64,000 bases of DNA. It comes from Candidatus Pelagibacter sp. IMCC9063. Its GTDB lineage: Bacteria > Pseudomonadota > Alphaproteobacteria > Pelagibacterales > Pelagibacteraceae. How positions within the stretch are numbered: the first letter of the stretch is position 1; each line of letters starts with the position of its first letter. This document shows, one piece after another, positions 1-64,000 of the stretch. Made by a program: the position numbers and the translations under genes. The stretch lies in assembly GCF_000195085.1 (NCBI RefSeq), contig NC_015380.1, forward strand, positions 420,001 through 484,000, written 5' to 3'. The notes beneath the pieces were generated by a model, which was not told the DNA's origin, did not search any database, and saw only the letters and a list, made by a program, of their open reading frames with translations.

Positions 1-342
1 GATTTAAGAGCAGCAGCAAGCATACTAAAAGGCAACAAGGTTTCAAAAAATGTTACTGGTTATGTTGTTCCAGGATCAGGATTAGTAAAAAAGCAAGCTG
101 AAGAAGAGGGTTTGGATAAAGTGTTTATTGATGCAGGTTTGGAGTGGAGAGAGGCAGGATGTTCTATGTGTTTAGGGATGAATCCGGACCAGCTTAAACC
201 AAAAGAAAGATGCGCATCTACTTCAAATAGAAATTTTGAAGGAAGGCAAGGCATGGATGGTAGAACTCATTTAATGAGTCCTGCTATGGCAGCTGCAGCT
301 GCAATTGAAGGAAAACTTGCAGATGTTAGAAAGTTTTTATAA
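1..342 (+). CDS. leuC: 3-isopropylmalate dehydratase large subunit, C-terminal part (5' end outside window)
   Basis: The open frame runs from base 1 to a TAA and gives 113 residues of the C-terminal end of LeuC. LeuC/LeuD isomerise 2-isopropylmalate to 3-isopropylmalate in leucine synthesis. The motif GCSMCLGMN carries two cysteines of the [4Fe-4S] cluster ligand set typical of the aconitase family, followed by the conserved [12 protein letters not shown] stretch. The stop codon overlaps the leuD start (TAATG), so the two subunits are translationally linked. The catalytic N-terminal three quarters of the protein lie upstream of the window. Confidence 0.96.
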
Positions 343-947
343 TGGAAAAGTTTAAAAATATAAAAAGTATACCAGCGTACTTACCTATTGTTAATGTGGA
401 TACAGACATGATTATTCCAAAACAATTTCTCAAAACAATTAAAAGAACAGGACTTGGTGTAAGTCTGTTTTTTGAAATGAGATATGACAAACAAACACAC
501 GAGCCTATTAAAGATTTTGTTTTAAATGTTGACCCGTACACTAGTTCAAAAATTCTTATTGGAGAAAATAATTTTGGATGTGGATCTTCAAGGGAGCATG
601 CTCCGTGGGCGCTGTTAGATTTTGGAATTAAAGTAATTGTAGCCCCAAGCTTTGCAGATATTTTTTATAACAATTGTTTTAAAAACGGAATCTTACCAAT
701 TTCTTTGCCAGAAGAAAAGATAAAGGAATTGTCAAAATTTTCATTAGAAAAAAAAGAAATAGAAGTTAATTTAGAAGAACAAAAAATTACAAAAGGTGAC
801 AACCAACCTATTGAATTTGAAGTAGAACAATTTAGGAAAGAGTGCCTAATCAATGGCTATGATGACATTGCTTTAACTTTAAAAAAACAAACTCACATAG
901 ATAGTTTCATAGAAAAACAAAAATCCAAAACACCTTGGCATTTTTAA
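342..947 (+). CDS. leuD: 3-isopropylmalate dehydratase small subunit
   Basis: This 201-residue protein is the swivel-domain partner of LeuC. It shows the family motif VDTDMIIPKQF near residues 19-29 and NFGCGSSREHAPW near residues 77-89, which lines the substrate site. The length matches bacterial LeuD. It starts inside the leuC stop (TAATG) and its TAA at 945-947 directly abuts the leuB ATG, so leuC-leuD-leuB form one tightly packed operon for leucine synthesis. Confidence 0.97.
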   Translation: MEKFKNIKSIPAYLPIVNVDTDMIIPKQFLKTIKRTGLGVSLFFEMRYDKQTHEPIKDFVLNVDPYTSSKILIGENNFGCGSSREHAPWALLDFGIKVIVAPSFADIFYNNCFKNGILPISLPEEKIKELSKFSLEKKEIEVNLEEQKITKGDNQPIEFEVEQFRKECLINGYDDIALTLKKQTHIDSFIEKQKSKTPWHF

Positions 948-2060
948 ATGGCTAAAAAAGATATTTTGTTATTAGCCGGTGACGGCATTGGACCTGAAAT
1001 AATGAAAGAAGCTAAAAAAATAATTAGCTGGTTCAATAAAAATAAAAAATTAGAGATTGAAATATCAGAAGAATTAGCTGGAGGAATTTCTTATGATGAA
1101 AATGGGACTCCTCTAACAGATCAGGTTTTGTATAAAGCCATGGATAGCGACGCAGTCCTTTTGGGAGCTGTAGGTGGCCCTAAATGGGATAATCTTGAAT
1201 TTTCAAAAAAACCAGAAAGAGCACTTCTTAGATTGAGAAAAGAAATGAGATTATTTGCGAATTTAAGACCAGCTATTTGTTTTTCTGAACTCGTAAGCGC
1301 ATCTAGTTTAAAAGCAGAAATTATATCCGACCTGGACATCCTGATAGTCAGAGAGCTTACAGGAGGAATTTACTTTGGAGAACCAAGGGGAATCGAGCCA
1401 ATTGAAAATGGAGAAAGAAAAGGTGTGAATACCCACACGTACACTACTAAAGAAATTAAAAGAGTCGCCAAAGTTGCTTTTGATTTGGCCCTAAAGAGAG
1501 GTAAAAAAGTTACTTCAGCTGACAAATCTAATGTAATGGAAGCAGGACAGCTGTGGAAAGAGGAAGTTCAGGCTCTCTACGATGAAAATAAAGCCTATAA
1601 AGAGATTGAGTTAAGTCATATGCTAGCAGATAATTGTGCTATGCAATTAGTAAGAAATCCAAAACAGTTTGATGTTATCGTAACAGATAATTTGTTTGGA
1701 GACATGCTATCCGACGAAGCTGCAATGTTAACAGGGTCTCTGGGTATGTTGCCATCTGCATCTCTTAGCGAAAAAGACAAAAATGGAAGAATTCGATCAA
1801 TGTATGAACCTTGTCATGGATCGGCACCTGATATTGCTGGAAAAGGAATAGCCAATCCAATCGCAATGATATTAAGTTTTGCTATGGCTTTAAAATATTC
1901 ATTAAATTTTGATAAAGAATCTGAGTTATTAGAATCTGCTATTAAACTTGTATTAAAAGATGGTTTAAGAACAGCTGATATTATGGAAGACGGAAAAAAA
2001 AATGTATCAACTTCAGATATGGGTGATGCGATAGTTGCAAAATTAGAACTTCAAAAATGA
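948..2060 (+). CDS. leuB: 3-isopropylmalate dehydrogenase
   Basis: LeuB oxidises and decarboxylates 3-isopropylmalate to 2-ketoisocaproate with NAD. The 370-residue product has the isocitrate/isopropylmalate dehydrogenase fold: the GDGIGPEIM start near residue 11, the FANLRPA and [11 protein letters not shown] substrate-binding segments, and the metal-binding signature [14 protein letters not shown] near residue 245. The length is normal. The ATG immediately follows the leuD stop and the gene end overlaps asd by four bases (ATGA). Confidence 0.97.
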
Positions 2061-3067
2061 AATTAAATATAGCAATTGCTGGAGCAACGGGAAACGTTGG
2101 TAGGAAAATAATAGAAGTTTTAGAAAAAAAAAATTTCCCCGTTGATAATCTTTATCTATTGGCATCCAAAAATAGTGAAGGTAAAAAAGTCAAATTTTTT
2201 AAGAAAGAAATTGTAGTAGAAGATTTAACTAATTTTGATTTTTCCAAAGCTGCCATTACTTTTTTTTGTTGTGGATCGGAAATGAGCAAAGAGTGGGCTC
2301 CTATAGCTGCAAAAAAATCTATAGTTATTGACAATTCTAGCTTATTTAGAATGGATCAGGAGATACCCCTGATAGTTCCAGAGGTGAATGCTGATGATAT
2401 TATGCAGTTTAAAAATAAAAATATAATTGCGAATCCAAATTGTTCTACAGCCCAATTGGTGGTTGCGCTGAAACCACTGCATGATTTGCTAAGTATTGAA
2501 AGAGTGGTTGTCTCAACTTATCAGTCTGTATCTGGAGCTGGCAAAGACCCTATGAATGAATTAGCAAAGCAGACCAAACAATTTTTAAATAAGGAAAAAA
2601 TTATTTCAGAAAATTTTACAAAACAAATAGCATTTAATGTTATTCCCCACATAGATGAATTCACAGATGAGGGCTATACAAAAGAAGAATTGAAAATGGT
2701 AAATGAAACCCAAAAAATTCTAAGCGATAAAATTAAATTGACAGCAACCTGCGTTCGCGTTCCAGTTTTAGTCTCTCACTGCGAATCTGTAAATATTCAA
2801 TTCGAAAGATCATTTACTTTAGATCAAATTTACTCAACTTTATCATCTGCCAAGGGTTGCAAAGTTATAGATGAAAGGAAAAACGGAGGATATATTACTC
2901 CTATTGAAGCCGAAGGTCAGTTTGATACTTACATCTCTAGGATTAGAATAGATTCAACCCAAAAAAATTGTTTGAATATGTGGGTTGTGTCAGATAATTT
3001 ATTAAAAGGAGCGGCATTAAATGCAGTTCAAATCGCAGAAACATTAGTAGATAAACAATTAATCTAA
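2057..3067 (+). CDS. asd: aspartate-semialdehyde dehydrogenase
   Basis: Asd reduces aspartyl phosphate to aspartate semialdehyde, the branch point to lysine/diaminopimelate, threonine and methionine. The 336-residue protein has the Rossmann motif GATGNVG at residues 9-15 and the catalytic cysteine in NPNCSTAQ (Cys129). It starts in the leuB stop (ATGA) and its TAA abuts the sdhC ATG, placing an amino-acid gene between the leucine and succinate dehydrogenase operons. An A10 tract near 2124-2133 stays in frame here, which is useful for comparison with the broken genes elsewhere in the window. Confidence 0.96.
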
Positions 3068-3448
3068 ATGGATGATTTAAACAAAAATAGACCGCTATCG
3101 CCTCATCTGCAGGTTTATAAGTGGCAATTATCTTCTCTTCTTTCTATTACTCACCGCTTAACATCAATCATAAACACAGCTGGCATAACCCTTATTTGTT
3201 TTTGGATACTCTCGTTATCCATGGGTGAGAATTGTTATAAATATTTTACAATGTTTTCTTCAAGCATCGTAGGGAAATTTATTTTAGTCGGTTTTACCTG
3301 GTCATTTTGCTACCATTTGCTAAATGGTTTAAGGCATTTGTTTTGGGATATGGGCTATGGATATGAAATTAAGACTGCGAACTTCTCAGGAATTTTTGTT
3401 TTAACAAGTTCTTTCTTATTAACTATAATATTATGGGTTGTATCATGA
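3068..3448 (+). CDS. sdhC: succinate dehydrogenase cytochrome b556 subunit
   Basis: This 126-residue membrane anchor of complex II has three hydrophobic segments. The N-terminal stretch NRPLSPHLQVY and the SITHRLTS motif around residues 25-32 are typical of SdhC and lie at the ubiquinone site, and the HLLNGLRHLFWD segment near residues 83-94 holds the haem-ligand histidine region. It begins directly after the asd stop and overlaps sdhD by ATGA. Confidence 0.95.
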   Translation: MDDLNKNRPLSPHLQVYKWQLSSLLSITHRLTSIINTAGITLICFWILSLSMGENCYKYFTMFSSSIVGKFILVGFTWSFCYHLLNGLRHLFWDMGYGYEIKTANFSGIFVLTSSFLLTIILWVVS

Positions 3449-3780
3449 GAAATATTGCAGTTACCAAGTGGATTTTACAAAGAGTTACAGCAGTTATCCT
3501 TTTGCCTTTGCTTATTTGGTTTTTATCAGTCTTTATCGGTTTAGTTCAAAAAGATTTCACAACGGTTATAATTTTTTTTGAAAACAATATTAATTTTTCT
3601 TTTTCAGTAGTTTTTTTAGTTTTAGTGTTTTCTCATATGAAGATTGGAATGGGAGAAATATTTGAAGATTATATACAAGATAGCCGATACAAAAGTGTCG
3701 CAAATTTAATAATTTCTATCTTCGCTACTGTTCTTCCTTTAATAACTATTGTATCTTTAATCTTAATTAAATTTAATTAA
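3445..3780 (+). CDS. sdhD: succinate dehydrogenase membrane anchor subunit
   Basis: The second membrane anchor of complex II, 111 residues with three transmembrane helices. The segment FSHMKIGMGEIFEDYI provides the haem-binding histidine and the Asp-Tyr pair expected at the quinone site. I choose the ATG at 3445, which overlaps the sdhC stop as ATGA, over an in-frame ATG at 3433 that would lie further inside sdhC. sdhA follows after three bases. Confidence 0.94.
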   Translation: MRNIAVTKWILQRVTAVILLPLLIWFLSVFIGLVQKDFTTVIIFFENNINFSFSVVFLVLVFSHMKIGMGEIFEDYIQDSRYKSVANLIISIFATVLPLITIVSLILIKFN

Positions 3781-3783
3781 ATT

Positions 3784-5568
3784 ATGAGCAAATACGAAAT
3801 TATTGACCATGAATATGACGCTATTGTAGTTGGCGCAGGTGGCTCAGGCTTAAGAGCAGCTGTTGGACTGTCTGAGGCAGGTTTAAAAACTGCATGCATA
3901 TCAAAAGTTTTTCCAACTAGAAGTCACACAGCTGCAGCTCAAGGAGGAATATCTGCTGCATTAGGAAATATGGGTGAAGACGATTGGCGATGGCACATGT
4001 ACGATACAGTTAAAGGTGCAGATTGGCTTGGAGATCAAGATTCGATTGAATTTTTATGTAAAGAAGCACCCAAAGCGGTTATTGAATTAGAAAAGTATGG
4101 TGTGGCTTTTAGCAGAACAGAAGAAGGAAAAATTTATCAGAGACCTTTTGGTGGTATGACTAAAAATTATGGAAATGGTGTTATCCAAAGAACATGCGCA
4201 GCAGCAGATAGAACTGGTCATGCAATATTGCACACTCTTTATGGACAGGCTTTAAAAAAGAATACGGAGTTTTTTATTGAGTACTTTGCTTTAGATTTAT
4301 TAATGCACAATGGTAAGTGCCATGGTGTTTTAGCATGGTCGTTGCAAGATGGAAAAATTCACAGATTCAGATCAAACATGACTATTCTTGCTACAGGAGG
4401 ATATGGTCGAGCTTATTTTTCAGCTACTTCAGCCCACACTTGTACTGGAGACGGTGGAGGAATGGTTTTGAGAGCAGGATTACCACTGCAAGATATGGAG
4501 TTTATACAATTTCATCCCACAGGAATTTACGGTGCAGGCTGTTTGATTACCGAAGGAAGTAGAGGTGAGGGTGGTTTTTTAGTTAACTCTGAAGGGGAAA
4601 GATTTATGGAAAGGTATGCACCTTCCGCAAAAGATCTTGCTTCGCGAGATGTTGTTTCACGATCAATGACTGTAGAAATTAATGAAGGAAGAGGAGTTGG
4701 AAAAGATAAAGATCATATTTATCTTCATTTAAATCATATAGATCCAAAAACTTTACATGAACGACTTCCGGGAATTTCAGAGTCGGCAAAAGTATTTGCT
4801 GGAGTGGATGTTACTAAAGAGCCAATACCAGTCATGCCAACAGTTCATTATAACATGGGAGGAATTCCAACTAATTATCATGGAGAAGTTTTAACAAAAG
4901 ACGCAGATGGATCTGAAACAATAGTAGACGGTTTAATGGCAATTGGTGAGGCAGCATGTGTCTCGGTTCATGGAGCAAATAGATTGGGATCCAACTCATT
5001 AATTGACTTAGTCGTTTTTGGAAAAGCTGCCTCAGTTCGTACAGCCCAAGTTGTTAAACCCAATTCTAAGCATGAAACTATTCCAGAATCAGAGACACAA
5101 AAATCCCTAGACCGATTTGATAAATTAAGAAATGCTAATGGAAGTACTCCTACGGCAGTTTTGAGAGATAAAATGCAAAGAACTATGCAAAGCAAATGTG
5201 CCGTTTTTAGAACAGACAAGACCTTAAAAGAAGGGCTTCATGACATACAGCAGCCTTGGGATGGAATGAAGGATATTCGCGTTCAGGATAAATCCTTAAT
5301 ATTTAACACGGACTTAGTAGAAGCTTTAGAGTTTGATAATTTAATTAGACAATCAATGGTTACAGTTTCTTCTGCAGAAAATAGAAAAGAAAGTAGGGGC
5401 GCACATTCAAGAGAAGACTTTAAAGATAGAGACGACCAAGAATGGATGAAGCATACACTAGCTTGGCAAAAATCAGACGGAAAAGTTGAAATTGATTATA
5501 GAGATGTCCATACTTACACGTTAAGTACAGACGTTCAATATTTTCCCCCTAAAAAAAGAGTTTACTAA
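3784..5568 (+). CDS. sdhA: succinate dehydrogenase flavoprotein subunit
   Basis: The catalytic subunit of complex II, oxidising succinate to fumarate. The 594-residue product has the dinucleotide-binding motif GAGGSG at residues 17-22, the covalent FAD histidine in SHTAAAQGG (His48), the HPTG active-site motif near residue 240, and the C-terminal flavoprotein domain with [12 protein letters not shown]-type sequence. The length is typical of alphaproteobacteria and mitochondria. The next gene, sdhB, starts three bases after the stop. Confidence 0.98.
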
Positions 5569-5571
5569 ATT

Positions 5572-6345
5572 ATGGTACAATTTGCTTTACCAAAAAATTC
5601 AACGATAGAAAAAGGTAAGCATTTCTCTTCCGATTCTAAATCAAAAAATTTGAAAAAAATTAATGTATATCGATGGAATCCAGAAGATACTAAAAATCCT
5701 AGAGTAGATTCTTACGAAGTTGCTATGGACGAATGTGGTCCAATGGTTTTAGACGTTCTGATAAAAATTAAAAATGAAATTGATTCTACTGTAACCTTTA
5801 GAAGATCTTGTAGAGAAGGAATTTGCGGAAGTTGTGCGATGAATATTGATGGCTCTAATACACTAGCTTGTTTAAAACCAGCAGAAGAGATTAGTGGGGA
5901 TATAAATATTTATCCATTGCCACACATGCCAGTTATCAAAGATTTGGTTCCAGATTTAAAGCAACTATATAAGCAATATGAATCTATTGAGCCATGGATG
6001 CAATCAGAGACCACTGGAAAAGAAGCTGAAAAATTACAATCTATTGAAGATCGATCCAAAATAGATGGTTTGTATGAATGTATACTATGTGCTTGCTGCT
6101 CAACATCTTGCCCTAGCTATTGGTGGAATGGGGATAAATATTTGGGACCCGCAGTCCTCTTGCAAGCTTATAGATGGATTGTTGATAGTAGAGACGACGA
6201 AAGAAAAAAAAGATTAAAAAAAGTAGCGGATGAATTAAAACTATTTAGATGTCATACCATTATGAATTGCACCAATGCGTGCCCAAAAGGACTAAACCCA
6301 GCAAAAGCCATTGGTTCAATTAAAAAAATGTTAGTTTCTGTATAG
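5572..6345 (+). CDS. sdhB: succinate dehydrogenase iron-sulfur subunit
   Basis: The 257-residue electron-transfer subunit of complex II. The [2Fe-2S] ligands are Cys80, Cys85, Cys88 and Cys100 ([14 protein letters not shown]). The [4Fe-4S]/[3Fe-4S] domain has [12 protein letters not shown] at about residues 170-181 and [11 protein letters not shown] near residues 233-243. It is the last gene of the sdhCDAB run; an 83-base gap with a promoter separates it from mmsA. No terminator hairpin is visible after it. Confidence 0.98.
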
Positions 6346-6389
6346 TGGTAACTATCAAAAATCAATAAACCTTAAGTTTTCTTATTAAA

Positions 6390-6416
6390 TTGACAGTTTA
6401 AAAACCAAGCTATACT
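6390..6416 (+). promoter_or_regulatory. promoter of mmsA (near-leaderless, shared with sucC)
   Basis: A perfect -35 hexamer TTGACA lies at 6390-6395 and a -10 TATACT at 6411-6416 with a 15-base spacer. The start codon is only 12 bases after the -10, so the expected transcript has a leader of about 6 bases and no Shine-Dalgarno. The region from 6381 to the ATG aligns without gaps to the region before sucC (40 of 51 bases identical), including the AAACCAAG spacer block. Confidence 0.7.
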
Positions 6417-6428
6417 TTCTTTTTTCTT

Positions 6429-8887
<2,459 letters not shown>

Positions 8888-8937
8888 ATAAAGAATGTTT
8901 AGTATTGGTAAAAAAAAATTAATTAAAACTATTAAAA

Positions 8938-8964
8938 TTGACAGCTTAGAAACCAAGTTGTAGT
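8938..8964 (+). promoter_or_regulatory. promoter of sucC (near-leaderless, shared with mmsA)
   Basis: TTGACA at 8938-8943 and TGTAGT at 8959-8964 occupy exactly the same positions relative to the start codon as the mmsA promoter elements (ATG 39 bases after the first base of the -35 in both cases). Both share TTGACAG, AAACCAAG and TTTCTTATG. The -10 is weaker than that of mmsA. No Shine-Dalgarno precedes the sucC ATG. Confidence 0.65.
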
Positions 8965-8976
8965 TTCAGATTTCTT

Positions 8977-10137
8977 ATGAACATTCACGAGCATCAAGCC
9001 AAGGACATTCTAAAAAAATTTGGAGCAGAAGTTCCCAATGGAGAGCCCATTTTTTCACTAGACGAAATAGATGAAAAGTTTAAAAAAATAAAAACAGATA
9101 AAGTTGTCCTTAAAGCCCAAATCCATGCTGGAGGAAGAGGTAAAGCAGGTGGGGTTAAAATTGTTGATAATCTTGAACAATTAAAGGAAGAGGCTAAAAA
9201 TTTACTAGGGAAAGTTCTTGTCACTCATCAAACAGGGCCCCAGGGTAGGGAAGTAAAAAGACTGTATATTGAAGAGGCTTCAGATATTTCAAAAGAATTC
9301 TACCTATCTTGTCTTGTAGATCGTGCAAGTTCTAAAATTGCTTTTATTTCAAGCGCTGAGGGAGGAATGGATATAGAAGAAGTTGCTAACAAAACTCCAG
9401 AAAAAATTACCACTACTCGTGTTAGTCTTTCTAAAGGATTAACAAAAGAAGACATAACACAAGTATTAAAGCCATATCAGCTTCCTTCAGAATCTATCGA
9501 GCAAGCTGAAAAACTTATTCAATCTATTTTTAAGGCTTTGCTAAATACAGACGCAAACTTAATTGAAGTAAATCCTTTAATTCTAACAAAAGAAAATCAA
9601 GTATTGTGTCTTGATGCAAAAATTAATTTTGATGCAAATGCATTATATCGTCATCCAGACATTTTGGAATTAAGAGATTTTGATGAAGAAGATCCTGCAG
9701 AAATAGAAGCAAGTAAATATGATTTGGCCTACATCAAATTAGATGGAGAAATTGGTTGTATGGTAAATGGCGCAGGACTTGCCATGGCTACTATGGATAT
9801 TATTAAGCTTTATGGTTCAGAGCCTGCAAACTTTTTAGATGTAGGAGGAGGAGCAACTAAAGAAAAAGTGTCGGCAGCTTTTAATATTATTTTATCTGAT
9901 AAAAACGTTAAAGGTATTTTGATTAATATTTTTGGAGGAATAATGAGGTGTGATGTAATTGCCGAAGGTGTCATTGCAGCCGCAAAAGAAACAAATCTTT
10001 CTGTACCTTTAGTTGTTAGACTTGCCGGAACTAAATTTGAAGAAGGAAAAAAAATATTAGAACAGTCAGGATTAAAAATTATTCCTGCAAATGACTTGTC
10101 AGAGGCTGCTCAAAAAATAGTTGAGGCAATAAAATAA
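8977..10137 (+). CDS. sucC: succinyl-CoA synthetase beta subunit (ADP-forming)
   Basis: The 386-residue beta subunit couples succinyl-CoA cleavage to ATP or GTP formation in the TCA cycle. The N-terminal ATP-grasp domain begins with [12 protein letters not shown] and contains [16 protein letters not shown]; the C-terminal ligase-CoA domain has [15 protein letters not shown]. The length is normal. sucD follows two bases after the stop. Confidence 0.98.
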
Positions 10138-10139
10138 AT

Positions 10140-11015
10140 ATGTCTGTTTTAATTAATAAAGATACAAAAGTTATCTGCCAAGGTTTCACAGGCACTCACG
10201 GTACGTTCCATTCAGAACAGGCTATTGAATACGGAACTAATCTAGTAGGCGGTGTTACCCCTAATAAGGGTGGACAAACTCATTTAGGAAAACCAGTTTT
10301 TAATACTGTAGAAGAGGCAGTTAACCAGACGAAAGCTGATGCAACAATGATTTATGTGCCAGCTAAATTTGCTGCTGCAGCCATCATAGAAGCTATAGAA
10401 TGTGAAATGCCTTTGATTGCTTGTATTACTGAAGGAATTCCAATTCTAGACATGATTAAAGTTAAAGAAAAATTAAAAGGATCAAAATCAAGATTGATAG
10501 GGCCAAATTGCCCCGGAATCATTACTCCTGAAGAATGTAAAATTGGTATTATGCCAGGTCATATTCACAAAAAAGGTTCGGTTGGTATTGTTTCTCGATC
10601 TGGAACTCTTACATATGAGGCCGTTGCCCAGACCACTGCAATTGGTTTAGGACAATCTACATGTATTGGTATAGGCGGCGATCCAGTAAATGGAACAAAT
10701 TTTATAGACTGTTTGGAGCTATTTTTAAATGATGAAAAAACAGAATCTATAATCATGATTGGTGAAATAGGCGGAGACGATGAAGAGCAAGCAGCTCAAT
10801 TTATTAAAGATTCTAAGATTAAAAAGCCAACAGTGGGTTTTATTGCAGGATTAACAGCACCCCCAGGAAGAAGAATGGGTCATGCAGGAGCTATTATTGC
10901 TGGCGGAAAAGGTGGAGCACAAGATAAAATAGAAAAAATGAAATCTTGTGGAATTACTGTGACAGAGTCACCAGCTGATATTGGAAAAACATTAAAGACT
11001 AAATTACAAGGGTAA
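10140..11015 (+). CDS. sucD: succinyl-CoA synthetase alpha subunit
   Basis: The 291-residue alpha subunit binds CoA and carries the phosphorylated histidine. The CoA-binding start has [18 protein letters not shown], and the active-site histidine is in [17 protein letters not shown] (about His248). It is the standard partner of sucC. The gap to sucA is 19 bases. Confidence 0.98.
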
Positions 11016-11034
11016 TATATATTTAGACTACAAA

Positions 11035-13986
11035 ATGTCATCTTCTAAAAACAAAATATTCCAAACAACATCTTTCCTATCTGGCATGAATTCATCTTAT
11101 ATAGACGATCTGTATGAGAAATATGTAAAAGATCCACAATCTATCGAAGAAAGCTGGAGAGATTTTTTTTTCGGTTTGGCAGAAAAAAAAGAGTTAATAC
11201 AAAAAGAAAAAGATGGTGCGTCTTGGTCACCTCAAAAGTTAAGAAATAAACATAATGAAGATCTAGATTCTTATGAAAAACTTTTACCAAAAATCAATGT
11301 TACAGAAGTACAAAATGAAATTATCAAAGAAGCTCCAAAGATTGTAAAAAAAGAATCCACTGAAGATGTAGAAACAGCCACTAAAGACTCGGTAAGAGCA
11401 ATTATGATGATTAGAGCTTTTAGAATTAGGGGTCATTTGATTGCAGACCTAGACCCTCTTAAATTATTTGAAAATAAAGATCATCCTGAATTAAATCCAG
11501 AAACATATGGTTTTACAAAAAAAGATAATAATAAAAAAATATTTTTAGACAATGTTCTTGGACTTAAATACGCAACAATAGACGAAATTTTAGAGATCTT
11601 AAAAAGAACCTATTGTTCTAAAGTAGGTGTTGAATTTATGCACATGGAAGACCCAAGTGAAAAGAGTTGGGTTCAAGAGAGAATTGAAGGTAAGGAAAAA
11701 GAAATCTCTTTCACCCCAGAAGGAAAAAAAGCCATGTTAAATAGGGTATTAGAGGCAGAAGGTTTCGAAAAATATTTACATACAAAATATGTCGGTACAA
11801 AAAGATTTGGCTTAGATGGATGCGAATCTTTAATACCAGCGATGGAACAAATTATTAAATTAGGAGGTTCGCTAGGAGTAAAAGAGGTTAAAATTGGAAT
11901 GCCTCACAGGGGGAGGCTTAATATTCTAACAAATGTAATACAAAAGCCTTTAAAAAAAATATTTAAGGAGTTTGCAGGAGAACCAGGACCTGCAGATATA
12001 GGTGTTTCAGGAGATGTAAAATATCATTTAGGAGCATCCGCAGATAGAGAGTTTGACGGTAACTCAGTGCACGTTAGCTTGACTGCCAACCCCTCTCACT
12101 TAGAGGCAGTTAATCCAGTTGTATTAGGGCAAACTAGAGCTAAACAATTTTTTCACAAAGATATAAAAAGAGACAAGGTAATTCCTATATTGCTTCATGG
12201 GGATGCTGCTTTTGCAGGACAGGGAGTAGTCGCAGAATGTTTTGCAATGTCAGGAGTTCCTGGCCACAATATTGGTGGAACTATACATATTATTGTTAAT
12301 AATCAAATAGGATTTACTACAACACCCTCTTTTGCCAGATCATCACCTTACCCTTCTGAAGTAGCAAAAATGGTTCAGGCTCCTATTTTTCATGTAAATG
12401 GAGATGACGTGGAAGCAGTTGTATATGTAACAAAAGTTGCAACTGAGTATAGACAAAAATTTAAAAGAGATGTTGTAATAGATATTTTTTGTTACAGAAG
12501 GTTTGGTCACAACGAGGGTGATGAACCTTCATTCACGCAGCCCTTAATGTACCAAAAAATCAAAAATCACCCTTCCATTTTGACTGCTTATTCAAAGCAA
12601 TTAATTGAAGAGGGATTGTTTACTAAAGAGCAAATTGAAAAACAAAAATCTGATTATAAAAAAAAATTAGATAAAGAGTTCGAAGAATCTAAAAAATATA
12701 TTAGTAATGAACATGATTGGTTTACTGGAACCTGGTCTAAATTTTCTACTGAAAAAGGTTCAGATAGAAGAGGGGTTACAGCAGTAGACTTAAAAATAAT
12801 TAAAAAAATAGGAACTAAGCTTACTTCACTTCCTAATGATTTTAATACCCACCCTACTATTAATAGAATTTTTGAAGCAAAGAAAAAAATGTTCGAAAGT
12901 GGAAAAGGCTTTGATTGGAGTACGGCTGAGAGCTTAGCTTTCGCAACACTATTAGAAGAAGGATATCCAGTAAGATTAGTAGGGCAAGATTCTGTTCGTG
13001 GAACTTTTAGCCAGAGACATGCTGGACTTACAGATCAAAATACAGGTGAAAAATACTTTCCTTTAAAAAATTTAAGTAAAAAACAAGCCAATGTAGAAAT
13101 CGTAGATAGCTTACTTTCGGAAATGGGAGTTTTAGGATTTGAATATGGATACTCGTTAGTTGAACCAAATGCTTTAGTGGCATGGGAAGCTCAATTTGGA
13201 GATTTTGCAAATGGTGCACAAATTATATTTGATCAATTTATAAGCTCCGGAGAAAAAAAATGGACACGAGCAAGTGGATTAGTAATGTTATTGCCTCATG
13301 GTTATGAAGGTCAAGGTCCAGAACATTCATCAGCAAGAATCGAAAGATACCTTCAATCTTGTGCGCAAGAAAATTTACAAATAGTTAACTGCACAACTCC
13401 AGCAAATTACTTCCATGTTTTGAGAAGACAAATTCACAGGTCATTTAGAAAACCTCTAATCATTTTTACTCCTAAATCTTTATTGAGACATAAGAAATGT
13501 ATTTCAGAAATAGAGGACTTTTCAAACAAGAATTCTTTCCACAGAGTTCTGCCAGACCATGCTGAAAATCCACAGCATAAGTTAATTAAACTAGCTCCAG
13601 ATAAGGAAATTAAAAGAATTGTGATTTGTTCAGGTAAAGTTTATTTTGATCTTTTGGAAAAAAGACAAGAAATTAGAGAAAAAAGAGTGCAACTTGTCAG
13701 AATTGAACAAATATATCCTTTTCCTGCAAAAACTTTAGCTAAGCTTATAAAAAGGTTTGTAAATGCAGAGGAATATATTTGGTGTCAGGAAGAGCCGCAA
13801 AATATGGGGTGCTGGAACACAGTTGAAAGATATATTAATTGGACATTAAATCATATTAAATCAAAGGCAAAAAATATAAAATACATTGGTAGAGGTCCAA
13901 TGGCCTCAACAGCCACTGGTTATTTAAAAAAACATGTTGCCCAACAACAGGAAATTGTTACAAAAGCGTTAACTATAAATGGCTGA
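11035..13986 (+). CDS. sucA: 2-oxoglutarate dehydrogenase E1 component
   Basis: The 983-residue thiamine diphosphate-dependent E1 subunit decarboxylates 2-oxoglutarate and transfers the succinyl group to the E2 lipoyl arm. It shows the short N-terminal E2-binding region ([14 protein letters not shown]), the substrate region GMPHRGRLN, the thiamine diphosphate motif beginning [14 protein letters not shown], and the transketolase-like C-terminal part with [12 protein letters not shown] and [17 protein letters not shown]. The length matches proteobacterial SucA. It overlaps sucB by eight bases. Confidence 0.98.
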
Positions 13987-15184
13987 CAAAATTACTGTAC
14001 CAACACTAGGAGAATCTTTAACTGAAGCAACTGTTGCAAAGTGGTTGAAAAAAGTAGGTGATAGTGTTCAAGAAGATGAAGAGATTGTTTCCTTAGAAAC
14101 TGACAAGGTAAGTATTGATGTTACGGCTCCAAAATCTGGAATTTTGTCGGAAATTGTTGCTAAAGATGGAGCTACAGTTGAGGTAGGAGCACACCTTGGC
14201 TCTATAGATGCTTCAGCCTCACCTGCCAAAAAGAAAGAAGTGCAGCAAGATAAACAAGAAACAACAGTGGTTGAGATTAAAAAAGAAGAAAATATTTTAG
14301 AGAAAAAAATAGATAATCAAAACAAAAAGAAAGAATTGTCTCCATCTGTAAAACGTATAATTAATGAAAAAAATATTAATATAGAAAGTGTTGATGGGAC
14401 AGGAAAAGATGGAAGAATTTTAAAAGGTGATTTGATAGGACTTATGGGATTTAGTCCTGCACCCAACACAAAAAAAATTGAAATCGGAGAAGAGGAAAGA
14501 GTTAAAATGACTCGTCTTAGGTCGACAATCGCAAAAAGATTGAAAGAAGCTCAGAATAACGCAGCAATTTTAACTACCTTTAATGAAATTGACATGTCCA
14601 TGATCATTCAAATTAGAAAAGATAACAAAGATGAGTTTGAAAAAAGATATGGAACTAAACTTGGCTTTATGTCTTTTTTTGTAAAAGCGTGCGTTAATGC
14701 TTTGCAAACGTATCCTTCTGTAAATGCCGAAGTTCAGGGAGAAGAAATTGTTTATAAAAACTATTATAATATTGGAGTTGCAGTAGGGACAGAGAAGGGT
14801 TTGGTCGTACCTGTTCTGGGAAATGCAGATGAACTTTCATTTGCCGAAATTGAAAAAGAGATTATCACTCTTGGAACAAAAGCTAAAAACAACCAATTAT
14901 CTATTGAAGAATTGCAGGGTGGAACATTTACAATCACAAATGGAGGTATATATGGATCTATGCTTTCTACTCCAATAATTAATCCTCCTCAATCTGGGGT
15001 TTTGGGTATGCACAATATCGTTCAAAGGGCTGTGGTAATAAATGGAAAAATTGAAATTAGACCCATTATGTATCTTGCTCTTTCATACGATCATAGAATT
15101 ATCGATGGTAAAGAGGCGGTGTCTTTTTTAGTAAGAGTAAAAGAAATATTAGAAGATCCTAGAAGATTATTTTTAAACTTATAA
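13979..15184 (+). CDS. sucB: 2-oxoglutarate dehydrogenase E2, dihydrolipoamide succinyltransferase
   Basis: The 401-residue E2 core of the 2-oxoglutarate dehydrogenase complex. The N-terminal lipoyl domain has the lipoylated lysine in ETDKVSID (Lys43). A charged Lys/Glu-rich linker leads to the E1/E3-binding domain ([13 protein letters not shown] to [11 protein letters not shown], about residues 121-153). The C-terminal acyltransferase domain has the catalytic [13 protein letters not shown] near residue 375. Its ATG lies inside the end of sucA, which suggests coupled translation. Confidence 0.98.
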
Positions 15185-15190
15185 ATTAAT

Positions 15191-16588
15191 ATGGAAGAAT
15201 TTGATGTTGTAGTTATTGGTGGAGGCCCGGGAGGGTATGTTTGTGCAATAAGATCTGCACAACTTGGAAATAAAACAGCCTGCATAGAATCTCGTGGAGC
15301 TTTAGGTGGAACCTGTTTAAATGTTGGATGCATTCCCTCTAAGTCGTTGCTACATGCTTCTGAGATGTATCATAAAGCTAAAAATGAATTTAAAACTATA
15401 GGTATTAATACTGGAGACCTTTCATTAGATCTTGACAAAATGATGGGACATAAGGAAAAATCAGTTGATGGCCTAACCAAGGGAATAGAATTCTTATTTA
15501 AAAAAAATAAAGTTAGTTATTTAAAAGGACATGGAAGCTTTAAAGATAAAAACACTTTAACAATCAAGGATGCTTCTGGTTCAACACAAGAGATCAAAGC
15601 TAAGAATATTGTGATTGCCACGGGCTCCTCTGTGCTTTCTTTGCCTAATATAGAAATCGATGAAAGCTCAATAGTATCCTCAACAGGCGCCTTGTCTTTA
15701 AAGCAAGTTCCCAAAAAACTAATTATTATTGGAGGAGGTTATATTGGCTTGGAAATGGGCTCTGTCTGGTTACGATTAGGCTCAGATGTAGAAGTTATTG
15801 AGTACATGGATCACATTACACCAGGCATGGATAGAGAAGTTAGTGATAATTTTTTAAAAATATTAAAAAAACAAGGGATGAAATTTCACTTATCAACCAA
15901 AGTATTGGATGTGACAAAAAATTCAAATGGAGTAACAGTTTCAGTTGAGCATAACGGAGAAGCGTTAGAAATGACAAGTGATGTTGTTTTGATGTCAGTT
16001 GGTAGAAAACCAAATACGGATGGTCTAAATTTGGAAGCTGTAGGGATTAAAAAAGATCAAAAAGGTAGAGTTTTAATTGAAAAAAACCTTAAAACGAGTG
16101 TAGACAATGTGTTTGCAATTGGTGACGTTATAGAAGGTCCTATGTTGGCACATAAAGCTGAAGACGAGGGTATGGCTGTCGCTGAGTCCATCTCAGGAAA
16201 ACATGGACATGTAAACTACGATGCAATACCCGGAGTTGTCTACACCTCTCCAGAAGTTGCGGCTGTGGGAAAGACAGAAGAGCAATTAAAAGAATCCGGG
16301 ATAGAATATAATGTTGGAAAATTTCCTTTTATGGCAAATTCTCGAGCAAAAATTAATAATGATGCAGATGGATTTATTAAAATTTTAGCTGATAAAAGCA
16401 CAGATAAAATTTTGGGTGTTCACATGATAGGGCCAGACGTTGGCACTATGATTGCAGAAGTGGTTTTAGCAATGGAATTTGGAGCAAGTGCAGAAGATAT
16501 AGCTAGAACATGCCATGCCCACCCGACTCTTTCAGAGGCTGTAAAAGAAGCGGCTCTAGCAGTAGATAAAAGAGCTATACATTTTTAA
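15191..16588 (+). CDS. lpd: dihydrolipoamide dehydrogenase (E3)
   Basis: The 465-residue E3 flavoprotein reoxidises the lipoyl group of 2-oxoacid dehydrogenases. It has the FAD motif GGGPGG near residue 10, the redox disulfide [13 protein letters not shown] (Cys42/Cys47), the NAD-binding motif [11 protein letters not shown] and the C-terminal catalytic [13 protein letters not shown]. Its position after sucB makes it the dedicated E3 of this complex. Its end overlaps the convergent transaldolase-like gene by four bases. Confidence 0.98.
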
Positions 16589-17238
16589 CTAATTTGTTTC
16601 CCGCTTTTTTTCCAGTCAGATAAAAAAGATTCTAAACCTTTGTCTGTTAGTTCGTGACGGTATAGATCCCCAAATATCTTGGGAGGTATCGTTATTATGT
16701 CAGCCCCAATTTGCATTACTTGCTGTACGTGTTCTAATGACCGGATTGAAGCTGCTAAAATTTCTGTTTTAAAATTATAGTTTTTATAAATAGTTTTTAT
16801 ATCCTGGATCAGTTGCACCCCATTCTCACCAAGATCATCTAACCTTCCAATAAAAGGAGAAATAAAAGTTGCACCTGCTTTTGCTGCAAGTAATGCTTGA
16901 GATGGTGAAAAGCAAAGAGTGACATTTACTTTAAATTTTTTACTAGTTAAATATTTGCAAGCAATCAATCCATCTAAAGTTAAAGGAATCTTAATAACAA
17001 TATTTTTTGCAATCTTTTGAAGTATTTTAGCTTCTTCAATCATTTTGTGTGTGTGTGTGGCAGTCACCTCTGCACTAATTGGTCCTTTAACTTCTGTAGC
17101 TATAGTCTTTAAAATCTTTTTGAAATCTCCTTCTTGTTTGGCAAGTAAAGAAGGGTTGGTGGTAATACCGTCTATGAGGCCACTTTTATTTATAAGCTTT
17201 ATTTCACTTATATTAGATGAATCTAAAAAAATTTTCAT
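16585..17238 (-). CDS. transaldolase / fructose-6-phosphate aldolase-like protein
   Basis: A 217-residue single-barrel protein of the small transaldolase (TalC/MipB/FSA) family. Visible family features are [10 protein letters not shown] at the start, [11 protein letters not shown] near residue 23, the Schiff-base lysine in NIVIKIPLT near residue 85, [19 protein letters not shown] and [11 protein letters not shown]. Short members act as transaldolase or fructose-6-phosphate aldolase, and the sequence alone does not separate these. It is divergent from priA with 44 bases between the starts. Confidence 0.88.
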
Positions 17239-17282
17239 AATACTGTAACTTATTATCTAAAAAGATATAAATCAATTTTTAT

Positions 17283-19255
17283 ATGAATATTAACATTCTA
17301 TTACCAATTAAGTTTGATCAAGCATTTACATACTTATGTGATATTTCATTAAATCTTGAACAAGGGGATTATGTTTTAGTCCCTTTTCGGAATAAAGAAA
17401 TTGTAGGAATTGTCTGGGAGAAGAATGTTCCTAACCCAAAAAAAATAAAACTAAAAAAAATTATCAAAAAAATTAATTTTCCTAAATTAACTAAAAACAA
17501 CATTACTTTTATTAATAAGTTTTCCCAGTACAATATTTCTAGTTTAGGCATGACTCTTAAGCTTTTTTTATATGAAAAAGGCTTAGCTACAATATTAAAA
17601 AAAAAATTAGTGGTGATTATAATGAATATAAAATTCAAAATTTTAAAAAAAATAATCTAAGTGCTCTACAAACAAAATCATATCAAGAAGTCTCTCAAAA
17701 TATAAACTTCTCAAGCTACTCAACCACCCTTGTTCATGGTGTTACAGGGTCCGGCAAAACCTTAATTTACTTTGAGATTATTAAGGAAGCGCTTAAGAAA
17801 AACAAGCAAGTCTTAGTATTATTGCCTGAAATTGCATTAACAAAACAAATAGCTGAGAGGTTCAAGGATTATTTTGATGCAGAGCCTGCACTTTGGCATT
17901 CAAGTATAGGTGAAAAAAAGAAAAAAAATATTTGGAAAGGTGTATCTGAAAATAAAATAAAATTAGTATTGGGAGCCAGATCATCTATCTTTTTACCTTT
18001 TCAAAATTTAAAATTAATTGTGATTGATGAGGAGCATGATTCTTCCTACAAGCAGGAAGAGGGAGTTTCATATAATGCTAGAGACATGTCAATCTTAAGA
18101 GCTTCGATTGAAAAATTTCCTATCTTATTAATTTCAGCCACCCCCTCTATTGAAAGTTATTATAATAGTAAAAATAAAAAATATTTTTACGTAAGTTTAA
18201 CAGAGCGATATAAAAATATTTCATTACCTAATATTGAAATAGTTGATTTAATAAATGCTCCTGCTGATAAAGGAAAATTTATTTCTAATCAGCTCATTCC
18301 AAAATTAAAAAAAATTATTAAAGAAAAACAACAAGTGTTGTTTTTTTTAAATAGAAGAGGGCATTCTACATACATCATGTGTTATGAGTGTAAAAAAAGA
18401 TTAGTTTGTCCGAATTGCTCAATAGGACTAGTTTTTCACCAAACTTCTAAAAAAGCGATATGTCATTACTGCGATTACAAAACAAGCTTAACCCAGAAAT
18501 GCACCAATAATAAAGATTGTGAATTTACTTTTTATGGTCTTGGGATTGAAAGAGTATTTGAAGAAGTTCAATTAATTTTTCCTGAAATAAAAATACAAAT
18601 TTTTTCTTCTGACTCTATAAATAATAACAAAAATTCTGAACAGATTATTAATGACATAGAAAAAAATAAGATTCCAATTTTAGTAGGTACACAACTAATT
18701 TCTAAAGGATTTCACTTTCCGAGCTTAAACTATATAGTTGTTATTAATTCTGATACCAATTTCTTAGGAAGTGACATAAGAGCCTCTGAAAAAAATTTTC
18801 AGTTATTGCAGCAGCTTTCTGGAAGGGCAGGCAGAGAAGAAAATAAAGCTAAAGTTTTTTTACAAACTAACGATCCTAATAATAAAATTCTCCACTCCCT
18901 GTCTAACAGTGACCCCAAAGTGTTTTACGAAGAAGAGCTTTTATTTAGAGAAAGGGCTTACTTGCCTCCATTTTCAAAACTTGTTTCTATAATTGTATCT
19001 GGAGCAAATCAGTTTGAAGTGGAAAAGATATCTAAGAAACTAAAGCAATCTTTTTTATTGCAAGAAAAAATAAAAATTTATGGGCCAGTAACAGCTCCAA
19101 TATTTAAAATTCGTGGTAAATATAGAATGCGATTACTACTTAAATACGATGTTTCTCTGTTTCCTCAGAAATTTATCAAAAATTGGCTTGATATGAACAT
19201 CGTCAGCAAAAATATAAAACTTGAGGTTGATGTAGATCCTGTCAGCTTCCTTTAA
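17283..19255 (+). CDS. priA: primosomal protein N' (replication restart helicase), interrupted by a -1 frameshift
   Basis: PriA restarts collapsed replication forks. The N-terminal part reads 17283-17660 and the rest continues in another frame to 19255. Within the A10 tract at 17597-17606, a -1 shift joins the two into about 657 residues, restoring a continuous protein with Walker A HGVTGSGKT, DEEHDSSYK, the cysteine-rich zinc region (CYECKKRLVCPNC, CHYC) and the helicase motifs SATPSIESYYN, GTQLISKGFHFP and QQLSGRAGR. The total span is 2 mod 3, as expected for one missing base. A sequencing error, transcriptional slippage or a real lesion are all possible; the downstream sequence shows no further decay. 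Confidence 0.88.
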
Positions 19256-19282
19256 GTCGCCCAATTAGCCAAAATATCACAC

Positions 19283-19311
19283 TTGATCGATATTTTTCAT
19301 TGTGTTACGAA
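19283..19311 (+). promoter_or_regulatory. possible promoter of the ATP synthase operon
   Basis: TTGATC at 19283-19288 and TACGAA at 19306-19311 are separated by 17 bases in the 79-base gap between priA and atpH. Both hexamers are imperfect. A start near 19318 would leave a leader of about 17 bases that contains the AAGGAT ribosome-binding site. Confidence 0.35.
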
Positions 19312-19334
19312 CTCAGCATTAATTAAGGATAATC

Positions 19335-19883
19335 TTGGAAAATCAAGCTAACTCATTTTCAAACGTAACAGGTAGATACGCAAAATCCATCTTTCAATTG
19401 GCTAATGAAAAAAAAATAATGAATGAAGTTGAAAAAAATTTTTTACAGATTCACTTTTTATTTAATGATTCTAAAGATTTTGTAAAATTTGTTACCAATC
19501 CTACTATTCAAAAAAATACTAGGCTTAAAATCATTGAAAACCTATCAAGTAAATTAAATTTTAACAATTGTTTTACTAATTTTCTTAAGCTAATAAACGA
19601 AAAAGGTCGTTTTTTTTATTTAGAAAGAATAGTAAAAGATTTTTTTTCAATCCTATCTATTAGCAAGGGAGAGATATCTGCGGAATTAATTGTGGCTAAT
19701 GAGATTTCTGAAGATAGGAAAAATGATATTAAGAAAGAGCTTTCTTTAATATATAAAAAAGATATGAAATTGAATTTTATAATTGATCCAAGCCTAATTT
19801 CAGGATCAATATTAAAAGTAGGTAGTAAAATGATAGATAGTTCAGCAAAAAGTAAATTTAACAGAATTTTAAACAATATTTAG
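19335..19883 (+). CDS. atpH: ATP synthase F1 delta subunit
   Basis: The 182-residue delta (OSCP-like) subunit links F1 to the peripheral stalk. The N terminus FSNVTGRYAKSIFQLANE and the C-terminal LISGSILKVGSKMIDSSAKSK-type ending (family GG-x-DGS equivalent) are typical. No ATG is available in the N-terminal region; the TTG at 19335 is preceded by TAAGGAT at a good distance and is the likely start. It is the first gene of atpHAGDC; the membrane F0 genes are not in the window, as usual in alphaproteobacteria. Confidence 0.93.
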   Translation: MENQANSFSNVTGRYAKSIFQLANEKKIMNEVEKNFLQIHFLFNDSKDFVKFVTNPTIQKNTRLKIIENLSSKLNFNNCFTNFLKLINEKGRFFYLERIVKDFFSILSISKGEISAELIVANEISEDRKNDIKKELSLIYKKDMKLNFIIDPSLISGSILKVGSKMIDSSAKSKFNRILNNI

Positions 19884-19892
19884 GAGAAAATA

Positions 19893-21428
19893 ATGGACAT
19901 AAACCCTTCAGAAGTAACAAAAGTAATTAAAGAGCAAATTGAAAACTTTGGATCAGAAACAGAAGTTTCTGAGGTAGGACAAGTTCTTTCAGTTGGAGAC
20001 GGAATTGCAAGAATTTTTGGATTAGATAATGTGGAAGCTGGAGAAATGGTAGAATTCTCTGAAGGCACTAAAGGCATGGCCTTAAATTTAGAAAATGACA
20101 ATGTTGGGGTAGTTATTTTTGGAGACGATTCTAAAATTAAAGAAGGAGATATTGTTAAAAGAACAGGAAAGATTGTTGATGTTGCAGTTGGAAAATCACT
20201 TTTAGGAAGAGTTGTAGATGGATTAGGAAATCCTATAGATGGAAAAGGCCCAATTGATCCCAAGTCTGAAAGAAGAAGGGTGGATGTTAAGGCTCCAGGA
20301 ATTATTGCAAGAAAATCAGTTCACGAGCCTATGCAGACTGGTCTTAAAGCAATTGATAGTTTAATTCCAATTGGAAGAGGACAAAGAGAGCTGATTATTG
20401 GAGACAGACAAACAGGAAAAACTGCTATTGCAATCGACACAATTATAAACCAAAAAGAAATAAACAAATCCGACGATGAGTCAAAAAAACTTTATTGTAT
20501 TTACGTTGCTATCGGACAAAAAAGATCAACAGTAGCTCAAATAGTAAAAACTTTGGAAGAATCGGGAGCCTTGGAATACACCATCGTTGTAGCTGCAACT
20601 GCCTCAGATCCTGCACCACTTCAATTTTTAGCACCATATATAGGCTGTACTATGGGAGAATATTTTCGAGATAATGGGATGCATGGACTGATTGTGTATG
20701 ATGACCTTTCAAAACAAGCTGTAGCTTATAGACAAATGTCTTTGTTATTAAGAAGACCTCCGGGACGTGAAGCTTTTCCAGGGGATGTATTTTATTTACA
20801 TAGTAGACTATTGGAAAGAGCAGCAAAACTAAGTGAAGATCAGGGTGGTGGATCTCTTACAGCCTTGCCGATCATTGAAACGCAAGCAAGTGACGTTTCT
20901 GCTTATATTCCTACAAATGTTATTTCAATTACTGATGGACAGATATTTTTAGAAACCGAGTTATTTTTTAAAGGTGTTAGACCAGCAGTAAACGTCGGAA
21001 TTTCCGTATCTCGAGTTGGATCTTCAGCACAAATTAAAGCAATGAAGCAAGTTGCAGGGTCTATCAAATTAGAGCTAGCTCAATATAGAGAAATGGCAGC
21101 ATTTGCCCAGTTTGGTTCTGATTTAGATGCTTCTACTCAACAGCTATTAAACAGAGGAGCCAAGTTAACTGAACTTTTAAAACAAGGACAATACTCACCA
21201 CTAAAAGTTGAAGAGCAGGTTATTTCTATTTTCTGCGGTGTTAGAGGGTATTTGGATAATATTGAGACTTCAAGAATTAAAGATTTTGAGAGTGGTTTAC
21301 TAAGTCAAATAAAATCTGATTCTCCCGATATATTAGAAAATATAAATAAAACAGGAAAATTAGATGAGTCTAATGAAGCTAAATTAAAATCTTTTATAGA
21401 AAATTTCAAAAATAAATTCGAAAACTAA
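19893..21428 (+). CDS. atpA: ATP synthase F1 alpha subunit
   Basis: The 511-residue non-catalytic nucleotide-binding subunit of F1. It has the beta-barrel start ([20 protein letters not shown]), the Walker A motif [14 protein letters not shown] near residue 170 and the conserved [19 protein letters not shown] segment. AGGAGA lies upstream of its ATG. The length is normal. Confidence 0.98.
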
Positions 21429-21434
21429 AAATTA

Positions 21435-22316
21435 ATGGCAACTCTAAAAGACTTACGTAATAGAATTAAAAGCGTAAAATCTACACAGAAAATTACCAAG
21501 GCAATGAAAATGGTTGCTGCTGCTAAATTAAGAAAAGCTCAAGATAGAGCCGAAAAGGGAAGACCTTATTCAGACAAAATGAATAGTATCATTACTAATT
21601 TAAAAGCATCAATAGTAAATCCATCCTCTGCACCTAAGCTTTTAGTGGGCAATACAAAAAGTCATAAACATTTATGTGTAGTAATGACTGCAGATAGAGG
21701 TTTATGTGGTGGGTTTAATACTAACATATGCCGAAGAGCTCGAATATTTTTTAATGACATTATAAATTCAGGAAAAGAATTAAAAATTATTACTGTAGGT
21801 AGTAAAGGTAATGATCAACTAAAGAGAGTGTATGGAAAATATATCGTTGAAAAAATTAGTTTTAAAGATCTAAAAAAAATTACAATCAATGAATCAGATG
21901 AGATTACCACAAAAATTATAGACATGTTTAAAGAAGAAGAGTTTGACGTATGTACTATTTTTTATAGTAAGTTTAAAAGTGTCATTTCTCAGGATCCTCA
22001 GGCTCAACAAATTATTCCTATCCCATCAGAAGATACTTCAGAAGATGAGGTAAGCACTCAAACTCAGTATGACTATGAACCAGAAGAGGAAGAGATTTTG
22101 GAGAATTTGTTACCAAAAAACATTTCTACTCAAATATTTAAGGGTTTCTTAGAAAATGATGCTAGCGAACAGGGTTCAAGAATGTCTGCAATGGACAACG
22201 CGACAAGAAATGCAGGAGATTTAATTAACAAGTTAACTATAAACTACAATAGAAGTAGACAAGCAGTGATCACGAAAGAGTTGATTGAGATCATTTCAGG
22301 TGCTGAATCTTTGTAG
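21435..22316 (+). CDS. atpG: ATP synthase F1 gamma subunit
   Basis: The 293-residue central rotor shaft of F1. The N-terminal coiled-coil begins ATLKDLRNRIKSVKSTQKITKAMKMV, the middle has MTADRGLCGGFNTN and the C-terminal helix has SRMSAMDNATRNAGDLI followed by the usual NRSRQAVITKELIEIISGA ending. It sits between atpA and atpD as expected. Confidence 0.98.
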   Translation: MATLKDLRNRIKSVKSTQKITKAMKMVAAAKLRKAQDRAEKGRPYSDKMNSIITNLKASIVNPSSAPKLLVGNTKSHKHLCVVMTADRGLCGGFNTNICRRARIFFNDIINSGKELKIITVGSKGNDQLKRVYGKYIVEKISFKDLKKITINESDEITTKIIDMFKEEEFDVCTIFYSKFKSVISQDPQAQQIIPIPSEDTSEDEVSTQTQYDYEPEEEEILENLLPKNISTQIFKGFLENDASEQGSRMSAMDNATRNAGDLINKLTINYNRSRQAVITKELIEIISGAESL

Positions 22317-22324
22317 ACAATTAA

Positions 22325-23758
<1,434 letters not shown>

Positions 23759-23764
23759 TTATAA

Positions 23765-24166
23765 ATGAGCGAGACAATCCAAGTTGATATTGTAACACCA
23801 GAAAAAAAAATTTTTTCAAAGGACAATGTTTTGTCTGCTAATGTTCCTGGGATTGAAGGTGATTTAGAAATATTAAGTAATCACATTCCTATTATTACTT
23901 TTTTAAAACCTGGAAGAATAAATATTGAAGTAGATGGATCCAAAAAATCTTTTTTTATTTCTGATGGAGTTTTAGAATTTAATAGCAACGTGTTAACTAT
24001 TCTGGTTTCTGAGATATTCGATACTATGGCAATAGATAGCACAACTCTTGATTACTTAAGAAATAAGTCTAAAGAAAAATCTCAAAGACGAAATCAGACT
24101 GATAATGAAGCGTATTTATCTGGCAGATTTGAAGAAGAGGTCAGTCGATTATCTTCAGTTAAATAA
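23765..24166 (+). CDS. atpC: ATP synthase F1 epsilon subunit
   Basis: The 133-residue epsilon subunit, the inhibitory and coupling component of F1. It has the beta-sandwich N terminus (VDIVTPEKKIFS, NVPGIEGDLEILSNHIPIIT) and a short, charged C-terminal helix. It ends the operon and overlaps the convergent rppH gene by eight bases, with no terminator between them. Confidence 0.95.
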   Translation: MSETIQVDIVTPEKKIFSKDNVLSANVPGIEGDLEILSNHIPIITFLKPGRINIEVDGSKKSFFISDGVLEFNSNVLTILVSEIFDTMAIDSTTLDYLRNKSKEKSQRRNQTDNEAYLSGRFEEEVSRLSSVK

Positions 24167-24626
24167 AAGGCTTAAATTCTTTTGTTATTTCCTGGTAAAG
24201 ATCTTTTTTAAAAGGGACTATCAAATTTTCTAGCTCTTCAACCAATACCCATTTCCAGTCTTTAAATTCGGGATTTTTTTGCTCTAAGTTAATTTCTTTA
24301 TCTTCACCTAAAAATTTTACTAAAAACCAAGTTTGCTCTTGACCTTTAAATTTTCCTTTCCAAATTCTTTCCCTTATAGATTCAGGAAGGTCATATGTAT
24401 ATTGTTTTTTTGATTGTTTAATTATTTGAATAGAAGTTATGCCTGTTTCTTCTTGCAATTCTCTTTTTGCAGTTTCTAATACGTTCTCATTGCCATCAAT
24501 ACCACCTTGAGGCATTTGCCATGCAGATTGATTATCTAATCTTTTACCAACAAAAATTTTCTTTTCTTTGTTGAAAAGCATAATACCTACTCCTTTTCTA
24601 TAAGGTAAATCTTTAATTGTGTTCAT
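24159..24626 (-). CDS. rppH: RNA pyrophosphohydrolase (Nudix)
   Basis: A 155-residue Nudix hydrolase of the RppH/NudH type, which removes pyrophosphate from 5' triphosphate RNA ends or cleaves dinucleoside polyphosphates. It starts with YRKGVGIMLFN, has WQMPQGGIDGNE leading into the Nudix box (GGIDGNENVLETAKRELQEE) and the RppH-like region TYDLPESIRERIWKGKFKGQ. The gene is six bases from ctpA on the same strand, an arrangement common in alphaproteobacteria. Confidence 0.94.
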   Translation of the reverse strand: MNTIKDLPYRKGVGIMLFNKEKKIFVGKRLDNQSAWQMPQGGIDGNENVLETAKRELQEETGITSIQIIKQSKKQYTYDLPESIRERIWKGKFKGQEQTWFLVKFLGEDKEINLEQKNPEFKDWKWVLVEELENLIVPFKKDLYQEITKEFKPFI

Positions 24627-24631
24627 GCATC

Positions 24632-25765
24632 TTATTTTTGTAGAAGATTTAAAGCATAAACAAGCTGATTATCATTTTTGCCATCATTAATTTTAAAATT
24701 TTCTTTTTGTTCTTTGATTGTGATGTCTGGTTCTACTCCGATTTCAGAAATAGATTGTCCCGAAGGTAAATAATATTTTGCTATAGTAAGTCTCAAAGCT
24801 CCATTTTTTTTTAGGGGGATGATGGATTGAACAGAACCTTTTCCAAAGGTTTTTTCACCAAGCAATATTGCTCTTTTGTGGTCTTTCAGAGCTCCAGATA
24901 CAATTTCTGACGCTGATGCTGAGCCTCGGTTAATCAGTACTATTAGAGGTTTTCTTTTTAATATATCGCCTTTTTTGGCCGTGTAAATTTTAATATCATT
25001 TTTATCTCTTCCTCTTGTAGAAACTATTTCTCCGCTATCTAAGAAAGCGTCTGTTATTTTAATGGCTTGGGATAAGAGCCCGCCAGGATTGTTACGAAGG
25101 TCTAAAATATAACCATTTAGATTTTTTTTGGATAGATCTTTAATTTTTTTTCTTAGTTGCTTAGAACTCTGTTGGTTAAACGCTCGCAATCTTATGTAGC
25201 CGACATTTTTCATTACGGACGATGAAATTTCTCTCACTTTTACATTGTCTCTAATGATAGTAAATTTCAAATCTTCATCTTCATCTAGGCGTCTAATCGT
25301 AATATCAATGGAAGTCCCTATTTTTCCACGCATTAGGTTTACAGCTTCTTGCAAAGTTAGACCCTTAACTTGATCTTCATCAATTTTAATTATGTAGTCT
25401 CCTGGCTTTACCCCAACCTCATCTGCAGGAGATCCTTCAATAGGAGTAATTACTTTTATAAATCCTGATTCCATAGTGATCTCAATACCCAAGCCACCAA
25501 ACTCTCCTTTTGTCTCAATGTTCATATTCCTGAAACTTTCAGGATTCATATATGCGGAATAAGGATCGAGCGATTGAAGCATTCCATTAATAGCAGCATC
25601 AATCACCTTACTTTGGTCAACGTCTGTTACATATTCCTTGTTAATTTTTTCCAAGACATCACTAAATAAATCTAACTTTTCATAAAGAGGGTGTGTATTT
25701 TTAGAACTTGCACTAGGAACAAGCAAAACTAGAAATATTAAAATTAATCTTATAAAGAATCTCAT
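24632..25765 (-). CDS. ctpA: carboxy-terminal processing protease (S41)
   Basis: A 377-residue periplasmic tail-specific protease. It has an N-terminal signal segment (IRLILIFLVLLVPSASS), a PDZ domain (GLGIEITMESGFIKVITPIEGSP region, about residues 95-180) and the S41 catalytic part with the serine in NRGSASASEIVSGALKDH and the lysine in GEKTFGKGSVQ. The substrate is not evident. It precedes rppH and follows rlmH closely. Confidence 0.95.
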   Translation of the reverse strand: MRFFIRLILIFLVLLVPSASSKNTHPLYEKLDLFSDVLEKINKEYVTDVDQSKVIDAAINGMLQSLDPYSAYMNPESFRNMNIETKGEFGGLGIEITMESGFIKVITPIEGSPADEVGVKPGDYIIKIDEDQVKGLTLQEAVNLMRGKIGTSIDITIRRLDEDEDLKFTIIRDNVKVREISSSVMKNVGYIRLRAFNQQSSKQLRKKIKDLSKKNLNGYILDLRNNPGGLLSQAIKITDAFLDSGEIVSTRGRDKNDIKIYTAKKGDILKRKPLIVLINRGSASASEIVSGALKDHKRAILLGEKTFGKGSVQSIIPLKKNGALRLTIAKYYLPSGQSISEIGVEPDITIKEQKENFKINDGKNDNQLVYALNLLQK

Positions 25766-25770
25766 ATGTT

Positions 25771-26211
25771 TTAATATTTATGGTATGGATGATTAGTTAT
25801 AATTGTAGCACATCTGTAAAATTGTTCACACAAAATTACTCTAGATAAAGAGTGTGGAAAAGTCATTTTACCTAAAGATATTTTTTCACATTTTCCTGTA
25901 TTGACCGAAATTCCCTCTGGTTTTCCTATAAGAAGATATAATTCTTTACTGCCATTGTTTAATGTTTTCTGAATGTATTTTGAGAATTCTATACTAGAAT
26001 ATATTTTTCCAATTTCACTTAGGATTAATATTTTAGTGTTACTATTTTTATTGTTAATTATTTTGATAATTTCTTTTGATGTAGACTGTTTGATTGAAAA
26101 ATTACTAAAACCACTTTGTTTTATAGAATTTATTCTTTGTTGGTAGAGCGTACATAATTCTTTCTCAGGACCTTTGTTAACTCGTCCTTCGCACAAAATT
26201 GTCACCTTCAT
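25771..26211 (-). CDS. rlmH: 23S rRNA pseudouridine-1915 N3-methyltransferase
   Basis: A 146-residue SPOUT methyltransferase that modifies pseudouridine 1915 in helix 69 of 23S rRNA. It has [19 protein letters not shown], the cofactor knot [11 protein letters not shown] and the C-terminal [17 protein letters not shown] and HPYHKY ending that is characteristic of RlmH. It lies just downstream of rsfS, the common ribosome-linked pairing. Confidence 0.95.
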
Positions 26212-26568
26212 TTAAATGGTAATATTTTGCTGAGGGAGTATGTCCTCCCACATTTTTTCAAGATTATACAAAGATCGTTTTTCTGGATGAAATATATGAA
26301 CCACCACTTCTATTGCATCTAGCAGCTTCCAGTCATCACTTTCTTGCCCTTCAATATTACAACCTTTAATCCCAATATTTTTCAACTCTTGCGCGGTTAT
26401 TTCTGTAATTGATTGTATGTGCCTAGAGGAAGTTCCGCTTGCTACAATCATATAATCAGCAATTGAACTCTTGTCTTTCAAGTCAATTGTAACAATATTT
26501 GTTGCCTTGTTGTCATCTAGTATTTTTTTAATTATTGATACTAAACTTGTTTTTTTTTCACTTACCAT
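26212..26568 (-). CDS. rsfS: ribosomal silencing factor
   Basis: A 118-residue RsfS (DUF143) protein, which binds ribosomal protein L14 and blocks subunit joining when nutrients are scarce. Typical segments are DLKDKSSIADYMIVASGTSSRH, the central GCNIEGQESDDW and the VVHIFHPEKRSLYNLEKMW ending. It abuts rlmH and follows nadD by eight bases. Confidence 0.95.
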   Translation of the reverse strand: MVSEKKTSLVSIIKKILDDNKATNIVTIDLKDKSSIADYMIVASGTSSRHIQSITEITAQELKNIGIKGCNIEGQESDDWKLLDAIEVVVHIFHPEKRSLYNLEKMWEDILPQQNITI

Positions 26569-26576
26569 TTTAATAA

Positions 26577-27164
26577 TTATTTATATAAACTAATTCTAAG
26601 TCTTGAAGAAGATACATTAATACCCTTGTTGTTAATATACACCCATTCCTTTTGTTTAGGGCCTATTTTAAGCAAAGTATCCAAGCTTATTTTTGTTTTT
26701 CTAAATTTTTTAGCTGCGGGAGAAGTTAGTGCGGGTTTTTTATAACCAATTCTATTCATGACTACCACAGTACATAAAGAAAATATTTTTTTATAATCTT
26801 TCCACTGATGTAGCCGAATCAAATTATCTGCCCCGATAATAAAAAACAAATTTGTTTTTTTAGTAATTTTCTTTTTTATTTTTCGTAGAATATTTATAGT
26901 AAGGTTAGAATTTTTAATATCACCTGTATTAAGTAATTTTATTTTTTTTTCACTCCTTGTCAGCTGCCTACATAGTGTTTTTCTTTTATTTTCATTATTA
27001 TGTGGGCTTGTTTTTTTAAGAGGGTTTTGTTTGGTGATAGCCCAATACAAAAGCTTAAGATCCAACTTTTTAATAACTAGTTTGGATATATGCAAATGAC
27101 CTTTGTGTGGTGGGTCAAAAGTTCCCCCTAAAATTCCTAAGTTATTTTGGATTCTTAGTTTCAA
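26577..27164 (-). CDS. nadD: nicotinate-nucleotide adenylyltransferase
   Basis: A 195-residue NadD, converting nicotinate mononucleotide to deamido-NAD. The nucleotidyl-transferase motif GGTFDPPHKGHL lies near residues 13-24, FFIIGADNLIRLHQWKDYKKI is the family central motif, and a C-terminal SSSRLRI matches the ISSTxIR motif. Its start overlaps the proA stop by four bases. Confidence 0.95.
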   Translation of the reverse strand: MKLRIQNNLGILGGTFDPPHKGHLHISKLVIKKLDLKLLYWAITKQNPLKKTSPHNNENKRKTLCRQLTRSEKKIKLLNTGDIKNSNLTINILRKIKKKITKKTNLFFIIGADNLIRLHQWKDYKKIFSLCTVVVMNRIGYKKPALTSPAAKKFRKTKISLDTLLKIGPKQKEWVYINNKGINVSSSRLRISLYK

Positions 27165-28420
27165 GCTCTGATTTGGCCTTTGCCTTTAACAATATATTTG
27201 TATGAGGTTAGCTGTTCTAATCCTACAGGCCCTCTTGGATGAAGTTTGTTTGTGGAAATTCCCACTTCAGCACCAAGACCGAATTCATATCCGTCTGCAA
27301 ATTGGGTAGAAGTATTATGCATGACTATTGAACTGGTAACTTCATTTAAAAATTTTTGTGCACTTTGTTTGCTATTAGTAATAATAGATTCCGTATGGTT
27401 TGTTCCATATTTGTGAATATGTGAAATGGCTTCATCTATACTATCCACAACTTTTACTGAAATAATAGACTCTAAATATTCAGTCTTCCAGTCCATTTCT
27501 TTTGCAAGGCTAGCTTTAGCAAAGTGCTTCTTGACCATTTTATCACCTATAATTTTGCAACCACTTTTATGTAGCAAATTTAGAATAGGTAGCAAGTGTG
27601 TGCCCACAACTTTTTTATGGATCAATAAAGTTTCGACTGCTCCGCATATACTGGTTCTTCTAAGTTTTGCATTAAATACAACTTTCCTGGACATTTCTAA
27701 GCTAGCCTTTGAATCAACATATATATGACAAAGTCCCTCTAAGTGACCAATGACGGGAACTTTGGATAAATCTAATACTTTTTTAACAAGACTTTTCCCA
27801 CCTCTTGGAACTATTACGTCGATGTAAGATCTCATATTGGATAATAAATAATCCACATAATCTCTATTGGTTTTATTTATAAGCTGAATGCAATCAGGAT
27901 TGATTTTATTTTTTTTTAATATTTTTCTAAACAAATTGCATAAAATGGTATTGGAATAAAAAGCTTCTGTTCCGCCACGAAGAATAGCGCAGTTACCAGA
28001 CTTAAAACAAAGAATAGAAACATCTGCAGTCACATTAGGTCTTGCCTCATAAATGACACCAATCACCCCAATTGGCATTGTTATTTTTTGGATAACAAGA
28101 CCATTAGGTCGTTTAGTGGAGCTTATAATTTTATTAGTAGGATCTTTAAGTTTTATTACTTCTTTAATTGACTGAATGATACTTTCAATTCTATCATTAT
28201 TTAAAATTGACCGTTCTATTATATTTGCTTTAATTTTTTTGATTTTAGCATTTTTAATATCTAACTCATTAGCCTTAAGAATTGCTTTTTTATTTTTTTT
28301 TATTTCACTAATATAATCTTTCAACACTTTATTTTTGCGGATTTCTGTTAAGTGCACTATCGTATTAGATGCTACTACAGCTTTTTTACCTAGTTGTTCT
28401 AAGTAGTTATTTTTTTTCAT
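27161..28420 (-). CDS. proA: gamma-glutamyl phosphate reductase
   Basis: A 419-residue ProA, the second step of proline synthesis, reducing glutamyl phosphate to glutamate semialdehyde. Features are the PIGVIGVIYEARPNVT cofactor segment, the GGTEAFYSN motif, VPRGGKSLV and the active-site cysteine in RRTSICGAVETLL. Its start overlaps proB by 14 bases. The arrangement obgE-proB-proA-nadD is widespread in alphaproteobacteria. Confidence 0.97.
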   Translation of the reverse strand: MKKNNYLEQLGKKAVVASNTIVHLTEIRKNKVLKDYISEIKKNKKAILKANELDIKNAKIKKIKANIIERSILNNDRIESIIQSIKEVIKLKDPTNKIISSTKRPNGLVIQKITMPIGVIGVIYEARPNVTADVSILCFKSGNCAILRGGTEAFYSNTILCNLFRKILKKNKINPDCIQLINKTNRDYVDYLLSNMRSYIDVIVPRGGKSLVKKVLDLSKVPVIGHLEGLCHIYVDSKASLEMSRKVVFNAKLRRTSICGAVETLLIHKKVVGTHLLPILNLLHKSGCKIIGDKMVKKHFAKASLAKEMDWKTEYLESIISVKVVDSIDEAISHIHKYGTNHTESIITNSKQSAQKFLNEVTSSIVMHNTSTQFADGYEFGLGAEVGISTNKLHPRGPVGLEQLTSYKYIVKGKGQIRA

Positions 28421-29531
28421 TCTTTTCTTCTCTTACTAAATTATCTATATGAATTACCTCTCCACGTGAAGAATATCCAAGTATTTTGTTTATCTGATCA
28501 CTTTTAAGACCTTTAATTTTTTTAATATCACTATTAGAGTAAGAGGATACTCCTATTCCCAATTTTTTTTTATGATCGCCAAAAATAGATACCGTATCCC
28601 CTCTTTGAAAGGTACCATTGGTGTCTAGTATTCCTACTGGCAATAAACTTTTTCCATTAATGATAGCTCGAGCAGCTCCTTCATCTACAAAAATAGATCC
28701 TTTTGTTTTGATAGTCCCCATAATCCATCTTTTTTTTGCATTACGGGAATTTATCTTTGGAACGAACCACGTAAATTTTTTACTCTTAATCATTTTTTGA
28801 ATAGGATTGTTTATCGTCCCCGATCCAATAAGCATATTACAGCCTGCATCCATACAAATTTTTGCAGCTTCAATTTTAGTAATCATTCCACCCGACCCAT
28901 AATCGCTAATACTTTTGGTTGCTATTCTTTTTATTGATTCATTAATTTCTGTAACTTTTTTTATATAGACAGAATCCTTAAATTGATTTGGGTTTTTAGA
29001 ATACAGTCCGTCAATATCAGAAAGCATAATGAGTGTGTCAGCATTAATTATTTGAGCAACTCTTGCTGCAAGTCTGTCATTGTCTCCATATCTAATTTCA
29101 GATGTCGCTGTAGTATCGTTTTCATTTACAATAGGAACAATATTCATTTCAAATAGGTTAGAAATAGTATCTTTTGCATTTAAAGACCTTCTTCTGTTTT
29201 CTGTATCTTCCAGGGTAAGTAAAATCTGTGCGATTTTTATTTTTTTTCTTAAAAATGATTTTTTAAACAAATTCATTAATTCTATTTGTCCAACTGCAGC
29301 AATAGCCTGATGTTCTTTAAGCCTTAATTTTTTTTTATTTTTTTTTAGAAGTTTGCAACCCAAGGCAATAGCTCCAGAGGTTACTATAATAACTTTAATT
29401 TTTTTTTTGATCAAAAAATGGACATCATCGATTAACTTGTTTATCCAATCTTTTTTAAAGTTGTCTGTCTTATCTACCAACGTAGAAGAGCCAATTTTAA
29501 TTATCAATAGTTTTGAATTTAAAATATTCAT
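28407..29531 (-). CDS. proB: glutamate 5-kinase
   Basis: A 374-residue ProB with an N-terminal amino-acid kinase domain (KIGSSTLVDK, VTSGAIALGC, NENDTTATSEIRYGDND, SDYGSGGMITKIEAAKI) and a C-terminal PUA domain (from about residue 280, GTIKTKGSIFVDEGAARAI). It makes glutamyl phosphate for proline. It shares its first base with the last base of obgE. Confidence 0.97.
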   Translation of the reverse strand: MNILNSKLLIIKIGSSTLVDKTDNFKKDWINKLIDDVHFLIKKKIKVIIVTSGAIALGCKLLKKNKKKLRLKEHQAIAAVGQIELMNLFKKSFLRKKIKIAQILLTLEDTENRRRSLNAKDTISNLFEMNIVPIVNENDTTATSEIRYGDNDRLAARVAQIINADTLIMLSDIDGLYSKNPNQFKDSVYIKKVTEINESIKRIATKSISDYGSGGMITKIEAAKICMDAGCNMLIGSGTINNPIQKMIKSKKFTWFVPKINSRNAKKRWIMGTIKTKGSIFVDEGAARAIINGKSLLPVGILDTNGTFQRGDTVSIFGDHKKKLGIGVSSYSNSDIKKIKGLKSDQINKILGYSSRGEVIHIDNLVREEKNEKK

Positions 29532-30499
29532 TATAAAATTCTTAATATTGTATTAATATTTTCTTTTTTGAGAATAGAAATTTCATAAAACTTCTTTTTA
29601 AAAAATTTCTTAAATTCTTTAAGTTTTTCATTTTTTTCTTTTTCTTCTAATAAATCAATTTTATTAAATACTACTATTTCTTTTTTTTTAATAAGCTTTT
29701 CACTATATTGTTTTAATTCTTCTCTGATTACCTTGTATTGTCTAATCAAATCATCCTCATTTATATCTATAATGTGTAATAAACTTTTGCATCTTTCAAT
29801 GTGTTTTAAAAATTTATCTCCAAGTCCTATGCCTTTGTGTGCACCTTCGATTAACCCAGGGATATCGGCTAATACAATTTCTTTATCATCAATTTGAACT
29901 ACTCCTAAATTTGGATTTATTGTAGTGAACGGGTAATTGGCTATTTTTGGCCTAGCTCTAGTTGATATGTTCAAAAAACTAGATTTTCCTGCATTAGGAA
30001 ATCCAATCAACCCAACGTCTGCAATAATTTTTAATTCCAGCCATATTGAAATTTCCTCACCGAGTTTGCCCTTGGTAAATTTTCTGGGTGCACGATTAGT
30101 AGAACTTTTAAATTTTGTATTTCCAACTCCTCCAAAACCTCCTTTGGCCAAAATAAATTCTTCATCTTCTTTAGTAAAATCATAAATTAAAGTTTTCTTA
30201 TCTTCTGCATATACTTGTGTTCCAAGAGGAACTCGTAAAATTAGATTTTTTCCTCCATGACCTGTTTTATTGCTAGACCCTCCCTTTTCTCCATTACCTG
30301 CTTTAAAATGTTGGGCATATCTAAAATCTATTAAAGTATTAAGACCATTCACAGATTTTAAAATAATAGACCCTCCCGATCCTCCATCACCACCATTAGG
30401 ACCCCCAAATTCAACAAACTTTTCTCTTCTAAAGCTTGAAAGACCGCTTCCGCCATTTCCAGCTTTTACATAAATTTTAGCTTGATCTAAAAATTTCAT
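29531..30499 (-). CDS. obgE: Obg family GTPase
   Basis: A 322-residue essential ribosome-assembly GTPase. The glycine-rich Obg fold (KAGNGGSGLSSFRREKFV, GGDGGSGGSI) precedes the G domain with GLIGFPNAGKSSFLN (G1), DIPGLIEGAHKGIGLG (G3) and FNKIDLL (G4). It ends soon after the G domain, slightly shorter than many homologues, which lack or vary the C-terminal domain. It lies next to rpmA and rplU, the usual setting. Confidence 0.96.
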   Translation of the reverse strand: MKFLDQAKIYVKAGNGGSGLSSFRREKFVEFGGPNGGDGGSGGSIILKSVNGLNTLIDFRYAQHFKAGNGEKGGSSNKTGHGGKNLILRVPLGTQVYAEDKKTLIYDFTKEDEEFILAKGGFGGVGNTKFKSSTNRAPRKFTKGKLGEEISIWLELKIIADVGLIGFPNAGKSSFLNISTRARPKIANYPFTTINPNLGVVQIDDKEIVLADIPGLIEGAHKGIGLGDKFLKHIERCKSLLHIIDINEDDLIRQYKVIREELKQYSEKLIKKKEIVVFNKIDLLEEKEKNEKLKEFKKFFKKKFYEISILKKENINTILRIL

Positions 30500-30524
30500 A
30501 ATTTAGGGAATTATAGGGGAATTG

Positions 30525-30541
30525 CTTCTTAAAAAAAGAAG
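30525..30541 (-). terminator. small hairpin between rpmA and obgE
   Basis: A six-base-pair inverted repeat (CTTCTT / AAGAAG) with a five-base A/T loop lies in the 49-base gap between rpmA and obgE. There is no clear U-run after the stem on the minus strand, so attenuation or processing is only a possibility. Confidence 0.25.
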
Positions 30542-30548
30542 TGTTTAT

Positions 30549-30803
30549 CTAGTGAGGAATGACAGAAATGTATTTTTTTCCAAACTTTTTAGTTTGAAAT
30601 TTAACTCTACCGCTTACTTTTGCAAAGATTGTGTGATCTTTTCCCATTCCAACATTTTGACCAGGATGCATTTTAGTGCCTCTCTGTCGTAGGATAATGT
30701 TACCAGGAATAACTGATTGTTCGCCATATTTTTTAACTCCCAGTCTTCTACCAGCACTATCTCGACCGTTTCTTGTAGAACCACCTGCTTTTTTCGTTGC
30801 CAT
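30549..30803 (-). CDS. rpmA: 50S ribosomal protein L27
   Basis: An 84-residue L27. The N-terminal tail [20 protein letters not shown] reaches the peptidyl-transferase centre, followed by [22 protein letters not shown] and [16 protein letters not shown]. It lacks the cleaved N-terminal extension seen in Firmicutes. It follows rplU by 17 bases. Confidence 0.98.
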
Positions 30804-30820
30804 AATATTATAATTTTAGT

Positions 30821-31273
30821 TTATTTTTTTTTAGATTCAACCGTATCTTTAGTTTTTATTTTTGTTTTTGTTTCTTTTTCCTTAGCAATAGAGGCTTTTG
30901 TTTTGGCTATAATGCCAACTTCAACTTTCTTATCTGCTTCAGATAGAATTTTTCCATCCTTTCCAAATATCTTCATAATTTGGATTACAGAAACTTGCTG
31001 TCTATGTCCTTTTTTTCGTCTTGAATTTTGTCTTCTTCTTTTTGTAAAAGATATAACTGTTTTATTTTTGGTTTGTTTAATAACAACGCCTTCAACTTTT
31101 GCTCCTTCTAAAAGTGGAGCTCCAATTTCGATATTGTCATCTTTGTTAGTTAGCAATACTTGATCAAAGTTAACTACGTTTCCAGCTTCGCCAGAAATTT
31201 TTTCTAAACGCAACGTATCATTAGCTGATACTTTGTATTGTTTTCCACCTGTATGTATTACTGCAAAAGTCAT
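30821..31273 (-). CDS. rplU: 50S ribosomal protein L21 with lysine-rich C-terminal extension
   Basis: A 150-residue L21. The core (FAVIHTGGKQYKV at the start, GAPLLEGAKVEGVV, and the FTKRRRQNSRRKKGHRQQ signature) ends near residue 103, the usual length. The remaining ~47 residues form a low-complexity Lys/Thr/Glu-rich tail (for example KEKETKTKIKTKDTVESKKK). Such tails occur in some alphaproteobacteria, but their role is unknown to me. rplU-rpmA-obgE is the classic order. Confidence 0.96.
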   Translation of the reverse strand: MTFAVIHTGGKQYKVSANDTLRLEKISGEAGNVVNFDQVLLTNKDDNIEIGAPLLEGAKVEGVVIKQTKNKTVISFTKRRRQNSRRKKGHRQQVSVIQIMKIFGKDGKILSEADKKVEVGIIAKTKASIAKEKETKTKIKTKDTVESKKK

Positions 31274-31343
31274 TGTATGTTTTTTAAAGTAGAGGCAATA
31301 TATCCAGCAAGCTTATCATGTCAAGGCGTTAGATCAGTAAATA

Positions 31344-32105
31344 CTAGAAATTATCCTTTAATTCCCTCAGTTTTGTAAAGACTTCTAGGTCTGTAGCATT
31401 GTTTAATGAGAGGGACTTTCTAACCGTAAGGTCGTCTAGTCTGAAAAAAATATTAGTTTTAAGCTCCATGCCAATAGTAGTTGGAATAGTAGGCTTATTC
31501 TGCCTTCTTAAGCTCTCTATCTCAGTGGCCCTTTTTTTTAAATCATCATTATACGGATCAACCGACATACAAAATGCTAGATTTGATTCTGTATATTCAT
31601 GGCCACAAAACACTTTTGTTTCTGGAGGCAGTTTTCTTATCTGGTCTACAGAAGCCAACATTTCTTCATAGGTACCTTCAAAAATTCTTCCACACCCCAA
31701 AGAAAAAACAACATCTCCAACAAAAGCTAAATTATTTTTTTTGAAATAATAAAAAATATGTCCAGAAGTATGCCCTGGTACATGATGCACTTCTACTTCA
31801 GTATTAGCAAATTTCCAAACTTGACCATCGTCTAGCAGTATATCAATTCCCGGTATTCTATTGTGGTCAGGAGCAAATCCTACAATTTTACAGTTATATT
31901 TTTTTTGCAAAGATCGGTTTCCATCCACATGGTCTCCATGATGATGTGTATTTAATATAAAATCCAAAGATAAATTATTTTTTTCTAAAAAGGAATCTAC
32001 AGCATTAAATTCTGCTGGATCAACGATTGCTACTTTTTTAGTCTCTGGATCTACAATGCAATAAGAGTAGTTGTCAGTTAGGCATGGAATTACATTTACA
32101 ATCAT
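31344..32105 (-). CDS. gloB: hydroxyacylglutathione hydrolase (glyoxalase II)
   Basis: A 253-residue metallo-beta-lactamase-fold enzyme that hydrolyses S-lactoylglutathione. The binuclear metal motif is NTHHHGDHVDGN near residue 55, followed by HVPGHTSGHIFYY, GDVVFSLGCGR and the C-terminal FCGHEYTESNL. The length is standard. It is divergent from the methyltransferase gene at 32135, with 29 bases between starts. Confidence 0.95.
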   Translation of the reverse strand: MIVNVIPCLTDNYSYCIVDPETKKVAIVDPAEFNAVDSFLEKNNLSLDFILNTHHHGDHVDGNRSLQKKYNCKIVGFAPDHNRIPGIDILLDDGQVWKFANTEVEVHHVPGHTSGHIFYYFKKNNLAFVGDVVFSLGCGRIFEGTYEEMLASVDQIRKLPPETKVFCGHEYTESNLAFCMSVDPYNDDLKKRATEIESLRRQNKPTIPTTIGMELKTNIFFRLDDLTVRKSLSLNNATDLEVFTKLRELKDNF

Positions 32106-32134
32106 TAAGTTTTTTTTGTATTATATAAGACCCA

Positions 32135-32848
32135 ATGTATCAAGATATTATTAAACTAGAGAAATTTTATCAGTCTGAATTAGGCAAGGCCGTTCAAGAT
32201 AGAATTTATTCTAAATTAAAAAAATACATCTATTTGCACGATGAAGAGAAGCTAGGAAGCTTTGGTTTTGGAGAGCCCTACCTATCTCTTTTACCTAAAA
32301 AAAAAGCGTCTATATTTAATTTTTTTTCTCAACAGATGGGAATTAAAAAAAACATTATAAACGAAAGATTTTCTAATGTATTGTTAGATGAAGAACAGCT
32401 ACCCATTGAAGATCTTTTTTTGAATCATATTATCTGTATTCATTGCCTGGAACATTCAGAAAACTTAAAAAAAACCTTAAGAGAATTGTGGAGAGTTCTT
32501 TCGCCAGAGGGAAAAATTTACATTATACTACCCAACAAAAAATCTTCATGGAGCTTTTCATCTAAAAGTCCTTTTTCATCAGGGTTTGGTTTTTCTAAAA
32601 ACCAAATTACTCGAGTTTTAGAAGACAACTTTTTTGAAATCCAATCTATTGACCGGCTGGTTTATTTCCCAAGCTGGAATAGTAGATTGCTTTTGAATAA
32701 TAGATTTTTTTTAGAAAAAATAGGCTCTTACTTTTGGAGGTTTTTTAATGGATTTTACTTATGTGTTGCTACAAAAAGAATTTATGCAAACTCTAAGGCA
32801 AAAAAATTTTCTTTTATTAAAAAAAGAAGTAGTGCTGAACAAGTTTAG
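32135..32848 (+). CDS. class I SAM-dependent methyltransferase-like protein
   Basis: A 237-residue protein related to Methyltransf_11-type proteins that often sit divergently from gloB in alphaproteobacteria. The late methyltransferase motifs are visible (HIICIHCLEHSENLKKTL, ELWRVLSPEGKIYIILPNK near residues 100-145), but the N-terminal SAM-binding glycine loop is degenerate (KLGSFGFGEPYLSLL). The substrate is unknown. Its stop lies one base from the convergent metW stop. Confidence 0.75.
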   Translation: MYQDIIKLEKFYQSELGKAVQDRIYSKLKKYIYLHDEEKLGSFGFGEPYLSLLPKKKASIFNFFSQQMGIKKNIINERFSNVLLDEEQLPIEDLFLNHIICIHCLEHSENLKKTLRELWRVLSPEGKIYIILPNKKSSWSFSSKSPFSSGFGFSKNQITRVLEDNFFEIQSIDRLVYFPSWNSRLLLNNRFFLEKIGSYFWRFFNGFYLCVATKRIYANSKAKKFSFIKKRSSAEQV

Positions 32849-32849
32849 C

Positions 32850-33449
32850 TTAACTCTTTCTTACTAAAAAAATTCCAATTTCAGATGTTAAATTTTTTAT
32901 TTCCAAATTACTTTTTTGAATGTTCCCAATTTTACCAGAGGAGACTGAAATAGATTTTACTATATTGATATTGTCCAATTCACACAAATTGTGAAAATCC
33001 TTAATAGTACACATGTGTAAGTTTGGAGTATTATACCAAAAATTAGGAAGATTTTCAGTAACTGGCATAGTGCCTTTCATTAGCAAGCTTAATCTAACTT
33101 TCCAATATCCGAAATTAGGAATAGTGATAATAGCACTTTTTGCTATTCTCAAAAGTTCATTAACAACTTTCCTGGGATCATAAAATTGCTGCAGAGATTG
33201 ATTTAAGATTGCAAAATCAAATGAATTGCTAGGATAGTCAACCAAATCTTTTTCTGCATCACCTTCTATAACCGCAAGACCTTTAGCCACACTTTCTTGA
33301 ACTAATTTTTGATCAATTTCCAAACCTCTTCCATCTACACGTTTATTTTTTTTAAGATGAAGCAATAAACTTCCATCACCACATCCCACATCAAGAACTC
33401 TAGAGTTAATATCTATTAATCCTGATAAAATATCATCTTCAAATTTCAT
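32850..33449 (-). CDS. metW: methionine biosynthesis protein MetW
   Basis: A 199-residue class I methyltransferase-fold protein of the MetW family, which works with MetX in the acylation of homoserine. The SAM motif is VLDVGCGDGSLLLHL near residue 20, followed by NSFDFAILNQSLQQFYDP. An upstream in-frame ATG at 33464 exists, but the ATG at 33449 has AGGA nine bases upstream, gives the usual N terminus and overlaps metX by 11 bases. Confidence 0.93.
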   Translation of the reverse strand: MKFEDDILSGLIDINSRVLDVGCGDGSLLLHLKKNKRVDGRGLEIDQKLVQESVAKGLAVIEGDAEKDLVDYPSNSFDFAILNQSLQQFYDPRKVVNELLRIAKSAIITIPNFGYWKVRLSLLMKGTMPVTENLPNFWYNTPNLHMCTIKDFHNLCELDNINIVKSISVSSGKIGNIQKSNLEIKNLTSEIGIFLVRKS

Positions 33450-34587
33450 TTTTAAAATCCTCATATGCAGAATCTACAAAACCCTTTAAGGTATTGAAGA
33501 AAGCTGGTTCATTGACTAAAAAAGAATCGTGACCATTATTGGTAATGATTTCTACAAAACTAACTTCAGCTCCAATTGCATTTAGGGCAATGACAATTTT
33601 TTTGCTCTCAGAAGTAGGGTAGAGCCAATCAGTTGAAAATGAAATAATACAGTATTTAATTTTTGAATTTTTAAATGCATTGGATAGATTACCATTATTT
33701 GCTTTATACAAATCAAAGTAATCCATAGCTCTTGTAATATACATGTAAGAATTTGCATCAAACCTATCGACAAAAGAATATCCCTGATATTTTAAATAAC
33801 TTTCGACTTCAAAATCAGCATCAAAAGAAAACTTGAGATCACTTTTTTCTTGAAGCTTTCTTCCAAATTTATTCTGTAATCCTTGCTCTGATAAATAACT
33901 AATGTGTCCAGCCATTCTAGCAATCGCCAATCCTTTTCTAGGTATTTTTCCTGAAGTTAAATAGTTTCCACCATCCCACTCTTGGTCAGCCATAATAGCT
34001 TGCCTGGCTAGCTCATTAAATGCAATGTTTTGAGCAGAATGACTTGCTGTACATGCAATTGGAATTGATGAAAATGTACGTTCTGGAAAAAGAGTACAAA
34101 ACTGCAGTGCTTGCATTCCACCCATAGAACCACCAATGACAGATAAAGTTTTCTTGATACCCAAGTAATCGAGTAAATGAACTTGAGCAGAAACCATATC
34201 TTTAATGGTAACTACTGGAAAATTTAGTCCATAAGGTTTTCCTGTGGAGGGGTCAATTTCTTTTGGGCCAGTACTCCCCATGCATCCGCCCAAAACATTT
34301 GCACATATCACAAAATATTTATTAGTATCTACGGCTTTCCCCTTGCCAATTGCATAACTCCACCAACCATCTTTGCCAGTTACAGTATTTGTTTCTGTTG
34401 CAAATTGATCACCAGAGAGAGCATGGAATACAAGAATTGCATTACTCTTATTTTCATTGAGAGCACCGTAAGTTTCGTAAGCAATATCGAACCCTTTTAA
34501 TTTTACACCGCAGTCTAAAGCTAGGGTCTTATCAAGGGTAATTTTTTTAATATTGTTAAAATTTAAATTCATTTCAAATAAAACCAT
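33439..34587 (-). CDS. metX: homoserine O-acyltransferase MetX
   Basis: A 382-residue alpha/beta-hydrolase-fold homoserine O-acetyl/succinyltransferase, the entry to methionine synthesis. It has FHALSGDQF, GPKEIDPSTGKPYG, the nucleophile serine in VIGGSMGGMQAL and the catalytic histidine in NNGHDSFL. The open frame extends 40 codons upstream, but that stretch is the SAM-II riboswitch; the ATG at 34587 is the first one after the riboswitch and its AGAGGAG ribosome-binding site. Expression should fall when S-adenosylmethionine is high. Confidence 0.95.
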   Translation of the reverse strand: MVLFEMNLNFNNIKKITLDKTLALDCGVKLKGFDIAYETYGALNENKSNAILVFHALSGDQFATETNTVTGKDGWWSYAIGKGKAVDTNKYFVICANVLGGCMGSTGPKEIDPSTGKPYGLNFPVVTIKDMVSAQVHLLDYLGIKKTLSVIGGSMGGMQALQFCTLFPERTFSSIPIACTASHSAQNIAFNELARQAIMADQEWDGGNYLTSGKIPRKGLAIARMAGHISYLSEQGLQNKFGRKLQEKSDLKFSFDADFEVESYLKYQGYSFVDRFDANSYMYITRAMDYFDLYKANNGNLSNAFKNSKIKYCIISFSTDWLYPTSESKKIVIALNAIGAEVSFVEIITNNGHDSFLVNEPAFFNTLKGFVDSAYEDFKNEI

Positions 34588-34600
34588 TTTATTAATGGTT

Positions 34601-34648
34601 CTCCTCTTTAGCAGTTTCGCTCGCAATTCGGTTAAATCAGCGAATGAA
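34601..34648 (-). promoter_or_regulatory. SAM-II riboswitch upstream of metX
   Basis: On the minus strand a six-pair P1 stem (TTCGCT / AGCGAA) encloses the conserved CTGATTTAACCGAATTGC loop, and the downstream GCTAAAGAGG segment can form the pseudoknot with the loop. This matches the known SAM-II (metA) consensus very closely. The 3' end contains the AGAGGAG ribosome-binding site of metX, so ligand binding would block translation directly. Confidence 0.93.
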
Positions 34649-34677
34649 GTTGTACTAAAAGGCAAATTTATTGTCAA
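34649..34677 (-). promoter_or_regulatory. promoter of metX / SAM-II riboswitch
   Basis: On the minus strand TTGACA (34677-34672) and TACAAC (34654-34649) are separated by 17 bases. Transcription would begin at about the first bases of the riboswitch P1 stem, so the aptamer has almost no 5' flank. Confidence 0.6.
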
Positions 34678-34744
34678 ACAATCAATGTTTTTTTGATAAA
34701 CAGTCACACATATTGTATGAAGAAAATTAACTAATTATTTTGAA

Positions 34745-35817
34745 ATGAACTTTCCTAAAGCAAAAAAAATAACAACTCAGAGATATGAAGGTGGCCTTTC
34801 CAAAATACCTGGAGTGACCAAGTCAATCAAGTTATCTTCCAATGAGTCTGCTCTGGGCTGTTCTTCTTTAGCATTGGAAGCTTTTATCAAAACAAAAAAT
34901 AAAATTTCCAAGTACCCAGACTCAAAGAGTAGTTTGTTAAAAAAAACGATTGCCAGCAAATTTAAAATTAACACAGATAGAATAATAGTGGGGTGTGGGT
35001 CGGACGAAATTATAAGTTTTGCATGCCAAGCTTTTTTGGAAAAAAAAGATGAAGTAATTGTTCCTCAATTTAGTTTCCTAATGTATAGAATTTATTCTCA
35101 AATTAATGGAGCCAAAGTTGTAGCTGCAAAAGAAAAAAATTTTAAAACTGACATATATGCAATTCTAAAGTGCGTTACAAAAAAAACAAAAATTGTTTTT
35201 TTAGCCAACCCTAATAATCCAACAGGAACATATTTAAACAAGTCAGAACTAAAAACTCTTCGAAGCAAGCTTCCCTCTCGAATTTTGTTGTTAATAGATG
35301 ATGCATATTGCGAATATATGCAAAATAAAGATTACACATCTGGACTAGAGCTTTTTAAAAATAGTAAAAATGTTCTAGTGACGAGAACTTTCTCAAAAAT
35401 TTATGGACTAGCCAGTTTACGTTTAGGGTGGGGATACGCATCTAAAGATGTTATTTCTTCTTTAATGAATGTAAAGCCTCCCTTTAACGTAACAGCAGGA
35501 GCTGAGGCAGCAGGTGTGGCTGCGTTGAAAGATACCAAGTGGATTAAGAAGAATATAAAACACAACAATATTTGGAGCTTACAAATATATAAAAAATTAA
35601 AAGAAAAAAAATAAAATGCAATTTTCCTTCTGCTAATTTTTTTCTAATGCAATTTAACAAATCTAACGATGCTAATAATGTTTTTAAAAAATTTGCCCAA
35701 TCAAAAATTATTTTAAGAAAAATGAATAACTATAAAATTAAAAATAGCTTAAGAGTAACGATTGGAAATGCCCAAGAGTGCAGGCTGTTTATTAAGCTAT
35801 TGGATAGGATTTTTTAA
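34745..35817 (+). CDS. hisC: histidinol-phosphate / aromatic aminotransferase, interrupted by a -1 frameshift
   Basis: A class I/II PLP aminotransferase of the HisC family: KLSSNESALG near the start, ANPNNPTGTYL, the Asp in LIDDAYCEY and the PLP lysine in TFSKIYGLASLRLGW. The first frame stops at 35614; a -1 shift in the A8 tract at 35604-35611 restores a 357-residue protein whose end (SLRVTIGNAQECRLFIKLL) is the normal HisC C terminus with the conserved arginine. The restored stop overlaps the tyrA start (TAATG). Next to tyrA it may serve tyrosine/phenylalanine synthesis as well as histidine. Confidence 0.88.
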
Positions 35818-36719
35818 TGTTTAATAAAATAACCATAGTCGGGTGTGGCCTGATTGGATCCTCCATAGCAAGAGAAATAAAAAAAAGAAAATTAGCTAAA
35901 AATATTAGTGTTTGTGATATTTCTTCTAAAGCACTTAAAGATGTAAAGTCCCTTAAATTAGCAAATGAAATATCCTCTAATTTAAAAGTATGTTGCAAAA
36001 ACACGAATATTATCTTTATTTGTGCGCCTCTAAGTACTTACGAGCGAATTTTTAAAACTATTCGTGATCATGCGCCTATCAGCGCAATCATTACAGACGT
36101 GGGATCTTCAAAATCTAATATAATTAAATTATCAGAAAAAATTTTAAATAAAAAATCTAGCTTTATTCCAGGCCACCCCATTGCCGGCACTGAAGAGAGT
36201 GGACCAAAATCAGGTTTTTTAAACTTATTTAAGAACAGGTGGTTTATCACCACTCCTTGCAAATTAAGCAAAAAGAAAGATCAAAAAAAAATTGAACAAT
36301 TATGGAGCAAATTTGGCAGCAAAGTAACTTCAATGAATGCACGAAGTCACGATAATATCATGGCTATCACCAGTCATATCCCCCATTTAATTGCTTACAA
36401 TATTGTAGGAACCGCATCCAAGTTAGAGGCCAAGATTAAGTCTGAGGTTATTAAATTTAGTGCAAGTGGATTTAGAGATTTTACTAGGATAGCTTCTTCA
36501 GACCCAACAATGTGGAGAGACATAATGATAGGAAACAAAAAACAAATTTTATTTATGCTCAAAAGATTTAGCAAAGATCTCAAGCACTTAGAAACAGCTA
36601 TCCAAAATAACGATAAAAAAGAATTATTTAAATTTTTTCAAAAAACCAGAAGCATTAGGGCAAAAGTAGTTAAGGCAGGACAGGATACAAAAGCTTCTAA
36701 TTTTGGAAGAAAAAATTAG
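35817..36719 (+). CDS. tyrA: prephenate/arogenate dehydrogenase
   Basis: A 300-residue TyrA, making 4-hydroxyphenylpyruvate or tyrosine. The NAD motif GCGLIGSSIA is near residue 9, followed by DVGSSKSNI, the catalytic FIPGHPIAGTEESG and the helical C-terminal domain with TSHIPHLIAY. It starts inside the restored aminotransferase stop, so the two genes are coupled. It overlaps the convergent plsC by four bases. Confidence 0.94.
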   Translation: MFNKITIVGCGLIGSSIAREIKKRKLAKNISVCDISSKALKDVKSLKLANEISSNLKVCCKNTNIIFICAPLSTYERIFKTIRDHAPISAIITDVGSSKSNIIKLSEKILNKKSSFIPGHPIAGTEESGPKSGFLNLFKNRWFITTPCKLSKKKDQKKIEQLWSKFGSKVTSMNARSHDNIMAITSHIPHLIAYNIVGTASKLEAKIKSEVIKFSASGFRDFTRIASSDPTMWRDIMIGNKKQILFMLKRFSKDLKHLETAIQNNDKKELFKFFQKTRSIRAKVVKAGQDTKASNFGRKN

Positions 36720-37408
36720 TTATAAATTTTTCTTTCTAGTTCCTTTGTAAAAGTAGCACTATCCAGTCCTGGCTCTATAGAATCTTTAAACTCAAATACA
36801 ATTTTTCCAGGATATTTATAAAAACTATTACGAGGCCAAACAGATCCTGTGTTTAATTTGACAGGAATACAGCTAATATTTAGACCTTGATAAATGCGGC
36901 TAGCCCCTTTTTTTAACATAGGTTGCTCCTCTGGATGTACCCTAGTTCCTTGCGGAAAAATAATTAATGTTCGGTTACTTTTTTGAATTCGGTCAAAAAT
37001 TTGACCAAAAGAACTAACGTTATCCTTAGTAGTTTTTCCTCGATTAATTGCGATATATTCTAATTTTTTTAAATACAGTCCATACAAAGGTATCGAAAGT
37101 AATTCTTTTTTAATTACAAAGGTGCAATCTGGTATTAAAAAATTATATAAAAAAGTTTCAAGCATCGATTGGTGGGCTGAAGCTATAAAAAATTTTTTAT
37201 CCTTTGGTATTTTGTCCATTCCAACAAATTCTATTTGAGTTCCCAATACATATTTAGTTAAAAAAATTAAGTAATATCCTAAGAAATAAGAAATTTTACT
37301 CAAAAATTTTTTTCTCGGAAGAAGAAGGGTGGGAAGGGATACAATACAAGCAATGGCTATTCCCACGTAAGTAAAAAAATTGAATACTAAAGAGCGTAAA
37401 AAATTCAC
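36716..37408 (-). CDS. plsC: 1-acyl-sn-glycerol-3-phosphate acyltransferase
   Basis: A 230-residue membrane-associated acyltransferase that makes phosphatidic acid. An N-terminal hydrophobic segment precedes the active site ASAHQSMLETFL, an HX4E form of the more common HX4D motif, then the IAINRGK and IIFPQGTRVHP (usual FPEGTR) motifs and the CIPVKLNTGSVWPRN region. It follows lysA by seven bases on the same strand. Confidence 0.9.
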   Translation of the reverse strand: MNFLRSLVFNFFTYVGIAIACIVSLPTLLLPRKKFLSKISYFLGYYLIFLTKYVLGTQIEFVGMDKIPKDKKFFIASAHQSMLETFLYNFLIPDCTFVIKKELLSIPLYGLYLKKLEYIAINRGKTTKDNVSSFGQIFDRIQKSNRTLIIFPQGTRVHPEEQPMLKKGASRIYQGLNISCIPVKLNTGSVWPRNSFYKYPGKIVFEFKDSIEPGLDSATFTKELERKIYN

Positions 37409-37415
37409 AATGTTT

Positions 37416-38651
37416 TTATTTGATAAGATCTTTTAGCTTTTGTCTAGGTCTTATAATGGTGTAAGATTTTTTATTAATGGCTATCTCTGCTGCCAATGGT
37501 CTGACGTTGTAGTTGGACGAAAGAGATCTTCCATAAGCTCCAACATTCGTGAAACAAACATAACCACCCTCCTTTAATCTGGGGTAGTTATTGTAAGTAA
37601 TAAACTTATCAGTGCTTTCGCATATAGGGCCCACAAATTCTATTTTTCTATTAAATTTTTTCTTATCTTTTTGGATAGGCAAAATATCGTGTTTTGCACC
37701 ATACAATGCTGGTCTCATTAAATCATTCATTGCCGCATCTAGTATTACAAAATTTCTATCTTGAATTTCTTTAACATAGGTTACTTTAGAAACTAAAAGA
37801 GCTGTATTGGCAGACATATATCTTCCTGGCTCAAATATAATTTTGCATTTATGATTTTTATTAAATGCATGAACAAGGTTAGCATATTTTTTTAAATCAA
37901 ATTCTGTTTCTAATGCTGAATAAGGTATTCCCATTCCACCACCCAAATCCAGGTATGAAATTGTGATTCCTTCATTTTTTAATTTTAAAAGGAATTTATT
38001 TATAACATCTAATGTTTTCTTAAAAGGTGCCAATTCTTTAATCTGGCTTCCAATGTGAACACTTAACCCTTCAATCTTAATATTTTTATTATTGCTATTT
38101 TTCTTAAGAATTTTAAAACACCTATCTAGGCTAATTCCAAACTTGTCACTTTTTTTACCTGTAGATATTTTTTTATTAGTTTTTGCCGAAATATTTGGAT
38201 TTAATCTGATACCAATTGTAACTATTTTCTTCTTTGATCTTGCAATTTTTATAATTTCATTAATCTCATTTTCAGATTCTGTATTAATTAGTAAAATTTT
38301 TTTTGACACTGCGTAGGATAGTTCCTCTTTTGTTTTCCCGACTCCTGAAAAAACTATTTTTTGTGCATTGATCCCAGCCTTTAGAGCAAGTTGTAGCTCT
38401 CCAATAGATACTACATCAGCTCCAGAGCCAAGTTTCTTTAGTTTTTTTAAGAAAAATAAATTGGTGTTTGATTTAACAGCAAAGCAGATAAGTGGATTGA
38501 TAGACTTAAAAGACTTATGAAAAAAATTAAAATTATATTCTAACTGCTCAAAAGAATAGAGGTAAAAAGGTGTTATATTTTTTTTGGCAATTTTCTTGAC
38601 GGAGACATTCTCAAAGTAGAGATCATTGCCTCTATATTTTATTAAATTCAT
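37416..38651 (-). CDS. lysA: diaminopimelate decarboxylase
   Basis: A 411-residue PLP-dependent enzyme making lysine from meso-diaminopimelate. The PLP lysine lies in CFAVKSNTN near residue 58; also seen are GADVVSIGELQLAL, SVHIGSQI, DLGGGMGIPY, the EPGRYMSANTALLV phosphate-binding segment, GPICESTDKF and GAYGRSLSSNYN. Order argH-lptM-lysA is common in proteobacteria. The next gene upstream ends three bases before its start. Confidence 0.97.
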   Translation of the reverse strand: MNLIKYRGNDLYFENVSVKKIAKKNITPFYLYSFEQLEYNFNFFHKSFKSINPLICFAVKSNTNLFFLKKLKKLGSGADVVSIGELQLALKAGINAQKIVFSGVGKTKEELSYAVSKKILLINTESENEINEIIKIARSKKKIVTIGIRLNPNISAKTNKKISTGKKSDKFGISLDRCFKILKKNSNNKNIKIEGLSVHIGSQIKELAPFKKTLDVINKFLLKLKNEGITISYLDLGGGMGIPYSALETEFDLKKYANLVHAFNKNHKCKIIFEPGRYMSANTALLVSKVTYVKEIQDRNFVILDAAMNDLMRPALYGAKHDILPIQKDKKKFNRKIEFVGPICESTDKFITYNNYPRLKEGGYVCFTNVGAYGRSLSSNYNVRPLAAEIAINKKSYTIIRPRQKLKDLIK

Positions 38652-38654
38652 TGT

Positions 38655-38780
38655 TTAAGAAAAATATTTCTGAATTATATTGGTAGAGCTAGTTTTTTTT
38701 TCTTCATATACAGGAGGTCCTTTTTTTCCACAAGAAAAGAAAAAAACACCAGATATAATAATGATCAATAGCTTTTTCAT
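38655..38780 (-). CDS. lptM: LptM (YifL)-like small lipoprotein
   Basis: A 41-residue protein with a lipoprotein signal peptide (MKKLLIIIISGVFFFSC) and the CGKKGPP motif right after the lipidated cysteine. This CG(Q/K)KGP signature is that of YifL/LptM, the small lipoprotein that assists assembly of the LptD/LptE lipopolysaccharide translocon. Its ATG overlaps the argH stop as ATGA and it ends three bases before lysA, the usual position of this gene in proteobacteria. Confidence 0.88.
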   Translation of the reverse strand: MKKLLIIIISGVFFFSCGKKGPPVYEEKKTSSTNIIQKYFS

Positions 38781-40204
38781 TTAAATTCTTTTTTAATTTT
38801 TTTTATCATACTAACAACATTTTTAGTTCCAGTTCCACCGTAAGAAATTTTTTTTTCAATTGAATTTTTTATATCAAAAATTTTCATTACATCTTTTTCA
38901 ATTAATTTATCTACTTCTGCTACAGTTTTAAAATCTAATTGATCTAATCTAAGGCCTTTTTTTTCAGCAATATTAACCAGTTCAGCCGATTTTTTGTATG
39001 CATCTCTAAAAGAAATTCCTTTTTTAACCAAATAATCCGCAAAATCAGTAGCGGTGGTAAATCCATCTTGCGCTGCATGAAAAAGCTTTTGTTTGTTGGG
39101 CACGATGCCCTTAATCAACTGGCTTGCAAGATTCAAATTCAATTTTAAATTATCATAAGCATTAAATACAGCCACCTTGTCTTCTTGCATATCTTTGAAA
39201 TAAGATAACGGCAATCCTTTCATCGTTATAAGCAGAGAATTTAAGTTTCCATAAATACCACCTGTTTTCCCTCTGATTAATTCAGCAGAATCCGGATTCT
39301 TTTTTTGAGGCATCATTGAAGAGCCTGTTAGTAGGCTGTCTTTAATTTTAATGAAATTTAACAAATCAGAATTCCAAAGAATAATTTCTTCAGCTAGTCT
39401 AGAAAGATGCATGGCGCATAAGCTGGATACAAATAAAAATTCTATAGCATAATCTCTATCTGAAACGGAATCGATTGAATTTTTTGTAGGAGACTTAAAT
39501 CCCAATAACTTGGTAGTTAAGTTTCTGTCGATATTATACGAGGTTCCAGCCAGAGCACCGGATCCTAATGGATTTTCATCTAAATTGTCTATGACATTTT
39601 GAAATTTAATAAAATCTCTCTTAAACATCTCAACATAAGCCAGAAGATAATGAGAGAACAAAACAGGCTGGGCATTTTTTAAATGAGTAAATCCTGGCAT
39701 CACAACGTCAATATTTTTATCAGCAAGATTTGCAAAATCTTTTATTAGCAAGTGAATTAGACTTTTCATTTCATAAGAAGATTTTTTAATCCATAATTTA
39801 AAATCGGTAGTAACTTGGTCATTTCTTGATCTGGCAGTATGTAAAAAACCAGCATCCGAACCAATAATTTCAAACAGTCTCTTCTCAATATTTAAATGAA
39901 TATCTTCATTCTTTATTTCAAATTTAAATTTTTTCTTATAAATTTCTTGCTCAATTTTTTTTAATCCTACAATAATTTTTTTAGATTTTTTTACATCAAT
40001 AATTTTTTTTTTTGCCAACATAGTACAATGAGCAATAGATCCTTGAATATCTTCTTGATATAATCTCTTATCTATCTCTATAGAAGAATTGGCAGCCTGA
40101 AGAACAGAAGAAACTTCCGATTGCATTCTAGTGCCCCAAACAGAATTTTTTTTGTTTTTTTCATCTTGAAATACTGTATTTATTATCTGTGAATATTTTT
40201 TCAA
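38777..40204 (-). CDS. argH: argininosuccinate lyase
   Basis: A 475-residue fumarase-superfamily enzyme, the last step of arginine synthesis. Key segments are SVWGTRMQ near the N terminus, HTARSRNDQVTTDFKLW, and the signature GSSMMPQKKNPDSAELIRGK. No ATG is available upstream of the conserved WGTR, so TTG at 40204 is the likely start; no clear Shine-Dalgarno precedes it. The 5' end overlaps the divergent thioredoxin-like gene by 16 bases. The stop overlaps lptM (ATGA). Confidence 0.95.
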   Translation of the reverse strand: MKKYSQIINTVFQDEKNKKNSVWGTRMQSEVSSVLQAANSSIEIDKRLYQEDIQGSIAHCTMLAKKKIIDVKKSKKIIVGLKKIEQEIYKKKFKFEIKNEDIHLNIEKRLFEIIGSDAGFLHTARSRNDQVTTDFKLWIKKSSYEMKSLIHLLIKDFANLADKNIDVVMPGFTHLKNAQPVLFSHYLLAYVEMFKRDFIKFQNVIDNLDENPLGSGALAGTSYNIDRNLTTKLLGFKSPTKNSIDSVSDRDYAIEFLFVSSLCAMHLSRLAEEIILWNSDLLNFIKIKDSLLTGSSMMPQKKNPDSAELIRGKTGGIYGNLNSLLITMKGLPLSYFKDMQEDKVAVFNAYDNLKLNLNLASQLIKGIVPNKQKLFHAAQDGFTTATDFADYLVKKGISFRDAYKKSAELVNIAEKKGLRLDQLDFKTVAEVDKLIEKDVMKIFDIKNSIEKKISYGGTGTKNVVSMIKKIKKEFK

Positions 40205-40734
40205 TTTTTTTACAAAAGTTAAGTATTTTAATTACTTTATTATTACTTATTACTAATTATTGCTTATCTCAACCCAATATCCCCCTACCTTCAAAAAATA
40301 TAATTTTACACGAAAAACCAAAAGATTTTCCAAAAATAACTCTAGAAGACAAAAAAACAGGTAGTGATATTGATGTTATTTTTAATAAACAAATCACCGT
40401 TATAAATTTTTGGGCTACCTGGTGTGCTCCGTGTAAGGAAGAAATGCCTTCTCTCGATAGACTGGTAGATATTTTAGGTCCAGAATATATAGAAATTATT
40501 GCAGTCAATGTAGAGACTGTTGATTATAAAAAATCTAAACAGTTTCTAGATGATTTAAAAGTTAAAAACTTTGATAGCTATTTTGATAAAGATTTAAAAG
40601 TTATTAAAAAACTTAGACTTAGAGGAGTTCCCACCACTTTATTAATAAATAAGGAAGGCAAGGAATTTGCTAGAATTGTTGGGTCTATAGATTTTGCAGA
40701 TAAGAAATTTATTAGCTGGATTGGAAACTTTTAA
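40189..40734 (+). CDS. thioredoxin-like (TlpA/ResA family) protein
   Basis: A 181-residue secreted or membrane-anchored thiol-disulfide protein. An N-terminal hydrophobic segment (LSILITLLLLITNY) is followed by the thioredoxin fold with the active site NFWATWCAPCKEEMPSL (CAPC) and the cis-proline LRGVPTTLLI. Only a GTG at 40189 is available as a start, and it overlaps the 5' end of argH. This divergent pairing with argH is seen in other alphaproteobacteria. It may reduce apocytochrome or another periplasmic disulfide. Confidence 0.88.
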   Translation: MNIFSIFLQKLSILITLLLLITNYCLSQPNIPLPSKNIILHEKPKDFPKITLEDKKTGSDIDVIFNKQITVINFWATWCAPCKEEMPSLDRLVDILGPEYIEIIAVNVETVDYKKSKQFLDDLKVKNFDSYFDKDLKVIKKLRLRGVPTTLLINKEGKEFARIVGSIDFADKKFISWIGNF

Positions 40735-40938
40735 TTATTTACCGTATATAAATGCGAGTGCCATTAATATTATTATGGCGCAAAACTGTAGAAAGACCCT
40801 TAGCTGCATTAACTGGTTACTTTTTCTTTTTTCTTCAATAGATCCACCTTTAAAAAAAGATTTTAAACCACGTATTAAAACAACTAATACTGCTAGAATT
40901 ACAAGTATGGCAACGAAACTCAGTGTATTTTGACTCAT
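40735..40938 (-). CDS. HIG1 domain / twin transmembrane protein
   Basis: A 67-residue protein with two hydrophobic segments (residues ~8-24 and ~48-64) joined by a short basic loop, KGGSIEEKRKSNQLMQLRV. The QLMQLRVxLQ pattern is that of the bacterial HIG1/hypoxia-induced 'twin transmembrane' family, related to mitochondrial respiratory supercomplex factors. Its stop abuts that of the thioredoxin-like gene with no gap. Confidence 0.82.
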   Translation of the reverse strand: MSQNTLSFVAILVILAVLVVLIRGLKSFFKGGSIEEKRKSNQLMQLRVFLQFCAIIILMALAFIYGK

Positions 40939-40983
40939 AAGTAGTAATTAACATAATATTTTTATAATGATAGATAAAATCTA

Positions 40984-41631
40984 ATGTCTCTACACTTTAA
41001 AAAATTAAACTCCAATTCTACCCAAGCAAAAAAAATGGTAATTTTGTCCCACGGGTATGGAGCAGACTGTAATGATCTATTGTCTATAGGAGAATATTGG
41101 CAAAAATCTCTTCCCGACTTTTGTTTTATTGCGCCCAATGCTCCTACGCCTTGCCAAATTAATCCATCAGGTTTTGAATGGTTTGATTTAATGCAAACCT
41201 CTCAAGAAAAAATTATTGAAGAATTTCAATCCTCTTTGCAATTACTAGATCTATTTATTAATACACAACTAAAAGAACAAGGACTGGAAAAAAAAGATTT
41301 ATATCTCATGGGATTTAGTCAGGGAACCATGATGTCATTGCAGCTTGCTCTGTCCTATAAAGATCCAATCGCAGGAATCTTGGGTTACTCAGGAAAAGTA
41401 TATGATTTTAACTTTCTTGAAAAAAATATTCTTTCTCAATGTCCTATCCTGTTATTACACGGAAACACAGACACTGTTATTACATTAGAAGAAATGTATG
41501 CAAGTTATGAATTTTTAAAAAAAAAATCTTTAGATATTAAATATAAAGTTTTTGAAAATTGTGGCCACTCTATAACACCTGAAGGTTTAAGTGTGGGGTT
41601 AGAATTTTTAAAATTAAAAGTTGATTTATAA
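40984..41631 (+). CDS. phospholipase/carboxylesterase family serine hydrolase
   Basis: A 215-residue alpha/beta hydrolase of the YpfH/acyl-protein thioesterase-like family. It has LSHGYGADCNDL, FIAPNAPTPC, GFEWFDLM, the nucleophile GFSQGTMMS near residue 115, the acid in LLHGNTDTVI and the histidine in NCGHSITPEG. A TATAAT at 40963-40968 lies just upstream. Its natural substrate is not evident. Confidence 0.9.
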   Translation: MSLHFKKLNSNSTQAKKMVILSHGYGADCNDLLSIGEYWQKSLPDFCFIAPNAPTPCQINPSGFEWFDLMQTSQEKIIEEFQSSLQLLDLFINTQLKEQGLEKKDLYLMGFSQGTMMSLQLALSYKDPIAGILGYSGKVYDFNFLEKNILSQCPILLLHGNTDTVITLEEMYASYEFLKKKSLDIKYKVFENCGHSITPEGLSVGLEFLKLKVDL

Positions 41632-41677
41632 AAAATTTTTCTTGAAGATATTGTAAAACTTAGATAGTTTTCATCTC

Positions 41678-42247
41678 ATGATTATTAGTCATACTAATGA
41701 ATTACCTCTAGAAAAATGTCCTGCGTTAGTCTTGAATGCGGACTACCGACCCTTAAGTTATTACCCTTTATCTTTATGGTGCTGGCAAGATGTGGTCCGA
41801 GATGTTTTTTTAGATAGGGTTAATATTGTTTCTGAATATGATAGAGAGATCAGAAGCCCCTCCTTCTCTATGAAATTGCCAAGTGTCATCTCTCTTAAAA
41901 CTTTTATCAAACCATCAGAACATCCAAATTTTACAAGGTTTAATGTTTTTTTAAGAGATAAGTTTTCATGTCTTTATTGTGGTGATGTAAAAAATTTAAC
42001 TTTCGATCACTTAATACCAAAATCTAAAGGTGGTATCACTTCCTGGGAAAATGTTGTTACAGCTTGTACAACTTGCAATGTTAAAAAAGGAAACAAGCTT
42101 TGTAGAGAATGTGGGATGCATCCTAAAATTAAGCCGTATAGGCCTACAGACGAACAACTACATAAAAATGGAAGAAATTTTCCACCTAATTTTTTACACC
42201 AAAGTTGGTTAGATTATCTCTATTGGGATGTTGGCTTGGAGCCTTAA
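41678..42247 (+). CDS. HNH endonuclease family protein
   Basis: A 189-residue protein conserved in alphaproteobacteria. The HNH region starts at about residue 95: RDKFSCLYCGDVKNLTFDHLIPKSKGG followed by SWENVVTACTTCNVKKGNK, with two CxxC metal pairs. The N-terminal half (ALVLNADYRPLSYYPLSLW) is typical of this chromosomal, non-mobile HNH family. Its cellular role is not established. Confidence 0.88.
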   Translation: MIISHTNELPLEKCPALVLNADYRPLSYYPLSLWCWQDVVRDVFLDRVNIVSEYDREIRSPSFSMKLPSVISLKTFIKPSEHPNFTRFNVFLRDKFSCLYCGDVKNLTFDHLIPKSKGGITSWENVVTACTTCNVKKGNKLCRECGMHPKIKPYRPTDEQLHKNGRNFPPNFLHQSWLDYLYWDVGLEP

Positions 42248-42250
42248 GAT

Positions 42251-42781
42251 TTAAATTTTTTTTGATATTTCTATCGCTACCTTGGACCCTGTTTTGATAA
42301 TTACATCCAGCAATCCATAGACACCTTCTTTGCTTGCCCCTTCTTCATAGGCAATATCGCGATGATCTAGCTCATCTTGTCTAAATTTTTTAACTTTAGC
42401 TAACAAATCTTTTTCTTTTTTTTCATTTTTACTTAAATAATCAATTTGCTCTAAGTAGTGTTTGTCGATTACTTCTTCTACTGAAGCAGTACAAAGCATG
42501 GCTGCTTTTTTACCCAAAACTGCCGTACCAAATCCAAGGGCGGTTCCAAGCAAATCCCATAGAGGGAGAAGTAGAGTAGGTCTAATTTTTCTATCCGCTA
42601 ACTGTTGTTCAAAGTATTTTAAATGTTCTTTTTCATGCTCTTTCATTTCTGCAACTTTTTTTTCCAAATCAGGATCACCTTTAAGAAACTGCAAAGCCAG
42701 TAACTGACCATCATAAATTTTAATCGCACCACGTTCCCCGGCGTGATCTACCCTTATCATTTCTTCGATTTTATTTTTCAT
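42251..42781 (-). CDS. coq7: demethoxyubiquinone hydroxylase
   Basis: A 176-residue di-iron protein of the Coq7/UbiF-replacing type, hydroxylating demethoxyubiquinone. It has the iron-ligand motifs RVDHAGERGAIKIYDGQ, EHEKEHLKYFEQ, ASVEEVIDKHYLEQ and RQDELDHRDIAYEEGA. Order dedA-dsbB-coq7 is a known alphaproteobacterial arrangement. Its start overlaps the dsbB end by 11 bases. Confidence 0.95.
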   Translation of the reverse strand: MKNKIEEMIRVDHAGERGAIKIYDGQLLALQFLKGDPDLEKKVAEMKEHEKEHLKYFEQQLADRKIRPTLLLPLWDLLGTALGFGTAVLGKKAAMLCTASVEEVIDKHYLEQIDYLSKNEKKEKDLLAKVKKFRQDELDHRDIAYEEGASKEGVYGLLDVIIKTGSKVAIEISKKI

Positions 42782-43240
42782 ATTTCAATATAAGAGAATA
42801 AAATAATACTAGAGCTATATTTGCAAGAAAGTTTAATGTCGCAAGGGAAAAGCCATAGATCCTAAAGCTAACTTCCTTGCAAGACACTATACCCTTATTG
42901 CTTAATTCTTTTAATAGATCTTGAGTATTATTAGCACCTACATCGTCTTTACAACTATTTAGTTCTTGAAAAAAACCCTGTTCTATACCTATATGATAAA
43001 AACTAATTGCAATACTTAAGGAAGATAAAAAAATTAAAATTAAAATTAATTTCTTAAAATTTACAATATTAAAAAAAAAATTCCCAGCGTAACGACTATT
43101 AGATAGTAAGGTATTCTTTGATATTGACACATAGGACAAGGAGGAACTCTTAAAACATATTGAATGTAGTATGCCGATAAAAGAATAGAAATATTAATAA
43201 ATAATAAAGTAGATATTATTTGGGTTCTTGAGGCCGTCAT
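42771..43240 (-). CDS. dsbB: disulfide bond formation protein DsbB, interrupted by a -1 frameshift
   Basis: A DsbB-family membrane protein that reoxidises DsbA with quinone. The minus-strand ATG at 43240 reads MTASRTQIISTLL with a first transmembrane helix and the CPMC redox pair, then stops at TAA after the T10 run (43071-43080). A -1 shift there joins the second part, with NSCKDD and IVSCKE as the second cysteine pair and the remaining helices, giving about 156 residues. The span is 2 mod 3. The gene lies between the YqaA-like gene and coq7, its usual place. Confidence 0.85.
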
Positions 43241-43858
43241 TTATTTTATAAAGTACTCATAGTTTTGATAAATTAAATAGGCGATTGCAAATCCAACTAA
43301 GAGCAAAATTGACATTATAATTAAGATTTTTATAGACCTTTTTTCTATGTAGGGAACAATTTTTTTTCCAAAAAATCTAATAACACCGGCTAAAATAAAA
43401 AATCTACAACCTCTAGTTAGCGCAGAAACAAAAATAAAAACAAAGAAATTAAAATGAATAAATCCACTAGAAATTGTTAAAAGCTTGAAAGGAACAGGAG
43501 TAAATCCTGCTATAGCTAGAAGCACTACCCAAGCCCAGAAACCTTTTCCAATTGATATTTGATCTTTAAAAGCTACAAATCCATCAAATCCATAAAATTC
43601 AAAAATAGGAATTCCAATTTCCTTGTAAAAAAAACTACCAATTGCGTATCCTGCGCAACCACCAATTACAGAAGTTATTGTTGCCGTTGAAGCTATTTTG
43701 ATCCATTCTTTACTTTTTGCGATTGTCATTGGAACAATCATGACATCTGGAGGAATGGGAAAAAAAATACTTTCGAAAAAACAAACAATCCCTAAATAAA
43801 TTTTAGCACTTCTGTGTGCCGCTAATGCTACAGTTTTTTTTAAAAGATTTTTGAACAT
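43241..43858 (-). CDS. YqaA/DedA-like membrane protein
   Basis: A 205-residue integral membrane protein of the SNARE-associated/DedA superfamily, YqaA branch. It has FFESIFFPIPPDVMIVPMTIA near residue 27, the glycine-rich GGCAGYAIGSFFYKEIG and the FTPVPFKLLTISSGF motif, with about five hydrophobic helices. DedA-type proteins take part in lipid transport. The stop abuts the dsbB start codon. Confidence 0.88.
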   Translation of the reverse strand: MFKNLLKKTVALAAHRSAKIYLGIVCFFESIFFPIPPDVMIVPMTIAKSKEWIKIASTATITSVIGGCAGYAIGSFFYKEIGIPIFEFYGFDGFVAFKDQISIGKGFWAWVVLLAIAGFTPVPFKLLTISSGFIHFNFFVFIFVSALTRGCRFFILAGVIRFFGKKIVPYIEKRSIKILIIMSILLLVGFAIAYLIYQNYEYFIK

Positions 43859-43887
43859 TGTAATTTTACTATTTACATCTTTACCAT

Positions 43888-43893
43888 TATAAT
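43888..43893 (+). promoter_or_regulatory. TATAAT -10 element before the 59-residue ORF (leaderless)
   Basis: A perfect TATAAT ends seven bases before the ATG at 43901, which places the expected transcription start at or within one base of the start codon. A weak -35 (TTTACT, 43865-43870) lies 17 bases upstream. The same transcript would run into tRNA-Leu. Confidence 0.5.
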
Positions 43894-43900
43894 AACTACT

Positions 43901-44080
43901 ATGAATTATTTCAGAACAATTAAAGATCTCTTGATAAGTCTTATCCTGTCACCAGTCATTATCTATATTATCTTAGGTATTGCCAAGGCTTTTGGGGCAA
44001 CATACACCATGGAGCATGGTGATACTTTTATAATCTGGCTTTTGATGGCAATTTTGATTAAAAATTGTTTACCCAAGTAA
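43901..44080 (+). CDS. small hydrophobic protein (59 residues), unknown function
   Basis: The frame encodes 59 residues with two likely transmembrane segments (ISLILSPVIIYIILGIAKAFG and FIIWLLMAILIK). A TATAAT lies seven bases upstream of the ATG, arguing for a leaderless transcript. The stop is five bases from the tRNA-Leu 5' end. I do not recognise the family. Confidence 0.55.
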   Translation: MNYFRTIKDLLISLILSPVIIYIILGIAKAFGATYTMEHGDTFIIWLLMAILIKNCLPK

Positions 44081-44085
44081 TTATT

Positions 44086-44171
44086 GCGGATGTGGTGGAA
44101 TGGTAGACACGTCAGACTCAAAATCTGATGCGCGCAAGTGTGTAACGGTTCAAGTCCGTTCATCCGCACCA
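44086..44171 (+). tRNA. tRNA-Leu (anticodon CAA)
   Basis: A class II tRNA: acceptor GCGGATG pairs with CATCCGC, the anticodon stem TCAGA/TCTGA encloses a loop with anticodon CAA, a long variable arm follows, and the T loop reads GTTCAAGTC. The CCA end is encoded (44169-44171). It reads UUG codons. The acyl-CoA synthetase ATG is only eight bases downstream. Confidence 0.97.
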
Positions 44172-44179
44172 TTAAAAAT

Positions 44180-45885
44180 ATGAATATATCTAATTACAAA
44201 AGCCTACCGGAGCTCTTTTTAAAAAAAAGTGAAGAGAATAGTCACAAAATACAACTAGTTAGAAAAAACAAAGAAACAGGTAACGATTTTATTTATAGTT
44301 GGGCAAAAACAAAAAAAGAAGTTTTAGCATTCGCAAACTTTCTTTCTCAGCAAAACATAAAAAAAGGAGACAGGGTCATGCTTGTATCTGAAAATAGACC
44401 TGAGTGGTTAATTTCAGATATTGCAATTATGTGTCATGGCCTGGTGACAGTTCCTAACTATACCACCTATTCCGCTAAAGACTTTGAGCATGTTATTAAC
44501 GATTGTAGTCCTGTTGGCTTGATTGTTTCTAGTAAAGCTTTATTAAAAAAAATTATAGAAGCAAAAAATAATCTAAATCATGCATTTAATTTTATCATTC
44601 ATTTAGATCCTTTTGAAATGGATTTTCCTGGAGAAAAGTTGATTTCATATTCATCGGCAACACAAATATCTTCCGAAGAAAATAGTTTTTCTTTTGATAG
44701 AAATATTTTGTCTAGAAAAGATCCTGCTTGCATTATTTATACATCAGGAACTGAGGGAAATCCCAAAGGAGTAGTTTTAAGTCATGGAGGAATTTTAAGT
44801 AATTGCGAAGGTGCCTTAGAATTGTTGAGTGATATTAAAATAAATAATCATACTTTTTTAACGTGGCTACCATTGTCTCATTCCTATGAACATACTATTC
44901 AATTTGTGCAAATAGCGCTTAGTGCAAAAGTATTTTATGCAGAAAGTTTAGAAAAGTTGCTAATTAATTTAAAAGAAGCAGCTCCGACTATTATGACAGC
45001 CGTACCAAGATTCTACAATAATTTTTACAATAAGATTCTTATAAAATTAAATAAAGAAAGTTATCTAAAAAAAATCATTTTTAATAAAACTATTGAAATT
45101 GGAACCAAGATAATTTTAAAAAAAAAATCTCTTTTATCGAAAAAATATTAAATTTTGCCTTAACTATTTTAGTTAGAAAAAAAATCCAAAAAAGTTTAGG
45201 AGGAAATATTCAAACATTTGTTTCTGGAGGAGGACCTTTAGACCCAAAGATTGGACTATTTCTTAATGCTCTTGGATTAAAGACCATGCAAGGATATGGT
45301 TTAACGGAAACTTCACCAGTGGTTAGTTGTAATCCTATTAATTCTATTAAAGTAGAAACGGTAGGGACGGTCCTAAAAAATTGCAAAGTAAAAATTGCCA
45401 AAGATGGAGAAATTTTAGTCAAAGGTGAAAACGTTATGCTTGGATACTGGAACAATGAGGAGGCAACCAAAAAGGTTCTTATTGATGATTGGTTATATAC
45501 AGGAGATATTGGAGAAATTGATTCCGATGGTTATTTAAAAATTACTGATCGAAAAAAAGATATCATTGTAACTTCCGGAGGAGATAATATTTCTCCCGCT
45601 AAAATTGAAAACTTGTTATGTAATCACCCAGAAATTGATCAGGCATTTATTTATGGAGATAATAGAAATTATTTAGTATCTTTAATTGTCGCAAATAAAG
45701 AATTAAACCCGACCAAACAAAAAATTCAAGAAGTTGTCGATAAAACTAGTGAAAATCTTACAGCAATTGAAAAAATAAAAAATTTTTCTATACTTGAAGA
45801 ATCTTTTTCAGCAGAGAATAATATGCTTACGCCGACATTAAAAATGAAACGCTACATCATAAAAAAAACTTTGAGAACCTCTTAA
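44180..45885 (+). CDS. long-chain acyl-CoA synthetase (AMP-binding), interrupted by a -1 frameshift
   Basis: An adenylate-forming enzyme of the FadD/long-chain acyl-CoA synthetase type, activating fatty acids with ATP and CoA. The first frame (44180 to 45151) has IIYTSGTEGNPKGVVLSHGG, and the second frame has QGYGLTETSPVVSCN, YTGDIGEIDSDGYLKITDRK and the ending lysine region TPTLKMKR. A -1 shift in the A10 tract at 45118-45127 joins them into about 568 residues. The start is the ATG after the tRNA; frame extension upstream runs through the tRNA and is not coding. Confidence 0.85.
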
Positions 45886-45917
45886 ATAGTTTTTATAAAA
45901 AAAAATAGATTTAAGAG
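45879..45917 (+). terminator. stem-loop at the acyl-CoA synthetase stop codon
   Basis: A nine-base perfect inverted repeat (CTCTTAAAT / ATTTAAGAG) surrounds an A/T-rich loop and includes the stop codon TAA. A T-rich region follows about 40 bases later. It may terminate transcription or stabilise the mRNA end; it has no U-run directly after the stem. Confidence 0.4.
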
Positions 45918-45963
45918 TCTTCATTTAGTCCTTTAAAATCAACGTTAATAGCAATTTAATTTT

Positions 45964-46021
45964 ATTTTTTATTTTTTTATTTTTTTAAACTCTAAATTGT
46001 ATTTTTTATTTTTTTATTTTT
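45964..46021 (+). repeat. T-rich direct repeat in the intergenic region
   Basis: Two copies of A-T6-A-T7-A-T5+ (from 45964 and from 46001, 37 bases apart) make up most of a 254-base gap between the acyl-CoA synthetase and the H1-like gene. The remainder holds the promoter and leader of the H1-like gene. No other gene is visible there. Confidence 0.6.
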
Positions 46022-46044
46022 GAATTTTTCAAAACATTTAAGGT

Positions 46045-46074
46045 TTGACAATGATAGTTATTTATTTTTATATG
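46045..46074 (+). promoter_or_regulatory. promoter of the H1-like gene
   Basis: TTGACA at 46045-46050 and TATATG at 46069-46074 are separated by 18 bases. This would give an unusually long leader for this genome, about 55-60 bases, containing two hairpins. Confidence 0.55.
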
Positions 46075-46089
46075 ATTTTAATAACGAAT

Positions 46090-46132
46090 CACTTAAAAAA
46101 AATTTTAAGTGAAACTCCAAACTAAAAAGGAG
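46090..46132 (+). promoter_or_regulatory. 5' leader hairpins of the H1-like gene
   Basis: A nine-pair perfect hairpin (CACTTAAAA / TTTTAAGTG, loop AAAA, 46090-46111) is followed by CTCC (from about 46115) that can pair with the GGAG ribosome-binding site just before the ATG. The second pairing would close the translation start. Confidence 0.45.
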
Positions 46133-46139
46133 ACTAAAG

Positions 46140-46316
46140 ATGGCTAAAAAAAGAAAAAAAGCAGCAAAGAAAAAAGTTGCTAAAAAACCAGCAAAAAGAA
46201 AAGTAGCTAAGAAAAAACCAGCTGCAAAAAAGAGAAAACCAGCTGCTAAGAAAAAAGCACCTGCTAAGAAAAGAAAACCAGCTAAAAAGAAAACTGCTAA
46301 GAAAAGAAAAAGATAG
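46140..46316 (+). CDS. lysine/alanine-rich histone H1-like protein (58 residues)
   Basis: A 58-residue protein made almost only of Lys, Ala, Arg and Pro in KKxxAKK/KKPA units (start MAKKRKKAAKKK, end KKTAKKRKR). Composition and repeat pattern match the C-terminal tail of histone H1 and bacterial H1-like DNA-binding proteins (HC1/Hct, AlgP type). GGAG precedes the ATG. It has its own promoter and a strong terminator. It probably binds DNA or RNA without a fold of its own. Confidence 0.85.
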   Translation: MAKKRKKAAKKKVAKKPAKRKVAKKKPAAKKRKPAAKKKAPAKKRKPAKKKTAKKRKR

Positions 46317-46341
46317 TTTTTAATCTAGTTTTACAAAAAAA

Positions 46342-46370
46342 ACGCTCTCTACTTAGGGGGCGTTTTTTTT
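46342..46370 (+). terminator. bidirectional intrinsic terminator
   Basis: An eight-pair stem (ACGCTCTC / GGGGGCGT, with G-T pairs, loop TACTTA) is followed by eight T on the plus strand and preceded by an A-run, so it can end both the H1-like gene and the convergent carD transcript. It is the only clear Rho-independent terminator I find at a convergent gene pair in the window. Confidence 0.8.
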
Positions 46371-47190
46371 ATGTGACAAGAGCTTGTTCAGGTTTTTTAC
46401 CAAGGGCTTTATTTAGTTTTTCTTTAGCCTCTTCTTCAGTTGCTTCCAATACCACAGTAACTTCTCCCAAAAGTCTTTCAAAGGCTTTCTCAAAAAGTTG
46501 TCTTTCACTGTAAGATTGATCAACTGGCATATCAGTATTTTTATTTAAATCTCTTACCACTTCAGCAATTTGGTAAATCTCTCCAGAATTAATTTTTTGC
46601 TCATACTCTTGTGCTCTCCTACTCCACATAGTTCTTTTTACTTTCGCCTTGCCTTTTAAAATAGAGATAGCTTTAGCAACTTGTCCTGTGCTTGATAGAG
46701 ATCTAAGATGACCCTGCTGATTGGTTGGAATAGTTAAGACCAACTTATCTTTTGTAATTTCAATTTTATAAAAGTTAATATCAATTCCTGCTATAGTGTC
46801 TTTTTCAACAGCTGTGATTTGACCAATTCCATGCTTTGGATAAATCACGTAATCTTTAATTTTATAAGTTCTTTTTTCATTATCTTGTTTTTTAATTTTT
46901 TTTATTTCTATCAAAGGATCTTGACTAGAATGAGATGTGTATACTCTACCTGTTTTAATAACCGGCTTATTTTCAATTACTTTTTTATTTGGATTAATTT
47001 TATCGCCTTTAATTTTTTTAACGTTAACAGTTTTAACTTTCTTTACCTTAACAGCTTTAACTTTTACGATCTTAGCTTTCTTGACTTTAGCAGCTTTAGT
47101 TTTTTTAACCGTAACAGATTTGGTTGGTTTTGGTTTTGACATTTTTTTACCAGATACTTTGGAAAGAGTTTTTTTTAATTTATTTAGCAT
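46369..47190 (-). CDS. carD: CarD-family transcription regulator with lysine-rich N-terminal tail
   Basis: A 273-residue protein. The CarD/CdnL domain, which binds RNA polymerase beta, covers about residues 105-265 (YKIKDYVIYPKHGIGQITAVE, INFYKIEITKDKLVLTIPTNQ, KRTMWSRRAQEYEQKINSG). The first ~100 residues are a basic, repeat-like tail (VKKTKAAKVKKAKIVKVK pattern) that common alphaproteobacterial CarD, about 170 residues, lacks. It could start at the internal ATG at 47142, which would keep most of the tail. It lies downstream of fdxA. Confidence 0.93.
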   Translation of the reverse strand: MLNKLKKTLSKVSGKKMSKPKPTKSVTVKKTKAAKVKKAKIVKVKAVKVKKVKTVNVKKIKGDKINPNKKVIENKPVIKTGRVYTSHSSQDPLIEIKKIKKQDNEKRTYKIKDYVIYPKHGIGQITAVEKDTIAGIDINFYKIEITKDKLVLTIPTNQQGHLRSLSSTGQVAKAISILKGKAKVKRTMWSRRAQEYEQKINSGEIYQIAEVVRDLNKNTDMPVDQSYSERQLFEKAFERLLGEVTVVLEATEEEAKEKLNKALGKKPEQALVT

Positions 47191-47248
47191 GAGTTTTTTG
47201 TAAGGCGAAGGAAGTACCTTATATTTATTGTCTTTTCAATATATTTAA

Positions 47249-47593
47249 TTATTTTTTATCTCCGGGCCCAGCTTTTTCACTGTAATACTTGTCTAGTTTA
47301 TTTTCCATATCCTTGAACTTTTCCCAATCAGGTAAAGGATCCTTCTTTTTGGTAATAACAGGCCAAGTTTCTGATAATTTTTTGTTAAGCAAAACAAGTT
47401 TCTCTGCACCATCATTTGTGTCAGGTTCAATGGCACCAATGGGGCATTCTGGTTCGCAAACACCGCAATCAATACACTCATCAGGATTGATTACTAACAT
47501 ATTGTCTCCTTCATAAAAGCAATCAACAGGACAGACTTCTACACAATCAGTAAGTTTGCATTTAATGCACTTATCATTCACTACGTAGGTCAT
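47249..47593 (-). CDS. fdxA: ferredoxin (7Fe-8S type)
   Basis: A 114-residue FdxA ferredoxin. The N-terminal ligands are in [21 protein letters not shown] and the second cluster in [16 protein letters not shown]; spacing fits a [3Fe-4S]/[4Fe-4S] protein of the alphaproteobacterial type. The C-terminal ~50 residues are the usual helical extension. The start overlaps the TerB gene stop by ATGA. The helicase, fdxA and carD order is conserved in alphaproteobacteria. Confidence 0.95.
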
Positions 47594-48021
47594 AACGTTA
47601 ATTTCTTTTTAATATTTTCTTTCATAGGACCTACATCAGCATTCTCAACATAAACTAAGCCACAAACTCTTCTTATTAAATTATCTTCAAATTCGTCCAT
47701 TTTTCCATCTGCATACACAACTTGAACAAGCACTTCAATTATTTTTAGCCTATCAGCATACTTTAATTTCTTAATCTCTTGGGTAAGATGTAGAATTTGA
47801 TTGATTTCTTTTTCTAGAACTTCACAACGATCCATTAATTCTTTAACCTCTTCTTTTTCTCCAAAACCCAGCTCTACTAAACATTTATTTATAATTATTT
47901 TTTCATCTTGACTGTAGTTTTCATCTAGCTTAGCCGCATGTATTAATAAAGTAGTTACAGACGTTTCCAAGGATTCAGAATTAGCATCTTGTTTATTTTT
48001 TGAAAACCAGCTCATTATCAA
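47590..48021 (-). CDS. TerB-family protein
   Basis: A 143-residue, mainly helical protein of the TerB (tellurite resistance B-like) family, with [17 protein letters not shown] and [21 protein letters not shown] as the two repeated acidic motifs. No resistance genes are nearby, so the role here is probably a general one. It overlaps the helicase stop and the fdxA start (ATGA each). Confidence 0.85.
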
Positions 48022-50489
48022 ATAATCTTTAATTTTTTTAGTTCGTCAAAAGGACTGTCTGTAGTTTTTAATTTACCTTTGTTGGATACGTTTGTATTCG
48101 AATAATATTTAAAAAATATTTTTTCTTCTTTCACGATACACCTATAATTCATTTTTTTCATTAGTTCTCTGAAATCTTCTTTTGTACACCCAAGCAAATT
48201 AAGTATTTCACTATTAAGCTCAAACTTATATTGTTTACTTAGTTCAATAATTTTTAAAAATAATCTTTCTAAAATATCTATTCTTATTATTACATTATCA
48301 AAAGTTTCAAAACCACAAATTAAAAGATATTCCTTATTTTTGTTAGAAAAATTCTTAATAAAATTTAAACCGAAGGTAGGACTTTCATTCTTTGGAAGAT
48401 TGTAAAAACAATTCCATAGAATAGATTTAAAAGTAATAGCTGCAGGTTTTATCATTCTAGGCTGATAGATATGATAGCGGCCGATCTTAATTCCAAGCTG
48501 TCTTAATAGGTGTCGTTCTTTTTTATCAATCTGTTTTAAAATATCATCAACATTTTCTCTTTTGAGAACCCCGTTATTTTCAAACAATTGAAAACATAAG
48601 GCCCTAACGAATCTGTTTTCTATTTTAGGATCTTCAATTTTAATCAAATCTTGCAATAGCCTTTCTTTTTCTTGTTTTAACCAATATGTCATTGATGAGA
48701 TAATTATATGCTCATCCTTAGACTGTAGACTTTCATCAGAAATAATTTTAATTTCAGGATTTAGGTAATTTCTACCTGGGATAATTTTTCCAATAATTTT
48801 ATCTTTCCAATAAACATGATTATCTTTTTCTAATTTAAAATGTTCTAATGATTGAGTTATTTCCAAAGCCCTTTTAGCCAATTCAGATGCAGCTCCGTTT
48901 CTTGCAGCTTTTCTAATAGACTTAATGTCTGTATCTAGTGCTGTCTTAGAATAATCTAAATTAATTTTAAGTCCGTTAATTTTTCCAACCAACTGTCCGT
49001 TGATAATAATTTCATCTTCTTCAGAAATTTTGGTTTTTAGTTCAATATTTTGCTTAATACCTTTTGAAAGAATGCTGATTCTTTTATCTACAAAACTTTT
49101 AGAAAGTTCTTCATGCAACTTGTCAGACAGCTGGTCTTCTATATGCTTAGTTTTTGCAATCCAGTAGTCATGATTTTCTACCCAATTTCTTTTATTAGCT
49201 ACGTACGACCAGGTTCTTACATGAGATATTCTGTTTGCTATTGCATCAATATTCCCAATCATGTTGTCTAAACTTTCTACCTGTTTCTTCATCCAGTCAT
49301 TAGTAATTTTACCCTTGTCAGATATTAAAAACTGAAAAACATTTGTAATTATTTCAGTGTGTTCGTTATAAGAGCTTTTGGTAAAATCGGGTATTTGACA
49401 ACATTCCCATAATGTAGAAATATGGTTTGCATTATTTGAAGATTTTAAAAAAGAGGTGTCTGAAACTAAAAATTTAAATATATTTTCATCCATTAATTCT
49501 CTATTTCTAGTTAGAGACGCAATAGGAGGAAGTTGGTTTATGCTTGCTGTAAATCGAGAAATATTTGAAAAATCTAAATCAGAATTTCTCCAATAAATGT
49601 TTATTACACTGTCAAATTTATGATTTTCTAATTTTTCAATTTGTTCACTAGTTAATGCTTCGCAATTTCCAGTAATTCCAAAACTACCGTTATTTATATA
49701 TCTTCCAGCTCTACCACTTATTTGACCGATCTCCGTGTTTCTAAGTCCTCTAATTTTTTTCCCGTCATACTTTCTTATGCTATTAAAACTAACATGATCA
49801 ATATCCATATTAATACCCATACCAATTGCATCTGTTGCTACCAAAAAATCAACATCTCCAGACTGATATAGCTCTACTTGAGAATTTCTTGTTTTAGGAC
49901 TTAAAGATCCCATTACAATTGCTGCACCGCCCCTCTGTCTTCTCACAAACTCTGCGAGCGCGTAGACTTCATCCACAGAGAATGCAACGATAGCACTGCG
50001 TGGTTGGATCCTAGATATTTTTTTATGTCCAGTATAAATGAGTTTAGATAATCTATCACGATAGACAAATTCACTAGAAGGTACTAAGTCAGAGATAATA
50101 TTTTTCATGATATCAGCACCTAAAAACATGGTTAGCTTGTCACCTCTGTAATTTAGCAGTCTGTCAGTAAAAATGTGTCCTCTTTCTGGATCAGCACACA
50201 TTTGTATTTCATCAATTCCTACAAATTCAAAATTCAAATCTAAAGGCATCGACTCCACAGTACATAAATAATAGTTTGCAGTAGGGGGAATGATTTTTTC
50301 TTCTCCTGTGATTAAAGCAACGTTATTTGATCCTAATTTTTGAACGCACTTATCGTAAACTTCTCTTGCTAACAGCCTTAGTGGAAACCCTATAACTCCT
50401 GTTTCAAATTGGAGCATTCGCTCAACCGCAAAATGGGTTTTGCCTGTATTAGTTGGTCCAAGAACGGAGATTATTTGCTGATTCATCAT
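48018..50489 (-). CDS. Suv3-like DEAD/DEAH RNA helicase
   Basis: An 823-residue superfamily 2 helicase like mitochondrial Suv3 and the alphaproteobacterial homologues. Walker A is LGPTNTGKTHFAVERM near residue 10, then the DEIQM motif (GIDEIQMCADPERGHIF), ATDAIGMGINMDIDHV and QISGRAGRY (motif VI). The C-terminal half has the family helical region and an extra poorly conserved part. It is the head of the helicase-terB-fdxA chain with ATGA overlaps. In related genomes a small S4-domain protein often takes the place of TerB. Confidence 0.9.
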   Translation of the reverse strand: MMNQQIISVLGPTNTGKTHFAVERMLQFETGVIGFPLRLLAREVYDKCVQKLGSNNVALITGEEKIIPPTANYYLCTVESMPLDLNFEFVGIDEIQMCADPERGHIFTDRLLNYRGDKLTMFLGADIMKNIISDLVPSSEFVYRDRLSKLIYTGHKKISRIQPRSAIVAFSVDEVYALAEFVRRQRGGAAIVMGSLSPKTRNSQVELYQSGDVDFLVATDAIGMGINMDIDHVSFNSIRKYDGKKIRGLRNTEIGQISGRAGRYINNGSFGITGNCEALTSEQIEKLENHKFDSVINIYWRNSDLDFSNISRFTASINQLPPIASLTRNRELMDENIFKFLVSDTSFLKSSNNANHISTLWECCQIPDFTKSSYNEHTEIITNVFQFLISDKGKITNDWMKKQVESLDNMIGNIDAIANRISHVRTWSYVANKRNWVENHDYWIAKTKHIEDQLSDKLHEELSKSFVDKRISILSKGIKQNIELKTKISEEDEIIINGQLVGKINGLKINLDYSKTALDTDIKSIRKAARNGAASELAKRALEITQSLEHFKLEKDNHVYWKDKIIGKIIPGRNYLNPEIKIISDESLQSKDEHIIISSMTYWLKQEKERLLQDLIKIEDPKIENRFVRALCFQLFENNGVLKRENVDDILKQIDKKERHLLRQLGIKIGRYHIYQPRMIKPAAITFKSILWNCFYNLPKNESPTFGLNFIKNFSNKNKEYLLICGFETFDNVIIRIDILERLFLKIIELSKQYKFELNSEILNLLGCTKEDFRELMKKMNYRCIVKEEKIFFKYYSNTNVSNKGKLKTTDSPFDELKKLKII

Positions 50490-50599
50490 TTATGGTTTAA
50501 ATTTTTTGGACCCACTATATTTAGATTTGGATTTAGAACAAACTAGGCATAAAACATGACCGAATCAATCAAAAAGATGTTCTCGTTTTAAGTGTATTT

Positions 50600-50887
50600 T
50601 TATTTTTTAATTTCAAAGATACTTGTTTCATTTTTTTTTAAATCAAAGTCCTCAACAAGTATATTTTCAACAACAGATTTTTTTGGCCCTAAAAAACAAT
50701 TAGATAAGATAGTTTTAAATAGTACCGCATTGGCATTAAACAATACAGCCTCCACTTTTCCATCTTTTTTATTTAATACCCAGCCATTTACATTATTAGC
50801 ATCACATAGTTCTTTTAACCACCATCGATAACCCACTCCCTGAACAGTTCCTGAAATTGTAATTTTCTTGTTAACTATATGACTCAC
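50600..50887 (-). CDS. acyP: acylphosphatase
   Basis: A 95-residue acylphosphatase fold protein. It shows the signature GTVQGVGYRWWLKELC with the catalytic arginine and VNGWVLNKKDGKVEAVLFN with the asparagine. The acyl-phosphate substrate in the cell is not evident. It starts within the stop codon of the NlpC/P60 gene (TAATG). Confidence 0.92.
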   Translation of the reverse strand: MSHIVNKKITISGTVQGVGYRWWLKELCDANNVNGWVLNKKDGKVEAVLFNANAVLFKTILSNCFLGPKKSVVENILVEDFDLKKNETSIFEIKK

Positions 50888-51630
50888 TAGGGTCTCCTAA
50901 TTGACAAAACTTTTAATTTTTTAATTTTTAAAAGATGAATAGTTTTAAGTATAGGCATTATTAAAACTTTTTTTTTAGGACCATAAGCATGAATTAATAG
51001 TTTTTTATTCAATGCAATCGCAACATGCCCTTTCCAAAATATCAAGTCTCCTTTTTTTATTTTTGATAGCGAAATTTTTTTTTTAAAGAAAATTAACTGA
51101 TCTTTACTATCTCTAGGACATTTTTTATTAATGCTTTTCATTAATTCTTGTATTAGGCCTGAACAATCAATTCCTGAAATACTATTTCCTCCCCACAGGT
51201 ATCTAGTACCTAAAAAAAAATAAATATTTTTTAAATAATTGCTAGATTTATTATTAATCTTTGAAATAGATTTTCTTTTAACCCAATATCTACCTATTTT
51301 TGCAAAAGTCTTTTTATATTCTAATATAGAAACTTTAGAATTAAAAAATAATGTTTTCTTTGAAATTTTATTATTGTTAGGAGAGGTATAAAAAAAAGAT
51401 TTTTTTACTATTATTCTATGACTTTTTTCTTCTTTATCCTCTAGAAAGTTATTGATGAGCACATACCCAGGGTAACAATCGTAAGACGAGAAACCCTTGT
51501 AAAAATTTTTCATTTTTTTTGTTACAATAAACTTCTCTCCAAAAAGCATTTGAGAAGCAAGTTCTGATTTAATATTTGGTTTTTTATAAATTTTTGTAAT
51601 TTTATTTTTACAAGTAGTGGATAAAAGCAT
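50887..51630 (-). CDS. NlpC/P60 family peptidase with N-terminal SH3-like region
   Basis: A 247-residue C40 cysteine peptidase-like protein. The N-terminal part has SH3-like segments (KIYKKPNIKSELASQMLFGEKF), and the C-terminal part has the catalytic cysteine in GISGIDCSGLIQE and the histidine in GHVAIALNKKLLIHAYG. Such enzymes cut peptidoglycan stem peptides. No signal peptide is obvious. It is followed by acyP and preceded by the zinc-ribbon gene with one base between. Confidence 0.88.
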   Translation of the reverse strand: MLLSTTCKNKITKIYKKPNIKSELASQMLFGEKFIVTKKMKNFYKGFSSYDCYPGYVLINNFLEDKEEKSHRIIVKKSFFYTSPNNNKISKKTLFFNSKVSILEYKKTFAKIGRYWVKRKSISKINNKSSNYLKNIYFFLGTRYLWGGNSISGIDCSGLIQELMKSINKKCPRDSKDQLIFFKKKISLSKIKKGDLIFWKGHVAIALNKKLLIHAYGPKKKVLIMPILKTIHLLKIKKLKVLSIRRP

Positions 51631-51631
51631 T

Positions 51632-52015
51632 TTACTTTTTAAATAAATTTTGAACTATTTCCTTTGCCCAATTTATATTTTGCATAACAATTTCTTTCAA
51701 GATATCTGCAGATTCAAAAAATCCAAGAAGGTTAGGATGTTTATTTAAAATTAGATCTCGATTAAATATCATTCCAATAAACAGAACTATTAAAAAAAGT
51801 ATAAGAATAAAGCCTATTGGTTTTTTACTTGGCTTTGTGGTTCTTTTAGATATTTTTTTTAAGTTTTTATCAGGTAATGGAAGATCAGTGTTGGCAACAA
51901 GTCCATTATGAGGCCATTCTTCACCACAAAAACTACATTTGAGAAGCTTACCGTATGGAATGATTTCATCATTTGGAATTTGAAATTTTTTCCCACATTT
52001 GCACTCAATGATCAT
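51632..52015 (-). CDS. zinc-ribbon (MJ0042-type) single-pass membrane protein
   Basis: A 127-residue protein. The N-terminal zinc ribbon (MIIECKCGKKFQIPND, LLKCSFCGEEW) resembles the MJ0042 family, and one transmembrane helix (FILILFLIVLFIGMIF) lies near residues 68-83, with a short C-terminal helix. This architecture is common in alphaproteobacteria, but the function is not known. Confidence 0.82.
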   Translation of the reverse strand: MIIECKCGKKFQIPNDEIIPYGKLLKCSFCGEEWPHNGLVANTDLPLPDKNLKKISKRTTKPSKKPIGFILILFLIVLFIGMIFNRDLILNKHPNLLGFFESADILKEIVMQNINWAKEIVQNLFKK

Positions 52016-52098
52016 ATTAATAGAATAAATCTTAAAAAAAAATAATCAATTGTAATTTGTAAATAAGTCTTGATTTTTTTTCCCAAATAGTGTGAAAC

Positions 52099-52175
52099 GG
52101 TTTTAGTTCAGGGGTGCGAAAACGCTGAGATTATACCCTACGAACCTGATGTTTAATTACAACGAAGGGAGAACC
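52099..52175 (+). promoter_or_regulatory. TPP riboswitch (THI element)
   Basis: The conserved TPP aptamer is clear: CAGGGGTGC, CTGAGA, ACCCT, GAACCTGAT and the ACGAAGGGA 3' core. P1 can form between GGTTT (52099-52103) and GAACC (52171-52175), which ends on the base before the ATG. The GGGAG ribosome-binding site lies inside the aptamer. Binding of thiamine diphosphate should shut off translation of the transporter gene directly. Confidence 0.95.
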
Positions 52176-53654
52176 ATGGTTTTAAATATTTATACGTTCA
52201 TTTTAATTTTTTTATGTGGAGCATTTGCAATTGGAGGATTTTTTTTTTCCAAAAAAGAAAAGTCAGTTCCAGCCTATTTAAATGCTAGTCGTTCTATACG
52301 ATCACCATCTTTAACCGCATCTATTGTTGCTTCATGCTTTGGGGTTTGGATTTTAATAGGGCCTGCAGAGGCTGCAACATGGGGAGGCATTGGTGCTATA
52401 ACTGGTTACGCACTTGGCCAAGCCACTCCTTTTTTAGCAATGACTGTTTTTGGTAAAAGATTAAGGAAAATTATGCCGGAAGGTAACAGTTTAACTCAAT
52501 TTGTTTATGCTCGTTACGGTTCAAAAATGCTTAAGATAGTATTGGTTTTATCTCTTTTTTATGTATTTATTTATTTGTGTGCTGAAGTTACAGCAATTGC
52601 AAAAATTGTTAATTTAATTGCAGGAGTGGAGCTGTGGAAAACCTCTTTGCTCATTTTAATTTCAACCTTAATTTACACATTGAGAGGTGGATTAAAAATA
52701 TCAATTATTACTGATAAATTGCAATTTATTATTATTTCTATTTTTTTAATTTTAATTTTTTACTATCTGTTTATTTCTGGTGAAGTTAACATTTCATCTG
52801 AATTAATTAGCTTAAAAGCAGGAAACTTGATTGATCCTAAATACTTTTCTGGATATACGGCTGGAATAACTTTCTTCATTGCGGTGTTTGCAACAAACCT
52901 ATTTGATCAAGGTATCTGGCAGCGAGTATATGCTGCAAAGTCCGATCAAGATTTGCACAAGAGTTTTGTTAGTTCTTTTTTTATTGTTTTACCAGTTATC
53001 TTAATTTTAGGTTTTTGTGGAATTGTTGCAGTATCTTTAGGTCAAGCAAAGGATCCTAGTATAGTGATCTTTTCTTTGTTGCTTAAAAATGGAACCGTAT
53101 GGTTATCAATTTCTATTTTAGTTTTAGCGTTAACTTTAGTAATTAGCAGCATGGACACACTAATTAATGCAATTTCTAGTCTATTTATTATTGAGAGTAA
53201 AAAAATTATAAGATCTAAATCTAGCGATTTTTATCTTAGTATCTCTAAAATATTTTTGATATTAATTTCTTGTTTGGTCTTTATGATAGCCTCTCAAGGA
53301 ATGAGCGTTTTATATATGTTTTTGTTAGCAGACTTATTATGCTGCGCAGCAGCAATTCCTGTTTTTTATGGAATGTTTAAAAATGATATTAGTGGTTCAA
53401 ATTCAATGATTTGTGTTTGCGCTGGATTGATAGCTGGGCTGTTGTTATTTCCAGATCTGAGCTTTCAAAAAAGCATATTAGTCGGGGGGTTGTTTAATTT
53501 ACAATCTTTTCCAATATGGATTTCTTCATCTTTGTTATTTTGGTCTTTTGTATCAGCTACTCTTATTCCTTTATTTGTGATTGTAGTTTTAAGAAGTAAA
53601 AAACAAAAATTTCAATTTGAAAAAATTAAGGTATTAATTACTGAATTAAAGTAG
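52176..53654 (+). CDS. thiV: sodium:solute symporter family transporter, probable thiamine precursor (HMP) transporter
   Basis: A 492-residue integral membrane protein of the SSS family (about 13 helices; ASIVASCFGVWILIGPAEAATWGG, YTLRGGLKISIITDKLQF, and an ATNLFDQGIWQRVYAAK motif). The TPP riboswitch ending just before the ATG makes it a thiamine-related uptake gene; the SAR11 protein in this position (ThiV) has been linked to uptake of a pyrimidine precursor of thiamine. An upstream in-frame ATG at 52149 lies within the riboswitch and is not the start. Confidence 0.85.
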   Translation: MVLNIYTFILIFLCGAFAIGGFFFSKKEKSVPAYLNASRSIRSPSLTASIVASCFGVWILIGPAEAATWGGIGAITGYALGQATPFLAMTVFGKRLRKIMPEGNSLTQFVYARYGSKMLKIVLVLSLFYVFIYLCAEVTAIAKIVNLIAGVELWKTSLLILISTLIYTLRGGLKISIITDKLQFIIISIFLILIFYYLFISGEVNISSELISLKAGNLIDPKYFSGYTAGITFFIAVFATNLFDQGIWQRVYAAKSDQDLHKSFVSSFFIVLPVILILGFCGIVAVSLGQAKDPSIVIFSLLLKNGTVWLSISILVLALTLVISSMDTLINAISSLFIIESKKIIRSKSSDFYLSISKIFLILISCLVFMIASQGMSVLYMFLLADLLCCAAAIPVFYGMFKNDISGSNSMICVCAGLIAGLLLFPDLSFQKSILVGGLFNLQSFPIWISSSLLFWSFVSATLIPLFVIVVLRSKKQKFQFEKIKVLITELK

Positions 53655-53681
53655 TTTTGTTTATTTAGTAATTATTATTTT

Positions 53682-54434
53682 ATGGAATTAATCACATTTG
53701 ATTATCTCTTTTTTATATACCTAGGTATTTTTTTCTTAGGGGGTCTAGTTAAAGGTACCATAGGAGTTGGATTACCGACTGTTACTCTGACGCTATTGTC
53801 TTTTTTTTTTGACATAAAAGACTCAATTTCTTTTATTTTAATTCCCGTTATCTTGACCAACCTAGTCCAAATGCTAGATGGTAAGGAATTAAAATCTATT
53901 TTTCAGCAAACAAAATTTTTTTTATTTACTTCAGTTGCATTTGTCATCCCTGGTTTTTTGGTTCTAAGGGCTATTAATTCTAATACAATATTACTAATTC
54001 TAGCTAGTTTGCTTGTATTGAATTCTTGCTTAGTTTTATTTAATAAAATCATTACGATTAAGAGACACACTTCCTTTCAGACACAGTTTTGGATAGGAGC
54101 TCTAACTGGAATTACAACGGGTGTCACAAGTATATATACGATGCCATTTATTTTTTTAATTCAATCTCTTAAATTTAATAAAGAGAAATTAATCCAATTG
54201 ATGGGCTTGAGCTTCTTTTTATATTCTTTAACTCAATTTACTCTTTTTTATAGCTTTTCAATGATTAATGAAAAAGTCTTGTTATTTTCTTCTGTAGCTT
54301 GTGTGCCGATTATATTCGGAGTTATTAGTGGAAAATATTTAAGAAAAGTTTTAAGTGAACAAGCTTTTAAGCTACTATTTAATTATATGCTTCTTATAAG
54401 TGGAATCGTAATTATTATTAAAAGCAGTATTTAA
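53682..54434 (+). CDS. TauE/SafE (DUF81) family membrane transporter
   Basis: A 250-residue membrane protein with about eight hydrophobic segments in two halves, each with a glycine-rich motif (GGLVKGTIGVGLPTVTLTLL and WIGALTGITTGVTSIYTMP). Members export or import sulfonates, sulfoacetate, other organic anions or unknown solutes. It lies 27 bases after the ThiV-like gene with no terminator between, so it is probably in the TPP-regulated transcript. It abuts the EF-hand gene stop. Confidence 0.85.
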   Translation: MELITFDYLFFIYLGIFFLGGLVKGTIGVGLPTVTLTLLSFFFDIKDSISFILIPVILTNLVQMLDGKELKSIFQQTKFFLFTSVAFVIPGFLVLRAINSNTILLILASLLVLNSCLVLFNKIITIKRHTSFQTQFWIGALTGITTGVTSIYTMPFIFLIQSLKFNKEKLIQLMGLSFFLYSLTQFTLFYSFSMINEKVLLFSSVACVPIIFGVISGKYLRKVLSEQAFKLLFNYMLLISGIVIIIKSSI

Positions 54435-54809
54435 TTATTTTTTGGTTTTATTTTTATTGTAATAATTTTCTTGTTCTTTAGGAGTAACGGAGCCATCTTT
54501 ATTAACATCCATTTTTGTTAAAAGTTTTTTTTCTTCATCCTTTGAGATCTTTCCGTCTTTATTGATATCGGCTAGTATTGCGAGGTTCCTTCTCAGTAAT
54601 CGTGCTTTTTGCACCCTTTGAACATATGCCCTTTCTTCTGCAGGAGTCATCTTTCCATCCTTATTAGAATCAATTGCATTAAACTGCTGTTCTAATTTCT
54701 TAATATTGGAATCAATAAATTCTTTTTTAGTAATAGATTTTTTTTCAGCAGCTAATGACGCTGTTGAAGCGACTACAGATACAAATAGAATTAAAAATAT
54801 TTTTTTCAT
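54435..54809 (-). CDS. secreted EF-hand calcium-binding protein
   Basis: A 124-residue protein with a signal peptide (MKKIFLILFVSVVASTASLA) and three EF-hand loops: DSNKDGKMTPAEE, DINKDGKISKDEE and DVNKDGSVTPKEQ. Each has the Dx[DN]xDG calcium ligands. I take the ATG at 54809 rather than an upstream GTG because it gives the normal signal peptide. Its binding partner is unknown. Confidence 0.88.
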   Translation of the reverse strand: MKKIFLILFVSVVASTASLAAEKKSITKKEFIDSNIKKLEQQFNAIDSNKDGKMTPAEERAYVQRVQKARLLRRNLAILADINKDGKISKDEEKKLLTKMDVNKDGSVTPKEQENYYNKNKTKK

Positions 54810-54844
54810 AAATTTTTTTAACACCTATCGAATAAATTGTAAAA

Positions 54845-56317
54845 TTAAGACTTTATTTGAGATTGTTTTTTTATTCTATATATCAAAACCAAGACAGGAA
54901 GGCCAAGCACAGCAGTAAAAATAAAAAACTGAGAATAGCCTATAAGATCAACTATTCCTCCAGCATATCCAGCGATTAATTTTGGAACAAATAACATCAT
55001 AGAACTAAACAATGCGTATTGTGTAGCTGTAAATTTTATAGAAGTCAGAGAGGAAAGATAAACAACAAAGGCCGCACCTGCAAAACCACTGGCAATATTG
55101 TCTGCCGTAATTACAACTATTAAAAATGTAATATTGATATCGCTCACGGCTAACCAAGCAAATAATAGATTGCTGAAAGCAGCAACAATTGCTCCAACTA
55201 ACAAGCTTTCAATGACTCCTTTATGCATTGAATAAAGACCACCAAGAAACCCACCAACAATAGTTGCAAATAAGCCAAAAAATTTGGAGTAGGTAGCAAT
55301 TTCACTAATTTGATATCCTTTTTCCAAATAGAATACGTTTGCCATCACACCCATTACAATATCTGCAATCCTGTAGAGACCAATTAAAACTAAAATTAAA
55401 ATAGCAACTTTTTTATACCGACTAAGAAAATCTTGAATAGGATCAATATAAGAAAGTTTAACTTCTTTTATTGAAATAAATTTTATTTTACTCAAGAGTG
55501 ACAGAATGAATAGCGAGCCACCGAATGAAACTCCAATTCTTAATAAAGTATCTAGAGAGTTAAGAAAAATAGATTCATTGGTAAATATTTTTGGTATCAA
55601 ATTATAAGTTACAAAGAAAATAGCTATTGCTCCAATTAAAGACATTAAGAACTTAATAGAATTAGATGTATTTTTATTTTTTACTTTGTGGACAGTTGGT
55701 TCTTTAGAAAAAAGTGTTGTGACTACACCAATCAACATTAAACAGCCCATAATTTGATATACTTTTTTCCAAGTGTTAGCATTGTAAACATCTACACCAA
55801 AATAAGATGCTAACCATAAGCTTCCAGCTCCAGATACAATCATGGCAATTCGATAGCCCGCGAGGTACATTGAGGAAAGGGCACCTTGTTTTTGAATTGG
55901 TTCGGATTCTATCCTAAAAGCATCAATCACAATGTCTTGAGTGGCACTTGAAAAGGCAATGAGAACAATACCTATTGCAGTATAGAGTAGATTTTTACTT
56001 GGGTCGGAATAAGAGGTAATAAAAATAGAAATGATAATTAATATTTGAGATAGAAGAAGCCAACTTTTTCTATGACCAATTTTAGAAAGCAAAGGTAAGC
56101 GATAATGATCTACAATTGGTGTCCATAAGAACTTAAATGAATATGCAAATCCAGCCCAGCTAAATAAAGTTATAGTACTTCTTTCGACACCCGCTTTTAC
56201 TAACCATACAGATAAAGTAGAAAAAATAAGAAGCAGTGGTAAACCAGCAGAAAAACCCAATAAGGACATTCCTAAAGATTTTTTATTCAGAAGTGATTTA
56301 ATCTTTAAAGAATTCAT
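54845..56317 (-). CDS. AmpG-like MFS permease
   Basis: A 490-residue transporter of the major facilitator superfamily, AmpG/PAT branch. AmpG imports anhydromuropeptides in peptidoglycan recycling. The N terminus reads LGFSAGLPLLLIFSTLSVWLVKAGV, and FSWAGFAYSFKFLWTPIVDHY is the family motif; IVIDAFRIES and DNIASGFAGAAFVVYLS follow. It has about 12 helices. No recycling enzymes are adjacent, so the substrate is inferred only from the family. Confidence 0.88.
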   Translation of the reverse strand: MNSLKIKSLLNKKSLGMSLLGFSAGLPLLLIFSTLSVWLVKAGVERSTITLFSWAGFAYSFKFLWTPIVDHYRLPLLSKIGHRKSWLLLSQILIIISIFITSYSDPSKNLLYTAIGIVLIAFSSATQDIVIDAFRIESEPIQKQGALSSMYLAGYRIAMIVSGAGSLWLASYFGVDVYNANTWKKVYQIMGCLMLIGVVTTLFSKEPTVHKVKNKNTSNSIKFLMSLIGAIAIFFVTYNLIPKIFTNESIFLNSLDTLLRIGVSFGGSLFILSLLSKIKFISIKEVKLSYIDPIQDFLSRYKKVAILILVLIGLYRIADIVMGVMANVFYLEKGYQISEIATYSKFFGLFATIVGGFLGGLYSMHKGVIESLLVGAIVAAFSNLLFAWLAVSDINITFLIVVITADNIASGFAGAAFVVYLSSLTSIKFTATQYALFSSMMLFVPKLIAGYAGGIVDLIGYSQFFIFTAVLGLPVLVLIYRIKKQSQIKS

Positions 56318-56359
56318 TAATTAATAATGAAATTATACAATAAATAAATTATTTAGGTA

Positions 56360-56902
56360 TTATTTTAAGGGAGCTGGATTATCGCTTATACTATTGAGAT
56401 AGGCTATTACATTAGCTCTATCACTATCTTTTCTTAGTCCTGCAAAAGCCATTTTAGTTCCTTTGATATATTTAGAAGGCTTGATTAAGAATTTGTTTAG
56501 CTCTTCAAATGTCCAGTCTTTACCATGAGCCTTTAGAGCAGATGAGTATTTATAGTCTGCTTGAGAAGCTGATTTTGTATTCACTATATTCCATAAAGCT
56601 GGACCAATCTTGTTGGGGCCACCTTTAACTGCGCTATGACAGGCAGCACATTTCTTAAACTTATTTTTCCCCGCATCTATACTGGCAGATGCAAGCATAG
56701 GAGTTATGGGACTCAGTTGCACTTCTTTTTTTACAGCTACCAAATTTGTATTAGCCTTTGTTTCCACACCCTCTATTTTGTAGGCTGATTGTTTAGGCTT
56801 CTCGACATGAAAAATTACATGCGAAACTTCTTTAACCCCAATAAGTAGTAAAATAGTAACTAGCACGGCTGCAGCAATCTTATTAAATTCAAAACTATCC
56901 AT
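56360..56902 (-). CDS. membrane-anchored cytochrome c
   Basis: A 180-residue CycM/cytochrome c552-like protein. The N-terminal hydrophobic anchor (IAAAVLVTILLLIGVKEV) is followed by a periplasmic class I cytochrome c domain with KCAACHSAVKGGPNKIGPALW, the haem-binding CAACH, and the methionine ligand in GTKMAFAG. Such proteins carry electrons from the bc1 complex to cytochrome oxidase. The cytochrome c-kdsB-pheA order is typical of alphaproteobacteria. Confidence 0.93.
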   Translation of the reverse strand: MDSFEFNKIAAAVLVTILLLIGVKEVSHVIFHVEKPKQSAYKIEGVETKANTNLVAVKKEVQLSPITPMLASASIDAGKNKFKKCAACHSAVKGGPNKIGPALWNIVNTKSASQADYKYSSALKAHGKDWTFEELNKFLIKPSKYIKGTKMAFAGLRKDSDRANVIAYLNSISDNPAPLK

Positions 56903-56993
56903 AAATATAAAATGAATTCATATAGTATTTTGAGATAGTTTTAGAGTATAAAATAAAGTTATAGATGTCGCAGTGTAAGAATTTATAAAACAT

Positions 56994-57719
56994 ATGAAAA
57001 CAGCCATAATTATCCCTAGTCATTTAAATGCAAAGAGATTGCCAAATAAGCCCTTACTACTAATCAATAATGAACCTATGATTTTACACGTTTGGAGACA
57101 AGCAAAGAAAACAAATATTGATAGCGTAATTGTAGCAACATCTGACAAGGAAATTTTTGATGTCATTACTAGCCATGGAGGAATAGCTATTATAACCAGA
57201 AACAATCACACCAATGGGTCAGATAGAATTTTTGAAGCTATAGAATCTTTAGAAAACAAACCTGAACTTATAATAAATGTTCAGGGTGATATGCCATTGA
57301 TTAAACCAGAGGCTATTAGTCATTTAGAGAAATTTATGAAAACCAATGCATCAGAAATGGGGACTTTAGCCAGCAAACTGAATGAAAAAGATGTGAGCAA
57401 TCCTAACGTCGTTAAAGTTGAGACGCAGCAAGAGTTAAAATTAGGTAATTTTTCCCAAGCAGTAGATTTTTTTAGAATAAAGGAGCAGAAATCAAAAAAC
57501 TTGTACCATCATGTAGGAATTTATGCATATCAGTATTCTATTTTAAAAAATTACGTTGGATTGCATAAAACTAAAAATGAGCTAGAAAGAAGCCTGGAGC
57601 AAATGAGAGCCTTAGATAACAATATAAAAATTCAAGTGGGATTTATTCAAGACTATCCTTTGGGGGTAGATACACAAGAAGATTTGGAACAAATTAGACT
57701 GTTGTACAATGAAAAATAA
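56994..57719 (+). CDS. kdsB: 3-deoxy-manno-octulosonate cytidylyltransferase
   Basis: A 241-residue CMP-KDO synthetase, activating KDO for lipopolysaccharide inner core. The CTP-binding N terminus reads IIPSHLNAKRLPNKPLL, with VATSDKEI, NGSDRIFEA and the NVQGDMPLI motif, and the end has LGVDTQEDLEQ. It supports a Gram-negative envelope, in line with the LptM gene. It overlaps pheA by 11 bases. Confidence 0.96.
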   Translation: MKTAIIIPSHLNAKRLPNKPLLLINNEPMILHVWRQAKKTNIDSVIVATSDKEIFDVITSHGGIAIITRNNHTNGSDRIFEAIESLENKPELIINVQGDMPLIKPEAISHLEKFMKTNASEMGTLASKLNEKDVSNPNVVKVETQQELKLGNFSQAVDFFRIKEQKSKNLYHHVGIYAYQYSILKNYVGLHKTKNELERSLEQMRALDNNIKIQVGFIQDYPLGVDTQEDLEQIRLLYNEK

Positions 57720-58551
57720 AATCGCAATTCAGGGAGAGCTAGGAGCTTATTCGCATCTTGCAGCAAGTAAATTATTTAAAAAAGTTAATGTGCTAGCTTG
57801 CAAAACTTTCGAAGATGTATTTGAAGCGTGCAAAAAAGATAAAAATATAATTTCAGTAATTCCAATCGAAAATTCTTTAGCAGGGCGAGTAGCAGATATT
57901 CACTACTTATTACCAAAATATAAATTAACAATTGTGGGTGAATACTTTCATAAAGTAGAGCATTGCCTTTTAGCAAATAAACAAGTTAAATTAAAAGATA
58001 TTAAGTTTGTAAGAAGTCATGCACATGCAATTGGTCAATGTCAAAAAAACTTAAAAAAATATAAGTTAACAACAATAGTTGCCGCAGATACAGCCGGTTC
58101 CGCTAAACACATTGCTGACAATGCTAGCAAAACGGAAGCTGCAATTGCCTCTTCTCTAGCAGCTAAAATTTATAATCTTACTATCCTAAAAAAAAATTTT
58201 GAAGACAAAAAAGGAAACACTACAAGATTCTTGATTATGAAAAAAAAACACAAATTTCCAAAATTATCTAAAGGAAAAAAATTCATTACCACCTGTATAT
58301 TTATGATTAAAAGCACTCCTGGTGCTCTTTTTAATGCGCTAGGAGGTTTTGCAAAAAATAATGTTAACCTTACTAAATTAGAGAGCTTTTCGGTGAATAA
58401 TACATTTATGCAAACAATATTTTATTTAGATATAGCAGGTCATGCACAAAATAAGCAGGTCAAGCAATCCATCCAAGAGTTAAAAAAATATACAAAAAAA
58501 TTAGATATTTTGGGTATTTATCCAGTAGATAAATTTCGATACAAAAAGTAA
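57709..58551 (+). CDS. pheA: prephenate dehydratase
   Basis: A 280-residue monofunctional PheA, making phenylpyruvate for phenylalanine. It has IAIQGELGAYSHLAA, IIPIENSLAGRVADI, the catalytic NTTRFLIM motif near residue 175 and an ACT regulatory domain at the C terminus (STPGALFNALGGFAKNNVNLTKLES). No chorismate mutase domain is attached. It is followed by the SRP RNA gene. Confidence 0.96.
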   Translation: MKNKIAIQGELGAYSHLAASKLFKKVNVLACKTFEDVFEACKKDKNIISVIPIENSLAGRVADIHYLLPKYKLTIVGEYFHKVEHCLLANKQVKLKDIKFVRSHAHAIGQCQKNLKKYKLTTIVAADTAGSAKHIADNASKTEAAIASSLAAKIYNLTILKKNFEDKKGNTTRFLIMKKKHKFPKLSKGKKFITTCIFMIKSTPGALFNALGGFAKNNVNLTKLESFSVNNTFMQTIFYLDIAGHAQNKQVKQSIQELKKYTKKLDILGIYPVDKFRYKK

Positions 58552-58589
58552 TACACAGAATCTTTTCTATCGTTTTTTCTCTATCTTGT

Positions 58590-58595
58590 TATACT
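58590..58595 (+). promoter_or_regulatory. -10 element of the SRP RNA gene
   Basis: TATACT preceded by TGT (an extended -10) lies about 8 bases before the start of the SRP RNA. The -35 region is poor, as common with extended -10 promoters. Confidence 0.55.
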
Positions 58596-58603
58596 ATCGC
58601 ATT

Positions 58604-58698
58604 GGGGAATTGGTAGTAGGTGGAGGTTGCGCTAATCCGGTCAGATTCGAAAGAAAGCAGCCGTAACGTTAATTTTTCAGGTTGTTATTCAGTTCCCC
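58604..58698 (+). ncRNA. ffs: 4.5S signal recognition particle RNA (small SRP RNA)
   Basis: The outer stem pairs GGGGAA (58604-58609) with TTCCCC (58693-58698). The conserved SRP domain IV appears as CCGGTCAG, a GAAA-type tetraloop region and GAAAGCAGCC, the binding site of Ffh. The position directly before dnaX is the well-known alphaproteobacterial arrangement. Confidence 0.93.
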
Positions 58699-58708
58699 GT
58701 TTAATGTT

Positions 58709-60376
58709 ATGAATAATCGAAAAGTTTTATCACTTAAATACCGACCTCAAAATTTTGATCAGCTTATAGGCCAAGAGTCAATGAGCACGGCTATACAAAA
58801 TGCCATAGAAATGGATCGAGTTCCCAATGCTTATCTGCTTACGGGTATACGAGGCGTAGGCAAAACCACCACAGCTAGAATTATTGCTAAAGCAATTAAC
58901 TGTAATAAAAAATTTGGAAGTGAAGAGAAGTGTTCTAAAGAAGAATATTGTCATTGCGAGGCTATTGTCGATTCTAGTCATATGGATATTTTGGAAATGG
59001 ATGCTGCCTCCAAAACTGGAATTGATGATATAAGAGAAATTTTAGAGTCAGCACAGTATTTGCCTGCGAGTGCAAAATATAAAGTTTTTATCATAGATGA
59101 AGTTCACATGTTATCAAAACAAGCTTTCAATGCTCTGCTAAAAACCTTAGAAGAACCACCGCCTCATCTTAAATTTATTTTAGCAACCACTGAAGTAAAA
59201 AAAATACCTGTCACTATTTTATCTAGATGTCAGAGATTTGATTTACGTAGAATTAAAATGGAGGAAATGCAGCTTTTCTTAAGAGACATTGCCATTAAAG
59301 AACAAGCTAAAGTAGACGACAAGGCACTAGCGATCATTGCTAAATCTTCTGAAGGATCTGTTCGTGATGCCTTGTCCGTCTTGGATCAGGCAATTATTAC
59401 TTTCAATCTTCAAGATCAGGACATAACAGAACAAAATGTAAGAGACATGCTAGGGTTAGCAGATCAGTCTAGAGTGATAGAGCTACTGTCTTTTATTGTA
59501 AGAGGCTCACAACAAGATGCATTAAGAGAAGCCGAGGATATTTTTGATATAGGTGCAGACCCTAAGTTAATTTTACAAAGTATGTTGGAAATTATCTATC
59601 TAATCTCTCGAACAAAAACTTTTGGGAAGATAGAAAATGATCTCAGTGTATCTGAGTCAGAATCTATTTTAATTAAACAAATATCAGATGAGATTGATCT
59701 AACGTATGTATCGATGCTTTGGCACTTCACCCTTAAAGGTATTGAAGAACTAAATTCTACACCCAATCCTTTTCTATCCTTTCGCATGCTTCTTATTCGA
59801 TTGGCCCATTTAAAAAATATGCCAGATCCTCAACTTTTATTAGAAGAGGATGATTTTGATAATGAAATAGAAACAGAAACCTACAATAATACTACAGGAC
59901 TCAAAGCAGAGCCGTTGATTTCCAAAACTCAAATCAAGAACACCATTCAAGAAAAAAAAGAAGTACCTAAAATCAAGCCTGATACAGTAAATTTAGCTTC
60001 CAGCACTCAAGAAATACATTCTTTTCAAGAGCTAGTAGACTTGACTAACAAGCATAAAGAGATTGAATTGAAATTTGATTTAGAAAGAAATGTGCGTTTG
60101 GTAAAATTTGATCAAGGAAAAATTGATATTTCTTTTAATGAAAGTTTATCAAAAGACTTTATTAAGAATCTTTCTTTAAAGCTAAATGAGTGGACTGGTA
60201 AGCGATGGATGATTACTTTGTCCAAAGCAGAAGGAGAAACGAGTATTTATGAAACAAAGAGTCAATTAAAAGAAGAAACTTTAAAAGATATTAAACAGAC
60301 TGAGGCTTATAAAAAAGTTTTAGAAGCATTTCCAGATGCTGAACTAATAGATGTACAAGAGGAGGACCAGAAATAA
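58709..60376 (+). CDS. dnaX: DNA polymerase III subunit tau (gamma/tau)
   Basis: A 555-residue clamp-loader ATPase. It has GIRGVGKTTTARIIAKAI (Walker A), the zinc-binding cysteines CNKKFGSEEKCSKEEYCHC, IIDEVHMLSKQAFNALLKTLEEPP (Walker B) and LSRCQRFDLRR. The C-terminal part from ~410 is the low-complexity linker and tau-specific domain. The start is the ATG at 58709 after the SRP RNA; a TTG further upstream lies in the RNA gene. An A8 tract at codon 415-417 may support production of a shorter gamma form. Confidence 0.96.
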   Translation: MNNRKVLSLKYRPQNFDQLIGQESMSTAIQNAIEMDRVPNAYLLTGIRGVGKTTTARIIAKAINCNKKFGSEEKCSKEEYCHCEAIVDSSHMDILEMDAASKTGIDDIREILESAQYLPASAKYKVFIIDEVHMLSKQAFNALLKTLEEPPPHLKFILATTEVKKIPVTILSRCQRFDLRRIKMEEMQLFLRDIAIKEQAKVDDKALAIIAKSSEGSVRDALSVLDQAIITFNLQDQDITEQNVRDMLGLADQSRVIELLSFIVRGSQQDALREAEDIFDIGADPKLILQSMLEIIYLISRTKTFGKIENDLSVSESESILIKQISDEIDLTYVSMLWHFTLKGIEELNSTPNPFLSFRMLLIRLAHLKNMPDPQLLLEEDDFDNEIETETYNNTTGLKAEPLISKTQIKNTIQEKKEVPKIKPDTVNLASSTQEIHSFQELVDLTNKHKEIELKFDLERNVRLVKFDQGKIDISFNESLSKDFIKNLSLKLNEWTGKRWMITLSKAEGETSIYETKSQLKEETLKDIKQTEAYKKVLEAFPDAELIDVQEEDQK

Positions 60377-60377
60377 T

Positions 60378-60695
60378 ATGGATTTTAGTAAAATGTTAGA
60401 GCAGGCACAAGAAATGCAAAAAAAAATGGCAGATGCAAAAGAGTCTCTTAAAAATATTTCAGTAGAAGGAGAATCTGGTGGTGGGGGAGTAAAAGTAATA
60501 TTAAATGGAAATGGCGAGATGATTTCTATTCAAATCGATCCTAAAATCTTAGCAGAAGAAAAAAGTGTTATTGAAGATTTGATTGTAGCCGCAACCAATA
60601 ATGCAAAAAAAAATGTAGAATCAAAAACCCAAGAAGAAATGTCTAAATTGACAGGAGGGCTTCAATTGCCTGCTGGCTTTAAGCTTCCCTTTTAG
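60378..60695 (+). CDS. ybaB: YbaB/EbfC nucleoid-associated protein
   Basis: A 105-residue DNA-binding protein of the EbfC family. It starts MDFSKMLEQAQEMQKKMA, an amphipathic helix, and contains GESGGGGVKVILNGNGEM and the DLIVAATNNAKK helix. The strong GAGGAGG ribosome-binding site lies inside the end of dnaX. The frame could start earlier, but the ATG at 60378, one base past the dnaX stop, is the normal N terminus. Confidence 0.95.
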   Translation: MDFSKMLEQAQEMQKKMADAKESLKNISVEGESGGGGVKVILNGNGEMISIQIDPKILAEEKSVIEDLIVAATNNAKKNVESKTQEEMSKLTGGLQLPAGFKLPF

Positions 60696-60701
60696 TATTA
60701 A

Positions 60702-61322
60702 ATGAATTTTTCAACCGAACCAGATCTAGATGAACTTATAGCCTTAGTTTCAAAATTACCTGGCCTCGGACCAAAATCTTCAAGAAGGATTGCGCTTTAT
60801 TTATTAAAAAATAGAGAAAATGTCATGAAGCCTCTTTCTAAATCATTGGAAAAAGTTCATGCAAAAATCATTAGGTGTAATTTGTGTGGGAATATAAAGT
60901 CCAAAGAAGTAAAGTGCGATATTAAAAAATGCTCTTATTCTCCCAAGAATTATGAACAGATATGTGTAGTTGAAAATATTGCAGACATGTGGGCTATGGA
61001 AAGTACCAATGTATTTCAGGGTCATTATCACATTCTAGGTGGAACTCTTTCAGCTCTTGGAAATTCAAGTCCTGAAGATCTACTCATCAATTCATTGCTA
61101 AATCGGATAAAAGAAAACAAAATAAAAGAGGTAATACTTGCAACTTCAGCTACAATTGAAGGCCAAACTACAGCTCATTATATTAACGATAGTATTAAAG
61201 ATTTGGGTGTAAAAGTTACGAAATTAGCACATGGGTTGCCTGTAGGTGGTGAAATTGAGTATTTAGATGACGGAACTTTATTCTCAGCTTTTAAATTCAG
61301 AAGTTCCTTAGTTTCTGATTAA
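60702..61322 (+). CDS. recR: recombination protein RecR
   Basis: A 206-residue RecR, which loads RecA with RecO. It has the helix-hairpin-helix (LPGLGPKSSRRIALYLL), the zinc finger (CNLCGNIKSKEVKCD and a further cysteine), the Toprim domain (VENIADMWAMES, YHILGGTLSALG) and LIEGQTTAHYI-type sequence. dnaX-ybaB-recR is a conserved bacterial trio. Confidence 0.97.
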   Translation: MNFSTEPDLDELIALVSKLPGLGPKSSRRIALYLLKNRENVMKPLSKSLEKVHAKIIRCNLCGNIKSKEVKCDIKKCSYSPKNYEQICVVENIADMWAMESTNVFQGHYHILGGTLSALGNSSPEDLLINSLLNRIKENKIKEVILATSATIEGQTTAHYINDSIKDLGVKVTKLAHGLPVGGEIEYLDDGTLFSAFKFRSSLVSD

Positions 61323-61368
61323 ACTTTCGAACTTGATGTAAATTTATATCTATTTTAGTCTTATTTTT

Positions 61369-61881
61369 ATGAGCATTCTTACAATTGTAAAAGAGCCAGA
61401 TCCTATTCTTAGAAAAAAGTCCCTACCTGTCAAGGAAGTCAATGGGGAAATAAAAAAGTTAATGAAAAATATGCTGGAGACTATGTATGCGGCTCCAGGA
61501 ATTGGCCTAGCTGCAGTACAGGTAGGTATTTTAAAAAGAATTATTGTTATTGATATCTCGGGAGAAACGAGTCTAAAAAAACCAATTTTTTTTGTTAATC
61601 CAAAAATAGTTTGGAAATCAGATATTCTTGAAACAAAACAAGAGGGTTGCCTTTCTATACCTGGGCATTTTGGAAATATAAAGAGACCGGAAGCGTGTCA
61701 TGTTAAATATTTAGATTATAGTGGAAAAGAAAAAACTTTAAAAGCAGATGGATTGCTAGCAACATGTATTCAACATGAAATAGATCACTGCAATGGAACA
61801 TTGTTTATAGATTACCTTTCAAAATTAAAAAAAGCTTTTATTATAAAAAAATTAACTAAAGCTCAAAAAAATCAAGAATAA
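61369..61881 (+). CDS. def: peptide deformylase
   Basis: A 170-residue PDF, removing the N-formyl group from nascent proteins. All three motifs are present: GIGLAAVQVG, EGCLSIPGHF and the metal-binding QHEIDHCNGTLFID. It precedes fmt by four bases, so the two formyl-handling genes are together. Confidence 0.97.
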   Translation: MSILTIVKEPDPILRKKSLPVKEVNGEIKKLMKNMLETMYAAPGIGLAAVQVGILKRIIVIDISGETSLKKPIFFVNPKIVWKSDILETKQEGCLSIPGHFGNIKRPEACHVKYLDYSGKEKTLKADGLLATCIQHEIDHCNGTLFIDYLSKLKKAFIIKKLTKAQKNQE

Positions 61882-61885
61882 AATT

Positions 61886-62800
61886 ATGACACTTAAAGTT
61901 GTTTTCATGGGTACGCCTCAGTTTGCCGTACCTGCTTTAAAAAAAATTTGTGAAAGTGAAATAGATATCGTTGCTGTGTATTCGCAGCCGCCTAGAAAAT
62001 CTAATAGAGGAATGAAGATTGAAAAAAGTCCAGTTCATGAATTTGCAGATAATAATAATTTAAACATTAGAACTCCTAGTAAACTAGATAATGATTGGGA
62101 ATATTTTAAATCACTAACCTTTGATTTGGCTATTGTAGTTGCGTATGGTCAAATTATTTTAAAAAATTTTTTAGAAATTCCAGAGCATGGATTTTTAAAT
62201 ATACATGCATCTATTTTACCTAAATGGAGAGGAGCAGCACCAATACAAAGATCAATTATGGAGCAAGATACTTTCACAGGGATATCGATTATGCAGATTG
62301 AAGAGCAATTGGATGCTGGTCCAGTATTAATTAAACAGGAAATTGAATTAAATGAAAATAGTACCACAGGGCAGGTCGAGCAAAACTTATCTGAAATAGG
62401 AGCCGATAAAATTTTAGAAGCTATTCATTTAGTTGAAAAAAAAGAAGCTGTATATATTCCTCAAGACGACAACGCAGCAACCTATGCCAAAAAAATTAAA
62501 AAAGAAGATGAGACAATTGATTGGAGCAGAGATGCCAAAGCAATCATTGCCCAAATTAATGGGTTAAATCCTAGACCAGGAGCATACTTTGAATATAGGG
62601 GTGAAAAAATAAAAATTTGGAAAGCTAGCTATGGAAGTGGAGAAGGAGAACCAGGCACGGTTATGAATGATAATCTTCAAATAGCTTGTGGAAAAGGATC
62701 AATTTCTGTTAAAGAAATACAGAGACCTGGAAAAAAAATTCAACCAATAAAAATATTTTTATTAGGATTTGCCATTCCAGAATCTACACAACTTAAGTAA
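61886..62800 (+). CDS. fmt: methionyl-tRNA formyltransferase
   Basis: A 304-residue Fmt, formylating initiator Met-tRNA. It has MGTPQFAVPAL near the start, VVAYGQIILKNFLEIP, the catalytic HASILPKWRGAAPIQRSI and EEQLDAGPVL; the C-terminal OB-like domain completes it. The TAA overlaps the truA start (TAATG). Confidence 0.97.
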   Translation: MTLKVVFMGTPQFAVPALKKICESEIDIVAVYSQPPRKSNRGMKIEKSPVHEFADNNNLNIRTPSKLDNDWEYFKSLTFDLAIVVAYGQIILKNFLEIPEHGFLNIHASILPKWRGAAPIQRSIMEQDTFTGISIMQIEEQLDAGPVLIKQEIELNENSTTGQVEQNLSEIGADKILEAIHLVEKKEAVYIPQDDNAATYAKKIKKEDETIDWSRDAKAIIAQINGLNPRPGAYFEYRGEKIKIWKASYGSGEGEPGTVMNDNLQIACGKGSISVKEIQRPGKKIQPIKIFLLGFAIPESTQLK

Positions 62801-63537
62801 TGAGAAGATATAAGTGTATTGTTGAATATGATGGGACATCTTTTGTGGGGTGGCAAAGACAAACAAACGGATATTCAGTTCAAGAAGCTGTTGAAAAAAG
62901 TTTAAAATCTATTACGCAAGAAAAAATTAGAATTCATGGATCTGGGAGAACGGACACGGGAGTTCATGCAAAAGGGCAGGTTATTCATTTTGATTCCAAC
63001 ACAAATTTAGATGAATATACAATTACTAGTGCACTCAATCATTACTTAAAAAAAGAACTTATTAGTATTTTAAGCACAGAAATTGTTGATGATAATTTTG
63101 ATGCACGACGAAGTGCCATTCTAAGAACTTATGAATATTTGATTATCAATAGAGCTGCACCATTAGCCATTGATAAAAACAAAGCATGGCATATCTCAAA
63201 ACCCTTAAATGAGAAATTAATTTTTGCTGCAATAAAAATTTTTGAAGGGACCCATGATTTTACTACTTTTCGTGCAGCCTCTTGTGAAGCCTCCTCGCCT
63301 ATTAGAACCATTGAATACACAGAGGCATTTGCTCGTAATGAAGAAATTTTAATTACTTTTCAGTCTAAATCTTTTTTGCAACATCAAGTGAGGTCTATGA
63401 TTGGTGCATTGAAACTTATTGGAGAGGAAAAGTGGAGTATACGTGATTTACAATCCGCTTTAGATTCTAAAGATAGATCTAGGTGTGCCGCGCTTGCTCC
63501 AGCCTGCGGATTGTACTTACTTAAAGTAAGTTTCTAA
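62800..63537 (+). CDS. truA: tRNA pseudouridine(38-40) synthase
   Basis: A 245-residue TruA. The signature GSGRTDTGVHAKGQVIHFD holds the catalytic aspartate near residue 53; YDGTSFVGWQRQ lies at the start and FLQHQVRSMIGALKLIGE near the end. It is translationally linked to fmt. Its last 21 bases overlap the convergent dapE. Confidence 0.96.
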   Translation: MRRYKCIVEYDGTSFVGWQRQTNGYSVQEAVEKSLKSITQEKIRIHGSGRTDTGVHAKGQVIHFDSNTNLDEYTITSALNHYLKKELISILSTEIVDDNFDARRSAILRTYEYLIINRAAPLAIDKNKAWHISKPLNEKLIFAAIKIFEGTHDFTTFRAASCEASSPIRTIEYTEAFARNEEILITFQSKSFLQHQVRSMIGALKLIGEEKWSIRDLQSALDSKDRSRCAALAPACGLYLLKVSF

Positions 63538-64000
63538 TACTTTGTAGTATATCTTTTTTAATTTTTTTAAATCATTTACGGACACACATTCATTAATTTT
63601 ATGCATAGTGTTGCCAACTAAGCCAAATTCTACACAGGGAGCAATGTCTTTAATAAATCTTGCATCAGAAGTTCCACCACTGGTGGAAAGAACTGGCTTT
63701 TTATTTGTAATTTTTTTAATTACTTGAGACATCATGCGTACGGTCTCTCCCGGCTTTGTAATAAAGGCTGTTCCAGTTTCTGAAAATTTAACAATAGGTT
63801 TGCACTTATATTTTTTGGCTATTGTCTGAACGATAGTAGAAATCTTTTTTTTTAAAGAAGAGTGGTTATGCTTGTTGTTAAATCTAATATTAAAAGTTGC
63901 AGAGGAAGTTGCTGGAATAACATTGTCAGCATGGCTATCAGTCCCAATTTTGGTAATTTCTAAATTCGAAGGTTGAAAATTATTTGTTCCATTATCTAAT
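63517..64000 (-). CDS. dapE: succinyl-diaminopimelate desuccinylase, C-terminal part (5' end outside window)
   Basis: The frame reads through from the window end (NVIPATSSATFNIRFN region, then the SETGTAFITKPG segment) to MMSQVIKKITNKKPVLSTSGGTSDARFIKDIAP and stops at 63517. This is the lid and C-terminal catalytic part of DapE, an M20 family zinc amidase of diaminopimelate and lysine synthesis; the STSGGTSDARF motif is diagnostic. The ATG at 63735 is internal and not the true start. Confidence 0.94.
   Translation of the reverse strand, partial: LDNGTNNFQPSNLEITKIGTDSHADNVIPATSSATFNIRFNNKHNHSSLKKKISTIVQTIAKKYKCKPIVKFSETGTAFITKPGETVRMMSQVIKKITNKKPVLSTSGGTSDARFIKDIAPCVEFGLVGNTMHKINECVSVNDLKKLKKIYYKVLETYFK

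Follow-up and report, generated by a model that had tools for sequence, protein, structure and literature searches.

A lysine-rich N-terminal tail on CarD and a convergent gene for a small H1-like protein in SAR11 bacteria

CarD/CdnL proteins bind RNA polymerase (RNAP) at beta1, and a Trp wedge stabilises open complexes. In the CarD of myxobacteria, the C-terminal end of the same module carries an HMGA- or H1-like domain, and in vivo the HMGA-like domain can be substituted by histone H1 or by the C-terminal region of H1 (PMC8156234, PMC9304148). The domain is of the HMGA type in M. xanthus and H1-like in Anaeromyxobacter, and it lies beside an acidic region. Myxobacterial CarD also has a partner, CarG, and coexists with a separate, tail-less CdnL. 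This two-domain CarD has been stated to occur in myxobacteria only (PMC5324124). The CdnL/CarD of Caulobacter and Rhodobacter is typically 165-170 aa long and has neither a tail nor a convergent lysine-rich gene. Among free proteins, chlamydial Hc1 and Hc2, AlgP, and PhaF are rich in lysine and alanine (or lysine, alanine, and proline) and vary in repeat number.

SAR11 bacteria are among the most abundant in the ocean, and their genomes are small and streamlined. The locus described here lies in a 64-kb window (the whole stretch of DNA that was analysed) of a single-contig, complete 1.28 Mb genome of the Pelagibacterales (SAR11). As in myxobacterial CarD, the closest known parallel, a CarD/CdnL RNAP-binding module carries a disordered, HMGA- or H1-like domain rich in K, A, and P, but in SAR11 the basic domain is N-terminal, and it is so at all Pelagibacterales loci. 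Facing the gene is another that encodes a short, lysine-rich protein. No relevant open-access literature on CarD or H1-like proteins in SAR11 or Pelagibacter was found (subscription journals were outside the search), and the pairing of a tailed CarD with a facing free gene in SAR11 appears to be undescribed. One row of a marine metaproteome is named “histone-like protein,” although it is not assignable to this gene.

The carD gene and its basic tail

The carD open reading frame (ORF) occupies 46369-47190 on the minus strand and encodes 273 aa. Its core (46369..46878, minus strand) consists of a RID domain at residues 109-164 (Pfam PF02559, 45.9 bits against a cut-off of 23) and a CarD_C domain at residues 173-260 (PF21095, 77 bits against 23.1). 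AlphaFold2 predicts this core with a pLDDT of about 90, and the model matches CarD chains solved with RNAP, 6edt_M with a TMt of 0.89 and 8hvr_H with 0.87. Residues W189, R191, R192, Y227, and R230 are invariant among 46 aligned CarDs and correspond by position to W90, R92, R93, Y127, and R130 of Caulobacter CdnL, which are reported to be functional (PMC5324124). By its domains and by the conserved Trp and basic residues that contact the promoter in this family, the protein is classed in the CarD_CdnL_TRCF family as a CdnL type, and homology together with the fold match to CarD chains suggests that its core docks on the RNAP beta1 lobe.

The SAR11 protein thus resembles the CdnL/CarD of Caulobacter and Rhodobacter in its related core, in its functional Trp and Arg residues, and in often having fdxA upstream. 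In the window, the neighbouring gene (47249..47593, minus strand) encodes an fdxA-type ferredoxin with Fer4 and DUF3470 domains, identified by profile match and synteny. The gene is found upstream of carD at most loci, and here the interval between the two is 47191-47248. A CarD-type gene was detected in 100 of 120 relatives and in 39 of 42 good assemblies. The window's own genome has one that was found, the tailed one, so that the tail, unlike that of myxobacterial CarD, sits on the only CarD-type gene detected in its genome.

Since the CarD domains occupy residues 109-260, about 104 residues are left to the tail (46879..47190, minus strand), of which 34% are K or R. In the AlphaFold2 model, the tail shows no secondary structure and has a pLDDT of about 50. 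When the 74 genes in the window that encode 58 aa or more were compared by their most charged segments, the free protein ranked first with a net charge of +0.60 per residue and the CarD tail second with +0.43; the third reached +0.28, and the mean was 0.13. The 58-residue lysine-rich protein and the basic CarD tail of about 100 residues proposed in the sequence-only reading are thus borne out by ORFs, domains, and charge ranks alike.

That reading had also staked its case on conservation of the tail among SAR11 relatives, and here too it holds. Taking as a tail any segment whose net charge over 40 residues reaches 0.25 per residue or more, we find one at 84 of the 88 distinct Pelagibacterales carD loci that have a core, and the remaining four are either cut by contig ends (L066 and L070) or broken in frame (L036 and L088). 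Intact SAR11 tails are 44-140 residues long and have a net charge of +15 to +60. In sequence, though not in composition, they change several times as fast as the core, yet stay below neutrality: omega is 0.05-0.53 for the tail (mostly below 0.35) and 0.00-0.06 for the core. In 58 of the 88 loci, the stretch from the tail start to the core is free of in-frame ATG and GTG codons, so the core is normally translated together with the tail. Because most loci have no such internal codon and omega is below 1, we rejected the possibility that the start codon of the tail had been wrongly chosen.

The tails are not all of one kind. RGRP AT-hook cores are present in nine of them (L015, L019-L026), so H1-like and HMGA-like flavours, the two known from Anaeromyxobacter and M. 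xanthus, both occur within one order. The window's own tail was found to contain no RGRP core flanked by basic residues. The globular winged-helix domain of linker histones was also sought; the 58-aa protein has no Pfam match to it, and no structured region was found in the tail.

The convergent free gene and its terminator

The free gene (46140..46316, plus strand) encodes 58 aa, of which 60% are K or R and none acidic; it is recognised by its ORF, its composition, and purifying selection on its orthologues. It is the sole ORF of at least 18 aa in the window that reaches 45% K/R or more. A Shine-Dalgarno pattern, GGAG, precedes it (46129..46132, plus strand), and a GGAG- or GGGG-type site is found in 80 of 82 orthologues. 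The protein matched no family in Pfam or NCBIfam, the Hc1/Hc2/AlgP types included, although low complexity may mask a match. It resembles Hc1, Hc2, AlgP, and PhaF in its lysine and alanine richness and variable repeat number, but it is much shorter than these and is tied to carD in one order.

The sequence-only reading had asked whether the free gene always neighbours carD. Among the 83 genomes with enough DNA beyond carD, 82 have a K/R-rich ORF of 19-99 aa that is convergent with carD, the two stops being 37-73 bp apart. In the single exception, L053, the gene is kept but frameshifted in an A-tract. The frame breaks in L053 (free gene) and in L036 and L088 (CarD tail) occur in single assemblies and could be errors or real slippage at poly-lysine codons. 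The named public loci that bear the pair are Pelagibacteraceae or Pelagibacterales records. Also, a pattern for the MAK-type gene, which misses MPKKRKK variants, gave exactly one match in each of 44 pattern-positive genomes and none in the controls.

The free protein takes several forms. In f2, the second family of the order, it starts with a conserved MEELKVIFAKA or MEDLKI(I/L)FAAA, followed by KKKAAPKKKKKAAKRKPA repeats that vary in number, for a total of 40-99 aa. In several genera, it is only 19-24 aa long, and the forms of 20-24 aa are MAKRRKKAKKKKKAKKRRRRR-like. All close pairs together give a pN/pS of 0.25, and the 85-aa f2 group gives 0.04 (the pairs are non-independent); by these ratios the gene is under purifying selection.

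The stops of carD and the free gene are about 55 bp apart and flank one hairpin of the form A-tract/CGC...GCG/T-tract (AAAAAAAACGCTCTCTACTTAGGGGGCGTTTTTTTT, 46335..46370, no strand assigned), with equivalents across f1 and f2. The single bidirectional terminator that had been proposed between the two genes agrees with this hairpin, which folds in both orientations, at -22.9 kcal/mol in the free-gene sense vs -15.3 in the other. The bias is general, the stop-to-stop region being more stable in the free-gene sense in 78 of 82 genomes (mean -23.4 vs -18.1 kcal/mol), because G-U pairs turn into A-C mismatches on the opposite strand. The terminator is therefore common to both genes, though its fold favours the free one. 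The window hairpin is absent from the list of a consensus scanner, and a sigma-70 scan returned promoter-like sites about as often as chance would (7 vs 5.9).

The flanks differ between the two families of the order, with gene names assigned by reading the sequences. Immediately past the free gene, f1 genomes have an acyl-CoA synthetase, whereas f2 genomes have a tRNA-binding-type protein and, after it, a sigma-factor or photolyase-like gene. The fdxA gene is upstream of carD in both. One flank thus differs while the pair is kept, so the two genes stay linked even where the adjoining block has changed. In the window, two ORFs of 337 and 199 aa, in different frames, make up the acyl-CoA synthetase (44138-45885), whereas in relatives it is one ORF of about 560-580 aa; this genome has either a frameshift there or a sequencing error. 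A tRNA-Leu (caa) at 44086-44171 overlaps the mechanical start of the synthetase ORF, the true start of which lies further downstream.

Tailed CarDs outside the order

For comparison outside the order, 100 CarD loci were sampled, representing 81 further families of Alphaproteobacteria. None of the 100 has a convergent lysine-rich gene, nor does any of 67 named non-SAR11 loci (L205-L271, mostly relatives of Maricaulis and Rhodobacter); six scattered basic ORFs near outside carD loci appear to be due to chance. A chance neighbour was rejected as an account of the free gene, given its presence in 82 of 83 genomes inside the order vs none of 100 outside.

The tail has a wider range. The earlier claim that it is absent from the common, shorter alphaproteobacterial CarD stands for 83 of the 100 outside loci, but the other 17, from 13 of the 81 families, carry H1-like N-terminal tails of their own (L096, L115, L123, L129, L133, L137, L139, L153, L154, L160, L166-L168, L179, L180, L184, and L189), so the CarD tail is not unique to SAR11. 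Some of these tails exceed 250 residues, and some occur in genomes of 49-67% GC with KKPAAKK-type repeats. They, too, are apparently undescribed.

On a tree of the cores, the Pelagibacterales form one clade (100/98), placed weakly beside f41, an AT-rich, tail-bearing family (82/58), and tailed CarDs turn up at scattered positions, the tree being poorly resolved. Measured from the fdxA stop, the CarD core begins at a median distance of about 295 nt, with a wide spread, both in SAR11 and in short CarDs. In SAR11, this interval is mostly translated as tail; in short CarDs, it is an intergenic leader, and a long cdnL leader in Alphaproteobacteria has been published (PMC5324124). Our guess is that the tail arose by upstream extension into the cdnL leader.

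A proposed tethered arm and a free polycation

The explanation we favour, with a little better than even confidence, is that SAR11 CarD is a CdnL-type, RNAP-binding promoter factor to which a flexible, polycationic N-terminal arm has been added and that the convergent gene supplies a free mini-H1 nucleoid protein. The core would dock on the beta1 lobe of RNAP, with Trp189 as a wedge at the upstream edge of the bubble. The disordered arm may grip the promoter or flanking DNA without sequence specificity, and where RGRP AT-hooks exist, it could hold the minor groove of AT-rich DNA. Such a grip would raise occupancy and the lifetime of open complexes at many promoters. By analogy with myxobacterial CarD, the nearest case with experimental support, the arm would be a polymerase-tethered H1/HMGA-like domain at the opposite end of the protein, with DNA as its target and an effect on transcription. 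The coupling of nucleoid compaction and promoter opening suggested in the sequence-only reading is plausible on this precedent. Less certainly, the free product, a very small H1- or protamine-like polycation, may act as a nucleoid protein, probably on the same DNA, and cooperate or compete with the arm. It would not be the sole nucleoid protein of its genome, which has three HU/IHF-family genes.

A serious alternative, to which we give somewhat less than an even chance, is that the tail and the free gene are both real but functionally unrelated, with the free gene simply adjoining carD in a region of conserved gene order, behind a terminator common to both. Synteny in SAR11 is high (in f1, the opposite flank of carD likewise keeps fdxA, terB, and a helicase gene), and a likeness in composition is in itself weak evidence of cooperation. 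However, the pair persists even though f1 and f2 have different blocks past the free gene. Genomes in which no carD was detected also gave no match to the free gene, including G022 and G063, whose genus is otherwise pattern-positive, though assembly gaps could explain this. The median lengths of tail and free protein also covary across 15 genera (rho 0.78; in f1 alone, rho 0.62, p 0.04, n 11), which hints that the two act together but is confounded by phylogeny.

Lysine polycations also bind RNA, ribosomes, or polyphosphate, and it is conceivable, if rather doubtful, that the free peptide is one of these and that only the CarD tail acts on DNA. The MAKRRKKAKKKKKAKKRRRRR-like peptides of several genera are comparable in size and charge to ribosomal peptides of the bTHX/bL37 type. 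The H1-like AlgP associates with polyphosphate granules (PMC9239181). Against a ribosomal role, the free gene adjoins carD and not ribosomal genes in every genome examined, and the longer f2 forms vary in repeat number, unlike a shaped ribosomal protein; variation of this kind would be expected for non-specific DNA polycations such as Hc2 (PMC2848022). That the lysine-rich stretches are functionless, neutral by-products of A-rich DNA is highly improbable: the tail sequence does drift, and the window as a whole is 32% GC with lysine at 10.7%, but the free protein and the tail are clear charge outliers among its 74 genes, synonymous change exceeds non-synonymous change in both, and H1-like tails also occur in the 49-67% GC alphaproteobacterial genomes.

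The tailed CarD of SAR11 is at odds with the published statement that places two-domain CarD in myxobacteria only. A basic domain can join either end of CarD, and such domains are found again in at least 13 further families of Alphaproteobacteria. Both SAR11 proteins are small and amenable to work in vitro. A bolder form of the favoured reading, which we put forward as an unlikely but possible extension, is that CarD arm and mini-H1 make up a two-part device that jointly sets genome-wide compaction and promoter opening, partly replacing specific regulators lost in streamlining. If the arm and the mini-H1 do act as proposed, they would provide a global tuning of transcription and of the state of the nucleoid in SAR11.

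Follow-up and report, generated by a model that had tools for sequence, protein, structure and literature searches.

thiV carries a minimal TPP aptamer fused to its start codon

The window analyzed here is a 64,000-nucleotide stretch of the genome of Candidatus Pelagibacter sp. IMCC9063, which we take to be an isolate of SAR11 subclade IIIa. On its forward strand, a predicted TPP aptamer (52099-52175) is directly followed by thiV (52176-53654), which encodes a sodium:solute symporter of 492 aa and putative HMP transporter (PF00474, 68.7 bits), and by a gene encoding a 250-aa membrane protein of the TauE/SafE family (53682-54434; PF01925, 85.7 bits for a cut-off of 32.6). Two conserved neighbors on the reverse strand border this slot: a zinc-ribbon protein gene on the left (51632-52015; PF13717, E = 1.4e-6, below cut-off) and an EF-hand protein gene on the right (54435-54809; EF-hand Pfam matches).

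A covariance scan with Rfam matched the aptamer to RF00059 across all 105 model positions (52100-52187, forward strand, 52.7 bits, E = 1.3e-9). The gathering score of this model is 54.3, just above that of the window aptamer, which is therefore absent from the default Rfam table; the cut-off is passed in 16 of 147 family genomes, including by relatives found before ThiV. In the complete genome, a single contig of 1,284,727 bases, the aptamer is the sole credible TPP match, with the runner-up scoring 16.2 bits. A preliminary description of the locus had proposed a minimal aptamer fused to the start codon, with its ribosome-binding site inside the aptamer and no separate expression platform, and this anatomy is borne out. 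P1 is made of four pairs, GUUC (52106-52109) with GAAC (52171-52174), followed by C52175 and then by the ATG at 52176. The sequence GAACC, which had been described as the 3' strand of P1, thus ends right before the ATG, but its second C is unpaired, a mismatch in P1 of the Rfam alignment. The AGGGAG motif (52166-52171) spans two helices: its AGG belongs to the 3' strand of P4, while the 3' strand of P1 begins with its final G. We took 52176 as the ThiV start, since the ATG at 52149 chosen by the ORF caller sits within the aptamer and is replaced by CTG in the nearest relative, G012. The identification of the symporter also stands, as a SAR11 ThiV homolog located behind a TPP riboswitch.

Among 28 aligned SAR11 relatives, CUGAGA and other core positions are invariant, several two-sided changes in P3 keep the pairing, and in P1 one G-C pair is replaced by U-A; the P5 pairs are weak in the window's genus. 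Judging from its position, the AGGGAG of the aptamer core can double as a putative ribosome-binding site. Its role is nevertheless uncertain because few genes of the window have an SD-like motif (7 of 68 when a simple gene model is used, with ThiV starting at 52149).

The start-codon fusion is found across the SAR11 family

TPP matches were found in 122 of the 147 family genomes, one per genome and mostly before ThiV, relatives of which were detected in 108 genomes. At all 30 SAR11-family TPP loci that were read, an AUG lies 4-10 nt past the AGG core, and the first gene fused in this manner encodes ThiV, a porin, an SDR-type protein, or another ORF. In other Alphaproteobacteria, a rough screen of 126 measurable regions (14 of 140 could not be measured) found 39 in which a long frame has its ATG no more than 12 nt from the TPP element.

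A 2009 study described a TPP riboswitch before SAR11_0811 of Candidatus Pelagibacter and noted a tendency toward fewer nucleotides in the RNAs of this organism (PMC2704228), and the parts we consulted of a later study report the riboswitch upstream of thiV in SAR11 phylogroups, describe HMP uptake by HTCC7211 cells, and name ThiV as the likely candidate transporter (PMC11452348). The window shares with these reports the aptamer class, the gene, and the compact size, and shows no difference in kind. TPP-ThiV with a fused minimal aptamer is therefore already known and family-wide in SAR11; beyond those reports, the start-codon fusion is here read across 30 loci. This architecture corresponds to the direct translation attenuation class defined by Barrick and Breaker in 2007 (passages of PMC2258182), with which it shares a ribosome-binding sequence within the aptamer and the lack of an expression platform, and it is the form taken by all SAR11-family loci read here. 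In Pelagibacterales MAGs, thiV has been described together with tenA and a TDP riboswitch (passages of another study, PMC10881298). A similar order is found in one relative of the window (G023), while the window's own genome has tenA elsewhere (C1:388679); TauE and TorF are not mentioned in the thiV-tenA passages of that study.

Some relatives carry the aptamer in front of other genes. In G040 (L081:4396-5175, reverse strand) and G039 (L088:2176-2958, forward strand), the gene with the sole TPP aptamer at its start encodes an SDR-type oxidoreductase, which in G040 matches the PRK08642 equivalog with 356 bits, and no ThiV was found in either genome; here too the aptamer and the gene start are fused. 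In four genomes of another genus, g2 (L071, L072, L074, and L075), a start-fused TPP element precedes an ORF other than ThiV, which has 289 codons within the stretch read and looks NMT1-like by eye.

The downstream gene encodes a TauE/SafE-family protein

As stated in the preliminary description, a TauE/SafE-family gene starts 27 bases past the end of ThiV, and the PF01925 profile match spans nearly the whole protein. In taurine breakdown, sulfite export is usually partnered by Xsc. Among 28 genomes searched, some of them incomplete, xsc scored above cut-off in 1 of 16 TauE genomes versus 8 of the 12 others. The tie of TauE/SafE proteins to taurine dissimilation is thus not seen for the SAR11 TauE, and we rejected this role for lack of co-occurrence with xsc. 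Taurine was also reported, in the portion of the study consulted, to give no growth of a IIIa.3 isolate (PMC10030771).

A sequence search found no solved relative of TauE. We obtained an AlphaFold2 model with a mean pLDDT of 86.8, for which Foldseek returned no match at an E value of 0.001 or below. Of the 250 residues in the model, 232 can be superimposed on the undecaprenyl-diphosphate phosphatase BacA, with an rmsd of 4.6 and a Z of 10.7 (next unrelated match, Z 5.4); Foldseek scores the BacA match at E = 0.014. A second look with VIA-align listed no TauE-named chain, which excludes nothing. The model's likeness to BacA may reflect only a shared arrangement of helical proteins. We regard TauE as a transporter that is not tied to thiamine, and infer an anion or a sulfur-type solute as its substrate class.

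TauE occupies a conserved slot that contains TPP-thiV in one genus only

We then compared the slot across the family, labeling the window's genus g1 and its two sister genera g8 and g10 (labels are arbitrary; the window's genome is G000). TauE relatives are present in 16 of the 147 genomes: six in g1, two in g8, and eight in g10. In g8 and g10, all 11 TauE loci lie between the zinc-ribbon and EF-hand genes, with no TPP element or ThiV nearby, and they share further neighbors with the window, namely MFS and cytochrome c genes and, where the contig reaches them, kdsB, pheA, and dnaX. Eight of these 10 genomes have ThiV either on a separate contig or at a distance of about 137 kb, and no ThiV was found in the other two (G039 and G047). 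One genome, G059, has two TauE loci on two contigs (L094 and L095) encoding near-identical proteins; given 6% contamination, the second copy may have arisen in binning.

The TPP-ThiV cassette is located inside the TauE slot only in g1, in five of six genomes. The order is TPP-ThiV-TauE in G000 and G012, TPP-TorF-ThiV-TauE in G032, and TPP-TorF-ThiV-TenA-TauE in G023, while in G048 the contig starts at ThiV, followed by TauE, and any upstream TPP element would fall beyond the contig edge. TauE therefore adjoins ThiV in 4 of the 16 TauE genomes and is one gene away in another, all in g1, where 20-27 bases separate it from the preceding gene.

In the sixth g1 genome, G040, there is no ThiV match. 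The ∼366 bases that separate TauE from the zinc-ribbon gene hold a damaged 3' end of ThiV with an internal stop (L082:6427-6730; tblastn E = 6e-24 to G032), next to a TauE gene that is intact and constrained (dN 0.067 and dS 0.651 versus G032). This shows that TauE is retained where the local ThiV and riboswitch have been lost. A scan with lax Rfam settings found no TPP element near TauE at four loci (G040, two g10 loci, and L112), and recovered the known TPP element before ThiV in L119.

TauE sequences cluster by genus, as descent would give, in a tree of 19 rows with two long outgroup branches; L113 was left out of alignment A3. In the two g6 genomes where the slot was read, the zinc-ribbon gene and TauE are both absent, so TauE was either gained toward g1, g8, and g10 or lost in g6. 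Silent divergence differs between the adjacent genes of G000 and G012 (dS of 0.441 for ThiV and 0.082 for TauE; window positions 52176-54434 versus L077), a contrast that hints at recombination at the locus.

No TauE recognized behind TPP elements in 140 regions of other Alphaproteobacteria

The association was further examined in a wider set of 142 genomes of the class, where 140 of 142 non-SAR11 TPP places were covered up to 5 kb downstream; the last two places were left out, and several of the 140 regions were shortened by contig ends. Two screens were used, an HMM built from 17 SAR11 TauE rows and run against all forward-strand ORFs of at least 70 aa, and a Pfam search on 52 ORFs of 190-420 aa with at least five hydrophobic segments. 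No recognized TauE was found on the same strand in any of the 140 regions, and neither ThiV nor TorF was found downstream of these elements. In the literature, our search, which mostly did not extend to subscription papers, turned up no TauE or TorF described as controlled by TPP, and the parts consulted of one paper describe TauE with ykkC riboswitches.

The preliminary description had read TauE as a thiamine-controlled carrier of a thiamine-related or sulfur-containing compound. While its fused aptamer and its ThiV call hold, this inference does not: TauE is not conserved beside TPP-thiV outside g1, it persists beside a broken ThiV in G040, and its co-occurrence with the riboswitch does not extend beyond g1, either in the 140 regions of the class or in g8 and g10, where TauE comes without TPP. 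The case thus offers a check on annotation by guilt by association, since the neighbor of a riboswitch may be the resident and the regulated unit the newcomer.

A proposed TPP-controlled thiV unit in front of a probably older resident gene

We consider it probable that the locus combines a direct TPP switch on thiV translation with a TauE gene that held the slot earlier, has a function outside thiamine salvage, and later had the TPP-thiV unit placed in front of it in g1. TPP binding would close P1 and P4 over AGGGAG and the adjacent AUG, blocking initiation on the first gene, and the HMP symporter ThiV would be made when TPP is low. TauE would be the older occupant between the zinc-ribbon and EF-hand genes, before which the TPP-thiV unit would have moved in g1; it may be read from the thiV mRNA while its work, on an anion or sulfur-type solute, would be distinct from thiamine salvage. 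Three observations count against this reading, one of them being the scarcity of SD-like motifs noted above. The order kept in g1 and the 20-27-base gaps are as expected of an operon. The predicted minimum-energy fold of the unliganded leader differs from the aptamer (z = -0.50), and the Gs of AGGG are predicted to be paired in the unliganded ensemble as well, so that fold prediction does not support their opening in the free state.

A switch embedded in the first start codon would act on translation of the first gene alone, and reaching TauE would therefore require polarity or translational coupling. That thiV and TauE are co-transcribed is plausible, and it is quite possible, though we lean slightly against it, that TauE is indirectly lowered by TPP in this way with no functional link to thiamine. 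The 27-base gap, the lack of a visible promoter of its own, and the lack of an SD-like motif all speak for a shared transcript. Gaps of at most 30 bases are found in 35 of the 53 co-directional pairs of neighbors (among 67 pairs in the simple gene model of the window), and the ThiV-TauE gap is therefore what any neighbor shows; 61 of the 68 genes in the model have no SD-like motif either (60 if ThiV starts at 52176). No promoter-like site was found on the same strand within ∼900 bases upstream of TauE, but the scan performed at or below shuffle level and is uninformative, and hence compatible with a start inside ThiV. In g8 and g10, moreover, TauE must be expressed without a TPP leader. Such an indirect effect is an addition to the explanation favored here, not an alternative to it.

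The riboswitch could also act on transcription, through Rho or otherwise, and not on translation initiation, which we judge unlikely. With a porin gene first behind the aptamer in G023 and G032, ThiV comes second and its control requires some downstream effect, by coupling, polarity, or transcription, the same being true of TauE; in addition, the text consulted of one study words the control of thiV as a turning off of transcription (PMC11452348). Against this, an intrinsic terminator would not fit between P1 and a start codon one base further on, and the one terminator-like site found, ∼1.2 kb inside ThiV, is at or below shuffle level and thus uninformative.

We find it very doubtful that TauE is a working member of a TPP operon in g1, moving either a sulfur by-product or a thiamine precursor, such as the aminomethyl pyrimidine on which TenA acts. 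The order is kept in five of six g1 genomes, TenA sits between ThiV and TauE in G023, and transporters for AmMP and FAMP are named as unknown in the sections consulted of PMC10470507. TauE nevertheless sits away from TPP and ThiV in g8 and g10, does not co-distribute with tenA (present in four of six g1 and 1 of 10 g8/g10 TauE genomes), and outlives ThiV in G040, though that genome has tenA elsewhere. Least probable of all is a g1 salvage unit under one aptamer, at its fullest with TorF, ThiV, TenA, and TauE, into which TauE would have been recruited for an aminopyrimidine precursor or a sulfur by-product.

TorF-type porin genes lie close to TPP-ThiV in two SAR11 lineages

Searching the 147 family genomes for TorF-type porins (PF09694) gave 14 matches in 11 genomes, restricted to g1 and g6; for 11 of these matches, a TPP element is found no more than ∼1.7 kb away. 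In G023 and G032, the porin gene comes first behind the aptamer, while in g6 it is located directly upstream of TPP-ThiV in seven of the eight genomes that carry it; in the eighth (G064), it is on a different contig from ThiV. Putative TorF/Gcw_chp porin genes clustered with TPP-ThiV include L078:3670-4347, L079:3398-4069, and L119:2467-4050. The same search found no TorF in the window's own genome. This clustering in two SAR11 lineages is a better lead than TauE. The gene neighborhoods suggest that the pyrimidine precursor could cross the outer membrane through TorF, making this porin a candidate outer-membrane partner for thiamine-precursor uptake, for which the literature, in the parts consulted, discusses inner-membrane candidates only.

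Elsewhere in the window, the forward strand at 24787-25099 matches the Rickettsia sRNA47 family (RF02800, 65.8 bits for a cut-off of 60). In a SAR11 genome, this match may reflect shared coding sequence and not an sRNA.
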